Shown piece after piece: positions 1 to 64,000 of a stretch of DNA of 64,000 nt (position 1 is its first letter; each line of letters starts with the position of its first letter). The notes under the pieces were generated by a model. That model did not search any database. It was not told the origin of the DNA and was given only the letters and a program-made list of their open reading frames with translations. Origin of the DNA: Variovorax boronicumulans. GTDB lineage: Bacteria; Pseudomonadota; Gammaproteobacteria; Burkholderiales; Burkholderiaceae_C. The position numbers and the translations under genes were made by a program. The stretch is from NCBI RefSeq assembly GCF_029892485.1, contig NZ_JARXVG010000001.1:806001-870000 (forward strand). The letters run 5' to 3'.

Positions 1-500
1 CCGAGCACGAAGTACTTCATGGCCGCTTCGCTGGCCACCGCGTTGTCGCGGCGCAGCGCCACGAGCGCGTAGCTCGAGAGCGTGAGCAGCTCCAGGCCCA
101 GGTAGATCAGCAGGAAGTTGCTGCCTGAGATCATCACGAACATGCCCAGCAGCGCGAACATGCTGATGGTGAAGAGTTCGCCGCCGCGCAGCATTTCGCG
201 GTCTGCCGCGTAGGGCCGTCCGTAGATCAGGGTGACCATCAGCGCAATCGCGGAGAAGCACTTGAGCCAGTTGCCCATCGAGTCGCTCACGACCATGCCG
301 CCGAAGCCGTACGAGGTCTTGCCATCGATCGCGGCCATGCCGGTGAGCACGGCCACCACCAGCAGCGTGAGCAGGGTCAGCACATAGGTGCGGGTGCGGC
401 GCGGGCTCGTGTCCGACAGGTCGACCAGCGCAATGATGCAGGCCATGACCAGCAACACGATTTCGGGGTAGATCGTGACCCAGCTGAGTTTGTCAATCAT
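1..500 (-). CDS. nuoN: NADH-quinone oxidoreductase subunit N (3' part missing)
   Basis: Membrane-arm subunit of respiratory complex I (NADH + ubiquinone, proton pumping). Only the first 166 or so codons are in the window; the reading frame is open to position 1, so the gene continues outside. The start codon is ATG at 500-498 and the protein begins MIDKLSWVTIYPEIVLLVMA. The visible part is hydrophobic and multi-pass, with the antiporter-type segment GLELLTLSSYALVALRR near the edge, as in NuoN. It is the last gene of the nuo operon, 26 bp after nuoM. A purine-rich AAGAGAACGAG precedes the start. Confidence 0.95.
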   Translation of the reverse strand, partial: MIDKLSWVTIYPEIVLLVMACIIALVDLSDTSPRRTRTYVLTLLTLLVVAVLTGMAAIDGKTSYGFGGMVVSDSMGNWLKCFSAIALMVTLIYGRPYAADREMLRGGELFTISMFALLGMFVMISGSNFLLIYLGLELLTLSSYALVALRRDNAVASEAAMKYFVL

Positions 501-526
501 CTCGTTCTCTTGTCTTCAGCGTGGCA

Positions 527-2005
527 TCAGGAGGGCAGCTTCGAAATCGCCACGTGGCGAAGAAGCTCGGTCACGGAAGCGTCCATCGCATCGGTGAAGG
601 GCTTGGGATACAGGCCCATCCACAACACGGCGATGGCCAGCAGCGACAGCATCAGGAATTCGCGGGCATTGATGTCGGTGAGTTCCTTGACGTGGTCGTT
701 GCCGACCGGGCCGAGGTACACGCGCTTGTACATCCAGAGGGTGTACGCGGCACCGAAGATCAGTGCGGTTGCAGCGCCCAGGCCGATCCAGAAATTGGCC
801 TTCACGGCGCCCAGGATCACCATCCACTCGCCCACGAAACCGGCGGTGCCCGGCAGGCCGCAATTGGCCATGGCGAACAGTAGCGCGAACGCGGCGAACT
901 TGGGCATGGTGTTGACCACGCCGCCGTAGTCGGCGATCTGGCGCGAGTGCACGCGGTCGTACAGCACGCCGATGCCCAGGAACATGGCGCCCGAGACGAA
1001 GCCGTGAGCAATCATCTGCACGATGCCGCCGGACACGCCGAGCTCGTTGAAGATGAAGAAGCCCAGCGTCACGAAGCCCATGTGGGCGACCGACGAATAA
1101 GCGACCAGCTTCTTCATGTCCTGCTGCACCAAGGCAACCAGGCCCACATAGATCACCGCGATCAGCGACAGCGCGATCATGAGCCAGGCCCATTCATGCG
1201 ACGCATCGGGAGCGATCGGCATCGAGAAACGGAGGAAGCCGTAGGCACCCAGCTTCAGCATGATCGCGGCCAGCACGGCCGAGCCGCCCGTGGGCGCTTC
1301 GACGTGCACGTCCGGCAGCCAGGTGTGGACCGGCCACATCGGCACCTTGACGGCAAAGGCCGCGAAGAATGCGAAGAACAGGAAGGTCTGCGCCGTCGAC
1401 CCCAGCGGCAGCTTGTGCCAGGCCAGGATGTCGAAGCTGCCGCCCGACTTGTTGTACAGGAAGACCAGCGCCACCAGCATCAGCAGCGAGCCGAGCAAGG
1501 TGTAGAGGAAGAACTTGAACGCCGCGTAGATCTTGTTCGGGCCGCCCCAGATGCCGATGATCAGGTACATCGGGATCAGCGTGGCTTCGAAGAACACGTA
1601 GAACAGGATGCCGTCGAGCGCGGAGAACACGCCGATCATGAAGCCCGAGAGGATCAGGAACGCGCCCATGTACTGGTTCACGCGCTCGGTGATCACTTCC
1701 CAGGCCGAGATGACGACGACGACCGTGATGAACGACGTCAGCAGCACCATCCACAGCGACAGGCCGTCAAGACCGATGTGGTAGTTGACGTTGAAGCGGG
1801 AGATCCAGCTCGTCTTCTCGACGAACTGCATGGCGGCGGTCCCGTTCTGGAATCGCGTGAACAACGGCACTGTGACCAGGAAGCTCACGATGGCACCGAC
1901 GAGCGCGACCCAGCGCACGCCCTTGGCGTGCTCTTCGCGGCCAAACGCCAGCAGCACGGCGCCGAATGCGATCGGCACCCAGATGGCAAGGCTCAACAAA
2001 CCCAT
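527..2005 (-). CDS. nuoM: NADH-quinone oxidoreductase subunit M
   Basis: Antiporter-like proton-channel subunit of complex I in the inner membrane. The 492-residue length is normal for NuoM. The protein is multi-pass; the conserved region VKVPMWPVHTWLPDVHVEAP is present, with the channel lysines and glutamates typical of Mrp/Nuo antiporter proteins (GAYGFLRFSMP, QQDMKKLVAYSSVAHMG). Start ATG at 2005 is preceded by GGAG on the minus strand. It lies 25 bp after nuoL and 26 bp before nuoN in the same operon. Confidence 0.98.
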   Translation of the reverse strand: MGLLSLAIWVPIAFGAVLLAFGREEHAKGVRWVALVGAIVSFLVTVPLFTRFQNGTAAMQFVEKTSWISRFNVNYHIGLDGLSLWMVLLTSFITVVVVISAWEVITERVNQYMGAFLILSGFMIGVFSALDGILFYVFFEATLIPMYLIIGIWGGPNKIYAAFKFFLYTLLGSLLMLVALVFLYNKSGGSFDILAWHKLPLGSTAQTFLFFAFFAAFAVKVPMWPVHTWLPDVHVEAPTGGSAVLAAIMLKLGAYGFLRFSMPIAPDASHEWAWLMIALSLIAVIYVGLVALVQQDMKKLVAYSSVAHMGFVTLGFFIFNELGVSGGIVQMIAHGFVSGAMFLGIGVLYDRVHSRQIADYGGVVNTMPKFAAFALLFAMANCGLPGTAGFVGEWMVILGAVKANFWIGLGAATALIFGAAYTLWMYKRVYLGPVGNDHVKELTDINAREFLMLSLLAIAVLWMGLYPKPFTDAMDASVTELLRHVAISKLPS

Positions 2006-2030
2006 TTTTCTTTTTCTCCAGCGTTCGGGC

Positions 2031-4073
2031 TCAGCGTTTGAACCAGACGAAGTACGTCATCAGGATGAAGATGCCGAGCAGCATCGCGAAGGCATAGTGA
2101 TAGATGTAGCCCGACTGAATCCAGCGGACCGCGCTCGAAATACGGCCGATCACTTTCCACGAACCATTGACCACGGCACCGTCGATCAGCGCCTGGTCGC
2201 CGCCCTTCCACAGGCCCGTGCCGAGCAGGCGCGCACCGCGGGCGAGGATGTTCTCGTTGATCCAGTCGAGGTAGTACTTGTTCTCGAGCAGGTTGTAGAT
2301 CGGGCTGCAGGCGCGCTTGATCGCGGCCGGCAGCGCCGGATTGATCATGTACATGTAGTACGAGAGCACCACGCCGGCCAGTGCCAGCCAGAAGGGCATG
2401 GCGGTGAGCCCGTGCTTTGCCATGGCCAGCGGGCCGTGGAAAGCTTCTTCCAGTTCCTTCATCGCGTGGTGCTTGGTGCCGTCCACGAAGATCGCGCCCT
2501 TGAAGAACTCGCCGAACAGCATCGGATCAATGGTGTAGAAGCCGATCAGCGCCGACGGGATCGCCAGCAGCACCAGCGGCAACCACACCACCCAGGGCGA
2601 TTCGTGCGGCTTGTGGTCGTCGTGGCCATGGCCGTGACCGTGGTCGTCGTGCGCCGCATGGTGATCGTCGTGGTGCGCATCGGGGTTCTGGTCGTAGCGT
2701 TCCTTGCCGTGGAAGACCAGGAAGTACATGCGGAACGAATAGAACGCCGTGACGAACACGCCGATCAGCACCGCGTAGTAGGCGAAGTTCGCGCCCCACA
2801 GGTGGCTCTCGTGCACCGCCTCGATGATGCTGTCCTTCGAGTAGAAGCCCGAGAACAGCGGCGTGCCGATGAGCGCGAGCGAACCGATCAGCGAAGTGAT
2901 CCAGGTGATCGGCATGTACTTGCGCACGCCGCCCATCCAGCGGATGTCCTGGTTGTGGTGCATGCCGATGATCACCGAGCCTGCGCCAAGGAACAACAGC
3001 GCCTTGAAGAACGCGTGCGTCATCAGGTGGAACACCGCGACCGAGTAGGCCGAGGCGCCGAGCGCCACCGTCATGTAGCCCAGCTGCGAGAGCGTGGAGT
3101 ACGCGACCACGCGCTTGATGTCGTTCTGGATGATGCCCAGGAACCCCATGAAGAGCGCGGTGATGGCGCCGATCACGAGGATGAAGCTCAGGGCGGTGTC
3201 GCTCAGTTCGAACAGCGGCGACATGCGCGCCACCATGAAGATGCCGGCCGTCACCATCGTGGCCGCGTGGATCAGCGCGGAGATGGGCGTCGGGCCTTCC
3301 ATGGAATCAGGCAGCCACACGTGCAGCGGGAACTGCGCGCTCTTGCCCATCGCGCCGATGAACAGGCAGATGCAGATCACGGTGATCAGCATCCACTCGG
3401 TGCCCGGGAAGGTGATGCCGGCCAGCGTGTTGGCCTTGGCGAAGGCTTCGCCGTAGTTCAGCGTGCCGGCGTAGGCGGCGATCAGGCCGATGCCCAGGAT
3501 GAAGCCGAAGTCACCCACACGGTTGACCAGGAAGGCCTTCATGTTCGCGAAGATCGCGGTCGGCTTGTTGAACCAGAAGCCGATCAGCAGGTACGACACC
3601 AGGCCCACCGCTTCCCAGCCGAAGAACAGCTGGAGCATGTTGTTGCTCATGACGAGCATCAGCATCGAGAAGGTGAACAGCGAGATGTACGAGAAGAAGC
3701 GGTTGTAGCCGTCGTCTTCTTCCATGTAGCCGATGGTGTAGATGTGCACCATCAGCGACACGAAGGTCACCACGCACATCATCATGGCCGTGAGGCCGTC
3801 GACCAGGAAGCCGACTTCCATCTTCAGGCCGCCGACGATCATCCACTCGTAAAGGGTGGCGTTGAAGCGGGCGCCGTCGACCACCACGCTCTTGAGCGTC
3901 ATGGCCGAGATGATGAAGGCGACGAGCACGCCGAGGATCGTCAGCGAGTGCGTGACCTTGCGGCCGATGTGATTGCCACCGAACTTGGTGCCGAACAGGC
4001 CTGCGACGGCAGCGCCGACCAGGGGTGCCAGCGGCACGGCCAGCAGGGTGGATGCGGAAAGGGTTGCGCTCAT
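2031..4073 (-). CDS. nuoL: NADH-quinone oxidoreductase subunit L
   Basis: The distal antiporter-like subunit of complex I, carrying the long lateral helix. At 680 residues it is somewhat longer than E. coli NuoL (about 613). The signature WLPDSMEGPTPISALIHAAT and the DIKRVVAYSTLSQLG segment are present. The extra length includes a His/Asp-rich soluble stretch at about residues 461-490 (dense in HH, DDH and HGHGH), after the FYSFRMYFLVFHG helix and before the PWVVWLP helix; see findings. The C-terminus ends with a hydrophobic anchor and FVWFKR. nuoK ends 7 bp before this gene. Confidence 0.98.
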   Translation of the reverse strand: MSATLSASTLLAVPLAPLVGAAVAGLFGTKFGGNHIGRKVTHSLTILGVLVAFIISAMTLKSVVVDGARFNATLYEWMIVGGLKMEVGFLVDGLTAMMMCVVTFVSLMVHIYTIGYMEEDDGYNRFFSYISLFTFSMLMLVMSNNMLQLFFGWEAVGLVSYLLIGFWFNKPTAIFANMKAFLVNRVGDFGFILGIGLIAAYAGTLNYGEAFAKANTLAGITFPGTEWMLITVICICLFIGAMGKSAQFPLHVWLPDSMEGPTPISALIHAATMVTAGIFMVARMSPLFELSDTALSFILVIGAITALFMGFLGIIQNDIKRVVAYSTLSQLGYMTVALGASAYSVAVFHLMTHAFFKALLFLGAGSVIIGMHHNQDIRWMGGVRKYMPITWITSLIGSLALIGTPLFSGFYSKDSIIEAVHESHLWGANFAYYAVLIGVFVTAFYSFRMYFLVFHGKERYDQNPDAHHDDHHAAHDDHGHGHGHDDHKPHESPWVVWLPLVLLAIPSALIGFYTIDPMLFGEFFKGAIFVDGTKHHAMKELEEAFHGPLAMAKHGLTAMPFWLALAGVVLSYYMYMINPALPAAIKRACSPIYNLLENKYYLDWINENILARGARLLGTGLWKGGDQALIDGAVVNGSWKVIGRISSAVRWIQSGYIYHYAFAMLLGIFILMTYFVWFKR

Positions 4074-4080
4074 GTTGATT

Positions 4081-4389
4081 TCAACCCTTGAGCGAGTTGA
4101 GCTCGTCGACGTTGATGTTCGACTTGTTGCGGAACAGCAGGACCAGCAGGGCCAGGCCGATGGCCGACTCGGCTGCAGCCACCGTCAGGATGAAGAACAC
4201 GAAGATCTGTCCGTGCATGTCGCCCAGGTAGTGCGAGAAGGCCACGAAGTTCATGTTGACCGCCAGCAGCATCAGCTCGATGGCCATCAGCAGCACGATC
4301 AGGTTCTTGCGGTTCAGGAAAATGCCGATCACCGACAGCGCAAAGAGCATCGCGCCGAGCGAGAGAAAGTGTCCGAGCGTGATCGTCAT
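4081..4389 (-). CDS. nuoK: NADH-quinone oxidoreductase subunit K
   Basis: Small three-helix membrane subunit of complex I, 102 residues as usual. The conserved intramembrane glutamates are visible in [18 protein letters not shown] and [17 protein letters not shown]. The start ATG at 4389 overlaps the nuoJ stop by ATGA (4386-4389), so the pair is probably translationally coupled. It ends [12 protein letters not shown]. Confidence 0.98.
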
Positions 4390-5042
4390 GCCTTGTTTTC
4401 CTTTGCCGCCTCAGCCGGTGCTGCTTCAGCCACAGGTTCCGCCGCACGCGTCACCGGCATCTGCACGATGCGCACGCGGTCGCGCGCCTTCACGCGCACC
4501 TGGTCCGACGGGTTGGTGTACTTGCTGTCCTTGCGGGTGCGCAGCGTCAGTGCAATGGCGGCCACGATGGCCACGAGCAGGATGACCGCGGCAATTTCCA
4601 GCGGGTAGAGGTACTCGGAATAGAGCAGCTTGCCCAGCTCCATCGTGTTGGAGGTGTTGGCCGAGGTGACCGCCATGGCGCGCGGTGCTTCACCGAGGCG
4701 GAAGCCGCCCATGAGCACAGCCGCCATTTCGAGCGCGATCAACGCGCCCACGCCTGCAGCGAGCGGGAAGTGCTTCCAGAAGCCCTCTCGCAAGCTGTCG
4801 ACGTTGATGTCCAGCATCATCACGACGAAGAGGAACAGCACCATCACCGCGCCGACATACACCAGCACGAGCGAGATCGCGAGGAACTCGGCGCGCAGCA
4901 GCAGCCAGATGGCCGAAGCCTGGAAGAAAGCCAGCACCAGGTACAGCGCGGCGTACACGGGATTGCGGGCGGTGATGACGCGGAAGGCTGCAAAGAGCAG
5001 CACCGCGGCAAACAGATAGAACAGACCGGTCTTGACGTCCAT
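4386..5042 (-). CDS. nuoJ: NADH-quinone oxidoreductase subunit J
   Basis: Membrane subunit of complex I, 218 residues from the ATG at 5042 ([20 protein letters not shown]). An in-frame upstream ATG at 5117 would add 25 Pro/Arg-rich residues overlapping nuoI and is not conserved-looking, so the shorter start was chosen. Five hydrophobic segments are followed by an Ala/Glu-rich cytoplasmic tail from about residue 175 ([17 protein letters not shown]). The stop overlaps the nuoK start. Confidence 0.95.
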
Positions 5043-5079
5043 TGGAATTCGGGTGGGTACGGGTTTCGGGCTGGACGGA

Positions 5080-5625
5080 TCAGCGGTACTTGGCGTCGGC
5101 CGCCTTGTTCGCTGCAATTTCTTTTTCGTAGCGGTCGCCCACGGCCAGCAGCATGTCCTTGGTGAAGTACAGGTCGCCGCGCTTCTCGCCGTGGTATTCG
5201 AAGATGTGGGTCTCGACGATCGAATCGACCGGGCAGCTCTCTTCGCAGAAGCCGCAGAAGATGCACTTGGTCAGGTCGATGTCGTAGCGCGTGGTGCGGC
5301 GCGAGCCGTCGTCGCGCACATCGGACTCGATGGTGATCGCCAGTGCCGGGCAGACGGCTTCGCACAGCTTGCAGGCGATGCAGCGCTCCTCGCCGTTTTC
5401 ATATCGGCGCAGCGCGTGCAGGCCGCGAAAACGCGGCGACAGCGGTGTCTTTTCTTCGGGGAACTGCACCGTGATCTTGCGGGCGAAGGCGTACTTGCCC
5501 GTGATCGCCAGGCCCTTGAACAACTCGAACAGCATGAAGCTGCCAAGAAAATCCTTGAGCGAGAACGGCGCGGAAGCCAGTTTGGACGGGCGCGAGAGTC
5601 CGCCCGCGGTATGTGAAGCAGTCAT
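5080..5625 (-). CDS. nuoI: NADH-quinone oxidoreductase subunit I
   Basis: Peripheral-arm iron-sulfur subunit that passes electrons through clusters N6a and N6b toward NuoB. The two [4Fe-4S] ferredoxin motifs are complete: Cys 82, 85, 88, 92 ([12 protein letters not shown]) and Cys 121, 124, 127, 131 ([12 protein letters not shown]). The ATG at 5625 gives 181 residues; an alternative ATG 24 codons upstream adds a non-conserved leader. The first 25 residues are still longer than in many NuoI proteins, and the internal [17 protein letters not shown] is the usual amphipathic anchor. Confidence 0.96.
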
Positions 5626-5642
5626 GATGTCGGCGCTTCCAG

Positions 5643-6719
5643 TTATTTCCAGATGTTGAACGGCGTCTGCATCCAGCCGCCCACAACGACCAGCCACACG
5701 AGGGTGACGGGAATGAAGATCTTCCAGCCCAGACGCATGATCTGGTCATAACGGAAGCGCGGGAACGTCGAGCGCACCCACAGGAACATGGTGACCACGC
5801 AGAAGGTCTTGGCACCGAGCCAGATCCAGCCCGGGATGAAGCTCAGGAACTCGAACGGTGGCAGCCAACCGCCGAGGAACAGCACCACGGTGAGGATCGA
5901 GACCAGCCACATGTTGGCGTACTCGGCCAGGAAGAACATCGCGAAGCTCATGCCCGAGTACTCGATCATGTGGCCCGCAACGATTTCCGATTCGCCTTCC
6001 ACCACGTCGAACGGATGGCGGTTGGTTTCGGCCAGGCCCGAGATGAAGTACACGACGAAGATCGGCAGCAGCGGCAGCCAGTTCCACGACAGGAAGCCCA
6101 CGCCCATGTTGGCGAAGATGCCCTTGCCTTGAACATTCACGATCTCGCTCATGTTCAGGCTGCCGGTGACCATCAGCACCACGACGAAGCAGAAGCCCAT
6201 CGCGATTTCGTAGCTCACCATCTGTGCCGAGGCGCGCAGCGCGCCTAGGAAGGCGTACTTCGAGTTCGAGGCCCAGCCGGCGATGATCACGCCGTACACC
6301 TCGAGCGAGGTGATGGCCATCACGAACAGAAGGCCTGCGTTGATGTTGGCGAGCGCCACATCGGGGCCGAAGGGAATCACCGCCCATGCGGCGAGCGCCG
6401 GCATGATGGTCATGATCGGGCCGAGCAGGAACAGGCCCTTGTTGGCGACCGTCGGAATGATGATTTCCTTGGTCATCAGCTTGAGCGCGTCGGCGATCGG
6501 CTGGAGCAGGCCCAGCGGTCCGATGCGGTTCGGTCCGATGCGGATCTGCGTGAAGCCGATGGCCTTGCGCTCCCACAGCGTGAGGTACGCCACGGCCAGC
6601 ATCAGCGGGATCACGACCACGATGATCTTGATCAGCGTCCAGATCACGGGCCACGCCACGGCCGTCCACCAGCCTGCGCCGATCAGCCCCTGGCCGAAGC
6701 CATGAATCGCGTCGATCAT
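5643..6719 (-). CDS. nuoH: NADH-quinone oxidoreductase subunit H
   Basis: Membrane subunit that forms the quinone entry chamber with NuoB and NuoD. The 358 residues cover eight or so helices. The conserved loop [20 protein letters not shown] and the acidic loop [20 protein letters not shown] are present. The start ATG at 6719 overlaps the nuoG stop (ATGA, 6716-6719). The C-terminal half shows the usual [18 protein letters not shown] motif. Confidence 0.98.
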
Positions 6720-8896
6720 GCCAATGCCTCCTCGGCCGGAGCCGATGCGACTGGGGCGATCAATGCGTTGCGCGCATCGGCCGTCAGTTGCAGCGACGGG
6801 GCGCGGCGGACGATCGAATCGAGCTGGTAGATGCTCGCGACCACGGGTGCCGCCGTAGCGCCGTTGGATGCAATGGCGTTTTCCGCCGTCGCATTGTTCA
6901 GGGCGCTGGCCGGCACGTTGCCGCCCTCCTCCAGTGCCTGAACAGTCTTGAGCACTTCAGCGGTCGATTCGAACGCGAAGCCGGGCAGGCCGAGCAGGTT
7001 CGCCAGCACGCGCAGCACCTTCCACGCCGGACGCGCTTCGCCTTGCGGCTTCACGACGGCATGGAAGCCTTGCACGCGGCCTTCGGCATTGACGAAGGTG
7101 CCGGGCGTTTCCGTGAACGGGGCGATGGGCAGCAGCACGTCGCTGAATTCGAGGTTGGCCTTGAAGGGGCTCAGCGTGACGACCATCTGCGCATTGCCGA
7201 TGACATCGGCAGCGGCAGCGCCGGCTGCCGAGTCGAACACCGGTTCGGTGTTCAGCAGCAGCACGGCTTTGAGGCCCGAGCCGCTGGCGAGCATGCGGCC
7301 GGCATCGAGGCCCCCGTTCTTCGGATAGGCGCCGACGAGCTGTGCGCCCACGGTGTTGGCGGCTTCGGTCAGGTAGCCGACGGTGGCACCGGTCTGTGCG
7401 CCGATCCAGTTCGCGAGGGCCAGCAGGCTGCTGGCTTGCGCGTGGTGGGCGGCGGCATTGCCGAGCAGGATGGCCTTGCGCTCGCCGCTCAGCAGCGATG
7501 CCGCGATGGCTTGCGCGGCGGCATCGGGCTCGCTCTTCGGTGCCAGCGGTGCGGCGGCGCCGTTGGTCTTGCCGATGGCGGCAGCGACTGCGGCGAGCGC
7601 TTCTACCCACTGGTCGGCTTCCACGATGGTCGACTGCGCCACATTGATGGCCCAGGCGTCGCGGTCTGCCATGAGGCTGGACGAGGTAATCACCGACAGC
7701 GCGGCGCCCTTGCGCACGGCCTGGCGGATGCGCTGCGCGAACAGCGGGTGTTCCTTGCGCAGGTTCGAACCGACGACCAGCGCGCGCTGCACTTGCGTGA
7801 GCGATGCGATCGAAGTGCCGAGCCAGCGGACGCCTTCGAATGCCGTGAATTCGGCATTGCGCAGGCGGTAGTCGATGTTGTCGCTGCCCAGTTCACGCGT
7901 GAGCATGGCGGCGAGCTGCAGCTCTTCGAGCGTGCTGTGCGGGCTGACCAGCGTGCCGATGCTTTGCGCGCCGTGGTCGGTCTTGATCTGCTTCAGGCCA
8001 TTGGCCACGTATTCGAGCGCGGTCTGCCAGTCGACCTGCTGCCATTGGCCGCCTTGCTTGAGCATGGGCTGCGTCAGGCGTTCCGGGCCGTTGAGCGCTT
8101 CGTACGAGAAGCGGTCGCGGTCGGCGATCCAGCATTCGTTGACGTCTTCGTTCTCGAGGGGCACCACGCGCATCACACGGTGGTTCTTGACCTGGACGAT
8201 CAGGTTCGAGCCGGTCGAATCGTGCGGGCTCACCGACTTGCGGCGCGACAGCTCCCAGGTGCGGGCGCTGTAGCGGAAGGGCTTGCTCGTGAGCGCACCG
8301 ACCGGGCAGATGTCGATCATGTTGCCCGAGAGTTCGGAATCAACCGAGTCGCCGAGGAAAGTCTCGATTTCGGAATGCTCGCCGCGCTGGGTCATGCCGA
8401 GCTCCATCACGCCGGCCACTTCCTGGCCGAAACGGACGCAGCGCGTGCAATGGATGCAGCGGCTCATCTCTTCCATGCTGATGAGCGGGCCAACGTCCTT
8501 GTGGAACACGACACGCTTTTCTTCTTCGTAGCGCGAAGAAGAGCCACCGTAGCCCACGGCCAGATCCTGCAGCTGGCATTCGCCGCCCTGGTCGCAGATC
8601 GGGCAATCCAGCGGGTGGTTGATCAGGAGGAACTCCATGACCGACTGCTGCGCCTTGATGGCCTTCTCGCTCTTGGTGCGGACGATCATGCCCTGCGTGA
8701 CGGGCGTGGCGCAGGCCGGCATCGGCTTGGGCGCCTTTTCCACGTCGACCAGGCACATGCGGCAGTTGGCGGCGATGCTGAGTTTCTTGTGATAGCAGAA
8801 GTGCGGGATGTAGGTGCCCGCCTTGTCGGCCGCATGCATCACCATGCTGCCTTCGGTCACTTCGACCTTCTTGCCGTCGAGTTCGATTTCGATCAT
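6716..8896 (-). CDS. nuoG: NADH-quinone oxidoreductase subunit G
   Basis: Largest peripheral-arm subunit, 726 residues, with several iron-sulfur clusters. The N-terminal [2Fe-2S] domain has Cys 34, 45, 48 and 62. A His/Cys cluster ligand set follows (H94, C98, C101, C107 in [14 protein letters not shown]), then a [4Fe-4S] motif with CIHCTRC at 147-153 and the partner cysteine in [11 protein letters not shown]. The rest is a catalytically silent molybdopterin-oxidoreductase fold. The start [10 protein letters not shown] at 8896 was chosen over a far longer open frame because the ferredoxin domain begins there. Confidence 0.97.
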
Positions 8897-8916
8897 GAGT
8901 ATTTTTCTTCTCGCGC

Positions 8917-10256
<1,340 letters not shown>

Positions 10257-10257
<1 letters not shown>

Positions 10258-10796
10258 CAGGCAGCCTCCCCTTTGGTCGAGCCGCGCAGGCCTTCGATGA
10301 GCTGGTCGAGCTTCTCGTTGCTCATGAAGCTGCACATGGTGCGGTCGTTGACCAGCATCACGGGCGAGTCGGCGCAGGCGCCCAGGCACTCGCTCTGCTG
10401 CAGCGTGAACACGCCGTCGGCGGTGGTCTCGCCCATCTTGATGCCGAGCTTCTTCTCGAGGTGAACGAGTGCGGTGACGCCGTCACGCAGCTGGCACGGC
10501 AGGTTGGTGCACACGTTGAGCTTGAACTTGCCCACCGGATGCTGGTTGTACATGTTGTAGAAGGTCGTCACTTCGTGCACGGCGATGGGCGCCATGCCGA
10601 GGTAGTCGGCAATCTCGCGCTCGCGTTGCATGCTGACGTAGCCTTCGTCCTGCTGCACGATGGCAAGGCAGGCCATCACGGCGGATTGCTTGCCGGCTTC
10701 AGGGTACTTGGCGACCTCGCGCGCAAAGCGCTCGAGGATCTGGGCCTTCAACGGAGCCGAAGGGGCCGCGTCGTGGTGATGCGTTGAGGAAGTCAT
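10257..10796 (-). CDS. nuoE: NADH-quinone oxidoreductase subunit E
   Basis: Thioredoxin-fold subunit that binds [2Fe-2S] cluster N1a beside NuoF. The four ligands are Cys 96 and 101 (CTNLPC) and Cys 137 and 141 (CLGAC). The length of 179 residues is usual. The N-terminus is slightly His-rich ([10 protein letters not shown]). It lies 10 bp after nuoD and overlaps nuoF by one base. Confidence 0.98.
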
Positions 10797-10806
10797 TCGC
10801 TCTTTC

Positions 10807-12060
10807 TCACCTGTCGATTTCGCCGAACACGATGTCCATCGTGCCGATCACCGCGACAGCGTCGGCGATCATGTGACCGCGCGACATTTCGTCGAGGGCG
10901 GCGAGGTGCGGGAAACCGGGCGCACGGATCTTCAGGCGGTAGGGCTTGTTGGCGCCATCGCTCACGAGATAGATGCCGAACTCGCCCTTCGGATGCTCGA
11001 CGGCGGCATAGGCCTCGCCTTCGGGCACGTGGAAGCCTTCGGTGAAGAGCTTGAAATGGTGGATCAGCTCCTCCATGTTCGCCTTCATCGATTCGCGCGC
11101 GGGCGCAGCGACCTTGTGGTTGTCGGTGATCACCGGGCCGGGATTCACGCGCAGCCATGCCGAGCACTGCTGGATGATCTTGTTGGCCTGGCGCATCTCT
11201 TCGACGCGCACGAGGTAGCGGTCGTAGCAGTCGCCGGTCTTGCCCACGGGCACGTCGAACTGCATCTGGTCGTAGACGTCGTAGGGCTGCTTCTTGCGCA
11301 GGTCCCATTCGATGCCCGAGCCGCGCAGCATGGGGCCGGTGAAGCCCAGGTTCAGCGCGCGCTCCGGCGTCACGACGCCGATGCCCACGGTGCGCTGCTT
11401 CCAGATGCGGTTGTCGGTGAGCAGCGTCTCGTACTCGTCGACCATCTTCGGGAAGCGCTTGCAGAAGTCGTCGACGAAGTCGAGCAGCGAGCCCTGGCGG
11501 TTTTCGTTCAGGCGCTCGATGGCCTTCGCGTTCTTGATCTTGCTGACCTTGTACTGCGGCATTGCATTCGGCAGGTCGCGGTAGACGCCGCCCGGACGGA
11601 AATACGCCGCGTGCATGCGCGCGCCGGACACGGCTTCGTACATGTCGAACAGGTCTTCACGCTCGCGGAAGCAGTAGATGAGCATGTTCATCGCACCGCA
11701 GTCCAGGCCGTGCGCGCCGAGCCACAGCAGGTGGTTCAGCAGGCGGGTGATCTCGGCGAACATCACGCGGATGTACTGCGCGCGGATCGGCACATCGAGG
11801 CCCATCATCCGCTCGATAGCGAGGCAGTAGGCATGCTCGTTGGACATCATCGACACGTAGTCGAGGCGGTCCATGTAGGGCAGCGACTGGATGAAGGTGC
11901 GCGATTCGGCAAGCTTCTCGGTCGCGCGGTGCAGCAGGCCGATGTGCGGGTCGGCACGCTGGATCACTTCGCCGTCGAGCTCAAGCACCAGGCGCAGCAC
12001 GCCGTGCGCGGCCGGATGCTGGGGGCCGAAGTTGAGGGTGTAGTTCTTGATTTCGGCCAT
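10807..12060 (-). CDS. nuoD: NADH-quinone oxidoreductase subunit D
   Basis: 49-kDa-type subunit that lines the quinone site with NuoB. The 417-residue length is typical for betaproteobacteria, where NuoC and NuoD are separate rather than fused as in E. coli. It begins [20 protein letters not shown], with the quinone-site histidine motif [13 protein letters not shown], and ends [10 protein letters not shown]. Only one base separates it from nuoC. Confidence 0.98.
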
Positions 12061-12061
12061 A

Positions 12062-12673
12062 TCAGTGCAAACCGCCGCCGTAGTTGTCTTCGCGGATCAC
12101 GCGCGGCGTGATTTCCCGCGGCTCGATCGAGACCGGCTGGTACACGACGCGCTTCTGTTCTTCGTCGTAACGCATTTCGACGTGACCCGACACCGGGAAG
12201 TCCTTGCGGAACGGGTGGCCGATGAAGCCATAGTCGGTCAGGATGCGACGCAGGTCGTCGTGGCCGTCGAACACGATGCCGTAGAGGTCGAAGGCTTCGC
12301 GCTCGAACCAGGTGGCAGCGCTCCAGACGGGCTGGAGCGAGTCGATCACGGGCAGGTCTTCGCTGGCGGCAAAAACCTTGAGGCGCACGCGCTGGTTGAG
12401 GCTCACCGACAGCAGGTGCGTGACAACACAGAAGCGCTCGCCCTGCCACTCGCCTTCGCGGTAGTCGGAATAGTCCATGCCGCAGAGGTCGATCAGTTGC
12501 TCGAAGCGGCAGCCGGGCGCATCGCGCAACAGCGTGGCGGCTTCGATGTAGTCAGCAGCACTCACCACGACAGTCACCTCGCCCAATGCGAGCGTGACGC
12601 TCTTGGCCTTGGCGCCGAGCGTCTCGGTGATGGTGGCGCGCAGCACCTCCGGCGAAATTGCAAAGTCAGTCAT
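12062..12673 (-). CDS. nuoC: NADH-quinone oxidoreductase subunit C
   Basis: 30-kDa-type peripheral subunit, 203 residues from [10 protein letters not shown]. An in-frame ATG nine codons upstream (12700) is possible but overlaps the nuoB end and adds a non-conserved leader. The family signature [17 protein letters not shown] and the [16 protein letters not shown] motif are clear. It sits 13 bp after nuoB. Confidence 0.96.
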
Positions 12674-12686
12674 CGTCGGCAATCTC

Positions 12687-13166
12687 TCAGGCGCGGGCAA
12701 TGGTGTTGGTGCGGCGAATCTTCTGCTGCAGCTGGATCACGCCGTAAAGCAGCGCTTCGGCGGTGGGCGGGCAACCCGGAACGTAGACATCGACGGGCAC
12801 GATGCGGTCGCAGCCGCGCACGACCGAATAGCTGTAGTGGTAGTAGCCACCGCCATTGGCGCACGAGCCCATCGAGAGCACCCAGCGCGGCTCGGGCATC
12901 TGGTCGTAGACCTTGCGCAGCGCCGGCGCCATCTTGTTGCACAGCGTGCCGGCCACGATCATCAGATCGGACTGACGCGGGCTGGGACGGAACAGCATGC
13001 CGAAACGGTCGATGTCGTAGCGGGCAGCGCCCGCGTGCATCATTTCGACCGCGCAGCATGCGAGGCCGAACGTCATCGGCCAGAGAGATCCGGTCTTCGC
13101 CCAGTTCACCACCGAGTCGTAGGTGGTGGTGACGAAACCTTCTTTGAGAACGCCTTCAATGGCCAT
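12687..13166 (-). CDS. nuoB: NADH-quinone oxidoreductase subunit B
   Basis: Carries the terminal [4Fe-4S] cluster N2 that reduces quinone. The 159 residues contain the four ligands: the tandem Cys 37-38 ([10 protein letters not shown]), Cys 102 ([10 protein letters not shown]) and Cys 132 (YVPGCPP). It starts [20 protein letters not shown]. nuoA ends 15 bp upstream. Confidence 0.98.
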
Positions 13167-13181
13167 CGTGTGCTTTCCTTG

Positions 13182-13541
13182 TCATTCCCAGTCGAGCGCG
13201 CCTTTTTTCCACTCGTAGATGAAACCCACGACGAGGATGGCGAGAAAGATCATCATGGCCCAGAAGCCGACAGCACCGATCTCCTTGAGCGCAATGGCCC
13301 ACGGGAAGAGAAAGGCAATTTCGAGATCGAACAGGATGAAGAGAATGGCGACGAGGTAATAGCGCACGTCGAACTTCATGCGCGCATCCTCGAAGGCTTC
13401 GAAGCCGCACTCGTAGGGAGCGTTCTTCGCAGCGTCTGGCCGGTTGGGGCCGAGGATGTATCCGATGACTTGGGGGGCGACGCCTACGCCGACTCCGACC
13501 AAAATGAACAAAAGGACCGGAAGGTAGGAATCGAGGTTCAT
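13182..13541 (-). CDS. nuoA: NADH-quinone oxidoreductase subunit A
   Basis: First gene of the nuo operon: a small three-helix membrane subunit of 119 residues from [12 protein letters not shown]. An upstream in-frame ATG (13571) would add ten residues inside a hairpin region and was rejected. The conserved loop [20 protein letters not shown] and the helix [13 protein letters not shown] are present. Upstream on the same strand are two hairpins and tRNA-Leu; no obvious promoter was seen, so the operon may be read through from tpiA-secG. Confidence 0.96.
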
Positions 13542-13557
13542 CGAGAATTTTTCACCG

Positions 13558-13592
13558 CTTGCCACCGGCAAGAAGAACCTCTGAATGAGGTT
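13558..13592 (-). promoter_or_regulatory. Two small hairpins between tRNA-Leu and nuoA
   Basis: Two perfect six-base stems lie between the tRNA 3' end and the nuoA start. One is 13576-13581 with 13587-13592 (AACCTC/GAGGTT, five-base loop). The other is 13558-13563 with 13567-13572 (CTTGCC/GGCAAG, three-base loop). Neither is followed by a T-run on the minus strand, so they look more like processing or stabilising structures at the nuo 5' end than terminators. Confidence 0.45.
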
Positions 13593-13608
13593 TTCTGCCG
13601 ATGAGATT

Positions 13609-13693
13609 TGGTGCGGTCGGCGAGACTCGAACTCGCACAGCTTTCGCCACTACCCCCTCAAGATAGCGTGTCTACCAATTTCACCACGACCGC
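13609..13693 (-). tRNA. tRNA-Leu (anticodon GAG)
   Basis: Eighty-five bases on the minus strand with encoded CCA (complement of 13609-13611). The acceptor arms GCGGTCG and CGACCGC pair fully. The anticodon arm CTATC-TTGAGGG-GGTAG places GAG in the loop centre, and a long variable arm and the T arm GAGTTCGAGTCTC follow. It closely resembles E. coli tRNA-Leu2. It lies between secG and nuoA, all on the same strand. Confidence 0.95.
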
Positions 13694-13700
13694 GGTTTTT

Positions 13701-13752
13701 GCTGTTCAGATGGCATGAGGTACCGGTTAAGGCATTTGGCTTTCTGAACAGC
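13701..13752. repeat. Perfect 10-bp inverted repeat just upstream of tRNA-Leu
   Basis: GCTGTTCAGA at 13701-13710 and its exact complement TCTGAACAGC at 13743-13752 flank a 32-base spacer. It sits between the secG stop and the tRNA 5' end. On the minus strand the 3' arm is followed by AAAAACC, not a T-run, so it is not a standard terminator. It could be a processing stem for the secG-tRNA transcript. Confidence 0.5.
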
Positions 13753-13812
13753 TTTAGAGTTTACCCTGAAATACAGCCGTTTCTCGCCGACGACTGCATG
13801 AAAACGACTGGA

Positions 13813-14214
13813 TTACTTGTTCGGAATCTGACCGGCGCCCGAAACGGGTGCGGCAGGCGCCGAAGCCGGTGCGCTCGGAGCGCCCGCGCCGGGGATTTGG
13901 CCAGCCGCGCCAGATGCCGGTGCAGCAGGTGCGCCCACGGCCGCACGCTCGAGAAGACTGCCGCCACCCGCAGGACGCGCATGGCTGAAGTACGCAAGCA
14001 GCAGCGTGCATGCGAAGAACACCGCAGCCAGCACGGCCGTGGTGCGCGAGAGGAAGTTGGCGCTGCCGCTGGCACCGAACAGGCTGCCGGCACTGCCGCT
14101 GCCGAAGGCGGCGCCCATGTCGGCACCCTTGCCGTGCTGGACCAGGATCAGGCCGATCATCGCCAGGGCCGCCAGCATTTGCACGCCGACCAGAAGGTTG
14201 AGGACCACGTTCAT
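13813..14214 (-). CDS. secG: Preprotein translocase subunit SecG
   Basis: Small membrane component of the SecYEG channel. The N-terminal half has two transmembrane segments and the signature LILVQHGKGADMGAAFGSGS. At 133 residues it is longer than the usual 75-110 because of an Ala/Pro/Gly-rich C-terminal tail from about residue 85 in which GQIP occurs twice. Such tails are common in Comamonadaceae SecG and are probably disordered. It follows tpiA by 36 bp. Confidence 0.95.
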   Translation of the reverse strand: MNVVLNLLVGVQMLAALAMIGLILVQHGKGADMGAAFGSGSAGSLFGASGSANFLSRTTAVLAAVFFACTLLLAYFSHARPAGGGSLLERAAVGAPAAPASGAAGQIPGAGAPSAPASAPAAPVSGAGQIPNK

Positions 14215-14250
14215 TCGTTCTTACTCCTAATTGATAACAGCCGTTGCGCG

Positions 14251-15015
14251 TCAGCGCGCAGCGGCAGAGATGATCTGCAGAAAGTCGGGGGCCTTGAGCG
14301 ACGCACCGCCGATGAGGCCGCCGTCAATGTCGGCCTGCGCCAGCAGTTCGGCGGCGTTGGCCGCGTTCATGCTGCCGCCGTAAAGAATGCTGATGCCGGC
14401 AGCGTGCTCGCTCGCTGCGTGATGCAACTGTGCACGCAGCACGGCATGCACCGCCTGTGCCTGCTCCGGCGACGCCGTCTTGCCCGTGCCAATGGCCCAG
14501 ACCGGCTCGTAGGCCACGACGATTTCGCTGATGCAATGGCCATTCACATGGATCACCGCAGCCAGCTGGCGCTTGACGACTTCTTCGGTCTGCCCTGCTT
14601 CGCGCTGTGCCAGCGTCTCACCGACACAGACGATCGGCGTGATGCCATTCGCCAACGCGGCAGCCGCCTTCGCAGCCACTGTCTCGTCGGTTTCGCCGTG
14701 GTACTGCCGACGCTCGGAGTGCCCGACGATGGCATAGCGCACGCCGAAATCCTTCAGCATCGCCGCCGACTGCTCGCCGGTGAACGCACCCTGGGGATGC
14801 GCCGAAACGTCCTGCGCGCCGAGCGCGAGCGACGGTGTACCCGCCAGCAGCGATTGCAGCTGGGCGAAGTACGGCGCCGGCGCGCACAGCGCAACATCGC
14901 AAGCGGCCGGGCTTGCGGCCAGGCCTTGCTGCAGAGCCTTCACCAGCGCCTCGTTGGCGGCCAGGCCGCCATTCATCTTCCAGTTGCCGGCGATCAGTTT
15001 CTTCTTGGTTGTCAT
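14251..15015 (-). CDS. tpiA: Triose-phosphate isomerase
   Basis: Interconverts glyceraldehyde-3-phosphate and dihydroxyacetone phosphate in glycolysis and gluconeogenesis. The catalytic set is present: substrate lysine in GNWKMNG, His in VGHSERRQ, and Glu in [12 protein letters not shown]; the phosphate loop is [10 protein letters not shown]. The start [16 protein letters not shown] (15015) was chosen as the conserved N-terminus, giving 254 residues. The in-frame ATG at 15036 (seven more residues) overlaps the end of the upstream oxidoreductase gene by seven bases and is a real alternative. Confidence 0.95.
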
Positions 15016-15029
15016 CGCGTTGCTCGTTG

Positions 15030-16028
15030 TCACCATGTCAGCACGATCTTGCCGATGTGCTGGTTCGATTCCATCAGCGTGTGAGCCTGGGCCGCGCCAC
15101 TGGGTTCACCCGCCGCCGCAAAAGTGCTGTGGATCACGGGCTTGATCGCACCGCTTTCCAGCAGCGGCCAGACCTTCTCGCGCAAGGCCTTGGCGATGGC
15201 ACCCTTGAACGCCACCGGCCGGGGCCGCAGTGTCGAGCCGGTGATCGTGAGCCGCTTGCGCAGCACGAGGCCCGCATTGATCTGGCTTTTCACACCGCCC
15301 TGCACAGCGATGATCACGAGCCGGCCGTCTTCGGCCAAACACTCAATCTCGCGCGCCACGTAGTCACCGGCGACCATGTCGAGGATCACGTCCACGCCCT
15401 TGCCGCCCGTGAGTTCCTTCGCCTTCTCGACGAAGTCGCTCGTGCGGTAGTTGATGGCGTGATCGGCACCCAGCTTCTTGCAGGCTTCGCACTTGTCGTC
15501 GCTGCCGGCGGTGACGATCACGGTCGTGCCCAACGCCTTGGCGATCTGGATCGCCGTGACGCCGATGCCGCTCGAGCCGCCCTGGATCAGCAGCGTCTCG
15601 CCCTTTTGCAGGCGGCCGCGCTCGAACACATTGCTCCAGACGGTGAAGAAGGTCTCGGGCAGCGAGGCCGCATCGACATCGCTCCAGCCCTTGGGCACCG
15701 GCAGGCATTGCGCCACAGGCGCCACGCACAGCTCGGCATAGCCGCCACCGGCGATCAGCGCGCAGACGCGATCGCCGACCTTGAAGCCCGCCTCGGCCAA
15801 CGCCGCAGCGTCGCCCGACACGATCTCGCCGGCCACTTCGAGGCCCGGCAGGTCGGAAGCGCCCGGCGGCACCGGGTAGTGGCCCATGCGCTGCAGCACG
15901 TCGGGACGATTGACCCCGCTGGCTGCAACGCGAATCAGCAACTCGCCCACGCCCGCCACCGGATCGGGACGATCGGCCACGCGCAGCACCTCAGGGGCGC
16001 CGTACGAAGTGATTTCAATGGCTTTCAT
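15030..16028 (-). CDS. NAD(P)H-quinone oxidoreductase, zeta-crystallin type
   Basis: A medium-chain reductase of the zinc-free quinone oxidoreductase subgroup, 332 residues. It likely reduces quinones or small carbonyls with NADPH. It begins [20 protein letters not shown] and has the nucleotide-binding motif [18 protein letters not shown] at about residues 147-164, without the catalytic zinc cysteine/histidine set of alcohol dehydrogenases. It precedes tpiA on the same strand with at most a few bases of overlap. The substrate is unknown. Confidence 0.9.
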
Positions 16029-16115
16029 GGTCTTTCGGCCTCCAACGCCCGCAGGTGGGGCGCAGCTAGCTGTTCAAAAGATAGCAACGGCAGGATTGCT
16101 GCCGTCGCGCCCTTC

Positions 16116-18446
16116 TTACTCCTGAGGCTCGCGCGGTGCTTGCGACTGCTGCTCGCCGGCCGGAGCCTGCGGCTGGTCGTTGCGCGGCTGTTGCTGCTGG
16201 TCGTTGAAGCGCGGTGCGCGCTCGCCACGATCACCACCACGGTCGCCGCCGCGATCGCCACGGTCCGAACGCTCGCGGCGTTCGCCACCACGGTCGCCGC
16301 GATCGCCGCCACGGTCTTCGCGCGGCGGGCGCTCGCTGTATTCCATGCCGGCCGGACGCTCGGTCAGGGCCTTCATGGACAGCTTGACGCGGCCCTTTTC
16401 GTCGGTTTCCAGAACCTTGACCTTCACGATCTGGCCTTCGCTCAGATAGTCGGTCACCTTCTCGACGCGTTCATGCGCGATCTGGCTGATGTGCAGCAGG
16501 CCATCCTTGCCGGGCAGCAGGTTGATGAGCGCGCCGAAGTCCAGGATCTTGGTGACCGGGCCTTCGTAGACCTTGCCGATTTCGACTTCAGCGGTGATCT
16601 GCTCGATGCGGCGCTTGGCGAACTCGGCCTTTTCCGGATCGGTCGAGGCGATGGTGATGGTGCCGTCTTCGTCGATGTTGATCGTCGTGCCGGTTTCTTC
16701 CTGCAGGCCGCGGATGACAGAGCCGCCCTTGCCGATCACGTCGCGGATCTTTTCCGGGTTGATCTTCAGCGTGGTCAGGCGCGGTGCGAAGCTGGAGACT
16801 TCGGCCTTGGCCTCACCCATGGCTTCCTGCATCTTGCCCAGGATGTGCATGCGCGCTTCCTTGGCCTGAGCCAGTGCGACCTGCATGATTTCCTTGGTGA
16901 TGCCCTGGATCTTGATGTCCATCTGCAGCGCGGTGATGCCGTTGGTGGTACCCGCAACCTTGAAGTCCATGTCGCCCAGGTGATCTTCGTCGCCCAGGAT
17001 GTCGGTGAGCACCGCGAAGCGGTTGTCTTCCTTGATCAGGCCCATGGCGATGCCGGCCACATGGGCCTTCATCGGCACGCCGGCGTCCATCATCGACAGG
17101 CAGCCGCCGCAGACCGAAGCCATCGACGAGGAGCCGTTCGACTCGGTGATTTCCGAGACCACGCGAACCGTGTACGGGAATTCTTCCTTGGTCGGCAGCA
17201 CGGCGACGAGCGCGCGCTTGGCCAGGCGGCCGTGGCCGATTTCGCGGCGCTTGGTCGAGCCCATGCGGCCCACTTCGCCGGTGGCAAAGGGAGGCATGTT
17301 GTAGTGGAACAGGAAGCGGTCTTCGTACTCGCCGGCCAGCGCGTCGATGCGCTGCGCGTCGCGTTCGGTGCCAAGCGTGGTGATGACCAGCGCCTGGGTT
17401 TCACCGCGCGTGAACAGGGCCGAACCGTGGGTGCGGGGCAGCACGGAATTGCGGATCTCGATGGGGCGCACGGTGCGCGTGTCGCGGCCGTCGATGCGGG
17501 GTTCGCCCGACAGGATCTGGCTGCGCACGATCTTCGATTCGATGGAGAACAGCAGGTCGTTGACCTTGCCCGAATCGAACGGCTCGCCGCTTTCCTTCAG
17601 CGCGCTCATCACGCTGGCGTTGGCTTCGCGCAGGGCCTGCGTACGGGCTTGCTTGCTGCGAATTTGATACACGGCGCGCAGCTTTTCCTCGGCCAGGCCC
17701 TTGACCTTGGCGACGAAGGCTTCGTCTTCAGCGGGCGCTTGCCAGTCCCACATGGGCTTCCCGGCGTCGCGCACGAGGTCATGGATCGCGTTGATCGCGA
17801 TGTTGGCCTGCTCATGGCCGAACACCACGCCGCCGAGCATGATTTCTTCGCTCAGTTGCTGGGCTTCGGACTCGACCATCAGCACGGCGGCTTGCGTGCC
17901 GGCGACGACGAGGTCCATCTGCGAATCCTTGCGGGCCGTCTGGCCCGGATTCAGCACGTACTGGCCGTTGACGTAGCCCACGCGGGCGGCACCGATCGGG
18001 CCGCTGAACGGGATGCCGGAGATCGCGAGCGCAGCGCTCACGCCGATCATGGCGGCGATGTCGGCGTCGACTTCGGGGTTGAGCGACACGGTGTGGATGA
18101 CCACGTGCACTTCGTTCAGGAAGCCTTCGGGGAACAGCGGGCGGATCGGACGGTCGATCAGGCGGCTGGTCAGCGTTTCGTGTTCGCTGGGCTTGGCTTC
18201 GCGCTTGAAGAAGCTGCCGGGGATCTTGCCCGCGGCGTAGGTCTTCTCGATGTAGTCGACGGTCAGCGGGAAGAAGTCCTGGCCCGGCTTGGCGGACTTG
18301 GAGGCGACCACGGTCGCCAGGATCACGGTGCCGTCGATGTCGACCAGCACGGCGCCATTGGCCTGGCGGGCGACTTCGCCCGTTTCCATGACGACAGTCT
18401 TGTCGCCCCATTGGAAGGACTTGGTGACTTTGTTGAAGAGGCTCAT
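16116..18446 (-). CDS. pnp: Polyribonucleotide nucleotidyltransferase (PNPase)
   Basis: Phosphorolytic 3'-5' exoribonuclease and degradosome component, 776 residues from [20 protein letters not shown] (AGGAG seven bases upstream). It has two RNase PH-like domains, then a KH domain ([20 protein letters not shown]) and an S1 domain ([32 protein letters not shown], about 620-690). Beyond S1 there is an unusual tail of about 70 residues made of [10 protein letters not shown] repeats and then Gln/Pro-rich sequence, making it some 65 residues longer than E. coli PNPase. Its 5' leader holds two hairpins. Confidence 0.97.
16190..16330 (-). repeat. Degenerate short tandem repeats encoding the RGG/RGD tail of PNPase
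   Basis: Within the pnp 3' end the DNA repeats units built on CGCCACCACGGTCGC and CGCGATCGC (plus-strand reading). These encode runs of Arg-Gly-Asp and Arg-Gly-Gly in the protein tail. The low-complexity DNA could support unit gain or loss between strains. Confidence 0.6.
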
Positions 18447-18465
18447 GTTTGCTCCTGTTTTAGTA

Positions 18466-18553
18466 GCGAACCGCACAGGGTTCGCAAGGGGCGGAGGCTG
18501 TCTCAGAACACGATGCCATTCCAGCGAAGCTCGGGGAGAACTTCATTGGAATG
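18466..18553 (-). promoter_or_regulatory. pnp 5' leader with two hairpins
   Basis: Just upstream of the pnp ribosome site is a perfect seven-base stem, GCGAACC/GGTTCGC with loop at 18473-18478 (18466-18485). Farther upstream an interrupted stem pairs CATTCCA (18517-18523) with TGGAATG (18547-18553), plus an inner GAAG/CTTC. In E. coli a leader stem-loop is cut by RNase III and lets PNPase repress its own mRNA. The arrangement here is compatible with that control, but this is inference. Confidence 0.5.
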
Positions 18554-18599
18554 ACACAGCTTCGCTCTGTTTTGGCACTCCGAAAGTGGATCGCGAAGT

Positions 18600-18639
18600 A
18601 AAAAACGCCTGAGCTAGCGGACTAACCCAGGCGTTTTTT
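18600..18639 (-). terminator. Rho-independent terminator after rpsO
   Basis: A near-perfect stem AAAAACGCCTG (18601-18611) with CAGGCGTTTTT (18628-18638) lies 14 bp after the rpsO stop. On the minus strand it reads as a GC hairpin followed by a T-run; the flanking A/T runs are symmetric, so it could work in both directions. It separates rpsO from pnp, so pnp probably has its own promoter or is fed by read-through. Confidence 0.9.
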
Positions 18640-18652
18640 CATGCGATTCGGT

Positions 18653-18919
18653 TTACTTGCGCAGACCCAGCTTGGCGATCAGCGCGGTGTAACGGTCGGC
18701 GTCCTTGGACTTGAGGTAGTCCAGGAGCTTGCGGCGGCGGCTCACCATGCGCAGCAGGCCGCGACGACCGTGGTGGTCCTTGGCATGCGTCTTGAAGTGG
18801 GGGGTGAGCTCGTTGATACGGGCGGTCAGCAGTGCAACTTGCACTTCGGGGCTGCCGGTGTCGTTGGCGGCGCGGGCGTTGTCTTTGACGACTTCGGCCT
18901 TGATGGAGGCTGCGATCAT
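18653..18919 (-). CDS. rpsO: 30S ribosomal protein S15
   Basis: Small-subunit protein that binds 16S rRNA early in assembly. It is 88 residues with the typical [33 protein letters not shown] core and ends [10 protein letters not shown]. It stands upstream of pnp, the order conserved across proteobacteria. A strong terminator follows it. Confidence 0.98.
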
Positions 18920-19008
18920 GTTGAATTTTCCTTGTTCCGGGATGTTTGACTTGCGATGAGCGCTGGAACTGCCCTCACCGTGCGCCTTGCGGCATGCAAA
19001 GCCTCGGG

Positions 19009-19014
19009 ATTATA
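19009..19014 (-). promoter_or_regulatory. Candidate -10 element of the rpsO promoter
   Basis: TATAAT on the minus strand (complement of 19009-19014), about 90 bp before the rpsO ATG. No good -35 was recognised at the expected spacing (the region reads AAGCCC), so only the -10 is supported. It abuts the stop of the DMT permease gene. Confidence 0.5.
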
Positions 19015-19939
19015 GCTCGGCGGACCCGAGGGGGCTTTCCGGCCTCCTCCCACCCCTTCCATCGAGCGAAGCCAGCCCCACGGCACCCAGCACGCAGGCA
19101 GCCCCGCCGATCTGCGCCAGGCTGATACTTTCACCCAGCCAAAAGGCCGCCAGTACCAGCGCTGAAACCGGCAAGAGCGCCGTGAAGAGCGCTGCCTCCG
19201 CTCCCTTCAGCCTGGCCGATCCGGCAAACCAGAGGACAAAGCCCAGCACCGTCGGCACCAGCGCGTAGTAGGCGACGCCGATCAGTGCATCGTTCGGCAA
19301 CGGGTGCTCCCAGGCGCGCTCGAACAGCGCTGGCACCAGCGACAGCAGCAGCCCGAAGGCCGTCATCAGTGTCGACAGCGCCAGCGGCCGCACCGGCACC
19401 CGCAGGCGCTTGTTGAGCAGGATGAACATTGCCTCGCAAACGACCGCGCCCAGCACCAGCAGATTGCCGACCATCGCGGCAGGGGATTTCGAGTCCCCCG
19501 CGGCGCCCTCTCCCGGCCAGCTGATTGCCAGAACACCCGCCGTCGCCAGCGCGATGCTGCCGATCAGGTAGCGCCCCGGCCGCTCGCGCAAGGCCAGCAC
19601 CGCCACCAGCGCAGCGACCGCCGGGAGCGTGCCCGCCACAACGCCCGCGCTGGCCGCCGGCGCCCAGCGCACGCCCAGGATCAGGAGCACCGTGTAGCCG
19701 ACGCTGCCCAATCCGGCCTGGCACAGCAGCAGCACCAGGTCGCGCCGGTCAGGGCGAGGCCAGGGTGTGCGCGTCACACGCAGCAGCAGAAGAAAAACCG
19801 GCAGCGCCATCGCAAACCGCAGCGCCGTCGCAGTGAACGGCGGCAGGCCGCCCGCAATCACCTTGCTGGCGACCACGGTGCTCCCCACCGTGACCATTGC
19901 CAGTGCACACAGCACCATCCCCTTGATTCGTTCCGACAT
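19010..19939 (-). CDS. DMT-family (EamA) transporter
   Basis: Inner-membrane permease of 309 residues with two EamA repeats, about ten hydrophobic helices in all. It begins MSERIKGMVLCALAMVTVGSTVVASKVIAGG. Typical features are PPFTATALRFAMALPVFLL in the first repeat and PNDALIGVAYYALVPTVLGFVLWF in the second. Members export or import metabolites such as amino acids; no specific substrate can be read from the sequence. The aminotransferase gene lies 78 bp upstream on the same strand. Confidence 0.88.
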   Translation of the reverse strand: MSERIKGMVLCALAMVTVGSTVVASKVIAGGLPPFTATALRFAMALPVFLLLLRVTRTPWPRPDRRDLVLLLCQAGLGSVGYTVLLILGVRWAPAASAGVVAGTLPAVAALVAVLALRERPGRYLIGSIALATAGVLAISWPGEGAAGDSKSPAAMVGNLLVLGAVVCEAMFILLNKRLRVPVRPLALSTLMTAFGLLLSLVPALFERAWEHPLPNDALIGVAYYALVPTVLGFVLWFAGSARLKGAEAALFTALLPVSALVLAAFWLGESISLAQIGGAACVLGAVGLASLDGRGGRRPESPLGSAEL

Positions 19940-20017
19940 GCGTGACCTTTCGCTCTCGAAGAAAGGCCAAGCTTCGCGGGCCGCGCGCCGCGCGTATTGA
20001 ACGAAATTGCAGGCGGC

Positions 20018-21190
20018 TCAACCCTTGCGCTGCGCCTGCACCGCCAGCCAGTTGCGCAGGCGCTCCACGCCCTTCACCAACCGCTGCGGATCTTTCGACG
20101 CAAAGCACCAGCGCAGCCAGCCCTGCGCCTCGGGCGCGAAGGCATTGCCCGGCGCGAGCCCGAGGCCCGCCTCGACCACCAGCCGCTTGGCCACTTCGAG
20201 CGAATCGCCAAAGCCCTCGAGCCGGAAGAAGGCATACATGCCGCCCTTGGCCGGCGCCACCTGCACGCCGGGCACCGCGGCCAGCAGCGGCACGAGCGTG
20301 TCGCGGCACAGCTTCAGGTGCGCCACCACGCGCGGCGTGATCTCCGCCGTGTGCGCGATGGCCGCGATGGCGGCGCGCTGCGTGAACACGCTGGCACACG
20401 AGGTGTTGAACTCGATCAGCTTGCCGATGCCATCGACCATCGCCGGCGGCAGCACCAGCCAGCCGAGGCGCCATCCGGTCATGAGAAAGCTCTTCGAGAA
20501 ACTGTGCGTCACGACCAACCGGTCGTCGGGCTTCGAGATATCGAGAAAGCTCGGCGCGCAGCCGTTCGGCGTCGGCTCGAAGTAGAGGCGCTCGTACACC
20601 TCGTCGGCCAGAATCCAGGTGCCGGTCTGGCGGCAATGGTCGAGCACGGCCTGCTGCTCGTCGCGCGTCATCGTCCAGCCCGTCGGGTTGTTGGGCGCAT
20701 TGACGATCAGGAGCTTCGTCTTCGGCGTGACCGCAGCGCGCAGCGCAGGCAGATCGAGCGTCCACTGCCCGTCGACCGGCACCAGCGGCACCGTACGCAC
20801 ATGCGCCCCCATGATCGCCGGCTGCGCCGTGAGGTTCGGCCATACCGGCGTTACCGCAACCACATCGTCGCCCGCATCGACCAGCGCCTGCACCGCCAGC
20901 ATCAGCGCGCTCACGCCGCCCGAAGTCACGGCGATGCGCGAGGCATCGACCGCCGGATGCAGCGCGCTGGTGTAGCGCGCGATCGCCTCGCGCAACTCGG
21001 GCAGGCCGAGGTTGTGCGCGTAGAAAGTCTCCCCACGCTGCAGCGACTCGACGGCCGCCTGGCGGATCACCTCGGGCGTGACCTCGTCGCTTTCGCCGAA
21101 CCAGAAGGCCAGCACGTCCTCACGGCCGAGGCCTGCATTGGCGACCTCGCGGATCCTGGAGGCTTCGAGGTTGTGGATGGCTTCACGCAT
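20018..21190 (-). CDS. PLP-dependent aminotransferase, class I/II
   Basis: Fold-type I aminotransferase of 390 residues related to AspC and similar enzymes. Markers are NAPNNPTGWTMTRDEQQAVLDHC (substrate and cofactor contacts), ILADEVYERLYFEPTP with the PLP aspartate, and SFSKSFLMTGWRLGW with the Schiff-base lysine. The C-terminal arginine region that binds the substrate carboxylate is present near LRWCFAS. It is followed by a DMT permease and preceded by an amino-acid-type binding-protein gene on the same strand, which suggests amino acid metabolism, but the substrate is not known. Confidence 0.9.
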   Translation of the reverse strand: MREAIHNLEASRIREVANAGLGREDVLAFWFGESDEVTPEVIRQAAVESLQRGETFYAHNLGLPELREAIARYTSALHPAVDASRIAVTSGGVSALMLAVQALVDAGDDVVAVTPVWPNLTAQPAIMGAHVRTVPLVPVDGQWTLDLPALRAAVTPKTKLLIVNAPNNPTGWTMTRDEQQAVLDHCRQTGTWILADEVYERLYFEPTPNGCAPSFLDISKPDDRLVVTHSFSKSFLMTGWRLGWLVLPPAMVDGIGKLIEFNTSCASVFTQRAAIAAIAHTAEITPRVVAHLKLCRDTLVPLLAAVPGVQVAPAKGGMYAFFRLEGFGDSLEVAKRLVVEAGLGLAPGNAFAPEAQGWLRWCFASKDPQRLVKGVERLRNWLAVQAQRKG

Positions 21191-21211
21191 CGGCTGTCGT
21201 CCTGTTCGTCG

Positions 21212-22504
21212 TCATTGGGGTCGTTTCATCTTGCACGATGTCGGCAGTTCGGCGCGCTCCGGGGCGATCGTCTTGATCACGCGGAAGCCGTAGCCCGAGC
21301 CTTCGACATCGAACTGCACGCCGGGCTTGCCCTGCCTGTCCATCGCGCCGACCACCAACTGCTGCTGGAACTGATGGTCCGCCGCGCGCATGCGGCCGCG
21401 CTGACCGTACAGGCTCACGTCGGCCTGCTCCAGCGCGCGCGCCACCGCCACGGCGTCGCTGCTCCCTGCACGCTCGACGGCCTGCGCGAGCGATTCGACG
21501 AGCAGCTGCATCCGCATGTGCACGTAGTCGTCCGCGGGCTTCGGAAAGCGGGCACGGAACGCGCGATAGAAAGCCTCCGACTGCGCCGTCTGCACGTTGG
21601 GCAGCCAGTCGGCCACCGCCACCACGCGGCCGATGCCCGCATCGCCGATGGCCGCGGGCGCGCCGAGCGCATTGCCGTAGAAGGTATAGAAGGTGCCGTT
21701 GAAGCCCGCTTCGCGCGCGGCCTTCACCAGCAGCGTGAGGTCGTTGCCCCAGTTGCCGGTGAACACCGCCTGCGCGCCGCTCGCGAGGATCTTCGTGGCG
21801 TAGGGCGCGAAGTCCTTCACCTTGCCCATCGGATGCAGCTCGTCGCCGACGATTTCCACGTCGGGCCGCTGCACGCCGAGCTGCCGGCGCGACTCGCGCA
21901 GCACCGCCTGGCCGAAACTGTAGTCCTGCCCGATCAGGTAGGCGCGCTTGAGCGTCGCATCGTCCTTCACCACGTCCATCAGCGCGGCCACCCGCATGTC
22001 GGCGTGCGCGTCGAAGCGGAAGTGCCAGAAGCTGCAGCGCTCGTTGGTGAGCACAGGGTCGACCGCCGCGTAGTTCAGGAAGATCACGCGCCGCGCGGGG
22101 TCGCGCTCGTTGTTCTTCTCGATGGCATCGACCAGCGCCGCCGCGGTGGCCGACGAGTTGCCCTGCAGCACGATGCGCGCGCCGTCGTCCATGGCCGCGC
22201 GGAATGCGGAGAGCGCTTCTTCGTTCTGGCCCTTGCTGTCGTAGCGGTCCAGCTGCAGCGGACGCGCGCCGCCCGGCAGCTTCACGCCGCCGCGTGCGTT
22301 GACGCGTTCCACCGCCCACAGCAGGTTGCGAAACACGGCCTCGCCCGTGTTCGCGAAGGGCCCGCTCATGCTCTCGATCAATGCGAGACGGATGGGTGCG
22401 GGCGGCACGACCGGCGTTTGCGCAAGCCCGGCGAGGGGCGTCGCGCATAGCGCCAGCGCCGCGAATTTCAAGGCCTGGCGGCGCCAAATAAAGGAGGGAG
22501 TCAT
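21212..22504 (-). CDS. ABC transporter substrate-binding protein, branched-chain amino acid (LivK) type
   Basis: Periplasmic type I binding protein, 430 residues from MTPSFIWRRQALKFAALALCATPLAGLAQT, a cleavable signal peptide ending near AQT. Segments such as PIRLALIESMSGPFANTGEAVFRNLLWAVERVNARGG and AYLIGQDYSFGQAVLRESRR match the Peripla_BP_6 family. An in-frame ATG 16 codons upstream adds only basic residues ahead of the signal and was rejected. No permease or ATPase genes are adjacent, so it is an orphan binding protein or works with a transporter encoded elsewhere. Confidence 0.9.
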   Translation of the reverse strand: MTPSFIWRRQALKFAALALCATPLAGLAQTPVVPPAPIRLALIESMSGPFANTGEAVFRNLLWAVERVNARGGVKLPGGARPLQLDRYDSKGQNEEALSAFRAAMDDGARIVLQGNSSATAAALVDAIEKNNERDPARRVIFLNYAAVDPVLTNERCSFWHFRFDAHADMRVAALMDVVKDDATLKRAYLIGQDYSFGQAVLRESRRQLGVQRPDVEIVGDELHPMGKVKDFAPYATKILASGAQAVFTGNWGNDLTLLVKAAREAGFNGTFYTFYGNALGAPAAIGDAGIGRVVAVADWLPNVQTAQSEAFYRAFRARFPKPADDYVHMRMQLLVESLAQAVERAGSSDAVAVARALEQADVSLYGQRGRMRAADHQFQQQLVVGAMDRQGKPGVQFDVEGSGYGFRVIKTIAPERAELPTSCKMKRPQ

Positions 22505-22628
22505 CGTCTTGAAACGCGTGCGGCTGCGCCTAGATGAGGTGTCAAGCGGCACTCAGGATTGAATGGCCGCGCAGTGTAAGGGACACACATTCCTTGTCCC
22601 CATTGTGTTCATTCAGGAGCTCTTCATC

Positions 22629-23000
22629 ATGTTTTTCGCACCCACCATCCGCACCACCCGCTTCGTTCCCCGTTCGCAGGACCGCGCCTTCGAACGCTTC
22701 GTGAACGAGGCCTTCGCCGCACCCCGCCGCTCACCGCTGGTGGAGCAGGACGACACGAGCTGGACCCTCTCGCTGGACGTGCCGGGCCTCTCGCGCGAAG
22801 ACCTCGCGATCAGCATCGAAGGCGCTGTGATCCGCATCGACAGCAAGGCCGAAGCCAAGCGCCAGTTCAAGGCCGCCTACGAGCTGCCGCAGGACATCGA
22901 TGTTGCAGCGAGCGAAGCCAAGCTCGAGAACGGCGTGCTCACGCTCAAGCTCGGCAAGCTGACGCCCGTGAGCCAGGCCTCGCAGTTGCAGATCAACTGA
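22629..23000 (+). CDS. Hsp20/alpha-crystallin family small heat-shock protein
   Basis: ATP-independent holdase chaperone of 123 residues. The alpha-crystallin domain runs from about residue 35 (DDTSWTLSLDVPGLSREDLAISIEGAVIRI) to the end (LENGVLTLKLGKLTPV). The start MFFAPTIRTTRFVPRSQDRA follows a GGAG eight bases upstream; a longer open frame upstream is non-conserved. The classical C-terminal IXI motif is weak (QLQIN). An intrinsic terminator follows. It is divergent from the binding-protein gene. Confidence 0.92.
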   Translation: MFFAPTIRTTRFVPRSQDRAFERFVNEAFAAPRRSPLVEQDDTSWTLSLDVPGLSREDLAISIEGAVIRIDSKAEAKRQFKAAYELPQDIDVAASEAKLENGVLTLKLGKLTPVSQASQLQIN

Positions 23001-23037
23001 CACAGCCTATGCCCACAAGAGGAAAATGTCAGTAATG

Positions 23038-23061
23038 GCTTGTTTTTGACTTTAAACAAGC
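23038..23061. repeat. Small perfect hairpin after hsp20
   Basis: GCTTGTTT (23038-23045) pairs exactly with AAACAAGC (23054-23061), leaving an eight-base loop. No T-run follows on either strand. It lies 37 bp after the hsp20-family stop codon and may protect the mRNA 3' end ahead of the true terminator. Confidence 0.4.
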
Positions 23062-23085
23062 ACATTAATAACAATGGCACCGGAT

Positions 23086-23110
23086 AACGTCACATGATGT
23101 GGCGTTTTTC
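23086..23110 (+). terminator. Rho-independent terminator of the hsp20-family gene
   Basis: AACGTCAC (23086-23093) pairs with GTGGCGTT (23099-23106) with one G-T wobble and a five-base loop, then continues into a T-run (23105-23109). It is 85 bp after the stop codon and upstream of the hydrolase gene. Confidence 0.7.
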
Positions 23111-23190
23111 TAGTACTTTCTTCTTCGTGGGCGTCTCGCAAACGCATCGAATTTCGTGCCGGTGCGGGTCCGGGTGCCCCTCAAGGCACC

Positions 23191-23946
23191 ATGAACACGC
23201 ATCTGCGGTCAGCCACGGACAACGACCAGTCCGAAACGCTCCTGGTCTTTCTGCCGGGCGCGTACCTGAAGCCCGAAGAATTCGAACGCCATGGCTTCAT
23301 CAGCGCCGTCCGGGAGCGCCACCTGGCCGCCGACGCGATGCTGGTCGATGCCGACGTCTCCTACTACTACGACCAGACGCTCAGCGATCGCCTGCAGGCG
23401 GACGTCATCGAGCCGCAGCGCGCCAGGGGCTACACCTCGATCTGGCTCGTGGGCATTTCCATCGGCGGCTTCGGCGCGCTGATCCACGAACTGGCGCGGC
23501 CGGGCTCGGTGGACGGCATCGTCGCCCTCGCACCCTACCTCGGGCGCCGCGTGCTCGGCGCGGAGATCCGGAAGGCCGGCGGCCTGCGCGCCTGGCATGC
23601 GCCCACCGGCCCGCAGCCCGACGAGGAGCCCGACCGCAAGCTCTGGCCTTTCTTCCAGCAATACCTCCAAGCCCAGCCCACGAGAAATCTGCCGCCGCTC
23701 TACCTGGGCTTCGGCCTCGACGACCGCTTTGCGGGCAACCACAGGCTGCTGGCCGACGCGCTGCCGCCAGGCCGCGTCTTCACCACCGAAGGCGGGCACG
23801 ACTGGCCGCAGTGGCGCCAGCTCTGGCGCAGCGTGCTGGACGTGCTGCCGCTGCCCGTGCAGGGCCGGCCGCACCAACCGGTTACGCGGTCTCGGGAAGG
23901 GTCTGTGCCTCGGCCGCCAGCGACGCCATGGGCCATCGCGGCTTGA
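23191..23946 (+). CDS. Alpha/beta hydrolase
   Basis: Cytoplasmic serine hydrolase-like protein of 251 residues. The nucleophile elbow GISIGGFG, a possible acid in GFGLDDRF and the histidine in TEGGHDW fit an alpha/beta hydrolase triad. The sequence [19 protein letters not shown] near the N-terminus contains the oxyanion strand. No signal peptide. The C-terminal 20 codons overlap the convergent tsaD gene by 65 bp. The substrate is not known. Confidence 0.8.
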
Positions 23947-24943
23947 CATCGAAGGCATAGCGCGCGGTGGCCTGCGACAGGCCGGACTGCAGGCGCATGG
24001 CGGCGGCCATGGCGATCATGGCGCCGTTGTCGGTGCACAGGTGCAGCTCCGGGTAGTGCACGCGCACCCCGCGCTTCGCGCAGGCGGCATTGAGCTGCTC
24101 GCGCAGGTTCCTGTTCGCGCCCACGCCGCCGGCCACCACCAGGCGCCTGAGCCCGGTCTGTTCGAGCGCGGCGAGCGACTTCTTCAGCAGCACCTCGACG
24201 ATGGCTGCCTGCGTCGACGCCGCCAGATCGGCCTTGTTCGCCTCGAGCTGGTCGCCGAGCTTCTTGGCTTGCGTGAGCACCGCGGTCTTCAGGCCCGCAA
24301 AGGAAAAATCGAGATCGCCGCTGTGCAAGAGCGGCCGCGGCAGCTTGAACGCCGTCGTGCTGCCGCCTTCGGCCAGTTTGGCGAGCCACGGGCCGCCGGG
24401 GTACGGCAGGCCCATGAGCTTGGCGCTCTTGTCGAAGGCTTCGCCGGCCGCATCGTCGATGGTTTCGCCGAGCAGCTCGTAGCGGCCCACGCCATCGACC
24501 CGCATCAACTGGGTGTGACCGCCCGACACGAGCAGCGCAACGAACGGAAATTCAGGCGGATCGGCGCTCAGGAACGGCGACAGCAGATGCCCTTCGAGGT
24601 GATGCACCCCCAGCACCGGCTTGCCCAGCGCCACGCCCAGCGCGCAGGCCACGCCTGCGCCCACCAGCAATGCGCCCGCAAGCCCCGGCCCGCGCGTGTA
24701 GGCCACCACGTCGATCTCGTGCAGCGAGTGACCGGCCTCGGCCATCACGGTTTCCGTGAGCGGCAGCACGCGGCGGATGTGATCGCGGCTGGCCAGTTCG
24801 GGCACCACGCCGCCGTAGGCCTGGTGCATGGCGATCTGGCTGTGCAGTGCGTGCGAAAGCAGCACCGGCAGCGCGTCGCCGTGCGACTCGACCAGCGCCA
24901 CGCCGGTCTCGTCGCAGGATGATTCGATTCCCAACAAGAGCAT
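23882..24943 (-). CDS. tsaD: tRNA N6-threonylcarbamoyladenosine synthase catalytic subunit
   Basis: With TsaB, TsaC and TsaE it makes the t6A modification at position 37 of ANN-decoding tRNAs. It has 353 residues from [20 protein letters not shown], the universal Kae1/TsaD start; an in-frame upstream extension of 29 residues lies in the nasR promoter region and was rejected. The metal motif [10 protein letters not shown] (HxxxH), VSGGHTQLM and [13 protein letters not shown] nucleotide-binding segments are present. Its 3' end overlaps the convergent hydrolase gene. Confidence 0.97.
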
Positions 24944-24989
24944 GCGGCGAGTGTAGGTGGCGCTTGCGAGAGGTGCCCGCGAAGGGGCA

Positions 24990-25006
24990 AGGCACGGATG
25001 TTGCAG
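24990..25006 (+). promoter_or_regulatory. Sigma-54 promoter of nasR
   Basis: GGCACG-GATG-TTGCA (24991-25005) matches the -24/-12 consensus TGGCACG-N4-TTGCA at every position except the leading T. GG (24991-24992) and GC (25003-25004) are exactly ten bases apart. Transcription would begin near 25016, about 20 bases before the nasR ATG. It is part of a set of similar promoters in this island. Confidence 0.85.
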
Positions 25007-25035
25007 CGACGGAGTGTTCTCTTTTTCCACCCACG

Positions 25036-26313
25036 ATGAAATCCGGCCTGCATTTCCTGATCGCCGCCCGCCAGTGCGAGATCGACGAGCTCGACCAGTT
25101 CGCGCGCACCAGCGAGCTGGTCGGCCTGATCGGCCGGCTGGTGCACGCGCTGCAGCGGGAGCGCGGCATGTCCAACGTGTTCCTCGCCTCGCGCGGCCAG
25201 CGCTTCGCCGACCAGCGCGATCCGCAGATTGCCGAATGCCTGGCGCTCGAGGAGGCGGTGCGCAACGGCTTCGACCAACTCGAGACGGAGGCTCGCCAGC
25301 GTGCCAGCGCCGGCAACAGCGCGCGCCTGTTCAGCCGCATCGCCTGGGTGCTGCCGGGGCTGGACGCCCTGCCCGCGCTGCGCCGCCGCGTCGGCGCGCT
25401 CGAACTGGAGCCCGCTGGGGCGACCGCGGCCTTCGCCAAGCTGGTCGCCGGCCTGCTGGCCGTGGTGTTCGAGGCGGCCGACGGCGCCACCGACCCCGAG
25501 ATATCGCGCCTCCTGGTCGCGATGTTCAACTTCATGCAGGGCAAGGAGTTCGCCGGCCAGGAGCGCGCATTCGGCGCCGCCACGCTGGCGCTGGGCCGCA
25601 GCAACGAGGCGCAGCGCGTGCAATGGCTGCACCTGATCGAATCGCAGGAACGCTGCTTTCACGTCTTCACCGATTTCTCGAGCAACGAGGTGCTGGCGCT
25701 CTGGCGCGAGAGCGAGGACTACGCCACCATGGCCGAGCTCGAGCGCCTGCGCCGCGTCGGCACCACGCTGGCTGCGCCCCCCGACGCGCAATACAGCCAG
25801 TTGAGCCAGAGCTGGTTCGACTGCTGTACGCGCCGCATCGACGCCATGCGCACCGTCGAAGACCGCCTCGCCGCCGACCTGCGCGCCCTGTGCAGCCGCA
25901 AGACCGCGCAGGCGCGCACCGACCTCGCGGCCTACCAGCAATTGCTCGGCACGCTGGCGCCGCCATCGGAGGGTGCGATGTTCTTCGACGATGCCGGCAC
26001 CCAGGCCGTCGCCCCCGCGTCCTACGGCCGCGTGCTGGAGCGCTCGGTGCTCGACATGGTGCAGGAGCAGTCGCAGCGCCTGCAGGCCATGAGCGACGAA
26101 TTGCAGACCGTGCGCGCCTCGCTCAACGAGCGCAAGGTGGTCGAGCGCGCCAAGGGCCTGCTGATGGCGCACCGGCGCCTGAGCGAAGACGAAGCCCACA
26201 AGATGCTGCGCCAGACCGCCATGAACCAGAAGCGCCGGCTGGTCGATGTCGCCGAGTCGATGCTGGCCATGGCCGACTACCTGCCGCTGCCCGATGCCCG
26301 TGCGCCGCGCTGA
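25036..26313 (+). CDS. nasR: Nitrate/nitrite-responsive antiterminator, NIT-ANTAR (NasR type)
   Basis: Cytoplasmic regulator that in Klebsiella binds nitrate or nitrite through its NIT domain and then binds leader RNA through its ANTAR domain to prevent termination. This protein has 425 residues. The NIT helical domain spans about 35-295, with the nitrate-domain signature [20 protein letters not shown] at 36-54. The ANTAR domain is at about 355-412 ([33 protein letters not shown]). The start [20 protein letters not shown] follows a sigma-54 promoter. It lies directly upstream of the nrtA leader, its probable target. Confidence 0.92.
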
Positions 26314-26335
26314 CGGCGTTTCAAGTTGGTGCAGC

Positions 26336-26349
26336 GCACAAAAACGTGC
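26336..26349. promoter_or_regulatory. Possible degenerate NtrC-type site upstream of nrtA
   Basis: GCAC (26336-26339) and GTGC (26346-26349) are separated by six bases in an A-rich context, about 105 bp upstream of the nrtA sigma-54 promoter. The enteric NtrC consensus is GCAC-N7-GTGC, so the spacing is one base short. The position suits an activator site, but the match is weak. Confidence 0.25.
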
Positions 26350-26451
26350 TTTCGCCGGATGCCCACGTCCACCGGCGCCCGGCCTTGCTTGGCCTTCACG
26401 CACCGCGCGCCGGAGCTACTTTTTCGATAGCGCCGAACACCCCGCAACCAC

Positions 26452-26468
26452 TGGCACGCAGTTTGCAT
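26452..26468 (+). promoter_or_regulatory. Sigma-54 promoter of the nrtABC operon
   Basis: TGGCACG-CAGT-TTGCAT (26452-26468) is a perfect match to the -24/-12 consensus, with GG (26453-26454) and GC (26465-26466) ten bases apart. The predicted transcript start is near 26478, four bases before the first leader hairpin. It implies activation by an enhancer-binding protein such as NtrC. Confidence 0.92.
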
Positions 26469-26477
26469 AGGTGAGTA

Positions 26478-26608
26478 CATAAGACCTTCGTGGTCTACAG
26501 GCAGGCGGCACCCAACGGCGGGTGCCTCCCACCGAACCGGACAAAGGCGTCCCCATCCCGCAAGGGCTCGTTCGCGAGCAGCCCCTGCGCGGTCGGGACG
26601 CCTTTTTT
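26478..26608 (+). ncRNA. nrtA leader RNA with ANTAR-type hairpins and a terminator
   Basis: The predicted transcript begins with hairpin P1 (AGACC 26482-26486 / GGTCT 26492-26496, loop TTCGT). Eleven bases later comes P2, a seven-base stem GGCACCC (26507-26513) / GGGTGCC (26520-26526) closing the hexaloop AACGGC, with A at 1 and G at 4 as ANTAR proteins require. An intrinsic terminator ends the leader. P1 as drawn has a five-base loop and lacks A1, so it is less canonical. The adjacent nasR gene makes this a likely nitrate-dependent antitermination leader. Confidence 0.82.
26546..26608 (+). terminator. Conditional terminator in the nrtA leader
   Basis: GGCGTCCC (26546-26553) pairs with GGGACGCC (26595-26602), followed directly by six Ts (26603-26608). 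Inside the loop a second stem GCTCG-TTCG-CGAGC (26566-26579) adds stability. It is 48 bp before the nrtA start codon, so transcription would stop before the structural genes unless antitermination occurs. Confidence 0.9.
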
Positions 26609-26655
26609 GTTTTCGTCTTTGCTTTTTGTTCGTTCTTCAACCGGAGCCCGCCCTC

Positions 26656-27900
26656 ATGACCGACCTGCTGAAAACCCGCCTCAGCCGCCGCCGCGTACTG
26701 CAAGCCGCCGCCATCGGCGCCGTGGGCATCGACCCCGCGCTGCGCGCCGCCGTCTGGGCCCAGGGCTCCGACAAGCCCGAAAAAGAAGAAGTGAAGATCG
26801 GCTTCATCCCGCTGACCGACTGCGCGAGCGTGGTGATGGCCTCGGTGCTCGGCATCGACAAGAAATACGGCGTGAAGATCGTCCCCAGCAAGGAAGCCAG
26901 CTGGGCCGGCGTGCGCGACAAGCTCTCCAACGGCGACCTCGACATGGCACACGTGCTCTACGGCCTGGTCTACGGCATGCACCTGGGCCTGAGCGGCCCG
27001 AAGAAGGACATGGCCGTGCTCATGACCCTGAACAACAACGGCCAGGCCATCACGCTCTCGAAGAAGCTGGCCGACAAGGGCGCGGTCGATGCCGCCTCGC
27101 TCGCCAAGCTCATCGCCACCGAGAAACGCGAATACACCTTCGCGCAGACCTTCCCCACCGGCACCCACGCCATGTGGCTCTACTACTGGCTCGCCTCGGC
27201 CGGCATCGACCCGTTCAAGGACGTGAAGAACATCACCGTGCCGCCCCCGCAGATGGTGGCCAACATGCGCGTGGGCAACATGGACGGCTATTGCGTGGGC
27301 GAGCCCTGGGGGCAGCGCGCGATCATGGACGGCATCGGCATCACGGCCATCACCACGCAGGACATCTGGAAGGACCACCCCGAGAAGGTGCTCGGCTGCA
27401 CCGCCGAGTTCACGAAGAAGTACCCCAACACGGCGCGCGCCGTCACGGCCGCCATCCTCGAAGCCAGCAAGTGGATCGACACCGGCCTGCAGAACAAGAA
27501 CAAGATGGCCGAGACCATCGCCGACAAGAGCTACGTCAACACCAGCGTGGACGCGATCAACCAGCGCATCCTTGGCCGCTACACCAACGGCCTGGGCAAG
27601 AGCTGGGACGACCCCAACCACATGAAGTTCTACAACGGCGGCGCGGTGAACTTCCCCTACCTCTCGGACGGCATGTGGTTCCTCACGCAGCACAAGCGCT
27701 GGGGACTGCTGAAGGAGCACCCCGACTACCTGAAGGTGGCCACCGAGATCAATCGGATCGACATCTACAAGCAGGCTGCCGCCGCCACGCAGACGCCCGT
27801 ACCCAAGGAGGTGATGCGCACCAGCAAGCTCTTCGACGGCTCCGTGTGGGACGGCAAGGACCCGAAGAAGTACGCCGAGTCTTTCAAGCTGCATGTCTGA
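26656..27900 (+). CDS. nrtA: Nitrate ABC transporter substrate-binding protein
   Basis: Periplasmic binding protein of a nitrate/nitrite uptake system, 414 residues. The N-terminus TRLSRRRVLQAAAIGAVGID is a probable twin-arginine signal ending near VWAQG. The body (EEVKIGFIPLTDCASVVMASVLGIDKKYGVKI..., GEPWGQRAIMDGIGITAITTQDIWKDHPEKVLG) matches the NrtA/CmpA family. The ATG at 26656 was chosen because the Arg-Arg motif then sits at a usual distance; a start ten codons upstream is possible. First gene after the antiterminated leader. Confidence 0.93.
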   Translation: MTDLLKTRLSRRRVLQAAAIGAVGIDPALRAAVWAQGSDKPEKEEVKIGFIPLTDCASVVMASVLGIDKKYGVKIVPSKEASWAGVRDKLSNGDLDMAHVLYGLVYGMHLGLSGPKKDMAVLMTLNNNGQAITLSKKLADKGAVDAASLAKLIATEKREYTFAQTFPTGTHAMWLYYWLASAGIDPFKDVKNITVPPPQMVANMRVGNMDGYCVGEPWGQRAIMDGIGITAITTQDIWKDHPEKVLGCTAEFTKKYPNTARAVTAAILEASKWIDTGLQNKNKMAETIADKSYVNTSVDAINQRILGRYTNGLGKSWDDPNHMKFYNGGAVNFPYLSDGMWFLTQHKRWGLLKEHPDYLKVATEINRIDIYKQAAAATQTPVPKEVMRTSKLFDGSVWDGKDPKKYAESFKLHV

Positions 27901-27913
27901 GGAGAAACGCACC

Positions 27914-28858
27914 ATGGTCAGCGCTGTATTTCATTCGCCGATGGACGCATCTCTCCCTCTCCCGCGTGCCGGAGAGGGCCGGGGTGAGGGTGTGCCCCGC
28001 GCCGAGGTCGCACCCCAACCTGCACCTGCACCACTCCCAAAGGTGGAAAAGGAGCAAAAACAACGCACGCCCATCGACTTGCGCGCCTTCTGGATGCGCG
28101 TGCTGCCGCCGCTCATGGGCTTCGGCCTGCTGCTGCTGATCTGGGAGCTGGTCGCCATGAAAAGCACCACCGGCTTTCCCACGCCGCTCGCCACCTGGCA
28201 GCAGGCGCTGACCGTGTTCAGCGATCCGTTCTACAGCAAGGGACCGAACGACCAGGGCGTGGGCTGGAACGTGCTCTCGTCGCTGCAGCGCGTGGCGCTG
28301 GGGTTCGGCCTCGCGGCGCTGGTCGGCATTCCGGCGGGCTTCGCGATCGGGCGCTTCGAGTTCCTCGCGCGCATGTTCAACCCGCTGATCAGCCTGATGC
28401 GCCCGGTGTCGCCGCTCGCGTGGCTGCCCATCGGCCTCCTGGTGTTCAAGGGCGCGAACCCGGCGGCCATCTGGACCATCTTCATCTGCTCGATCTGGCC
28501 GATGGTCATCAACACCGCCGTGGGCGTGCAGCGCGTGCCCAGCGACTACATGAACGTGGCGAAGGTGCTGAATCTTTCCGAATGGAAGATCCTCACCAAG
28601 ATCCTGTTCCCTGCCGTGCTGCCCTACATGCTCACCGGCGTGCGCTTGGCCGTTGGCACCGCGTGGCTGGTGATCGTCGCGGCCGAGATGCTGACCGGCG
28701 GCGTGGGCATCGGCTTCTGGGTGTGGGACGAGTGGAACAACCTCAACGTCGCCAACATCATCATCGCGATCTTCGTGATCGGCATCGTCGGCCTGGTGCT
28801 GGAGTTCGCGCTCATCAAGCTGGCCACTGCATTCACGTTCGAAGAGGTGAAGTCATGA
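27914..28858 (+). CDS. nrtB: Nitrate ABC transporter permease
   Basis: Inner-membrane permease (BPD type) of 314 residues. The start ATG at 27914 has GAGGAG ten bases upstream; an in-frame ATG at 27893 overlapping nrtA lacks this. The hydrophobic core starts near residue 60 (LPPLMGFGLLLLIWELVAM) and contains the EAA-like loop YMNVAKVLNLSEWKILTKILFPAVLPYM. Residues 12-30 (SLPLPRAGEGRGEG...) are encoded by a REP-like repeat, so the cytoplasmic N-terminus looks expanded. The stop overlaps nrtC by ATGA. Confidence 0.93.
   Translation: MVSAVFHSPMDASLPLPRAGEGRGEGVPRAEVAPQPAPAPLPKVEKEQKQRTPIDLRAFWMRVLPPLMGFGLLLLIWELVAMKSTTGFPTPLATWQQALTVFSDPFYSKGPNDQGVGWNVLSSLQRVALGFGLAALVGIPAGFAIGRFEFLARMFNPLISLMRPVSPLAWLPIGLLVFKGANPAAIWTIFICSIWPMVINTAVGVQRVPSDYMNVAKVLNLSEWKILTKILFPAVLPYMLTGVRLAVGTAWLVIVAAEMLTGGVGIGFWVWDEWNNLNVANIIIAIFVIGIVGLVLEFALIKLATAFTFEEVKS
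27955..27990 (+). repeat. REP-like palindromic repeat inside nrtB
   Basis: The 36 bases 27955-27990 start CCCTCTCCCGC and end GGGGTGAGGG, with a CCCTCTCC/GGAGAGGG palindrome. They match the intergenic repeat at 40785-40820 at 31 of 36 positions. Here the unit is read in frame as part of the nrtB coding region. Confidence 0.8.
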
Positions 28859-29664
28859 ACGACGATTCGAAGTACATCGAGATCCGCGACGTCGAGCAGC
28901 GCTTCAAGACGGCCAAGGGAAGTTTTCTTGCGCTGCGCGACATCAACCTGAACGTTGCCAAGGGCGAGTTCATCACGCTCATCGGCCACTCGGGCTGCGG
29001 CAAGTCGACGCTGCTGAACCTGATCGCCGGGCTGACCACGCCAACGCAGGGTGTGCTCCTTTGCGCGAACCGCGAGATCAAGGGCCCGGGCCCGGAGCGC
29101 GCCGTCGTGTTCCAGAACCATTCGCTCTTGCCCTGGCTCACCTGTTTCGAGAACGTGTACCTCGCGGTCGAGCGCGTGTTCGCGGCGACGGAAAACAAGG
29201 CCCAGCTGCGTGCGCGCACCGATGCGGCGCTCGCGCTCGTCGGCCTCACGCCCGCCGCGCAGAAGCGCCCCGGCGAAATCTCCGGCGGCATGAAGCAGCG
29301 CGTGGGCATCGCCCGTGCGCTGTCGATGGAACCCAAGGTGCTGCTGATGGACGAGCCCTTCGGCGCGCTCGACGCCCTCACCCGCGCCAAGCTGCAGGAC
29401 GAGCTGCTCGCCATCGTGCAGAAGACGCACAGCACCGTCGTCATGGTCACGCACGATGTCGACGAAGCCGTGCTGCTGAGCGACCGCATCGTGATGCTCA
29501 CCAACGGCCCGGCCGCCACCATCGGCGATGTGCTGGCGGTGGACATCGCCCGCCCGCGCAACCGCGTCGAACTGGCCGAAGACCCGGCCTATGTGCATGC
29601 GCGCAAGGCGGTCATCGATTTCCTCTACACGCGCCAGGCGCATGTGGAGAAGGTCGCGGCCTGA
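28855..29664 (+). CDS. nrtC: Nitrate ABC transporter ATP-binding protein
   Basis: Cytoplasmic ATPase of the nitrate ABC transporter, 269 residues. Walker A GHSGCGKST is at 44-52, the signature ISGGMKQR at 142-149, Walker B LLMDEP at 163-168 and the switch histidine in VTHDVDEAV. It resembles NrtD/TauB-type ATPases and has no fused binding-protein domain, unlike cyanobacterial NrtC. The start overlaps the nrtB stop (28855-28858). The convergent ANTAR gene ends 25 bp later with no evident terminator between them. Confidence 0.92.
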   Translation: MNDDSKYIEIRDVEQRFKTAKGSFLALRDINLNVAKGEFITLIGHSGCGKSTLLNLIAGLTTPTQGVLLCANREIKGPGPERAVVFQNHSLLPWLTCFENVYLAVERVFAATENKAQLRARTDAALALVGLTPAAQKRPGEISGGMKQRVGIARALSMEPKVLLMDEPFGALDALTRAKLQDELLAIVQKTHSTVVMVTHDVDEAVLLSDRIVMLTNGPAATIGDVLAVDIARPRNRVELAEDPAYVHARKAVIDFLYTRQAHVEKVAA

Positions 29665-29689
29665 CGCAACAGGTGCCGCACAACCGGCT

Positions 29690-30970
29690 TCAGGACATGA
29701 TGACCTGCAGGCTGTGCTCGTACCAACCCGTGAGACGCTCGAAGGTGTCGACGAGCGCTTCGCTGGAACGAACCAGCGTGGCGCGGCCTTCGGGGCTGTC
29801 CAGCGCCTGCACACCGCCGACTAGGCGCAGCCACTCGTCCCGCGCCGTCACCAACCCGGCGCGGATCTCGGGTGAACTGAGGGGCGCGCGCTCCAGTTCT
29901 AGCAGCGCGGCCTCGAATTCGCTCATGGTCGGCAGCAGCCTGTCGCGCGAAGCGCCTGCGGCGAGCGTCGAAGCCAGCAACGCATCCTTCGCCAGCCGCT
30001 GCGCCCGCATGCGCTGCCGTCCGCAGATGTTGACGATGCGTAGCGCCCGCCGCGCGCCCGAGGCTTCCAGCGCCTCCGTCATCGCTTCGGCCGCCAGCAG
30101 CAAGGCCTCGCCGCGCGCATCGATCTCGGCGAGCCCCTGCGGCGTGGGCTTCACGGCCAGTGCGGTGCCCAATCCGTTCCATGCCGCCTGCACGGCGCCC
30201 AGCGCCTGCACGCCGGCCGCGCCCAGTTCGAGGGTGGCCAGGTGATCCAGGTTCTGCTGCACCCGCTCCGTCGATTGCGTGCGCAGGACCCGGGCGCGCT
30301 GCACGTCGATGCCGGCGAGCAGCTGCGCCGCCACCCGCACCAGCCGCTGCGAGAGCATGCGCAGCTGCCCGGCGCGGTTGATTGCATCGGCCCACTGCGC
30401 CGCCTCGATGACCGAGCGCGACACCTCGCCCAGCCGCAGGTTGGCGTGCATGGCCGCACCGCGCAGCAGGCCGAAGGCTTCGTCTTCCCCGATGCCGCGC
30501 GCGGACATCAGCAGGCCCTTGGCGCGATCGACCCACTTGCGCTCGTCCATGCGCGTGCGCAGGTTGTCGAGTTCGGTGCGCAGCGCGGCTTCGCGCGTCC
30601 ATCGGGCCTGCGCGCGGGCCAGCAACGCGGGGAGCGACAGGGCATCGAGCGGCGCCCATGCGTGCACGCCGAGCGTGACCAGCGCCTCGTGCTGCTCGCC
30701 CGTCAACGGCGGGCCGGCCAGGCTCAGCGCACAGGGCGGCACGCCGTTCCACCCCTTCAGTCCGTCGCGCAATGCCTGCAGTTGCGCCGCCTCGGGCAGG
30801 CAGGCCAGCACCTGTTGCGGTGCAAGCGCACCGGCGCGCTGCACCAGCGTGCGGCAGGTGGCGCGCCCGAGCACCGTGGCGCCGGCCTCCGCGAGGCCTT
30901 GCTGCAGCGGCTCCGGCAAGGGCGCGGAGGCATCGAATTCATTGGGCAGGACGAGGAGAAGGGAAATCAT
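29690..30970 (-). CDS. ANTAR-domain antiterminator with a C-terminal P-box-like sensor domain
   Basis: A second ANTAR protein of 426 residues, start MISLLLVLPNEFDASAPLPE. Residues 1-120 form a degenerate receiver-like region without a clear phospho-Asp. ANTAR lies at about 128-188 (RTRMDERKWVDRAKGLLMSARGIGEDEA). It is followed by a helical domain with two copies of the motif N-x-AG-x-R-M-x-x-QR (AINRAGQLRMLSQRL at 196-210, NICGRQRMRAQRL at 314-326), as in the PilJ N-terminal family and like the P-box nitrate motif of NarX. No transmembrane segment. It is divergent from the MFS nitrate porter, whose leader is its likely target. Confidence 0.82.
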   Translation of the reverse strand: MISLLLVLPNEFDASAPLPEPLQQGLAEAGATVLGRATCRTLVQRAGALAPQQVLACLPEAAQLQALRDGLKGWNGVPPCALSLAGPPLTGEQHEALVTLGVHAWAPLDALSLPALLARAQARWTREAALRTELDNLRTRMDERKWVDRAKGLLMSARGIGEDEAFGLLRGAAMHANLRLGEVSRSVIEAAQWADAINRAGQLRMLSQRLVRVAAQLLAGIDVQRARVLRTQSTERVQQNLDHLATLELGAAGVQALGAVQAAWNGLGTALAVKPTPQGLAEIDARGEALLLAAEAMTEALEASGARRALRIVNICGRQRMRAQRLAKDALLASTLAAGASRDRLLPTMSEFEAALLELERAPLSSPEIRAGLVTARDEWLRLVGGVQALDSPEGRATLVRSSEALVDTFERLTGWYEHSLQVIMS

Positions 30971-31022
30971 GGCGGGGTGTCGGAAGGCACGGCAAGCATA
31001 GGCCACGCCCGCGAGATTTCGC

Positions 31023-31039
31023 GGGCACGCCTCTTGCAA
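31023..31039 (+). promoter_or_regulatory. Sigma-54 promoter of the MFS nitrate porter gene
   Basis: GGCACG-CCTC-TTGCAA (31024-31039) matches the -24/-12 consensus except for G in place of the leading T. GG (31024-31025) and GC (31036-31037) are ten bases apart. Transcription should begin near 31049, at the foot of the hexaloop hairpin at 31050. Confidence 0.88.
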
Positions 31040-31048
31040 CGAAGCGGA

Positions 31049-31212
31049 TGCGGTGTAACGAAGCACCGCTTTGGTGAGGCTGCAGTCCCCTGCATCCGGC
31101 CCGGCATGTTCATCGCCGGGCAGCACCCCCACGCCGACAGCGTCCGCTGCCGGCACACCACCCCAACCCTGTCCGTCGACACGTCCCTGCCCGGGTCGCG
31201 CCGCGGCTTTTT
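31049..31212 (+). ncRNA. Leader RNA of the MFS nitrate porter with an ANTAR-type hairpin and terminator
   Basis: The first structure is a seven-base stem GCGGTGT (31050-31056) / GCACCGC (31063-31069) with hexaloop AACGAA, having A1 and G4. Further stems follow: TGCAG/CTGCA (31081-31094), a strong GCCCGGC/GCCGGGC (31099-31121) and an interrupted GCCG-CAGC/GCTG-CGGC (31133-31154). A terminator ends the leader. A second clear hexaloop was not found; an alternative weak fold with loop ATCGCC (31112-31117) would compete with the strong stem. Confidence 0.75.
31189..31212 (+). terminator. Conditional terminator in the MFS porter leader
   Basis: GCCCGG (31189-31194) pairs with CCG(C)GGC (31201-31207) with one bulged base and a six-base loop, followed by five Ts (31208-31212). 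It ends 15 bp before the ATG. The stem is shorter than that in the nrtA leader. Confidence 0.65.
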
Positions 31213-31227
31213 GCACCTTTGAACACC

Positions 31228-32493
31228 ATGTCCGGTTTCAGGAATTTCTTGCAGTCAGGCCACAGTCCCACGCTGTTCGCGGCGTTCCTGTACTTCTCGT
31301 TCTCCTGCTGCATCTGGGTGCTCAACGGCGCCATGGCGCCCTTCATCGGCGAGACCTTCGAGCTTTCGCCCGCACAGAAGGGCCTGATGCTGTCGGTGCC
31401 GATCATTGCGGGCGCACTCATGCGCTTTCCGCTGGGCATCCTCTCGCAGTACATCGGCCGCAAGAAGGCCACGCTGGTCGAGATGGGCCTGATCGCCGTG
31501 GCGATGCTGTTCGGCTTCTTCTTCGTCAAGAGCTTCAACGACCTGCTCGCCATGGGCGTGCTGCTGGGCATTGCCGGCGCGAGCTTCGGCGTGGCGCTGT
31601 CGCTGGGCTCGGGCTGGTTCCCGCCGCAGCACAAGGGCCTGGCGATGGGCCTGGTGGGCGCGGGCAACGTGGGCACGGCGGTGTCGGTGCTGGTGGCGCC
31701 GCCGCTCGCGCAATGGCTGGGCTGGCAGGCGGTGTACGGCGTGGCCGCGGTCGCCATCCTCATCCCGATGGTGGTGATGGTGATCTTCGCCAAGGAGCCG
31801 CCCGACGTGGACAGCCACGCGAGCTTCCGCGAACACATCGCCTGCCTTTTCGAGAAAGACGGCTGGGTCTTCAGCCTGATCTACGGCGTGACCTTCGGCG
31901 GCTTCATCGGCCTCACGACATTCCTGCCCTCGTACTACTACGACCAGTTCGGCGTGAGCAAGGTGCAGGCGGGGCAGCTCACGATGCTCGCGGCCTTCAT
32001 GGGCGCTGCGGTGCGCATCGTGGGCGGATGGCTGTCCGACCGCTGGGGCGGCGTCAACACGCTCACGGTGGTGCTGCTGGTGGTGGCCGTGGGCCTCGTG
32101 CTGGTGGGGCTCTCGTCGGGCTCGCTGGCGCTCACCACGCTGCTCCTGATCGTGTGCTTCGCCGCGCTGGGCGCGGGCAACGGTGCGCTGTTCCAGCTGG
32201 TGCCGCTGCGCTGGCCGCTGAGCACCGCGGTGGCCGGCTCGATGATCGGCGAGATCGGCGCCCTCGGCGGCGGCCTGGTGCCCAACGCCATGGGCCTGTC
32301 GAAGCAGTACCTGGGCAGCTACCTCTGGGGCTTTGTCTTCTTCGGTGCGCTCTCGCTGGCGATGCTGGGCGTGATGCGCGTCATGCAGATCCGCTGGACG
32401 CGCACCTGGGCCGAGAAGGGCGGCCGTGCGCGCACTTCACCGGCTTCCGCTTCCACGACCTATACGGCCCCGAGAAAGGCCGCCCGGCCATGA
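31228..32493 (+). CDS. MFS nitrate/nitrite transporter (NarK/NasA type)
   Basis: Twelve-helix inner-membrane porter of 421 residues for nitrate uptake, and possibly nitrite exchange. The NNP-family features are RFPLGILSQYIGRKKATL in the first half, the nitrate signature-like GIAGASFGVALSLGSGWFPPQHKGLAMGLVGAGNVG, and a second glycine-rich signature in FAALGAGNGALFQLVPL. The ATG at 31228 was chosen; an in-frame TTG three codons upstream is an alternative. A sigma-54 promoter and antiterminated leader precede it. Confidence 0.92.
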   Translation: MSGFRNFLQSGHSPTLFAAFLYFSFSCCIWVLNGAMAPFIGETFELSPAQKGLMLSVPIIAGALMRFPLGILSQYIGRKKATLVEMGLIAVAMLFGFFFVKSFNDLLAMGVLLGIAGASFGVALSLGSGWFPPQHKGLAMGLVGAGNVGTAVSVLVAPPLAQWLGWQAVYGVAAVAILIPMVVMVIFAKEPPDVDSHASFREHIACLFEKDGWVFSLIYGVTFGGFIGLTTFLPSYYYDQFGVSKVQAGQLTMLAAFMGAAVRIVGGWLSDRWGGVNTLTVVLLVVAVGLVLVGLSSGSLALTTLLLIVCFAALGAGNGALFQLVPLRWPLSTAVAGSMIGEIGALGGGLVPNAMGLSKQYLGSYLWGFVFFGALSLAMLGVMRVMQIRWTRTWAEKGGRARTSPASASTTYTAPRKAARP

Positions 32494-32510
32494 ACTTCTT
32501 CCGTTCGCCC

Positions 32511-34232
32511 TCAACGTGGCAAGAAAAGCAGCCACACCACCAGCAGTGCGTTGAACAGCAACGACACGCCGAGGGCGATCTTGTAGAGCATCACCGGATC
32601 GCGGCGGATCAGCGGCGTGGCGGGGGGCGCGCCAACGGGGCGCGAGGCACCGCGCTCCAGCGCGAGCAGCATCTCCTCGGCCGTTTCGAAGCGCTCGCGC
32701 GGATCGCGGGCGACGGCCTTGCGCACCAGGTGGTCGAGCCACACCGGCACATCGGGCCGCAAGCGCGAAAGCGCAACCGGGTCGCGCCGGTAGCGCGCCA
32801 CCTGGTAGGGCTCGATCTCGCCATAGGGCAAGTGCCCGCCCAGCCACTGGTAGAGCGTGGCGCCGAGCGCGAACAGATCGCTGCCCGCGTCCGCGACACC
32901 GCCCTCCTCCCACTGCTCGGGATTGATGTAGCTCGGCGTACCGGCATGCAGTTCGCGCTGGGCCGCGCCCTCGCGCCCGGACAGCGCCACGCCCAGGTCG
33001 AGGATGCGCCAGCGCCCGTCGTCGCCCAGGTGCAGGTTGCCGGGCTTGATGTCCCGGTGCACCACGCCGTGGCGGTGCAGCCGGCCGAGCGCCTTGCTCA
33101 CTTCGATGGCCGCGGCGACCACCTCGGCCACCGTGCCGCGCGCGCCGGACTTGCGCATCTGCTCCAGCGTACGGCCGCCGTGCCAGTCGAACACGATGTA
33201 GAGCGCGCTCGCGTTCTCGGCGCGCTCGTGCACGCGAACGAAACCGCCGCCCTCCCCGACGCGCTGGCCCAGCCAGGCTTCGTGCGCGAGCATCGCGCGC
33301 TCCTGCGGATCACTGGCGCGCGAGGGATGCAGCGTCTTGAGCGCGACCAACTCGCGCGTGGCCGGATGGCGCGCCTGGTACAGCAGATGCACGCCGGTGT
33401 CGGCCACAAGGCCGGTGACGACGTAGCCGTCGAGCACGTCGCCCACCTTCAGCAACGGCGGCGGTGCGAGCCGGCGGCCGTCGCCGAGTTCGTCGTCGAG
33501 CTGCCGCGCATCGAGGCCGACCACGCGGATCACCAGCGCGGTCGCGTTGTCGCGCGTGCCGGCGTCCAGCGCCGCATTCACCAGCGCCTCGCTCGCCGCT
33601 TCGGCATCGCCCTGCAGCGCGAGTGCGGCCACTTGCTGCGGCTTGAGCACGCCGTGCACCCCGTCGGAGGTCAGCACGAAGCAGTCGCCCACGCGAACGT
33701 CGCCCTGCGCGTAGTCGACGCGCACCTGGTCGTCCAGGCCGATGGCTCGCGTGAGGCGGCTGCGCATGTCGGGATGTTCGAAGGCATGGTCCTGCGTGAG
33801 CGGCACGGCCGCATCGCCGTCGGCGCGCACGCGCCAGGCGCGCGTGTCGCCCACGTGGGCCAGCGTGTAGCTCTGGCCGTGCAGCACCAGTGCGGTGAGC
33901 GTGGTGAGCGCGGTCGCGCTGCCCGCGCGGCGCCGGTTGTGGTCGGCGAGCCAGGCGTTCTGCGCGCCGATCAGGCGGTCGAGCGCGGCGGTCGGCTCCC
34001 AGGTGTCGGGCGTGGCGAAGTAGTCGGCCAGCAGGCCCATCACCGTGGTCTGCGCCGCCTCCTGGCCGCGCCCGCCAGTGGACACGCCATCGGCAATCGC
34101 AGCGATGAGCCCGCGCGCCTCGTCGCCGCGCGGGGCATGCACCGCACCGGCGAAATCCTCGTTCACTTCGCGGGGTCCGCGAAGGCTGCTGTAGCCGATG
34201 TCCACTTCGAAGCTCATGGCGCCATTGTCCAT
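32511..34232 (-). CDS. Bifunctional PP2C protein phosphatase / Ser-Thr protein kinase, membrane anchored
   Basis: A 573-residue fusion. Residues 1-240 are a PP2C phosphatase with the metal ligands in NEDF (24-27), ADG (48-50), SDG (189-191) and RDN (227-229). Residues 265-530 are a Hanks-type kinase with Lys 299 (VALK), catalytic HRDIKPGN (392-399), DLG in place of DFG (412-414) and NPE in place of APE; its glycine loop is degenerate (GLVADTG). One C-terminal helix (548-571) anchors it with both domains inside. GGAG precedes the ATG at 34232. It is antisense between the MFS porter and nirB; substrates unknown. Confidence 0.92.
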   Translation of the reverse strand: MDNGAMSFEVDIGYSSLRGPREVNEDFAGAVHAPRGDEARGLIAAIADGVSTGGRGQEAAQTTVMGLLADYFATPDTWEPTAALDRLIGAQNAWLADHNRRRAGSATALTTLTALVLHGQSYTLAHVGDTRAWRVRADGDAAVPLTQDHAFEHPDMRSRLTRAIGLDDQVRVDYAQGDVRVGDCFVLTSDGVHGVLKPQQVAALALQGDAEAASEALVNAALDAGTRDNATALVIRVVGLDARQLDDELGDGRRLAPPPLLKVGDVLDGYVVTGLVADTGVHLLYQARHPATRELVALKTLHPSRASDPQERAMLAHEAWLGQRVGEGGGFVRVHERAENASALYIVFDWHGGRTLEQMRKSGARGTVAEVVAAAIEVSKALGRLHRHGVVHRDIKPGNLHLGDDGRWRILDLGVALSGREGAAQRELHAGTPSYINPEQWEEGGVADAGSDLFALGATLYQWLGGHLPYGEIEPYQVARYRRDPVALSRLRPDVPVWLDHLVRKAVARDPRERFETAEEMLLALERGASRPVGAPPATPLIRRDPVMLYKIALGVSLLFNALLVVWLLFLPR

Positions 34233-34293
34233 GTGCGTCTCCACGCGCGCCGTGCGCCTCCCCTCGCTTGAGTCACAGGAAAGGTCCAGCCCC

Positions 34294-36726
34294 ATGAAGA
34301 AAATGAAACTCGTGATGGTCGGCAACGGCATGGCCGGCGTGCGCACGCTCGAAGAGCTGCTCAAGATCGCGCCCGACCTGTACGACATCACCGTCTTCGG
34401 CGCCGAGCCGCATCCGAACTACAACCGCATCCTGCTGTCGCCGGTGCTCGCTGGCGAGCAGACGGTCGACGAAATCGTGCTCAACAGCTGGGAGTGGTAC
34501 ACCGACAACCACATCACGCTGCACGCGGGCAAGAAGGTGGTCGAGGTCGACCGCGTCAAGCGCATCGTGCGTGCCGAGGACGGCACCGAAGCCGCCTACG
34601 ACCGCCTGCTGATGTGCACCGGCTCCAACCCCTTCATGCTGCCCGTGCCGGGCAAAGACCTGAAGGGCGTGATCGCCTATCGCGACATCGCCGACACCGA
34701 CTACATGATCGAGACCGCGCGCACGCACAAGAACGCGGTGGTCATCGGCGGCGGCCTGCTGGGCCTGGAAGCGGCGAACGGCCTGATGCTGCGCGGCATG
34801 AACGTGACCGTGGTGCACGTCATGCCCTGGCTCATGGAGCGCCAGCTCGACGACGTGGCGGGCAAGCTGCTGCAGAAGTCGCTGGAAGACAGGGGCCTGA
34901 AGTTCCTGATGGGTGCGCAGACGCAGGACATGGTCGGCAACGAAGAGGGCCGCGTCAAAGCCATCCGCTTCAAGGACGGCACCGAAGTCGCGGCCGACCT
35001 GGTGGTCATGGCCGTGGGCATCCGCCCCAACGTAGAGCTGGCCGAGAAGATGCGCCTGCACTGCAACCGCGGCATCGTCGTCACCGACACCATGCAGACC
35101 GTGACCGATGCGCGCATCTACTCGGTGGGCGAATGCGCGGCGCACCGCGGCATCGCCTACGGCCTTGTGGCGCCGCTGTTCGAGCAGGCCAAGGTCGCGG
35201 CCAACCACCTGGCGCAGTTCGGCATCGGCCGCTACCTGGGTTCGCTCACCTCCACCAAGCTGAAGGTGACGGGCATCGACCTCTTCAGCGCCGGCGAGTT
35301 CATGGGCGGCGAAGGCACCGAGGAGATCGTGATGAGCGACCCCTTCGGCGGCGTCTACAAGAAGCTGGTGCTCAAGGACGACAAGCTGGTGGGCGCCTGC
35401 CTCTACGGCGACACGGTGGATGGCAGCTGGTACTTCAAGCTCCTGCGCGACGGCCGCAGCGTGCACGACATCCGCGACAAGCTGATGTTCGGCGAGTCGA
35501 ACATCGGCGACACCGGCCACGAAGGCCACAGCAAGGCCGCGAGCATGCCCGACGATGCCGAGGTCTGCGGCTGCAACGGCGTGAGCAAGGGCACCATCTG
35601 CAAGGCGATCAAGGACAAGGGTCTCTTCACGCTCGATGAGGTGAAGAAGCACACCAAGGCCAGCGCCAGCTGCGGCTCGTGCACCGGGCTGGTCGAGCAG
35701 ATCCTGATGTTCACCGCGGGCGGCGACTACTCGGCCACGCCGAAGAAAAAGGCGATCTGCGGCTGCACCGACGCGAGCCACCAAGATGCGCGCGACGCGA
35801 TCCGCAAAGAGCACTACCTCACGCACGACGAGGTCTACCGCAACCTCGGCTGGCGCACGCCCAATGGCTGCGCCACCTGCCGCCCGGCCATCAACTACTA
35901 CCTGATCAGCACCTGGCCCAAAGAGGCGAAGGACGATCCGCAGAGCCGCTTCATCAACGAGCGCAGCCACGCCAACATCCAGAAAGACGGCACCTACTCG
36001 GTCATTCCGCGCATGTGGGGCGGCCACACCACGCCCGACGAGTTGCGGCGCATCGCGGATGCGGCCGACAAGTACAAGATCCCGACCGTCAAGGTCACCG
36101 GCGGCCAGCGCATCGACCTCCTGGGCGTGAAGAAGGAAGACCTGGAGGGCGTTTGGAAGGACATCGGCATGCCCTCGGGCTTTGCCTATGCCAAGTCGCT
36201 GCGCACGGTGAAGACCTGCGTGGGCAGCGAATGGTGCCGCTTCGGCACGCAAGACTCAACGCAGATGGGCAAGGACCTGGAGCGCGCGCTCTGGGCGATG
36301 TACTCGCCGCACAAGGTCAAGCTGGCCGTCTCGGGGTGCCCGCGCAACTGTGCCGAGGCCGGCATCAAGGACGTGGGCGTGATCGGCGTCGACTCGGGCT
36401 GGGAGCTGTACGTGGGCGGCAACGGCGGCATCAAGACCGAAGTGGCGCAGTTCCTCGTGAAGGTGAAGACGGCCGCCGAGGTGATGGAGTTTTCAGGCGC
36501 CTTCCTGCAGCTGTACCGCGAGGAAGGCTGGTACCTGGAGCGCACGGTGCACTACATCGGACGCGTGGGCCTCGATTACGTGAAAAAGAAGATCCTCGAG
36601 GACGCGGAAGGCCGCAAGGCGCTGTGGGAGCGGCTGCAGTTCGCGCTCGACGGCGAGCCCGATCCATGGTTCGAATCGGCCGAGGCCTCGGTGGACGTGC
36701 GGCAGTTCGCGCCGCTGTCCATCTGA
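34294..36726 (+). CDS. nirB: Assimilatory nitrite reductase large subunit
   Basis: NAD(P)H-dependent siroheme enzyme reducing nitrite to ammonium in the cytoplasm, 810 residues. It has an FAD site GNGMAGVRTLEELL near the N-terminus, an NAD(P) site IGGGLLGLEAANGL, Bfd-like [2Fe-2S] segments (CGCNGVSKGTICKAIKDKG near 425 and CGSC after it, then CGCTDASH), and the siroheme-[4Fe-4S] ligands in CVGSEWCRFG (about 642) and SGCPRNC (about 680). AGGAAAGG precedes the ATG at 34294. Only 61 bp separate it from the divergent kinase gene. Confidence 0.97.
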   Translation: MKKMKLVMVGNGMAGVRTLEELLKIAPDLYDITVFGAEPHPNYNRILLSPVLAGEQTVDEIVLNSWEWYTDNHITLHAGKKVVEVDRVKRIVRAEDGTEAAYDRLLMCTGSNPFMLPVPGKDLKGVIAYRDIADTDYMIETARTHKNAVVIGGGLLGLEAANGLMLRGMNVTVVHVMPWLMERQLDDVAGKLLQKSLEDRGLKFLMGAQTQDMVGNEEGRVKAIRFKDGTEVAADLVVMAVGIRPNVELAEKMRLHCNRGIVVTDTMQTVTDARIYSVGECAAHRGIAYGLVAPLFEQAKVAANHLAQFGIGRYLGSLTSTKLKVTGIDLFSAGEFMGGEGTEEIVMSDPFGGVYKKLVLKDDKLVGACLYGDTVDGSWYFKLLRDGRSVHDIRDKLMFGESNIGDTGHEGHSKAASMPDDAEVCGCNGVSKGTICKAIKDKGLFTLDEVKKHTKASASCGSCTGLVEQILMFTAGGDYSATPKKKAICGCTDASHQDARDAIRKEHYLTHDEVYRNLGWRTPNGCATCRPAINYYLISTWPKEAKDDPQSRFINERSHANIQKDGTYSVIPRMWGGHTTPDELRRIADAADKYKIPTVKVTGGQRIDLLGVKKEDLEGVWKDIGMPSGFAYAKSLRTVKTCVGSEWCRFGTQDSTQMGKDLERALWAMYSPHKVKLAVSGCPRNCAEAGIKDVGVIGVDSGWELYVGGNGGIKTEVAQFLVKVKTAAEVMEFSGAFLQLYREEGWYLERTVHYIGRVGLDYVKKKILEDAEGRKALWERLQFALDGEPDPWFESAEASVDVRQFAPLSI

Positions 36727-36746
36727 GCGGCCCGCGGAGAGAACGC

Positions 36747-37526
36747 TTGAAACGACGACTCTTCATCGCTTCCACCGCCCTGGCCGCGGTGGGTGCCCGC
36801 GCGCAGGTGGCAGACCTCAACGACGCCATCAACAAGGCGGGCCGCCAGCGCATGCTGTCGCAGCGCGCGAGCAAGGCCTACCTCGCGCTCCTGCACAAGG
36901 TGGAAACGCGCAGCGCCCAGCAGGTGCTCGACAAGTCGATCGCCCTGTTCGAAAAGCAGCTGGGCGAGCTCAAGGCCTTCGCGCCGAGCCCCACGATCCG
37001 CGACACCTACGAAGCGCTCGACGGCGCCTGGGGCAATTTCAAACGCGAGCTCACCACCGTCACGCCGGGCAAGGACGAAGTCGCCAAGGTCGTGAAGCTA
37101 GACGCCGCCGTGCTCGCGCTCGCGAACCAGGGCACCACGCAGTACGAAGCCGCCTCGGGCAAGCCGGTGGGCCGGCTGGTCAACATCGCGGGCCGCCAGC
37201 GCATGCTGTCGCAGCGCATGGCCAAGTTCTACCTGGCCGGCGCGATGCAGGTGGACGCGGCCGCCAGCGCGGCCGAGATCGCGAAGTCGCGCGCCGAATT
37301 CCTTGCGGCGCTCGAAGTGCTGCGGGGTGCTCCGGAAGCCACCGCGCAGATCCGCCAGGAACTGGTGCTGGCCGATGCGCAGTGGATGTTCTTCAACCGC
37401 GGGCTGCTGCGCCTGGAAGACGCCGGCGCCTCGCCCGCCCTGATGTCCGACGTGTTCGTGAGCAGCGAGAACCTGCTCGCGATCATGGACCGTGTGACCG
37501 GCCTGTATTCCGACCTCAAAACCTAG
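36747..37526 (+). CDS. Secreted protein with two P-box/PilJ-like motifs, in the nir operon
   Basis: 259 residues from TTG at 36747 (GGAGAG six bases upstream). The N-terminus LKRRLFIASTALAAVGARAQ is a signal peptide, so the mature protein is periplasmic; no other membrane segment or output domain follows. Two repeats carry INKAGRQRMLSQR (28-40) and VNIAGRQRMLSQR (145-157), the type IV pilus chemotaxis (PilJ N-terminal) motif that resembles the NarX/NarQ nitrate-binding P-box. Its place between nirB and nirD suggests nitrate or nitrite binding, but no function is proven. Confidence 0.82.
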   Translation: MKRRLFIASTALAAVGARAQVADLNDAINKAGRQRMLSQRASKAYLALLHKVETRSAQQVLDKSIALFEKQLGELKAFAPSPTIRDTYEALDGAWGNFKRELTTVTPGKDEVAKVVKLDAAVLALANQGTTQYEAASGKPVGRLVNIAGRQRMLSQRMAKFYLAGAMQVDAAASAAEIAKSRAEFLAALEVLRGAPEATAQIRQELVLADAQWMFFNRGLLRLEDAGASPALMSDVFVSSENLLAIMDRVTGLYSDLKT

Positions 37527-37537
37527 AGAGCCCCACC

Positions 37538-37942
37538 ATGAGCGAATGGAAAGCCATCTGCCGCATCGACGACATCCCCGTGCTCGGCGCCCGCCGCGTG
37601 GCGCGGCCCGCAGGCGTGGACGTCGCCGTGTTCCGCAATGCCGAGGACCAGGTCTTCGCGCTGCTCGACCGCTGCCCGCACAAGGGTGGGCCGCTGAGCC
37701 AGGGCATCGTGTTCGGCACCAGCGTGGCCTGCCCTCTGCACAACTGGACCCTCGGGCTGGACGACGGCTGCGCCAGGTCGCCCGACGAAGGCTGCACGCC
37801 GAAGTTCGCGGTGAAGGTCGAAGGTGGCATCGTCCACCTCGATGCGGGCGAACTCGCGACGCACGCCATCGACCTGGAGCGCCCGGTCGCGGGGCCCAAG
37901 CCCTTCGCCACGATGGCCATCCTGTCCACGGAAGAAAGCTGA
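37538..37942 (+). CDS. nirD: Assimilatory nitrite reductase small subunit
   Basis: Rieske-fold partner of NirB, 134 residues from MSEWKAICRIDDIPVLGARR. Unlike many NirD proteins of enterics it keeps an apparent Rieske ligand set (CPHKGGPLSQG and CPLHNW), so it may bind a [2Fe-2S] cluster. It starts 11 bp after the P-box gene and ends seven bases before the nitrate reductase gene. Confidence 0.93.
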   Translation: MSEWKAICRIDDIPVLGARRVARPAGVDVAVFRNAEDQVFALLDRCPHKGGPLSQGIVFGTSVACPLHNWTLGLDDGCARSPDEGCTPKFAVKVEGGIVHLDAGELATHAIDLERPVAGPKPFATMAILSTEES

Positions 37943-37949
37943 GCCCTTC

Positions 37950-40757
37950 ATGGTGCAAGAGACCCGCTCCACCTGCCCGTACTGCGGCGTCGGCTGTGGC
38001 GTGATCATCGAATCCGACGGCGCGCAGATCACCGGCGTGCGCGGCGACCCCGACCACCCGGCCAACTTCGGCCGGCTGTGCACCAAGGGCTCGACGCTGC
38101 ACCTCACGGCCAGCGCACCGGTCACGCGGCAGGCGCGGCTGCTGCAGCCGCTGCAGCGCCTCGTGCGCGGCGAGGCGCCCACGGCCGTGTCCTGGGACAC
38201 GGCACTCGACAACGCGGCAGGCAAGTTCGCACAGGTGATCCAGGACCACGGCCCCGATGCGGTCGGCTTCTACATTTCGGGCCAGTTGCTGACCGAGGAC
38301 TACTACGTCTTCAACAAGCTCGCCAAGGGCCTGGTCGGCACCAACAACGTGGACACCAACTCGCGCCTGTGCATGAGCAGCGCGGTCGCCGGCTACAAGC
38401 AGACGCTGGGCGCCGATGCGCCGCCGGCCTGCTACGACGACCTGAAACATGCCGACTGCCTCTTCATCGTGGGCAGCAACACGGCGTGGGCGCACCCGAT
38501 TCTTTTCCGCCGCATCGAGGATGCGAAGGCGGCGAACCCGGCGATGAAGATCGTGGTGGCCGATCCGCGCCGCACCGACACGGTCGAGATCGCCGACCTG
38601 TTCCTGCCGATCCAGCCCGGCACCGACGTGATGCTGTTCAACGGCATGCTGCACCTGATGCTGTGGGAAGGCTGGATCGACGCGAAGTACATCGCCGAAC
38701 ACACCAACGGCTTCGATGCCCTGAAGGCCACGGTGCGCGAATGCACGCCGGACAAGGTGGCGCAGGTCTGCGGCATTTCGAAGGACGACCTGCTCGCGGC
38801 GGCTCGGCTCTTCGCCACGTCGCCGGCCACGCTGAGCCTCTATTGCCAGGGCCTGAACCAGTCGTCCAGCGGCACCGCCAAGAACGCGGCGCTGATCAAC
38901 CTGCACCTGGCCACCGGACAGATCGGCAAGCCCGGCGCCGGCCCGTTCTCGCTCACCGGCCAGCCCAACGCGATGGGTGGGCGCGAGGTGGGAGGGCTGG
39001 CCAACCTGCTGAGCGCGCACCGCGACCTGGCCAACCCCGAGCACCGCGCCGAAGTGGCGGCGCTCTGGGGCGTGCCCTCGGTGCCCGAGAAGCCCGGCAA
39101 GACGGCGGTCGAGATGTTCCAGGCTGCCGCTGACGGCGAGATCCGCGCGCTGTGGATCGCCTGCACCAACCCCGCGCAGTCGATGCCCGACCAGGCCACG
39201 GTGCGCCGTGCGCTGGAGCGCGCCGAGTTCGTGGTGGTGCAGGAGGCCTTCTCCACCACCGCCACCTGCGCCTTCGCCGACCTGCTGCTGCCCGCCACCA
39301 CCTGGGGCGAAAAAGAAGGCAGTGTGACCAACAGCGAGCGCCGCATCTCGCGCGTGCGCCCGGCCATCGCCGCGCCGGGCGAAACGCGGCACGACTGGTG
39401 GATCGCCACCGACTTCGCGCGCCGCCTCGAGCAGCGCGTGGGCCGCACCGCGGACACGCTGTTCCCCTACCCGACGGCCGAGTCGGTGTGGAACGAGCAC
39501 CGCGAATCCACCCGCGGACGCGACCTGGACATCACCGGCCTGAGCTACGCGATGCTCGACGACATCGGCCCGCAGCAATGGCCGCTGAAGGAAGGCGAAA
39601 GCAGCGGCCGGGTGCGCCTGTACGAAGACGGCGTATTCCCCACACCCGATGGCCGCGCCCGTTTCGTCGACACGCCCTACAAGCCCGTGGCCGAGGCCCG
39701 CGAGGCGCGCTACCCCTTCTCGCTCAACACCGGGCGCCTGCGCGACCAGTGGCACGGCATGAGCCGCACCGGCACCGCTCCGCGCCTGTTCGGCCACGTG
39801 GCCGAGCCCATGGTGCAGATGAACCCGCAGGACATGGTGCGGCGCCAGATCGGCGAAGGCGACCTGGTGCACCTGACTTCGAAGCGCGGCTCGATCCTGC
39901 TGCCCGCGCGCGCCAGCGCCGAGATCGGCATGAGCCAGGCCTTCGTCGCGATGCACTGGGGCGAGGAGTACCTGAGCGGCTGCTCGTCGACCGGCACGCG
40001 GCTGGCCGGCATCAACGCGCTCACCACGCCCGCCTACTGCCCCACCTCGAAGCAGCCCGAGCTCAAGCACACGGCGGTGAAGATCCTGAAGGCCGAGCTG
40101 CCGTGGTCGCTGCTCACGATGGCCTGGCTCCCGACCGACGACGTGCTGGCGGTGCACCGTGCGCTGCAGCCGCTGATGGCGATGTTTCCGTTCGCCACCT
40201 GCGTGCCGTTCTCGGGCAGCACCAAGGAAGCGGCAGGCGCGGAGCGCAGCGGCCTCCTGTTTCGCGCGGCCGCGCACGATGCGCCGGCCGATGCGCTGCT
40301 GGAACAGATCGAGGCGCTGCTCGGCCTGAAAAGCGCCGACACCCTGCGCTATGCCGACCGCCGGCGCGGCCAGCGCCGTTCGGTGCGACTGGTGCGCCGG
40401 GCCGACCAGAGCGCGGGCCTCGAAGCCTTCCTGCTCGCGGGCGACACCAGCGCCGAAGCCTGGATCGCGACCCTGCTGCGGGAAGAGCTGCCCGCGCAGA
40501 GCTACGGCCGCCTGCTGCTCTCTCCCGGCGCCCGCGCCCCGCTGGCGGTGCAGTCGCGCGGCAAGCCGGTCTGCACCTGCTTCAACGTGACCGACCTGGC
40601 GATCCAGGGCGAACTGAGCCGCTGCAGCGGAACGCCCGACGAGCGGCTGGCCGCGCTGCAGGGGACGCTGAAATGCGGCACGAACTGCGGCTCGTGCATT
40701 CCGGAGCTCAAACGCATGATTCGTTTGATGCCTGCCGAATCATTGGCGACCCTGTGA
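37950..40757 (+). CDS. nasA: Assimilatory nitrate reductase catalytic subunit
   Basis: Molybdenum bis-MGD enzyme reducing nitrate to nitrite in the cytoplasm, 935 residues. The N-terminal [4Fe-4S] motif is Cys 9, 12, 16 and 44 (CPYCGVGC ... GRLCTKG). The molybdopterin domains include NTNSRLCMSSAVAGYKQTLG with the Mo-ligand-type cysteine. A C-terminal Bfd-like [2Fe-2S] domain is fused (VCTCFNVTDLAIQ ... CGTNCGSCIPELKRM), probably receiving electrons directly from a reductase. It is the last nas/nir gene before a REP-containing gap. Confidence 0.96.
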   Translation: MVQETRSTCPYCGVGCGVIIESDGAQITGVRGDPDHPANFGRLCTKGSTLHLTASAPVTRQARLLQPLQRLVRGEAPTAVSWDTALDNAAGKFAQVIQDHGPDAVGFYISGQLLTEDYYVFNKLAKGLVGTNNVDTNSRLCMSSAVAGYKQTLGADAPPACYDDLKHADCLFIVGSNTAWAHPILFRRIEDAKAANPAMKIVVADPRRTDTVEIADLFLPIQPGTDVMLFNGMLHLMLWEGWIDAKYIAEHTNGFDALKATVRECTPDKVAQVCGISKDDLLAAARLFATSPATLSLYCQGLNQSSSGTAKNAALINLHLATGQIGKPGAGPFSLTGQPNAMGGREVGGLANLLSAHRDLANPEHRAEVAALWGVPSVPEKPGKTAVEMFQAAADGEIRALWIACTNPAQSMPDQATVRRALERAEFVVVQEAFSTTATCAFADLLLPATTWGEKEGSVTNSERRISRVRPAIAAPGETRHDWWIATDFARRLEQRVGRTADTLFPYPTAESVWNEHRESTRGRDLDITGLSYAMLDDIGPQQWPLKEGESSGRVRLYEDGVFPTPDGRARFVDTPYKPVAEAREARYPFSLNTGRLRDQWHGMSRTGTAPRLFGHVAEPMVQMNPQDMVRRQIGEGDLVHLTSKRGSILLPARASAEIGMSQAFVAMHWGEEYLSGCSSTGTRLAGINALTTPAYCPTSKQPELKHTAVKILKAELPWSLLTMAWLPTDDVLAVHRALQPLMAMFPFATCVPFSGSTKEAAGAERSGLLFRAAAHDAPADALLEQIEALLGLKSADTLRYADRRRGQRRSVRLVRRADQSAGLEAFLLAGDTSAEAWIATLLREELPAQSYGRLLLSPGARAPLAVQSRGKPVCTCFNVTDLAIQGELSRCSGTPDERLAALQGTLKCGTNCGSCIPELKRMIRLMPAESLATL

Positions 40758-40784
40758 CGACCCGTCGATCTTCCTTGCGTTGTC

Positions 40785-40884
40785 CCCTCTCCCGCTTGCG
40801 GGAGAGGGTTAGGGTGAGGGCCGCAGCATGCGCAAATCTGACGCCGTCGACCCTCACCCCAGCCCTCTCCCCAAGGGGAGAGGG
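40785..40884. repeat. Pair of inverted REP-like repeats
   Basis: Unit 1 (40785-40820) begins CCCTCTCCCGC and ends TTAGGGTGAGGG. Unit 2 (40851-40884) is the inverted version, CCCTCACCCCAGCCCTCTCC...GGAGAGGG. Each has its own GGGAGAGGG/CCCTCTCCC palindrome and the two can pair with each other. Such units are widespread in proteobacterial intergenic regions. This pair separates nasA from ybiB and may stabilise or attenuate the nir-nas transcript. Confidence 0.85.
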
Positions 40885-40889
40885 AGCAA

Positions 40890-40927
40890 GGCATAAGCCG
40901 ACTCACATTCCGGCATAAGCGTTGCAG
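40890..40927 (+). promoter_or_regulatory. Possible sigma-54 promoter and direct repeat upstream of ybiB
   Basis: GGCATAAGC occurs twice (40890-40898 and 40912-40920). The second copy starts GGCATA-AGCG-TTGCA, with GG (40912-40913) and GC (40924-40925) ten bases apart as in -24/-12 promoters, though the CG of GGCACG is changed to TA. Start of transcription would fall about seven bases before the ATG, leaving no room for a ribosome site, which argues for caution. Confidence 0.35.
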
Positions 40928-40943
40928 GACAATCCGCCTACCC

Positions 40944-41849
40944 ATGGGAATCAGCCAATACATCAAGGAAATCGGCCGCGGCGCGCGAGGCGCCAAGCCG
41001 CTCACGCGCGAACAGGCCACCGACCTGTTCGGCCAGGTGCTGGACGGCACCGTCACCGACCTCGAGATCGGCGGCTTCTGCCTCGCGATGCGCATCAAGG
41101 GCGAAACGCCCGAGGAGATGGCCGGGTTCCTCGACGCCACGCATGCGCGGCTGCACCACATTCCCGCCGGCGACCGCCCGCTCATCGTGCTGCCGAGCTA
41201 CAACGGCGCGCGCAAGCTGCCAGTGCTCACGCCGCTGCTGGCACTGCTGCTGGCCCGCGAAGGCCTGCCGGTGCTGGTGCATGGCAGCGCGAGCGAAACC
41301 TCCCGCGTGCTGGCCTCGAACGTGCTCGCCGCGCTCGACGTGCCGCCCATGACCGCCATCGGCCCCATCGCCAATGGCACGGTGGGTTTCGCCGCGACCG
41401 AGCTGCTGAACCCGGCGCTCAAGCGCCTGCTCGACGTGCGCCGCGTGGTGGGCCTGCGCAACCCCGGCCACAGCGTGGTCAAGCTGATGCAGCCCACCGC
41501 CGGGCCTGCCGTGGTGGTGGCCAGCTACACGCACCCTGAATACGCGCGCGTCATGGCCGAAACCTTCGAGCTGATGGGCACCACCGCCCTGCTCTCGCGC
41601 GGCCTCGAAGGCGAAGTGGTCTCCGACCCGCGCCGCACCGCGCAGATCGACGGCTTCGTGCGCGGCGTGCGCACCGAACTGCAGGCACAGGCCAGCGGCA
41701 CCGCAACCGAGGTGCCCGGGCTGCCGAAGGAAATCGACGTCGCCACCACGGCCGACTACACGCGACGCGCATTGAACGGCGAGCTTCCCGTGCCCGAAGC
41801 CATCGCCGCGCAAGTCAGGCACATCACGCAACTGGCATCCCACGCATGA
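40944..41849 (+). CDS. ybiB: YbiB-family (TrpD2) protein
   Basis: Paralogue of anthranilate phosphoribosyltransferase, 301 residues, from MGISQYIKEIGRGARGAKPL. Family members bind nucleic acid rather than anthranilate in E. coli. The TrpD fold is seen in LTREQATDLFGQVLDGTVTD, AMRIKGETPEEMAGFLDATH and the glycine-poor VLVHGSASETSRVLAS loop where true TrpD has a PRPP motif. The stop overlaps the cobA start (ATGA). Its role in nitrate assimilation is not known. No strong ribosome site was seen. Confidence 0.85.
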   Translation: MGISQYIKEIGRGARGAKPLTREQATDLFGQVLDGTVTDLEIGGFCLAMRIKGETPEEMAGFLDATHARLHHIPAGDRPLIVLPSYNGARKLPVLTPLLALLLAREGLPVLVHGSASETSRVLASNVLAALDVPPMTAIGPIANGTVGFAATELLNPALKRLLDVRRVVGLRNPGHSVVKLMQPTAGPAVVVASYTHPEYARVMAETFELMGTTALLSRGLEGEVVSDPRRTAQIDGFVRGVRTELQAQASGTATEVPGLPKEIDVATTADYTRRALNGELPVPEAIAAQVRHITQLASHA

Positions 41850-42646
41850 ACAACCCATCCAACCTCGTCACCGGCCGCTGCACGCTGGTAGGCGCCGGCC
41901 CCGGCGACCCCGAACTGCTGACCGTCAAGGCCGTCAAGGCGATCCAGGCGGCCACGGTGCTGCTGGTCGACGACCTCGTGAACGAAGAGATCCTGGCCTA
42001 TGCCCGCCCCGGCGCGCGCATCGTGCACGTGGGCAAGCGCGGCGGCTGCAAGAGCACGCCGCAGGCCTTCATCGAGCGGCTCATGATCACCGCGGTGCGC
42101 GAAGGTGAGACCGTGGTGCGGCTGAAGGGCGGCGACCCGTTCATCTTCGGACGCGGCGGCGAAGAGGTGGAGCACCTGCGCGAAGCCGGCATCGAATGCG
42201 CGGTGGTCAACGGCATCACGGCGGGCCTGGCAGCCGTGACCTCGCTGGGCGTGCCGCTCACTCACCGCGACCATGCACAGGGCGTGGTGTTCGTCACCGG
42301 CCATGCCAAGACTGGCGCAGGCGCCCAGGAAGACCCGACCGACTGGCGCGCGCTCGCCGCCATGGCGCACAACGCACGCCTCACGCTCGTGATCTACATG
42401 GGCGTGGCGGGTGCCCGCCACATCGAACGCGAACTGCTGCACGGCCTGCCCGGCGACACGCCCGTGGCCGTCGTACAGCACGCGAGCCTGCCGCACCAGC
42501 GCCACATCGCGACCACGCTCGACGGGCTGCAGGCCCGGATCGCCGAAGCCGGCCTCGCGAGCCCCGCGGTGATCGTGGTGGGCGACGTGCTGCGCGGGCT
42601 GGCCGCGGCAGCACTGCCGGTGGACGCGTCCCGCTTCGGCACCTGA
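41846..42646 (+). CDS. cobA: Uroporphyrinogen-III C-methyltransferase
   Basis: SAM-dependent enzyme that methylates uroporphyrinogen III at C2 and C7 to make precorrin-2, the precursor of siroheme for NirB. It has 266 residues. The N-terminal LVGAGPGDPELLTVKAVKAI, the substrate motif VRLKGGDPFIFGRGGEE and VVNGITAGLAAVTSLGVPLTHR are diagnostic. No fused CysG oxidase/ferrochelatase domain is present. It is coupled to ybiB by a 4-base overlap and completes the nitrite reductase gene set. Confidence 0.95.
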   Translation: MNNPSNLVTGRCTLVGAGPGDPELLTVKAVKAIQAATVLLVDDLVNEEILAYARPGARIVHVGKRGGCKSTPQAFIERLMITAVREGETVVRLKGGDPFIFGRGGEEVEHLREAGIECAVVNGITAGLAAVTSLGVPLTHRDHAQGVVFVTGHAKTGAGAQEDPTDWRALAAMAHNARLTLVIYMGVAGARHIERELLHGLPGDTPVAVVQHASLPHQRHIATTLDGLQARIAEAGLASPAVIVVGDVLRGLAAAALPVDASRFGT

Positions 42647-42771
42647 TTCTCAGAAGCTCCCGGCGAGTCCGCTCCGCCCGCCCTGCTTGCTGAAAGCGGC
42701 GGCATCGGGCGCAGGGCTTGCGCGCAGCGCACCAACGCGGCGCCCTGAGGTCCGCCCCGTCACGGGGCACA
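42647..42771. other. Gap between cobA and the polyamine-type ABC operon
   Basis: No gene was recognised. A six-base stem GCCCCG/CGGGGC (42752-42766, loop TCA) is present without a T-run. The candidate sigma-54 promoter begins at its right edge. Confidence 0.5.
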
Positions 42772-42788
42772 TGTGGCATGGAGCGTGC
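42772..42788 (+). promoter_or_regulatory. Candidate sigma-54 promoter of the polyamine-type ABC operon
   Basis: TGGCATG-GAGC-GTGCTT (42772-42788) has GG (42773-42774) and GC (42785-42786) exactly ten bases apart and differs from TGGCACG-N4-TTGCTT at two positions. Transcription would start near 42798, about 35 bases before the ATG. It fits a nitrogen-regulated transporter. Confidence 0.6.
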
Positions 42789-42832
42789 TTAGACCCTGAG
42801 ATGCCCGCTTCCAGCCTGTCTTGCACCCGCCG

Positions 42833-43858
42833 ATGAATGCCGTCACCCCGCCACCGCCGGCCGCGGTCGAGATCGTTGCGCTCAGCAAGCGCTACGCCGC
42901 CGGCACGCCAGCCGCCGTCGATGCCATCGACCTGCGCATCGCCAGCGGCAGCTACTGCTGTCTGCTGGGCCCCTCGGGCTGCGGCAAGAGCACCACGCTG
43001 CGCATGATTGCGGGGCACGAGTCGGTCACCAGCGGCGACATCCTGCTGGACAACCGCAACATCACCAACCTGCCCGCCGCCGCGCGCGGCACGGCCATGA
43101 TGTTCCAGAGCTTCGCGCTCTTCCCGCACCTCTCGGCCACCGACAACGTGGCCTTCAGCCTCAAGATGAAAGGCGTCGGCAAGGCCGAGCGCCAGAAGCG
43201 TGCGCGCGACCTGCTGGCGCGCGTGGCGATGGGCCATCTGGCCGAGCGCAAGCCCGGCGAACTCTCCGGCGGCCAGCAGCAGCGCGTGGCGCTGGCGCGT
43301 GCGCTCATCACCGAGCCGCGCGTGCTGCTGCTGGACGAGCCGCTCTCCGCGCTCGACCCGTTCCTGCGCATCCAGATGCGCGCCGAGCTTCGGCGCTGGC
43401 AGAAGGAGTTGGGGCTGACCTTCGTGCACGTGACGCACTCGCAGGAAGAAGCCATGGCGCTGGCCGACACGATGGTGGTGATGAACCACGGCGTGATCGA
43501 GCAGGTCGGCTCGCCGCACGAGATCTACAACCACCCCGTCAACGAATTCGTGGCGCGCTTCATGGGCGGCCACAACGTGATCGACACGCCCGCCGGGCCG
43601 ATCGCGGTGCGCAACGACCACATGCGAATCGCGCCGACCTCGGACTCCGGCGGCCTGGCCGCCGCGATCACCGATGTCGAGTACCAGGGCACCTACGTGC
43701 TGCTCGGCCTGGCGCTGGAAGCCGCCGCGCCGGAGCGCCGGAACGTGTCGGTGCTGCTGGGCGAGGCCGCCTTTCTCGCGAGCCCCTATGCCCAGGGCGA
43801 GACGGTTCGCCTGTCGTGGGCCGAGGCCGATGCGCGCGCGCTCGCCGTGGCCCCGTGA
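42833..43858 (+). CDS. ABC transporter ATP-binding protein, putrescine/spermidine (PotA/PotG) type
   Basis: Cytoplasmic ATPase of 341 residues. Walker A GPSGCGKST is at 46-54, the signature LSGGQQQR at 144-151, Walker B VLLLDEP at 164-170 and the switch His in VTHSQEEAM. A C-terminal TOBE-like domain follows (about 240-341). Start MNAVTPPPPA was preferred to an in-frame TTG four codons upstream. It heads an operon with a binding protein and two permeases. Confidence 0.9.
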   Translation: MNAVTPPPPAAVEIVALSKRYAAGTPAAVDAIDLRIASGSYCCLLGPSGCGKSTTLRMIAGHESVTSGDILLDNRNITNLPAAARGTAMMFQSFALFPHLSATDNVAFSLKMKGVGKAERQKRARDLLARVAMGHLAERKPGELSGGQQQRVALARALITEPRVLLLDEPLSALDPFLRIQMRAELRRWQKELGLTFVHVTHSQEEAMALADTMVVMNHGVIEQVGSPHEIYNHPVNEFVARFMGGHNVIDTPAGPIAVRNDHMRIAPTSDSGGLAAAITDVEYQGTYVLLGLALEAAAPERRNVSVLLGEAAFLASPYAQGETVRLSWAEADARALAVAP

Positions 43859-43910
43859 TCCTTTTCGTTCCCCTCCCCTCATCCGCCATTTTTTCCACGG
43901 AGACTCAGCA

Positions 43911-45179
43911 ATGACCGACCCCATCGACTCGTCCGCCGGCGTCAAGCGCCGCACCCTGCTGCAAGGCACCGCCGGCATCCTCGCCACGGGCATCGCGCCC
44001 TTCGTGCATGCGCAGGAAAAGATCGTGCTGCGCTACCTGGGCACCGCGGTGAACCAGGACAAGGCGATTGCCGAGAAGTTCAAGGCCGACACCGGCATCG
44101 AGATCCAGTACGTGGCCGTGACCACCGACGACGTGACCAAGCGCGCCGTGACCGCGCCCAACAGCTTCGACCTGATCGACACCGAGTTCTTCTCGCTCAA
44201 GAAGATCGTGCCCACCGGCAACCTCAAGGGCATCGACACCAAGCGCGTGAAGAACGCCGGCAAGATCACCTCGCTCTTCACCAAGGGGGAAGTCGGCGGC
44301 AAGAAGGTGGGAGACCAGGGCACGGCGCCCATCAAGGTGATCTACCTCGAAGGCGAGAAGAGCAAGGCCTTCGCCAAGTCGCCCACGCAGTTCATGTCGC
44401 TGATTCCGACCACCTACAACGCCGACACGCTGGGCATTCGCCCCGACCTGATCAAACGTCCGATCGGCTCGTGGGCGGAGCTGCTGAATCCCGAGTTCAA
44501 GGGCAAGGCGGCGATCCTGAACATTCCCTCGATCGGCATCATGGACGCGGCGATGGTGGTGGAGGCCAAGGGCATCCACAAGTACGCCGACAAGGGCAAC
44601 ATGACCAAGGCCGAGATCGACCTGACGATCAAGACCCTCATCGAGGCCAAGAAGGCCGGCCAGTTCCGCGCGCTGTGGAAGGACTTCAACGAGTCGGTCA
44701 ACCTCATGGCCTCGGGCGAGGTGGTGATCCAGTCGATGTGGTCGCCTGCCGTCACGGCCGTGCGCGGCAAGGGCATCGATTGCACCTTCCAGCCCCTGAA
44801 GGAAGGCTATCGCGCCTGGGCCTCGGGCTTCGGCCTGCCGGCCACGCTCTCGGGCAAGAAGCTCGACGGCGCCTACGAGTTCATCAACTGGTTCCTCGAC
44901 GGCTGGGCGGGCGCCTACCTCAACCGCCAGGGCTACTACAGCGCAGTGCTGGACACCGCCAAGACCAAGATGGAAGCCTACGAGTGGGCCTACTGGATGG
45001 AAGGCAAGCCCGCCGCGCAGGACATCAAGAGCCCCCAGGGCGACGTGATCGCCAAGGCCGGCGCGGTGCGCGACGGCGGCAGCTACGAGCAGCGCATGGG
45101 CGGCATCGCCTGCTGGAACGCCGTGATGGACGAGAACGAGTACATGGTCAGGAAATGGAACGAGTTCGTCGCAGCCTGA
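43911..45179 (+). CDS. ABC transporter substrate-binding protein, polyamine (PotD/PotF) type
   Basis: Periplasmic binding protein of 422 residues. The signal GVKRRTLLQGTAGILATGIA has a paired Arg and may use Tat; cleavage is likely after PFVHA. The mature part (KIVLRYLGTAVNQDKAIAEKFKADTG, GSWAELLNPEFKGKAAILN, NLMASGEVVIQSMWSPAVTAVRGKG) fits the PotD-like family 1 solute-binding group. GGAGA lies upstream of the ATG. The exact substrate, a polyamine or another cation, is not determined. Confidence 0.87.
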   Translation: MTDPIDSSAGVKRRTLLQGTAGILATGIAPFVHAQEKIVLRYLGTAVNQDKAIAEKFKADTGIEIQYVAVTTDDVTKRAVTAPNSFDLIDTEFFSLKKIVPTGNLKGIDTKRVKNAGKITSLFTKGEVGGKKVGDQGTAPIKVIYLEGEKSKAFAKSPTQFMSLIPTTYNADTLGIRPDLIKRPIGSWAELLNPEFKGKAAILNIPSIGIMDAAMVVEAKGIHKYADKGNMTKAEIDLTIKTLIEAKKAGQFRALWKDFNESVNLMASGEVVIQSMWSPAVTAVRGKGIDCTFQPLKEGYRAWASGFGLPATLSGKKLDGAYEFINWFLDGWAGAYLNRQGYYSAVLDTAKTKMEAYEWAYWMEGKPAAQDIKSPQGDVIAKAGAVRDGGSYEQRMGGIACWNAVMDENEYMVRKWNEFVAA

Positions 45180-45195
45180 GCCCCCGCCCGATTCC

Positions 45196-46113
45196 GTGAG
45201 CGCTCCCGCCACCCGCGCCTCCGCCGCCGCCGACCCGCTCCACACCGTGAAGGCGTGGTGGCAGGCGGCGCCGTTCGCGCTGGTGTTTCTTCTGTTCTTC
45301 CTGATTCCACTGGCGCTGGTCGCGATGGTCAGCCTGTGGAATTTCAACGAATACGAGCTGATCCCCGCGGTCACGCTGCGCAACTACCTGAGCCTGTTCG
45401 AGGGGTGCTCGCATCTCACCGACAACGGCGATCTGTGCGTCACGCTCAACACGTACCTGAGCACCTTCAAGTTCTGCGTGCTGGTGTGGGGCATCACGCT
45501 GCTGGTCGGCTTTTCTGTCGCGTACTTCCTCGCGTTCCACGTGCGCTCCTCGACCGTGCAGACGGTGCTGTTCGTGCTGTGCACCGTGCCCTTCTGGACA
45601 TCGAACGTCATCCGCATGATCTCGTGGGTGCCGCTGCTGGGCCGCAACGGCCTGGTCAACCAGGCACTGATGGGCGCGGGCTTCGTGAACCAGCCGGTCG
45701 AGTGGCTGCTGTTCTCCGATTTCTCGGTGGTGCTGGCCTTCGTGCACCTCTACACGATGTTCATGATCGTGCCGATCTTCAACAGCATGATGCGCATCGA
45801 CCGCTCGTTGCTCGAAGCGGCCAGCGACGCGGGCGCCTCTGGCTGGCAGACGCTGTGGAACGTGGTGGTGCCGCTGTCGCGCACCGGCATCCTGATCGGC
45901 TCGATCTTCGTCATCACCATCGTGATGGGCGACTTCGTGACCATCGGCGTGATGGGCGGGCAGCAGATCGCATCCATCGGCAAGATCATCCAGGTGCAGA
46001 CCTCGTACCTGCAGTTTCCGCTGGCCGCGGCCAACGCGATGATCCTGCTGGCGGTGGTGCTGATGATCATCTGGGGATTGACCCGGCTGGTCGATATTCG
46101 CAAGGAGCTCTAG
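45196..46113 (+). CDS. ABC transporter permease, PotB/PotH type
   Basis: Inner-membrane permease of 305 residues starting at GTG 45196, 16 bp after the binding-protein gene. Six or so hydrophobic segments; the EAA coupling loop is LLEAASDAGASGWQTLWNVVVPLS. A large periplasmic loop follows the first helix (ECSHLTDNGDLCVTLNTYL-like, with two cysteines), as usual for PotB-type permeases. A 213-bp repeat-containing gap separates it from the partner permease. Confidence 0.9.
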   Translation: MSAPATRASAAADPLHTVKAWWQAAPFALVFLLFFLIPLALVAMVSLWNFNEYELIPAVTLRNYLSLFEGCSHLTDNGDLCVTLNTYLSTFKFCVLVWGITLLVGFSVAYFLAFHVRSSTVQTVLFVLCTVPFWTSNVIRMISWVPLLGRNGLVNQALMGAGFVNQPVEWLLFSDFSVVLAFVHLYTMFMIVPIFNSMMRIDRSLLEAASDAGASGWQTLWNVVVPLSRTGILIGSIFVITIVMGDFVTIGVMGGQQIASIGKIIQVQTSYLQFPLAAANAMILLAVVLMIIWGLTRLVDIRKEL

Positions 46114-46152
46114 GGTGAACTTGAACTCTTCTGTTGCGATCGGGCGATGCCG

Positions 46153-46319
46153 TTCAGGGCGTGCTCGTCACGCGCAGCGGTCGTTGATCGCAACACACCG
46201 GCAGCGTGCCCAGGTGCACAGGGCATCGGGTGCTTCCCGCAGCGAAATCAAGGAGGAGGCCGCAGGCCGGGGGACATTCGCGGAGGGAAGTACCCGGTGG
46301 CCTGTGCACACGCCCTGAA
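46153..46319. repeat. MITE-like palindromic element between permease genes
   Basis: The outer arms TTCAGGGCGTG (46153-46163) and CACGCCCTGAA (46309-46319) are exact complements. Inside, GTGCACAGG...CTTCCC (46214-46244) and its imperfect complement (46279-46309) pair at about 26 of 31 positions. The element of about 167 bp has no clear gene, sits in an operon that is otherwise tightly packed, and looks like a non-autonomous mobile or REP/BIME-like unit. No target-site duplication was identified. Confidence 0.65.
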
Positions 46320-46326
46320 GGCCCCC

Positions 46327-47217
46327 ATGACCCCACACATCAGAGAACAACGCGCCCCCGGCTTCTGGCCCCTCGCGACCGTCTTCGCCCTCTTCGTGCT
46401 GTTCCTCTACGGCCCGATGATCACGATCTTCGTGCTGAGCTTCCAGGGCCCCGAGGGCGGCCTCACCTTCCCGCTGCGCGGCGTCTCGCTGCACTGGTTC
46501 TACAAGCTCGCCGAGGGCCTGGGTACCGTCGACATCGGCGCGGCCTTCAGGCGCTCGCTGGCGCTGGGCGCTGTGGTGATGGCCTTCACCGTGGTGCTGT
46601 CGGTGCTGGCCGGGCTCGCGTTCCGCAAGAAGCTCAAGGGCGGCAACGCCCTCTTCTTCGTGACGGTGGCGAGCCTGATCATGCCGTCGATCATCATTTC
46701 GCTCGGCATCGGCCTGCAGTTCCGGCTGCTGGACACCGGCATCAAGGGCGTGCTCACGGCCATGGACGCCACCACGCTGCTCGAAGGCTACGGCACGGCG
46801 CTCGGCCTCTTCAGCTCCGCCCTCGGCGCGCATCTGACGTGGACGCTGCCCTTTGGCCTGCTCATCATGTTCGCGGTGTTCAACCGCTTCAACCCGGCCT
46901 ATGAAGAAGCCGCGCGCGACCTCGGCGCCACGCCGTGGCAGGCCTTCCGCTTCGTCGTGCTGCCGCTGATCGGCCCCTCGATCGTCGGCATCGGCATGTT
47001 CGGTTTCACGCTCTCGTGGGACGAGATCGCCCGCACCTCGCAGGCCATCGGCGACGTCAACACGCTGCCGCTCGAACTGCAGGGCCTGACCTCGACGGTC
47101 ACGACGCCTTCGATCTACGCGCTGGGGACGGTGACCACCATCGTTTCGCTGCTGGTCATGGCCGTGGCGCTCGGGGCTGCGGCGCTGTTGCGGCGGCGGG
47201 CCGTCCGGCCTGTGTGA
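46327..47217 (+). CDS. ABC transporter permease, PotC/PotI type
   Basis: Inner-membrane permease of 296 residues from MTPHIREQRAPGFWPLATVFALFVLFLYGPM. The coupling loop is YEEAARDLGATPWQAFRFVVLPLIGPS. Open frame continues upstream into the palindromic element, but that extension is not conserved-looking and has been left out. Last gene of the polyamine-type operon. Confidence 0.9.
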   Translation: MTPHIREQRAPGFWPLATVFALFVLFLYGPMITIFVLSFQGPEGGLTFPLRGVSLHWFYKLAEGLGTVDIGAAFRRSLALGAVVMAFTVVLSVLAGLAFRKKLKGGNALFFVTVASLIMPSIIISLGIGLQFRLLDTGIKGVLTAMDATTLLEGYGTALGLFSSALGAHLTWTLPFGLLIMFAVFNRFNPAYEEAARDLGATPWQAFRFVVLPLIGPSIVGIGMFGFTLSWDEIARTSQAIGDVNTLPLELQGLTSTVTTPSIYALGTVTTIVSLLVMAVALGAAALLRRRAVRPV

Positions 47218-47235
47218 GATTTTTCCTACGCCGCC

Positions 47236-47241
47236 TAAAAT
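47236..47241 (+). promoter_or_regulatory. Candidate -10 of the sterol desaturase-family gene
   Basis: TAAAAT at 47236-47241, 40 bp before the ATG, is a plausible -10 element in otherwise GC-rich sequence. No convincing -35 was found at 16-18 bp. Confidence 0.35.
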
Positions 47242-47281
47242 CGCGCTCCAACAAGCAAAAGCGATAGAGAGAGAGGCGGAC

Positions 47282-48406
47282 ATGCTCGACAAACTGAACG
47301 ACTTCACGGCGAGCCACGGCGAGCTGCAGCGCGGCCGCGGCCTCGTCACCGGGACCATCGCCCTGAGCCTGGCCATCCTGTGCTTCCTCGGGGTGCTGGC
47401 CTTCCACTTCCCGCAGTACCTCACGACGCCGGAGCTGCGCAAGAGCTACAACGTCGACGTGATGCGCTACATCCTGCTCGTGGCCCTGGTGGTTTCGGGC
47501 GGGCTCTCGCTGGTCAACATCATCTTCAACCGCTCGCGCTGGCTCTCGTCGGCCGCGTTCCTGCTGGTGGTGGCCTCGGCGCTGCTGGGCGGGCACAAGG
47601 TGCCGGTGCACGACTTTGCGGACAACACGCCGTACATCGGGCTGGACTGGTTCATCCTCGACCTGCTGGGCTCGTCGCTGATCTTCATCTTCATCGAGAA
47701 GCTGTTCGCGCTGCGCAAGGACCAGCCCGTGTTCCGCGAAGAGTGGCAGACCGACTTCCACCACTTCGTGGTGAACCACATGATCGTGGGCTTCGTGCTG
47801 CTGGCCACCAACCTCATGGTGCACAAGCTCTTCGGCTGGGCCGCCAATGACGGCATCCGCGGCTGGGTGGGCAACCTGCCCTTCTGGGCGGGCATTTTGC
47901 TGATCATTTTGGTGGCCGACCTCGTGCAGTACTGGACGCACCGCGCCTACCACGAGGTGCCGGTGCTCTGGCGCCTGCACGCGGTGCACCACAGCGTCAA
48001 AAGCATGGACTGGATGGCAGGCTCGCGCCAGCACATTCTTGAATTGCTCATCACACGCACGCTGGTGCTCGCGCCGATCTACGTGCTGGGCTTCAGCAAG
48101 GAAGTGATCGACGCCTACATCGTGGTGGTCGGCTTCCAGGCGGTGTTCAACCACTGCAACGTGAGCGTGCGCCTGGGGCCGCTGCGCTACATCATCGTGA
48201 CGCCCAATTTCCACCACTGGCACCACAGCCAGGACATCGAGGCGCTCGACAAGAACTATTCGGCGCACTACGCCTTCCTCGACTACATCTTCGGCACCGC
48301 GGTCAAGAGCACCAAGCTCTGGCCCGAGAAGTACGGCGTGCTGGGCGACTACGTGCCCAACGGCTTCTTCAAGCAGTTGAAGTTTCCGTTCATCTGGAAG
48401 GGATGA
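47282..48406 (+). CDS. Sterol desaturase/fatty acid hydroxylase-family membrane protein
   Basis: Di-iron membrane oxygenase-like protein of 374 residues with several N-terminal helices. Histidine clusters for the iron centre are visible: HRAYHEVPVLWRLHAVHHS (HxxxH...HxxHH type) and NFHHWHHSQ. Substrates in this family include sterols, lipids and carotenoids; none can be assigned here. AGAGAGAGG precedes the ATG. It overlaps the next gene by four bases. Confidence 0.88.
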   Translation: MLDKLNDFTASHGELQRGRGLVTGTIALSLAILCFLGVLAFHFPQYLTTPELRKSYNVDVMRYILLVALVVSGGLSLVNIIFNRSRWLSSAAFLLVVASALLGGHKVPVHDFADNTPYIGLDWFILDLLGSSLIFIFIEKLFALRKDQPVFREEWQTDFHHFVVNHMIVGFVLLATNLMVHKLFGWAANDGIRGWVGNLPFWAGILLIILVADLVQYWTHRAYHEVPVLWRLHAVHHSVKSMDWMAGSRQHILELLITRTLVLAPIYVLGFSKEVIDAYIVVVGFQAVFNHCNVSVRLGPLRYIIVTPNFHHWHHSQDIEALDKNYSAHYAFLDYIFGTAVKSTKLWPEKYGVLGDYVPNGFFKQLKFPFIWKG

Positions 48407-49194
48407 TGCGCGCCGCTCTTCGTGCCGCCGCGCTCATGGCCGTGGCGGGTGCCGCGCTGCTGCTCTCGGCCTGCGCCACCCGGGTCGACCTGCCCTCCAA
48501 GGACTCGGGCCTGCGCCTCAGGGTACAGAGTTCGGTCATCGCGCCGGGCAACGGCGGCGAGCTCATCACGGCCAGCGCGCTGGAGCCCGGCGACATCCTG
48601 CTGAGCTCGATCGCGACGGTCAATTCCTTCGGCATCCGGCTGGGCACCTTCTCGCCAGTGAGCCATGCGCTGCTGTACCTGGGCGACGGGCTGATCGCCG
48701 AGGCCGTGGGCACCGGTGTGCGCGCACGGCCGCTGGCCGACGTGGTGGCCGAGGAACAGATGGTGGTGGCATTCCGCGTGCCGAGCCTCGATGCCGCGGG
48801 TGTCGCCAAGCTGCGCACCTGGGCCAATTCGCAGGTCGGCACGCGCTACAACACCACGGGCGTGCTGCTGAATGCGCCCTTCGTGCTGAACCGGCGCCTG
48901 TGCGAGCTGCCGCTGATTCCTTCGTCGGTCAGCAATTTCTGCATCAGGGGCATGGCCATGGTGCAGCTGGGGGCGAGCCGCGACGACCAGTTCTTCTGCT
49001 CGCAGTTCGTGCTCGAGGCCTACCGCCAGGCGGGCCTGCCGATCACCGCGGCCGACCCGCGCTGGGTGAGCCCGGCCGATCTGCTGCACATGCGCGAGGG
49101 CGATGTGCCGTCCATTTCCGCCACGCAGCCGCTGCGCTACATCGGACACCTGAAGTACAACGCGCCGCCGATCCTGGCGGCGGATGGGCCTTGA
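48403..49194 (+). CDS. YaeF/YiiX-type permuted papain-like lipoprotein
   Basis: Probable outer or inner membrane lipoprotein of 263 residues; the lipobox LLSAC puts the lipidated cysteine at 24. It has the NlpC/P60-related permuted papain fold: PGDILLSS entry strand, catalytic-type His in SPVSHALLYLGDG and Cys in DDQFFCSQFVLEAYRQAG. Such enzymes may hydrolyse peptide or lipid amides. Two adjacent ATGs occur at the start; the first overlaps the desaturase-family stop. Confidence 0.8.
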   Translation: MMRAALRAAALMAVAGAALLLSACATRVDLPSKDSGLRLRVQSSVIAPGNGGELITASALEPGDILLSSIATVNSFGIRLGTFSPVSHALLYLGDGLIAEAVGTGVRARPLADVVAEEQMVVAFRVPSLDAAGVAKLRTWANSQVGTRYNTTGVLLNAPFVLNRRLCELPLIPSSVSNFCIRGMAMVQLGASRDDQFFCSQFVLEAYRQAGLPITAADPRWVSPADLLHMREGDVPSISATQPLRYIGHLKYNAPPILAADGP

Positions 49195-50431
49195 CGGTTT
49201 GAGCGCTCCTTTTCAATTCGATGTGGTCGTGGTCGGCGCCGGTGCGGCCGGGCTGTTCTGCGCCGGGGTGGCGGGCCAGCGCGGGCTCAAGGTGCTCCTG
49301 GTCGACCACAGCGAGAAGGTGGGCGAGAAGATCCGCATCTCGGGTGGCGGGCGGGCCAATTTCACCAACCGCGACCTCGACGTGCGCGCGCCGCAGCGTC
49401 ACTTCATCGGCGACAACCCGAATTTCTGCCGCTCTGCCCTGTCGCGCTATGCGCCGCAGCAGTTCATCGAGCTGGTGCAGAAGCACGGGATCGCCTTTCA
49501 CGAGAAGCACAAGGGGCAGCTGTTCTGCGACGGCTCCTCGCAGCAGATCGTGGACATGCTGCTGGCGGAATGCGAAGCCGGCGGGGTGACGCGGTGGCAG
49601 CCGTGCAAGCTGGGGAACATTGCTTTTTCTCCGGCAACCGCTGATGCAACGGGCACCGGAAGCTATCGAATTCATAGCGATCGAGGCGTAATCGAAGCAC
49701 CGAAACTGGTGATTGCGACCGGCGGCCTGTCGATTCCCCAAATCGGCGCCACCGACTTCGGCTACCGCCTGGCCGAGCAGTTCGGCCTCCGCGTGGTCAC
49801 GCCCCGCCCTGCGCTTGTGCCGCTGACCTTTGGCGGCGAAGCCTGGGCGCCGTATGCCGAACTGGCCGGGCTGGCGCTGCCGGTGCGGATCGAGACCGGC
49901 GCCAAGAAAGAAAAGATGGCATTCCTGGAAGACCTGCTGTTCACTCATCGGGGGCTTTCCGGTCCGGCGGTGCTGCAGATTTCGAGCTACTGGAAGCCGG
50001 GCGCCCCGCTCACCATCGATTTCGCACCCGGCACGGACGTGGCCGAAGCCCTGGGCGAAGCCAAGCTGCGCTCGAAGAAACGCATTGCCAACGAGCTGGC
50101 GACGCTGGTGCCCTCCCGGCTGGCGGACGCTTGGGTCGGGCAGGATTCGGCCCTGCAGCGCCCCGTCAACGAGGCCGCCGACAAGGCGCTGGCAGCGCTT
50201 TCCGAGCGCATCGCCCGATGGCAGATCACCCCGAGCGGCACCGAGGGCTACAAGAAGGCCGAAGTCACCGCCGGTGGCGTCGACACCCGCGATCTGTCGT
50301 CCCAGACCATGGAATCGAATCAGCCGGGCCTGTATTTCATCGGCGAAGTGGTCGATGTGACGGGTTGGTTGGGCGGATACAACTTCCAATGGGCCTGGGC
50401 AAGCGCCCATGCGTGCGCAACCGCGCTATAA
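49184..50431 (+). CDS. NAD(P)/FAD-dependent oxidoreductase, HI0933/YhiN (BaiN-like) family
   Basis: Flavoprotein of 415 residues. The FAD motif VVVGAGAAGLFCAGVAGQRG is at about 12-31; ISGGGRANFTNRD is the family signature. The C-terminal motif GGVDTRDLSSQTMESNQPGL and VTGWLGGYNFQWAWASA are also typical. Relatives are named BaiN-like, but the physiological reaction is unclear. The start MGLDGLSAPFQFD overlaps the previous gene by 11 bp. Confidence 0.9.
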   Translation: MGLDGLSAPFQFDVVVVGAGAAGLFCAGVAGQRGLKVLLVDHSEKVGEKIRISGGGRANFTNRDLDVRAPQRHFIGDNPNFCRSALSRYAPQQFIELVQKHGIAFHEKHKGQLFCDGSSQQIVDMLLAECEAGGVTRWQPCKLGNIAFSPATADATGTGSYRIHSDRGVIEAPKLVIATGGLSIPQIGATDFGYRLAEQFGLRVVTPRPALVPLTFGGEAWAPYAELAGLALPVRIETGAKKEKMAFLEDLLFTHRGLSGPAVLQISSYWKPGAPLTIDFAPGTDVAEALGEAKLRSKKRIANELATLVPSRLADAWVGQDSALQRPVNEAADKALAALSERIARWQITPSGTEGYKKAEVTAGGVDTRDLSSQTMESNQPGLYFIGEVVDVTGWLGGYNFQWAWASAHACATAL

Positions 50432-50432
50432 T
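50427..50432 (+). promoter_or_regulatory. -10 element of the rpsU promoter
   Basis: Perfect TATAAT at 50427-50432 about 110 bp before the rpsU ATG, at the very end of the preceding oxidoreductase gene. The -35 region within that gene is not recognisable at 17 bp. Confidence 0.6.
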
Positions 50433-50541
50433 CGCGGGCTAACTTTTGGCCTTCCCTCAACGGCCACCAAAGATTTCAGTTGAGGAACCCCGGCTTTGGG
50501 CCTCGATCTCCCCGAGCCAACTTCAGTTCAACGATTCATCA

Positions 50542-50754
50542 ATGACCACCATCCGCGTTAAAGAAAACGAGCCCTTCGACGTCGCTCTGCGTCGCTTCAA
50601 GCGCACCATCGAAAAGCTCGGCCTGCTGACCGACCTGCGCGCCCGCGAGTTCTACGAAAAGCCGACCGCCGAGCGCAAGCGCAAGAAGGCAGCCGCCGTC
50701 AAGCGCCACTACAAGCGCGTGCGCAGCATGCAGCTCCCCAAGAAGCTGTACTAA
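50542..50754 (+). CDS. rpsU: 30S ribosomal protein S21
   Basis: Small basic ribosomal protein of 70 residues from [20 protein letters not shown], ending MQLPKKLY. The body ([17 protein letters not shown]) is the usual Lys/Arg-rich helix. It plays a part in translation initiation. Upstream in-frame sequence is leader rather than coding. A terminator hairpin follows, before yqeY. Confidence 0.97.
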
Positions 50755-50811
50755 GCAACGCCCAGGGCGGCTGGCCCCGACGAAAGTCCTCGCCAGCGTC
50801 CCGTTGCACCA

Positions 50812-50848
50812 GCCGCGCCAGGGAAACCTGCCGCGGCTTTTGTTTTTT
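50812..50848 (+). terminator. Rho-independent terminator after rpsU
   Basis: CCGCGCCAGG (50813-50822) pairs with CCTGCCGCGG (50827-50836) with one mismatch and a GAAA tetraloop, followed by CTTTTGTTTTTT. It lies 58 bp after the rpsU stop and 15 bp before the yqeY start. Confidence 0.85.
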
Positions 50849-50862
50849 CCGAAAGGCTTCCA

Positions 50863-51312
50863 ATGACCCTCAAAGAACAGATCACCGAAGACATGAAGAC
50901 GGCGATGCGCGCCAAGGACTCCGAGCGCCTGGGCACCATCCGCCTGTTGCTCGCCGCCCTGAAGCAGAAGGAAGTCGACGAGCGCGTGGAGCTCGACGAC
51001 GCCATGGTCGTGGCCATCGTCGACAAGATGGTCAAGCAGCGCAAGGACTCGATCGCCGCGTTCACCACCGGTGGCCGCGCCGACCTCGCCGACAAGGAAG
51101 CCGCGGAGATCAAGGTGCTGGAGGTCTACCTGCCCCAGCGCATGAGCGCCGACGAAACCGTGGCCGCCGTGAAGGCCATCGTGGCCGAGCTGGGTGCCAG
51201 CGGCCCCGGCGACATGGGCAAGGTGATGGGCGTGGTCAAGACCCGCTTGGCCGGCAAGGCCGACATGGGCCAGGTCAGCGCAGCGGTCAAGGCCGCCTTG
51301 ACGGGCGCCTGA
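50863..51312 (+). CDS. GatB/YqeY domain-containing protein
   Basis: 149-residue protein homologous to the C-terminal tRNA-binding domain of GatB. It begins MTLKEQITEDMKTAMRAKDSERLGTIRLLLAALKQKEVDER and ends with GDMGKVMGVVKTRLAGKADMGQVSAAVKAAL, as in YqeY. The gene often follows rpsU in proteobacteria. Function is not established. Its stop shares a base with the Nudix start (TGATG). Confidence 0.93.
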   Translation: MTLKEQITEDMKTAMRAKDSERLGTIRLLLAALKQKEVDERVELDDAMVVAIVDKMVKQRKDSIAAFTTGGRADLADKEAAEIKVLEVYLPQRMSADETVAAVKAIVAELGASGPGDMGKVMGVVKTRLAGKADMGQVSAAVKAALTGA

Positions 51313-51788
51313 TGAGCGACAGCAGCGCCAGCCCCTCCGATCCGATCCTCAAGGCCTGCGCCTGCCTGGTCGACGCGCGGGGCCGGCTGCTGGTGTTCCG
51401 TCACCCCGGGGACGGCAACACGCAACTGCCCAAGGGCACCATCGAGCCCGGCGAATCGCCCGAAGTGGCGGTGCGGCGCGAACTGCTCGAGGAGTCGGGC
51501 ATCGACTTCACGGGCGAACTGCAGCCGCTCGGCACGCTGGACCGCGAATGCGAGGCCGGTGTCGAGGGCAACACACACCGCCACCCGCAGCTGTGGCACC
51601 TGTTCCTGATGCGCGCCGAGGGGCCGCTGCCCGAGACTTTCGAGCACGTGGCCACGGGCAGCCCTGAAGAAGAAGGTTTGGTGTTCGTCTTCCGCTGGCT
51701 TGGCGCCGACGACGCCCTCGACGACTTCGCCCTGCCCTACCGCCAGACCATCGAGCGCGTGCGCGCCGCTTTGCTATCTGTCGCCTGA
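51312..51788 (+). CDS. Nudix hydrolase
   Basis: Cytoplasmic pyrophosphohydrolase-like protein of 158 residues. The Nudix box GTIEPGESPEVAVRRELLEE is complete and followed by SGI, matching G-x5-E-x7-REUxEExGU. The substrate, a nucleoside diphosphate derivative, is unknown. Translationally coupled to the yqeY-type gene. Confidence 0.9.
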   Translation: MSDSSASPSDPILKACACLVDARGRLLVFRHPGDGNTQLPKGTIEPGESPEVAVRRELLEESGIDFTGELQPLGTLDRECEAGVEGNTHRHPQLWHLFLMRAEGPLPETFEHVATGSPEEEGLVFVFRWLGADDALDDFALPYRQTIERVRAALLSVA

Positions 51789-51791
51789 CGA

Positions 51792-52553
51792 TCACCCCAT
51801 GGCGCGAACCGCCATGTAGGCCCCCAGAAGCGCCAGCCCGATCAGGAAGCAGCGCTTGAACACCGCCACCGGCAGCTTCTGCCGCAGCCAAGTCCCGATG
51901 ACCATGCCGACTATCGCCGGCACCAGCATCGCGACCGAACTGCCCACCGCCGCCATCGGATAGCCCCCGTTCCCCGCCAGCCCGATGCCCAGCACCACGG
52001 TCGAAGTGGTGAACGAAATCCCCATTGCCTGGATCAGCGAATCGCGCTGGAAACCCAGCGCCTGCAGATAGGGCACGGCCGGCATCGCGAACACGCCGGT
52101 CACCGCCGTCACCAGTCCCGTCGCAACGCCCACCAGCGGCCCCAGCCACCACTCGTGCGCCACCGGTGCATGCAGCTGCCGCCCCGTGAGCCCCCAGAGC
52201 GCATAGGCCACCAGCGCCACGCCGAGCGCCACCGAAGCCCACGCACCTCCCGGCGCGCCAAGCCAGGCCGCCCCGCCCAGCGTGCCCACGACAATCCCCG
52301 CCTGCATGCCGCCGATGCGCCGCAGCACCGCCCCGAAGCTCGCGCGCGGCCCGGTCTGCCAGATGTTCGTGACGAGCGACGGCACGATCAGCAAAGCCGC
52401 GGCCCGTACCGGCGGCATCCAGAGCGCGAGCAGCGCCATCGACACCGTCGGCAGGCCGAGCCCGATCACGCCCTTGATCACACCAGCCAGAAGAAATACG
52501 GCGGCAGCCGCGGCCCAGTGGCCCGCTGTCAGTTCGTTCGAAAAAATCGTCAT
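51792..52553 (-). CDS. TauE/SafE-family membrane permease
   Basis: Multi-pass protein of 253 residues from MTIFSNELTAGHWAAAAAVFLLAGVIKGVIGLG. TauE/SafE proteins are thought to export sulfite, sulfoacetate or similar anions. The two halves contain the repeated pattern GVIKGVIGLGLP and ATGLVTAVTGVFAMPAVPYLQALG. A start 15 codons upstream is in frame but polar and not conserved. It is divergent from the LysR gene, a common regulator-target arrangement. Confidence 0.88.
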   Translation of the reverse strand: MTIFSNELTAGHWAAAAAVFLLAGVIKGVIGLGLPTVSMALLALWMPPVRAAALLIVPSLVTNIWQTGPRASFGAVLRRIGGMQAGIVVGTLGGAAWLGAPGGAWASVALGVALVAYALWGLTGRQLHAPVAHEWWLGPLVGVATGLVTAVTGVFAMPAVPYLQALGFQRDSLIQAMGISFTTSTVVLGIGLAGNGGYPMAAVGSSVAMLVPAIVGMVIGTWLRQKLPVAVFKRCFLIGLALLGAYMAVRAMG

Positions 52554-52653
52554 TGCCGCCCAGTTTGCCGACCGGCCTCGAACCTGGAAATGCGGCATTC
52601 GCGCACCCAGCCTCAGGCACAGGCTGAGGCTCTCGTGCTACCTTGCCCCCACC

Positions 52654-53562
52654 ATGCGATTCGATCTCACCGACCTGCGCCTGTTCATCCACGTCGTCGA
52701 GGCCGGCAGCCTCACGGCCGGCGCAGAGCGCTCGCACATGACGCTCGCCTCGGCCAGCCAGCGCGTGCGCGGCATGGAAGACGCGCTCGGCAGCCCCCTG
52801 CTCACCCGCCACGCACAGGGCGTGCGCCCCACCGAGGCCGGCCGCACGCTGCTGCACCACGCACGCGTCGTGCTCCAGCAGATGGAACGGTTGCGCGGCG
52901 AGCTCGGCGAATACGGACAGGGCCTGAAGGGCCACGTGCGCTTCATGTGCGGCACCTCGGCGCTGACCGAACATTTGCCCGAAGTGCTCAGCCGCTTTCT
53001 CGCGCAGCATCCGCGCATCTCGGTCGACCTGGAGGAGCGCCCGAGCCCCGACACCGTCGATGCGCTGCGCGCGGGCCTGTGCGACATCGGCATCGTCTCG
53101 GACGCCATCGACAGCGAAGGCCTCGAATGCCATCCCTTCCGTCGGGACGACCTCGTGCTCGTGATGCCGCGCGGCCATGCGTTGGCCACGCGCCGCCGCG
53201 TGCATCTGGCTGAAGTGGTCGACAACGAATTCGTCGGCCTGCCCGCGGACAGCGCGCTGCAGCAACTGCTGACCGGCCACGTGCGCGCATTGGGCAAGCA
53301 CTTGGCGTACCGCGTGCGCGTGCGCAATTTCGAGGCGGTGTGCCGCATGGTCGAGTACGGCATCGGCGTGGGCATCGTGCCGCAGACCGCGGCCGAGCGC
53401 TGCGCCCGTTCGATGAAGATCGCGCGCGCCTCGCTCGCCGACGCCTGGGCCGAGCGCACGCTGATGGCCTGCGTGCGCTCGTCGGAAGACCTGCCGATCA
53501 ACGCCCGGCGCATGCTCGAGCACCTGATCGCGCCCGTGGAAGAAGTTACGAAGAAGAAGTGA
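52654..53562 (+). CDS. LysR-family transcriptional regulator
   Basis: DNA-binding regulator of 302 residues. The N-terminal winged helix is FDLTDLRLFIHVVEAGSLTAGAERSHMTLASASQRVRGMED with LLTRHAQGVRPTEAGRTLL. The effector domain starts near residue 90. It stands divergent from the TauE/SafE gene with 100 bp between the starts, the likely operator region. The convergent epimerase gene overlaps its 3' end by 17 bp. Effector not known. Confidence 0.92.
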   Translation: MRFDLTDLRLFIHVVEAGSLTAGAERSHMTLASASQRVRGMEDALGSPLLTRHAQGVRPTEAGRTLLHHARVVLQQMERLRGELGEYGQGLKGHVRFMCGTSALTEHLPEVLSRFLAQHPRISVDLEERPSPDTVDALRAGLCDIGIVSDAIDSEGLECHPFRRDDLVLVMPRGHALATRRRVHLAEVVDNEFVGLPADSALQQLLTGHVRALGKHLAYRVRVRNFEAVCRMVEYGIGVGIVPQTAAERCARSMKIARASLADAWAERTLMACVRSSEDLPINARRMLEHLIAPVEEVTKKK

Positions 53563-54538
53563 CCGGCCGCCCCTGCCGCGCACGCGCTGCCACGAAGGCG
53601 TCGAAGGCTTCGCTGCTGGTCTTGCGCGGCACGTAGCCGAAGCGGTCCTTCAGCGCGGTGTTGAGCAGCACCGGCCGGTAGCGCAGGAAATCCAGTTGCT
53701 CCGGGCCGTAGCGGCTGACACCCAATGCCGAACCCACCGCGAGCGCAGCCTTCAGCACCCCGGCCGGCCAGTCGGTCGCCTGCTTGCCCAGGCGCGATGC
53801 GATCTCGTGGATGGTGAGCGCGCCATCGCCCGCGAGGTTGTAGCAACCGGCCGGCGCGCCGCCGAGCGCATGCGCGATGGCGCCCGTCACGTCTTCGTCC
53901 CACACGAACACGAACGGGCTCGCGCTGCCGCGGATGGCGATCAGCCGCTTCTTCTCGAACAGCGCGGTGATCTGGTTGTCGACCCGCTCGCCGAGGATGG
54001 TGCCGATGCGCAGCACCGTCTGCGCGAGCGCGGGGTGCTTCTCGCGAAAGTCCGCGAGCATCTCCTCCACCTGCCGCTTGTGGTCGGCGTACGCGAACAC
54101 CGGATTGCCGCGCAGCGGCTGCGACTCGATCATCCACGCCGGGTTATCGGCGTGATAGCCATAGGCCGCGCCGCTGGACGACACCACGATGTGCCGCACG
54201 CCCTGCGCCACGCAGGCTTCGAGCATATTGCGTGTTCCGCCCACATCGACCGAATGCTCGAAGGCACGGTTCGAGTCCTTGCCCGGCGTGACGATGGAGG
54301 CCAGGTGCACGACCGTGTCGATGGCGTGCGCTGCAAGCGTGTCGCCGATGCCCGCATCGCGCACGTCCTGCCGGCGATAGACCACACCCGGCAGCTGACG
54401 CTCCGCAGGCACCTCACGCACATCGAGCGCCACGATCATGTCGAGCGACTTCCCCGCCAGCGCAGCGAGCACGCTGCGCCCGAGAAACCCGTCGCCGCCC
54501 GTCACGAGCACACGGCGTGCTGCGGGCATCGTGTTCAT
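53546..54538 (-). CDS. NAD-dependent epimerase/dehydratase-family protein
   Basis: Extended short-chain dehydrogenase of 330 residues. The NAD motif VLVTGGDGFLGRSVLAAL is at about 10-27; the catalytic residues lie in SSSGAAYG and the YADHK (YxxxK) motif. It starts MNTMPAARR at 54538, overlapping the BASS transporter stop by ATGA. Substrate (nucleotide sugar or small hydroxy compound) not known. Last gene of the minus-strand group. Confidence 0.88.
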   Translation of the reverse strand: MNTMPAARRVLVTGGDGFLGRSVLAALAGKSLDMIVALDVREVPAERQLPGVVYRRQDVRDAGIGDTLAAHAIDTVVHLASIVTPGKDSNRAFEHSVDVGGTRNMLEACVAQGVRHIVVSSSGAAYGYHADNPAWMIESQPLRGNPVFAYADHKRQVEEMLADFREKHPALAQTVLRIGTILGERVDNQITALFEKKRLIAIRGSASPFVFVWDEDVTGAIAHALGGAPAGCYNLAGDGALTIHEIASRLGKQATDWPAGVLKAALAVGSALGVSRYGPEQLDFLRYRPVLLNTALKDRFGYVPRKTSSEAFDAFVAARARQGRPVTSSS

Positions 54539-55437
54539 GGCGTCGCGGGCTTGCGCCCCCACCAGCTCGCCAGCGCAAGGCCCGCGATGATGTCCCAGAA
54601 GCCCCACACGCCAGCCACCACCGCCATGCCGCCCAGCCCGCCGAAGAAGCTGAAGATCAGCACCAGCCCGAGCCCCGCGTTGCGGATGCCCACCTCGATG
54701 GACACCGCACGCCGGTCGTAGTCGCCCAGCCCCGAGAGCCGCGCACACAGGTAGCCCGTGCCGAACGCGAGCGCATCGTGGATCACCACCGCCAGCAGCA
54801 CCAGCCCCACGTAGTCGAGAAAGAAGCGCCAGTTGCCCGCGATGGCACCGACGATGAAAGCGATCAGCGCGAGGAAGCTCAGGATGCGCGCCGGCTTCTT
54901 GATGCGCACCGTGAACCGCGGCAGCTGATGCGCGCAGGCCACGCCCAGCACGAACGGAATGCCGATGATCATCACGATGTGGCCCAGCATGTCGAGCGGG
55001 TCCAGCGCAATCGTCTTGAGCAGCGCCGAGGCCGTCGGATGCAGCCCGCCCCAGAACGCGAAGTTCAGCGGCATGACGACGATGGAGAGCGCATTCGAGA
55101 TCGCCGTCATCGACACCGACAGCGCCACGTTCCCGCCCGCACGGTGCGTGAGGATCTGCGAGATGTTCCCCGGCGGGCAGCAGGCCACCAGGATCATGCC
55201 CAGTGCGATGCTCGGCCCCGGCTTCAGGATGAGCGTGAGCGCGAAGGTCACGGCCGGCAGCACGATGAACTGCGCGGCTATGCCCACCGCCATCGCGCCC
55301 GGCATGCGCGCCACGCGCCTGAAGTCGTCGATGCGCGTGTCCAGCGCAATGCCGAACATCAGGAAGCCCAGCACCAGGTTGAGCAGCACCAGCGAGGCGG
55401 GGTTGAAGTGCAGGCGGATTTCGTCGACGGGCAGCAT
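54535..55437 (-). CDS. Bile acid:sodium symporter (BASS) family transporter
   Basis: Inner-membrane protein of 300 residues with about nine or ten helices. The family features are NLVLGFLMFGIALDTRIDDFRR, the GIAAQFIVLPAVTFAL helix, CCPPGNISQILTHRAGGNVALS at the first helix crossover and VGIRNAGLGLVLIFSFFGG at the second. BASS proteins take up organic anions with sodium. Its coupling to an SDR, an FMO and an epimerase suggests uptake of a catabolic substrate. Confidence 0.88.
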   Translation of the reverse strand: MLPVDEIRLHFNPASLVLLNLVLGFLMFGIALDTRIDDFRRVARMPGAMAVGIAAQFIVLPAVTFALTLILKPGPSIALGMILVACCPPGNISQILTHRAGGNVALSVSMTAISNALSIVVMPLNFAFWGGLHPTASALLKTIALDPLDMLGHIVMIIGIPFVLGVACAHQLPRFTVRIKKPARILSFLALIAFIVGAIAGNWRFFLDYVGLVLLAVVIHDALAFGTGYLCARLSGLGDYDRRAVSIEVGIRNAGLGLVLIFSFFGGLGGMAVVAGVWGFWDIIAGLALASWWGRKPATP

Positions 55438-55455
55438 GGGTGTTCGTGGCCTGGT

Positions 55456-56784
55456 TCAGAGTGGATCGGCCAGCGCCGCCGAGGCGCTGCGCACCGCCGC
55501 GCGGTAGGTGTCCTTGTGCACGTAGTACGCCATGCGTTCCAGCTGCAGATACTTGTAGCCGCCCGACAGATCGGGCGGCGGCCCCTGCACCGCGGCGCGC
55601 AACGCCGCGGCCTTGGGCGAGCCCGCGGCCTTCGCGCGGAAGTAGCGCGCCAACAGTTCGGCCTGCTCGTAGCGCCCCTGCCAGCCGATGCCGCTCGCCT
55701 CGATCATGCCGAGCACGGCAATGCTCTCGAAGCGCGGCGAGAAGATGTTGAGGTACAGGCGCGGCGCCATGCCCTGCCAGTTGAGCAGTTCGCGGTCGAT
55801 GAAGGGGTAGTGCAGCGCATAGCCGGTCGCGGCCAGGATCAGGTCGTAGTCGCGCGCACTGCCGTCCTTGAAGTGCACCGTGTGCCCGTCGAGCCGCGCG
55901 ATGTCGCCGCGCACGCCGATGTCGCCGTGGCCCACGTGATGCAGCACCAGCGAATTCACGATGGGGTGCGACTCGTACATCCTGTAGTCGGGCTTCGGAA
56001 ATCCGAAGCGCACCGGGTCGCCGGTGAACCACTTGAGCACCGTCGCATCGACCCGCTGCTTGAGCCACGGCGGCAGCGGCCGCTTGCCGCCGAGCGTGTC
56101 GGCCGGCTTGCCGAACACGTACTTCGGCACGAAGTAGTAGCCGCGCCGCACCGAGATGTCGACGCTCTTCGCGTAGTGCACCGCATCGACCGCGATGTCG
56201 CAGCCCGAGTTGCCCGCACCGACGATCAGCGCGCGCTTGTTCTTGAAGAGCTCGGCGTGCTTGTAGTCGCTGGTGTGCAGCAGCTCGCCGTCGAAGCGGC
56301 CTTCGAACTGCGGGCGCTTGGGCTCGGCGAGCGTGCCGTTGGCGATGACCACGCCCTTGTATTCGGCGGTCTCGACGCCGCCCGCTCCCGTGTCGATGGT
56401 CACGCGCCAGCGTGTGTCCGGCGCATCGCTCACCGGCTCCACGCGCAGCACGCACGTGTTGAAGCGGAAGTGTTCCCGCAGCCCGAAGCGGTCGGCAAAG
56501 TCGCTGAAGTAGCGGCGCAGTTCCCGATGGCTCGGATAGTCGGCCACCGTGTCGGCCATCGGGAACTCGGCGAACTCGGTGGTGCGCTTGCTGGAGATCA
56601 GGTGCGCCGAGTGATAGACCGTGGAGCGCGGGTTGTCGATGTCCCAGAGGCCACCCACATCGCTGTGCGCCTCGAAGCCCTGAAAGGGAACGCCGTGCTT
56701 CTGCAGGTTGCGCGCCCCGGCCAGGCCGGAAGGGCCGGCGCCGATGAGCGCGATCTTTTCGCGGGTGGGGACGTTCTCGGACAT
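55456..56784 (-). CDS. Flavin-containing monooxygenase (FMO) family protein
   Basis: NADPH- and oxygen-dependent monooxygenase of 442 residues. FAD motif GAGPSGLAGARNLQKHG at about 15-31; NADPH motif VGAGNSGCDIAVDAVHYAK; the FMO region between them includes YHSAHLISSKRTTEFAEFPM. Relatives oxidise N, S or ketone carbons (including Baeyer-Villiger reactions). Start overlaps the SDR stop by one base (TGATG). Confidence 0.88.
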   Translation of the reverse strand: MSENVPTREKIALIGAGPSGLAGARNLQKHGVPFQGFEAHSDVGGLWDIDNPRSTVYHSAHLISSKRTTEFAEFPMADTVADYPSHRELRRYFSDFADRFGLREHFRFNTCVLRVEPVSDAPDTRWRVTIDTGAGGVETAEYKGVVIANGTLAEPKRPQFEGRFDGELLHTSDYKHAELFKNKRALIVGAGNSGCDIAVDAVHYAKSVDISVRRGYYFVPKYVFGKPADTLGGKRPLPPWLKQRVDATVLKWFTGDPVRFGFPKPDYRMYESHPIVNSLVLHHVGHGDIGVRGDIARLDGHTVHFKDGSARDYDLILAATGYALHYPFIDRELLNWQGMAPRLYLNIFSPRFESIAVLGMIEASGIGWQGRYEQAELLARYFRAKAAGSPKAAALRAAVQGPPPDLSGGYKYLQLERMAYYVHKDTYRAAVRSASAALADPL

Positions 56785-57605
56785 CAGGTGGGTGGATGTT
56801 TTTCAGAAAGACCGGGAATGGCCGTGGCGCCCGCCTCGCCCACGCGCGGCTTGCGCGGCTGCCCGCGCAGCACGCGGTCGTGCAGCTTCTCGGGCAGCAG
56901 GTTCAGCAACTTCGAGAGCCAGCCGATGCGGCGTGGCAGCACGATCTGCTCGCGCCCTGCACGCACACCGGCAAGCAATTGGCGCGCGGCCTCGTCGGCT
57001 TCAAGCAGGCCCGGCATCGCGAAGCGATTGCCCGCCGTCAAGGCGGTGCGGATGTAGCCGGGACTGATGGTGTGCACCGTGACGCCTGTCTCGCGCAACT
57101 CGGCACGCAGGCTTTCGAGATAGCGGATCAGCCCTGCCTTGCTCGCGCAGTACGCGCCGTTGCCCGGCATGCCGCGCCAGCCCGCAATGCTGGCCACGCC
57201 GACCAACGCGCCGCGATGCTGCGCACGCATCGGCTTCAGGAACGGCTGGAAGGTGGTGGCCGCGCCGAGCAGGTTGATCTCCAGCATGCGGCGCAGCACC
57301 TCGAGGTCATCGGCCTCGGCGGTATCGAAGCCGCCCGCCACGCCCGCATTCGCAATCACGAGGTCCGGCACGCCGGCCCTGGCCATCCAGTCGACGGCCA
57401 TGGACTGCATCGCCGTGCTGTTCGACACATCGGGTGTGTAGACCGTGCAACGCCCCGGTGCCAGCGCAGCGAGCGCTTCGAGCTTCGCCGCATCGAGTCC
57501 GACCAGCGCCACCTGCGAACCGCCGTCGATCAGCTCGCGCGCCAGTGCCTGGCCGAGGCCACCACAGGCTCCGGTGAGGACGACGTTGCGAAACAGCAAG
57601 GGCAT
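56784..57605 (-). CDS. Short-chain dehydrogenase/reductase
   Basis: Classical SDR of 273 residues from MPLLFRNVVLTGACGGLGQA. Cofactor motif TGACGGLG; IANAG; catalytic Ser in GVASIAGW and YCASK (YxxxK). A conserved-looking C-terminal segment LLNLLPEKLHDRVLRGQPRK may contact membrane. A 12-residue in-frame extension upstream is not conserved. Translationally coupled to the FMO, so the two probably act on one pathway. Confidence 0.88.
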   Translation of the reverse strand: MPLLFRNVVLTGACGGLGQALARELIDGGSQVALVGLDAAKLEALAALAPGRCTVYTPDVSNSTAMQSMAVDWMARAGVPDLVIANAGVAGGFDTAEADDLEVLRRMLEINLLGAATTFQPFLKPMRAQHRGALVGVASIAGWRGMPGNGAYCASKAGLIRYLESLRAELRETGVTVHTISPGYIRTALTAGNRFAMPGLLEADEAARQLLAGVRAGREQIVLPRRIGWLSKLLNLLPEKLHDRVLRGQPRKPRVGEAGATAIPGLSEKHPPT

Positions 57606-57719
57606 GGGGCAATGAGGCTGCGAGTAGCAAGGCGCAGCCACTGTAGCCGCGCATCGCCGCGGCGCCTCCCAGCGTTTCCCCTTGCCCCGCTGCTTCCGGG
57701 CAGATGACGCGGAACCGGC

Positions 57720-58781
57720 TCAGGCCGCGGAAGAGGCTGCAGAAGAGGCCGAAAACTCGATCTGGATCTTCACGTCGCTCGCCCTCCCCGCCGCAGCTTC
57801 CTCGAACGCCTTGATGCCGTCCTCGAACGCGAAGGTGCGCGAGATGAAGGGCTTCACGTTCACTTGTCCCGAGGCAATCAGCGCGAGCGCACGCGGAAAG
57901 ATGTTCGCGTAGCGGAACACCGACTCGATGCGCAGTTCCTTCGCCTGGATCGCGACGATGTCGAACGCGACCTTGGCGGGCGGGCAGCCCACGATCACGA
58001 CACAGCCCCCCGGGCACGGCAGCTCGAAGATGCCGTCGTAGGCGCGCGTGCTGCCGCTGGCTTCGAAGACCACGTTGGCGCCCCAGCCGTCGGTCAGCGC
58101 CTTCACGGTTTCGGAGAGGTTCGTGTCGCGCACATTCACCGTCGTCACTGCCGGATTGGCGGCGAAAAGCGCCAGCTTCTCGGGCACGAGGTCCGCAAGG
58201 ATCACGCGCGCCGCACCGCCCGCGAGCGCGGCCAACGCGGTCATCGCGCCGATGGTGCCGGCGCCGATGACCACCGCCACGTCCCCCGGCTTCAGTGCGG
58301 CCTTCTTCGCCGCCTGCAGGCCGATGGCCAGCGGCTCGACGATTGCGCCTTCGCCGAAGCTCACGTTGTCGGGCATGCGGAAGGTGAAGGCGGCCGGATG
58401 CACCACGAAGGGCGTGAGGCAGCCGTGGATCGGCGGCGTGGCCCAGAAGCGCACGGCGGGGTCGAGGTTGTAGATGCCTTCGCGGGTGGCGCGCGAGTCC
58501 ATCTCGGGGATGCCGGGCTCCATGCAGACGCGGTCGCCGGGCTTCAGGTGGGTGACTTCGGCGCCCACCTCGGCGACCACGCCGGAGGCTTCGTGGCCGA
58601 GGATCATCGGCTCGTTCACCACGTAGGGGCCGATGCCGCCGTGCTGGTAGTAGTGGACGTCGCTGCCGCAGACGCCCACGGTGTGCATGCGGATCTTCAC
58701 GTCGCGCGGTCCCATGTGCAGGGGGACGTCGACATCGCGCAGCGTAAGTTCGTGCGCCTTTTCCAAAACCAGTGCTTTCAT
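57720..58781 (-). CDS. Sorbitol/xylitol-type zinc alcohol dehydrogenase
   Basis: Medium-chain NAD-dependent dehydrogenase of 353 residues. Catalytic-zinc motif [30 protein letters not shown] and MEPGIP, and cofactor motif [19 protein letters not shown] agree with the polyol dehydrogenase group. It most likely oxidises a sugar alcohol to a ketose. It lies 32 bp after the ABC ATPase gene of a sugar/polyol transporter, which supports polyol use. Confidence 0.88.
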
Positions 58782-58813
58782 TGCCTTTTTCTTTCGCTCA
58801 AGGGTGTGTGGGA

Positions 58814-59949
<1,136 letters not shown>

Positions 59950-59953
<4 letters not shown>

Positions 59954-60786
59954 GCGACCTCCCGCTTGCGCTTGAACGCGGCATTGAGGAAACCGCTGAG
60001 CACACCGACCATCAGGAGCGGCGGCACCGACAGCAGGATGACCGAGGCATTCAGGATGCCCCAGGGCACGTCGCGTCCCAGCTGGCTGAGTTCGGACGCG
60101 ACGATGGGCAGCGTCTTCGCATCCGAGGTCGTAAGCATCAGCGCGATGAGGAACTCGTTCCACACCAGCACGAAGCCGAAGGCGATGGCGCCGATCAGCG
60201 AGCGCGCGGCAATCGGCAGCGACACGCGAAAGAAGATCGCGTAGGGCCCATAGCCATCGACACGCCCTGCTTCTTCCACCTCCTTGGGCACCGCCTTGAA
60301 GGCCGGAATCGCGAGCCAGATCACGGTGGAGAGCGTGAGCAGCGTGTAGGTGACGATGAGCGCGAAGCGCGTGTCGTACAGCTCCAGCTGAAGCCAGATG
60401 ACCATCAACGGAATGGCTACAGCGACCGGCGGCAGGAAGCGCATCGACAGCACGAAGAACTGGATGTCGTCAGCCCAGCGCAGCGGATAGCGGGCCAGCG
60501 CATAGGCAGCTGGCAGCCCCAGCACCGCGCCAATGACCACGGCCGCGCCGACCACCAGGATCGAGTTGACGAGGCCCTGCGCCACCGCCTCGCGGCCGAG
60601 CACATAGGCGTAGTTCTCCAGCGTGGGCGTGAAGATGAACTTCGGCACGGCCGAGACGATGTCCACCCGGTTCTTGAACGAGTTGATGAAGGTCCAGAGC
60701 ACGGGCACCAGGGCCGAGAGCCCGGCGACGACGAGCACCAGCCGGGCGAGCAGCGTGCCGATGGAGAGAGACGGTTTCTTCTTCAT
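59950..60786 (-). CDS. Sugar/polyol ABC transporter permease (MalG type)
   Basis: Inner-membrane permease of 278 residues from MKKKPSLSIGTLLARLVLVV. Six helices; coupling loop EEAGRVDGYGPYAIFFRVSLPIAARS. The start shares a base with the stop of the partner permease (TGATG); an in-frame ATG at 60804 is possible. Confidence 0.9.
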
Positions 60787-61667
60787 CAAGAGGGCCTCGT
60801 CCATTTCCAGATATAGGTGAAGGCAACGGTCGAGGCGACCATCATCAGCACCGCCATGCTCGATGCGTACGAGATGCGCCCCGACTCGATGAAGCCCTGC
60901 GAGAAGGCGTACATGTCCAGCGTCTCGGTCGAGATGCCGGGGCCGCCACGCGTCATCACGTAGATGAGGTCGAAGGCGCGCAGCGACTCGACCATCTTCA
61001 CGAAGGTGAGGCTGATGAGCGGCGCCTTGAGCATCGGCAGCGCGACGTAGGCGTAGACCTCCCAGGTCTTCGCATGGTCCATGCGCGCGGCCTCGAAGGG
61101 CTGGGGCGGCAGGGTCTCGAGCAGCTTGAGCACGATCACGGCGAAGAACAGGCCCCACTGCCACACGTCCACGAAAGCCACCGTGAGCAGCGCCGTGAGC
61201 GAATTGGCCAGCAGGTCCAGCGGCTCGCCGGTGATGGCCTTGTACGGATACGTGAGCAGGCCGAAGAGCGGATGGAACGCGAACTTCCAGACGAAGGCCG
61301 CCGACACGCGCGGCAGCAGCACCGGCACGATGAACAGCATGCACAGCGCATTGCGCCAGCGCGGCGTGGTGTTCTGGAACAGCAGCACGCCCAGCAGCAC
61401 CGCGACGGCCATCGTCGAGGTGACGGTCATCACCTCCCAGACGAGCGAGACGCGCACCGAATTCAGGAAGCGCCGGTCGGAGAAGAGCTGCACGTAGTTC
61501 GAGAACCAGACCCAGCCGGGATCGGCCTGGCCCAGCTCGCGGTCCTGCAGCGAGATGCCGATCGCGAACAGCGTCGGCACCAGCGCGAGGATCGCCAGCA
61601 CCAGGAGGCCCGGTCCGATGAAGACGACCGGCAGCCTGGTCTTGTGGTTGCTTCGCGTCTGCTTCAC
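60786..61667 (-). CDS. Sugar/polyol ABC transporter permease (MalF type)
   Basis: Inner-membrane permease of 293 residues beginning MKQTRSNHKTRLPVVFIGPG. Six helices; coupling loop FEAARMDHAKTWEVYAYVALPMLKAPL. Start overlaps the binding-protein stop by ATGA. Partner of the MalG-type permease. Confidence 0.9.
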   Translation of the reverse strand: MKQTRSNHKTRLPVVFIGPGLLVLAILALVPTLFAIGISLQDRELGQADPGWVWFSNYVQLFSDRRFLNSVRVSLVWEVMTVTSTMAVAVLLGVLLFQNTTPRWRNALCMLFIVPVLLPRVSAAFVWKFAFHPLFGLLTYPYKAITGEPLDLLANSLTALLTVAFVDVWQWGLFFAVIVLKLLETLPPQPFEAARMDHAKTWEVYAYVALPMLKAPLISLTFVKMVESLRAFDLIYVMTRGGPGISTETLDMYAFSQGFIESGRISYASSMAVLMMVASTVAFTYIWKWTRPS

Positions 61668-62944
61668 TTCTTGCGCCGTGCGATGAGCTGCTTCGCATAG
61701 GCGTCGAGTTCATCGAGCCCGCCCTGGATGTCGGTGCGCGAACCGGTGACCAGCTCTTCGAGAATGATTCCCCAGCGGTCGCCGAGGTCGGGCCAGGCCG
61801 GGTCCTGCCAGAAGTTCACCGCGGTCACCTTGCCGGTGTCGGCCAGGGCCTTGCCGAGATCGGCGCCGTAGCGCTTGGCGAACTCGGGGCTGCCCAGCAC
61901 GCTGGTGCGGTTGAGTTCGCTGAACTGGCCTTCGGCGAGACGGCGCTGCTCCTGCTTCTTCGAGGTGGCCCAGGCGACGAACAGGCCCGCGCATTTCTTG
62001 GCTTCTTCGGTCTTGTTGGCCTTGGTACCGATCGCGAGGCCATGGCCGTAGCCGCCGCCGGTCAGCGGCGTGGGCGGCGGCAGGTAGGCCACCTTGCCGA
62101 TCACGGTCGAGGTCTTGGGATCGAGCGCATTGCCGGCGAGCGGCGTCGACTCGACCAGCAGCGCGACCTTGCCCGCGAGGAAGGCACCGGTGGATTCGTC
62201 CCAGCTGCCGGTCTTGGTGCCGGGTGCCGAGTACTTGAAGAGCTCCAGGTAGGTCTGCGTGGCCTTCAGCGCGGCGGGCGAATTGAAGACCGGCTTGTCG
62301 CCGTCGAACCACTGGCCGCCATAGCCGCGGAAGAACGGCATCCAGCGCCACACGTTGGCGCCGGAGCCGCGCTGGCCGCGCAGGGCCACGCCGTAGATGC
62401 CGTTGGCCGGGTCGTTGAGCTTCTTCGCGGCGGCAACGAACTCGTCGAGCGTGGTGGGCGGTTTGACGCCGGCCTTCTCGAGCAGGTCCTTGCGGTAGAC
62501 CAAGAGGTCACCACCGCCGGTGAGCGGCGCGAACCAGGCCTCGCCCGCGAAGGTCGCTACCTTCTGGCGGCCGGGGTCGAAGTCGGCGTAGTCGTAGTCG
62601 GCCGGGTAGTACTTGGCGAGCGGCACGATCCACTTGGACTGCGCGAACAGCGGCACGTTGGCCTCGTCGACGTAGTACACGTTGTACTTGCCGACGGTAG
62701 AGGCATCGGCGCGCGTCTTGGTGCGGCGGTCGTTCTCGTTGAGGTTGTCGATGGTGAACGAGGCACCGCTCAGGGCCTTGAACTCGTCCTTGTATTTTTC
62801 GAGCAGGGTGAGGCCGTCGCGGGGCTGGGAGAGCACGCGCACATCGTCCTTGCAGGCCTGCTGCGCCTGTGCATGGCCCGCTGCGGCCAAGGCTGCCAGC
62901 AGCAGCGCGCCGGCCGTGATGCGGCGAGGGGTTCGGTTCGTCAT
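61664..62944 (-). CDS. Sugar/polyol ABC transporter substrate-binding protein
   Basis: Family 1 extracellular solute-binding protein of 426 residues from MTNRTPRRITAGALLLAALAAAGHAQAQQ, a Sec signal peptide cleaved near AQA. The mature part (WIVPLAKYYPADYDYADF, GGDLLVYRKDLLEKAGVKPPTTLDEFVAAAKKL, SGAFLAGKVALLVES-type segment) fits the sorbitol/mannitol and related group. First gene of the polyol operon. The longer in-frame start upstream is Arg/Cys-rich and unlikely. Confidence 0.9.
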   Translation of the reverse strand: MTNRTPRRITAGALLLAALAAAGHAQAQQACKDDVRVLSQPRDGLTLLEKYKDEFKALSGASFTIDNLNENDRRTKTRADASTVGKYNVYYVDEANVPLFAQSKWIVPLAKYYPADYDYADFDPGRQKVATFAGEAWFAPLTGGGDLLVYRKDLLEKAGVKPPTTLDEFVAAAKKLNDPANGIYGVALRGQRGSGANVWRWMPFFRGYGGQWFDGDKPVFNSPAALKATQTYLELFKYSAPGTKTGSWDESTGAFLAGKVALLVESTPLAGNALDPKTSTVIGKVAYLPPPTPLTGGGYGHGLAIGTKANKTEEAKKCAGLFVAWATSKKQEQRRLAEGQFSELNRTSVLGSPEFAKRYGADLGKALADTGKVTAVNFWQDPAWPDLGDRWGIILEELVTGSRTDIQGGLDELDAYAKQLIARRKK

Positions 62945-63129
62945 CGTTTGTCTCCTGGTACTTGCTTGTGAAGGGCTCTGCGAGAGGGTCGAAGCGTATT
63001 CAGCCGGGGCCCGGCGCCGCGTACATGCGCACCGACGGACTGGTATTTCCATGACCAGCGGCCTCGGGGTTTTGCCGGGGGGGTGTCGGGCGCCAAGCCT
63101 TTCTGCAGCGTCCGATTTGCCCTTATCGG
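62945..63129. other. Intergenic region between divergent polyol ABC and MFS genes
   Basis: No gene was recognised in this GC-rich stretch. It should hold the promoter of the polyol operon on the minus strand, but no convincing -10/-35 pair was identified there. The plus-strand promoter for the MFS gene lies just to the right. Confidence 0.5.
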
Positions 63130-63162
63130 TTGCAACATAAAACCTGATGGCTAGAATCCATC
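63130..63162 (+). promoter_or_regulatory. Candidate sigma-70 promoter and palindromic operator of the MFS gene
   Basis: TTGCAA (63130-63135) and TAGAAT (63152-63157) are spaced by 16 bp, a plausible sigma-70 promoter. The palindrome GATGG-N7-CCATC (63146-63162) overlaps the -10, where a repressor could act. The MFS start is 60 bp downstream. Confidence 0.5.
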
Positions 63163-63217
63163 CAGTCTTTTTTTGAAACCGATCCGGTCATCACGCCATG
63201 AAAACCAGAGGTCCGCA

Positions 63218-64000
63218 GTGGAATTGAAGGTCGACGCGACCGCGGGCCGCGGCGGCGCCGCGCCCGCCATATCCGCCCCCATGGCGCTGCTGTTCGCGGT
63301 CGCCTGCGGGCTCGCCGTGGCCAACGTCTACTACGCCCAGCCGCTGCTGGACACGCTGGCGGCCACCTTCGGCATCCGCCCCGCCACGGTCGGTATCGTC
63401 ATCACGATCACGCAGGTCGGCTACGGGCTGGGGTTGCTGCTCGTCGTTCCGCTGGGCGACCTGATCGACCGGCGGCGGCTGATCGTCGGGCAGTCGCTGC
63501 TGTCGGCGATCGCGCTGCTCTGCGTGGCGCTCGCGCCCAGCGCGGCGGTGCTGCTGCCGGCGATGGCTGCGGTCGGCCTGCTGGCCGTCGTGACGCAGGT
63601 GCTGGTCGCCTACGCCGCGATCATGGCGCCGCCGGGCGAGCGGGGCCGTGTGGTGGGCATCGTCACCAGCGGGATCATCGTGGGCATCCTGCTGGCGCGT
63701 GCGGTGTCGGGCACGCTGTCCGATCTTTTAGGCTGGCGCTCGGTGTACCTGGTGTCGGCTGCGGCCACGCTGGCCGTCGCCGGCTTGTTGTGGCAGGCGC
63801 TCCCCCGGCACACGCAGCCTGCGGTACGCATTTCCTACGCGCAGTTGATCCGCTCGGTGTTCACGCTCTTCGTCGAGGAGCCCGTGCTGCGCATCCGCGC
63901 GGTGCTCGCGATGCTGATCTTCATGGCCATCACGATGCTGCTGACGCCGATGGTGTTGCCGCTGACCGCGCCGCCCTTCTCGCTCTCGCACACACAGGTG
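63218..64000 (+). CDS. MFS transporter (3' part missing)
   Basis: Major facilitator-type permease of which 261 codons are in the window; the frame is open at the right edge. It starts at GTG 63218 (AGAGGT upstream), giving VELKVDATAGRGGAAPAISA before the first helix. The segment ANVYYAQPLLDTLAATFGI and the loop GDLIDRRRLIVGQSLL match the drug-efflux/arabinose-efflux type of MFS. A nine-codon open frame at 63198 overlaps the start region. The substrate is unknown. Confidence 0.88.
   Translation, partial: MELKVDATAGRGGAAPAISAPMALLFAVACGLAVANVYYAQPLLDTLAATFGIRPATVGIVITITQVGYGLGLLLVVPLGDLIDRRRLIVGQSLLSAIALLCVALAPSAAVLLPAMAAVGLLAVVTQVLVAYAAIMAPPGERGRVVGIVTSGIIVGILLARAVSGTLSDLLGWRSVYLVSAAATLAVAGLLWQALPRHTQPAVRISYAQLIRSVFTLFVEEPVLRIRAVLAMLIFMAITMLLTPMVLPLTAPPFSLSHTQV

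Follow-up and report, generated by a model that had tools for sequence, protein, structure and literature searches.

A putative soluble nitrate sensor with tandem PilJ domains behind an ANTAR domain, encoded divergently from narK in Variovorax boronicumulans

The PilJ-ANTAR gene and its surroundings

The window, by which we mean the whole stretch of 64,000 nucleotides that was analysed, holds on its minus strand a gene for a protein with an ANTAR domain and two PilJ domains (PilJ-ANTAR), and a gene for a narK-type transporter is read divergently from it. The following features were assigned.

29690..30970, minus strand: PilJ-ANTAR gene, ATG to TGA, 426 amino acids, with receiver-like, ANTAR, PilJ and PilJ domains in this order
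30635..30970, minus strand: receiver-like (pseudo-receiver) domain, residues 1-112 (model, profile matches), no conserved phosphoacceptor Asp
30407..30565, minus strand: ANTAR RNA-binding-type domain, residues 136-188 (PF03861, E 5.7e-18)
30053..30406, minus strand: first PilJ four-helix bundle, residues 189-306 (Pfam, model)
29693..30052, minus strand: second PilJ four-helix bundle, residues 307-426 (PF13675, best stretch 310-387; McpN 6gcv, E 7e-6; model)
31228..32493, plus strand: narK-type MFS transporter gene (PF07690 on ORF 31219-32493), likely ATG start
25036..26313, plus strand: NIT-ANTAR (NasR-like) gene (PF08376, E 2.8e-53, and PF03861; alignment A5 against NasR 4akk, E 3.5e-48)

The initial annotation had described the open reading frame 29690-30970 as an ANTAR protein without transmembrane helices, and on both points it was right. 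PF03861 matched with 64.9 bits against a curated cut-off of 27.3, and no transmembrane helix was detected, the 19-residue Kyte-Doolittle mean staying at or below 1.26 throughout. PF13675 (PilJ) matched two stretches of the protein (E 1e-16, 61.5 bits, cut-off 26.6) and was also matched at E <= 0.01 by 32/32 sensor halves of PilJ-ANTAR proteins. The protein gave no Pfam match to HAMP, kinase or membrane domains of the NarX/NarQ type, NCBIfam offered no model for it, and Rfam reported one tRNA in the 64,000-nt window and nothing else. The order of ANTAR followed by sensor stands as first described; the receiver-like domain at the N terminus had been missed.

Conservation was analysed in an alignment of 53 sequences (alignment A2), consisting of the window protein and 52 relatives at 37-88% identity, taken from 47 of 79 loci and from 5 of the 120 database proteins listed. 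Near-duplicates were excluded, as were L012 (frameshifted) and L055, L062 and L071 (truncated). In a profile search against solved structures, residues 5-185 of this alignment matched Rv1626 (1s8n) at E 1e-23 and residues 54-180 matched AmiR (1qo0) at E 5e-8, EutV was matched at E 1.2e-21, and the part behind ANTAR matched McpN, PilJ, NarX and NarQ. The sensor half alone matched NarX (3ezi) and NarQ (5iji) as well. The position after receiver strand 3 is Pro in 34/53 sequences, including the window protein, and Asp in 6/53; as judged from the alignment, the receiver domain is degenerate, its phosphoacceptor Asp not being conserved.

A single-sequence structure prediction gave a pLDDT of 55 and was discarded for an alignment-based prediction, in which residues 1-112 show a beta-alpha pattern and the last ANTAR helix runs unbroken into the first helix of PilJ bundle 1 (helix 180-219). 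On NarQ, the superposition begins at residue 171 of the model and residue 19 of NarQ, and the last ANTAR helix would sit where NarQ has its first membrane helix. The relationship to the NarX-type sensor, first suspected from short motifs, is borne out for the predicted fold by the profile matches to 3ezi and 5iji and by the superposition on NarQ.

Among 7996 scored candidates, 837 database proteins match PilJ-ANTAR (120 listed). At E <= 1e-30 the gene was found in 57/299 genomes of the family, about a fifth, and in 33/141 genera, and order-wide 3/300 genomes (G000, G062, G230) reached this threshold. The loci of the named set were retrieved by searching for the peptides RGAAMHAN or NRAGQLRM, so that motif 1, described below, is favoured among them. 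The whole-protein searches of family and order genomes are free of this bias; 31 unselected loci were taken from them, of which 30 were parsed (28 family, 2 order) and L149 was not. The family loci in this set are the best-scoring 29 of 56 other carriers. Genomes already in the named set account for 11 of the 31, and new ones were counted apart.

The divergent neighbour of PilJ-ANTAR in the 79 loci was narK in 66, nirB in 8 and nrtA in 2, so that one of these genes lies within 1.5 kb in 76/79; one further locus has narK 3.4 kb away, and two have no such neighbour in view. Similarly, narK or nirB was found on the opposite strand in 30/30 parsed unselected loci. In the window, PilJ-ANTAR and the NIT-ANTAR protein flank one nitrate transporter operon, the nitrate-type sensors of these two ANTAR regulators being unrelated in sequence and similar in predicted fold. 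Between narK and nirB lies a gene for a fusion of protein phosphatase 2C and Ser/Thr kinase (32511-34391, minus strand), with a relative in 58/79 loci.

Nitrate-box motifs of the tandem sensor

The sensor half contains two related motifs.

30341..30385, minus strand: motif 1, residues 196-210, AINRAGQLRMLSQRL, P-box/N-box type
29993..30037, minus strand: motif 2, residues 312-326, IVNICGRQRMRAQRL, N-box type

They were compared with the NarX/NarQ-type motif A-I-N-x-A-G-S-L-R-M-Q-S-Y-R-L, as given in PMC8199190, and with the McpN N-box [IVL]-[ND]-x-A-G-x-Q-R-M-L-[ST]-Q, as given in PMC6381276. By hand count on the window protein, motif 1 agrees with the NarX/NarQ-type motif at 11/14 fixed positions and with the N-box at 9/10, and motif 2 agrees with the N-box at 7/10, departing from it at C316, R322 and A323. 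The P-box A-I-N-x-A-G-x-L-R-M of NarX/NarQ is kept in motif 1. Two P-box-like copies behind ANTAR had been claimed in the initial annotation and are confirmed at residues 196-210 and 312-326; what it had missed is that, by their sequence, they are the nitrate boxes of two complete tandem PilJ sensor domains.

Eight residues of motif 1 (N198, R199, G201, Q202, L203, R204, Q208, R209) and six of the second motif region (N314, G317, Q319, R320, R325, K328) are invariant in 53/53 sequences, and M205 and M321 are each kept in 52/53. Before residue 144 the alignment has no invariant column, whereas both sensor motifs contain such columns. Both N-x-x-G-x-x-R motifs were present in 30/30 parsed unselected loci, and in 19/19 of those from new genomes. 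McpN has one nitrate on the axis of its dimer; R61 binds this ligand, and G58, A59 and M62 are in contact with it (PMC6381276). The fold match suggests that R204 and R320 of PilJ-ANTAR would likewise face one shared pocket. Five relatives (L141, L142, L150, L157, L158) have NLAGQQRMLSQ instead of NRAGQLRMLSQ in motif 1, which is a full match to the McpN N-box, and their preference between nitrate and nitrite may be different.

The chemoreceptor PilJ of P. aeruginosa (7zjr) is also a tandem PilJ protein; its N-boxes are not conserved and no nitrate binding was found for it (PMC6381276), which makes the retention of both nitrate boxes in PilJ-ANTAR informative. By analogy with this protein, the tandem PilJ half might have kept its fold and respond to another cue, such as nitrite or another anion, or to nothing, and the three fixed positions at which motif 2 leaves the N-box would agree with this. 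We consider it rather improbable, as the G-x-x-R-M contacts show no or almost no variation in either half, unlike in PilJ, five relatives carry a full N-box in motif 1, and the divergent genes are narK, nirB or nrtA in nearly all of the 79 loci and narK or nirB in every parsed unselected one. We infer that the ligand is nitrate and not another small anion.

The window encodes a further tandem PilJ protein.

36747..37526, plus strand: free-standing tandem PilJ gene, between nirB and nirD, signal-peptide-like start (by eye)

Both N-boxes of this protein match the McpN N-box fully. With two N-boxes each, it and the sensor half of PilJ-ANTAR are related over the whole length (profile-profile probability 99.9%, E 3.3e-32, 226 columns). 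Such free-standing proteins have N-termini that by eye resemble signal peptides and have no ANTAR domain, unlike PilJ-ANTAR. They were found in 16/30 loci of the order search (L092-L098, L100-L104, L108, L115, L117, L118), by eye again with signal-peptide-like and often twin-arginine-like starts. Our guess is that the free-standing protein is a soluble periplasmic nitrate binder. Because of this occurrence in the order and these starts, the simplest origin of PilJ-ANTAR would be that a receiver-ANTAR gene captured a free-standing tandem PilJ domain.

Leader hairpins and promoter-like sites

The ANTAR domain had already been described as an RNA-binding domain; the candidate RNA targets of the protein, the leaders of narK, nirB and nrtA, were missed at that stage.

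31023..31038, plus strand: sigma54-type -24/-12 promoter-like site of narK, GGGCACGCCTCTTGCA, 11/12 consensus positions
31050..31069, plus strand: narK leader hairpin GCGGTGT-AACGAA-GCACCGC, ANTAR-type six-base loop with A1 and G4
26452..26467, plus strand: sigma54-type site of nrtA, TGGCACGCAGTTTGCA, 12/12 consensus positions
26482..26496, plus strand: nrtA leader hairpin 1, AGACC-TTCGT-GGTCT, five-base loop in the window
26507..26526, plus strand: nrtA leader hairpin 2, GGCACCC-AACGGC-GGGTGCC, with A1 and G4
26546..26608, plus strand: nrtA leader intrinsic-terminator-like stem and U tract (folding)

A hexaloop with A1 and G4 is the recognition signature of ANTAR proteins, normally in two hairpins (PMC3369931; PMC7496416). 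The narK upstream regions carry a sigma54-type site (GGCAC...TTGC) followed by a hexaloop hairpin with G as the fourth base, the loop being mostly AACGAA or AACGAC. This hairpin starts 11-16 nt past the C of the -12 GC (13 nt in 48/65 narK leaders), close to where the transcript is expected to begin. The counts are restricted to loci that offered 300 nt of sequence and whose alignment began close to the gene start (68 narK, 48 nrtA, 70 nirB). A hairpin with loop A..G.. was found in 65/68 narK leaders, in 45/48 nrtA leaders (any qualifying hairpin up to 75 nt from the site) and in 6/70 nirB leaders, all six among the 8 loci with a divergent nirB; shuffled stretches had one in 81/2700. The narK leaders without a match were L060, L075 and L080, the last two having the same stem with loop GACGAT. 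For the unselected set a wider loop rule, [AG]..G, was applied together with stems of at least 6, and site and hairpin were present in 27/30 loci (16/19 in new genomes) compared to 38/600 shuffles.

The stem also covaries. In leader alignment A3, made of 48 of 49 distinct leader stretches and the window, cut by distance from the promoter and not by pairing, 97.6% of the cells were paired compared to 85.2% in shuffles, and changes on both sides were seen in 5/7 pairs; L064 has no hairpin and is not part of this alignment. Most narK leaders have a single hairpin; examples of leaders with two hexaloop hairpins (loops [AG]..G) are L079, L086, L090, L145, L148, L151, L152 and, in the genome of the window, L122. 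An AACGAA just 5' of the narK hairpin was considered as a first ANTAR hairpin and rejected because it falls between the -12 element and the point where the transcript should begin. The loop of nrtA hairpin 1, five bases long in the window, is AACGAA in L024 and L026.

Scanning the own genome for the sigma54-hairpin pattern, outside of which the nrtA spacing falls, gave 13 places, and 6 with the reversed pattern. The 13 comprise narK with its hairpin, L122 with two hairpins, L119, L124 and L130 with a five-pair hairpin and a different loop, and eight places with none. L122 (G000:C2:411092-411134, minus strand) lies on a contig other than that of the window and has a sigma54-type site with the hairpins CCGCGGC-AACGCC-GCCGCGG and TCCGCT-AACGAC-GGCGGA. 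Counted from the -12 C, these two follow at 19 and 52 nt, and they precede the likely start of a second nirB-type gene by about 210 and 175 nt; the locus ends within this nirB-like frame, which reached 548.6 bits against the NirB cut-off of 578.35.

A NIT-ANTAR gene lies beside nrtA or nrtABC in 41/79 loci (the remaining 38 include truncated ones), nrtA hairpins accompany it in Variovorax, and the genomes searched contain additional ANTAR frames elsewhere, several of them with the size of NasT. All this would suit a reading of the hairpins by NIT-ANTAR or a NasT-type protein, with PilJ-ANTAR having another RNA target or acting via a partner. We find this unlikely, as the hairpin precedes the gene divergent from PilJ-ANTAR whichever of narK, nirB or nrtA that is, and occurs also in genomes without a NIT match (G005, G007, G008). 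Such a match was obtained in 10/14 genomes searched and in none of G004, G005, G007 and G008. In G005 (Scleromatobacter humisilvae, L065; genome completeness not given), only PilJ-ANTAR of two ANTAR matches is above the Pfam cut-off and the narK leader keeps GCGGTGC-AACGAA-GCACCGC, which ties the hairpin to PilJ-ANTAR. In other genomes, hairpin reading is likely shared with NIT-ANTAR or NasT-type proteins, and NIT-ANTAR and PilJ-ANTAR may have common targets.

The terminator-like stem of the nrtA leader is long and branched; it was found by folding and is absent from the list of a plain terminator scan. A stem of this type is present in 37/45 related nrtA leaders compared to 14/68 narK leaders, and the narK terminator candidate of the window folds no better than shuffles. 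As the narK hairpin lies close to the 5' end, with some 160 nt between it and the likely start codon, it is unlikely to act on narK by blocked ribosome binding. On its 3' side the mean composition of 65 narK leaders is 42% C and 28% G, which would fit Rho-dependent termination. Based on the terminator data, the hairpin position and the C-rich leaders, we infer that the output is a control of transcript elongation that depends on nitrate; as most narK leaders have no intrinsic terminator, we do not commit to a type of terminator for narK. No description of ANTAR proteins acting against Rho-dependent termination was found in the part of the open literature surveyed.

Proposed mechanism and comparison with known systems

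At a probability of about 0.68, we favour the reading that the NarX-dimer-like PilJ pair of PilJ-ANTAR binds nitrate and that ANTAR then grips the narK or nirB hairpin, which leads to expression. The protein is likely a soluble intracellular nitrate sensor; the soluble fusion of ANTAR with a P-box-like sensor that had been proposed was recovered, with nitrate and RNA binding as its presumed activities. In fold and pairing, the two PilJ halves are predicted to resemble either a dimer of NarX sensors or the NIT domain found in NasR. Nitrate would be bound in the cytoplasm between the two halves, in one pocket per chain, and would release or align ANTAR, probably through the unbroken helix leading from ANTAR into the first sensor helix with motif 1. 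ANTAR would then grip the conserved hairpin that lies early in the transcript of the divergent gene, narK or nirB, and this gene would be expressed. Nitrogen shortage acts via sigma54/NtrC; it would start the transcript, and cytoplasmic nitrate would let it through, in the way that NasR acts on the nasF leader of Klebsiella.

AmiR is held by AmiC and NasT by NasS, and NrtA, encoded in the locus, presumably belongs to a fold family related to NasS. In a rival reading of this kind, a partner would hold the pseudo-receiver, input would take place there, and the PilJ pair would serve only for dimerisation or as a linker. This is very unlikely: residues 1-188 do resemble AmiR, EutV and Rv1626, but the invariant columns lie in both sensor motifs and not before residue 144, and the gene directly upstream is the divergent transporter or reductase (seen without a specific search for an AmiC/NasS-like partner).

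A more far-reaching version of the favoured nitrate-sensing reading seems doubtful to us. In it, a second nitrate RNA switch would have arisen from scratch, a receiver-ANTAR protein capturing an exported tandem PilJ protein to become a single-chain cytoplasmic NarX dimer; the last ANTAR helix would replace the first membrane helix of NarX, the action on narK and nirB, with leaders that have more C than G and for the most part no intrinsic terminator, would be anti-Rho, and the exported twin on the nirB side would report outside nitrate.

Public annotation already shows both domains together, under source names such as 'ANTAR domain-containing' and 'PilJ/NarX-like', and PilJ domains occur in transcriptional regulators (PMC6381276). 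In the open literature surveyed, no functional account of an ANTAR-PilJ protein was found. PilJ-ANTAR offers a test case for NarX-type nitrate sensing at a dimer interface rebuilt in one soluble chain and driving RNA binding independently of NIT. Should the sensor need neither membrane nor partner kinase, as predicted, its ligand response would be measurable on one purified protein, and the helix common to ANTAR and PilJ bundle 1 would reveal the way in which a four-helix sensor transmits its signal. The leaders suggest a regulon of narK, nirB and nrtABC.

Residues 1-188 are similar to AmiR, EutV and Rv1626 in sequence profile and predicted fold, and PilJ-ANTAR differs from these in the added C-terminal tandem sensor and in the phosphoacceptor, which is not conserved. 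In AmiR the phosphoacceptor is likewise not conserved, whereas NasT/EutV-type receiver-ANTAR regulators have the phosphoacceptor Asp in their receiver. Compared to NarX and NarQ, PilJ-ANTAR has no membrane helices, no kinase and two sensor copies per chain. The PilJ domain of McpN (PA2788, 6gcv) is periplasmic and pairs between two chains (PMC6381276), whereas PilJ-ANTAR has two copies in one chain and no membrane helices.

In NasR of Klebsiella oxytoca (NIT-ANTAR, 4akk) the sensor is N-terminal to ANTAR, whereas in PilJ-ANTAR it is C-terminal, and PilJ-ANTAR has the extra receiver-like domain at its N terminus. Its sensor belongs to the PilJ family, without detectable sequence similarity to NIT: PF08376 gave no match at E <= 1 in the protein, and the hhalign alignment to NIT had a probability of 0.3%. 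The distinction from the NIT domain of NasR drawn at the outset thus holds in sequence, but the predicted fold is similar, as PilJ-ANTAR has two four-helix bundles in one chain like NIT of NasR; this match came from a second structure aligner, with none among the 50 Foldseek rows listed. By analogy, PilJ-ANTAR would work like NasR as a kind of system, not as a member of the NIT family, and would be a second, separately built answer to the job of NasR.
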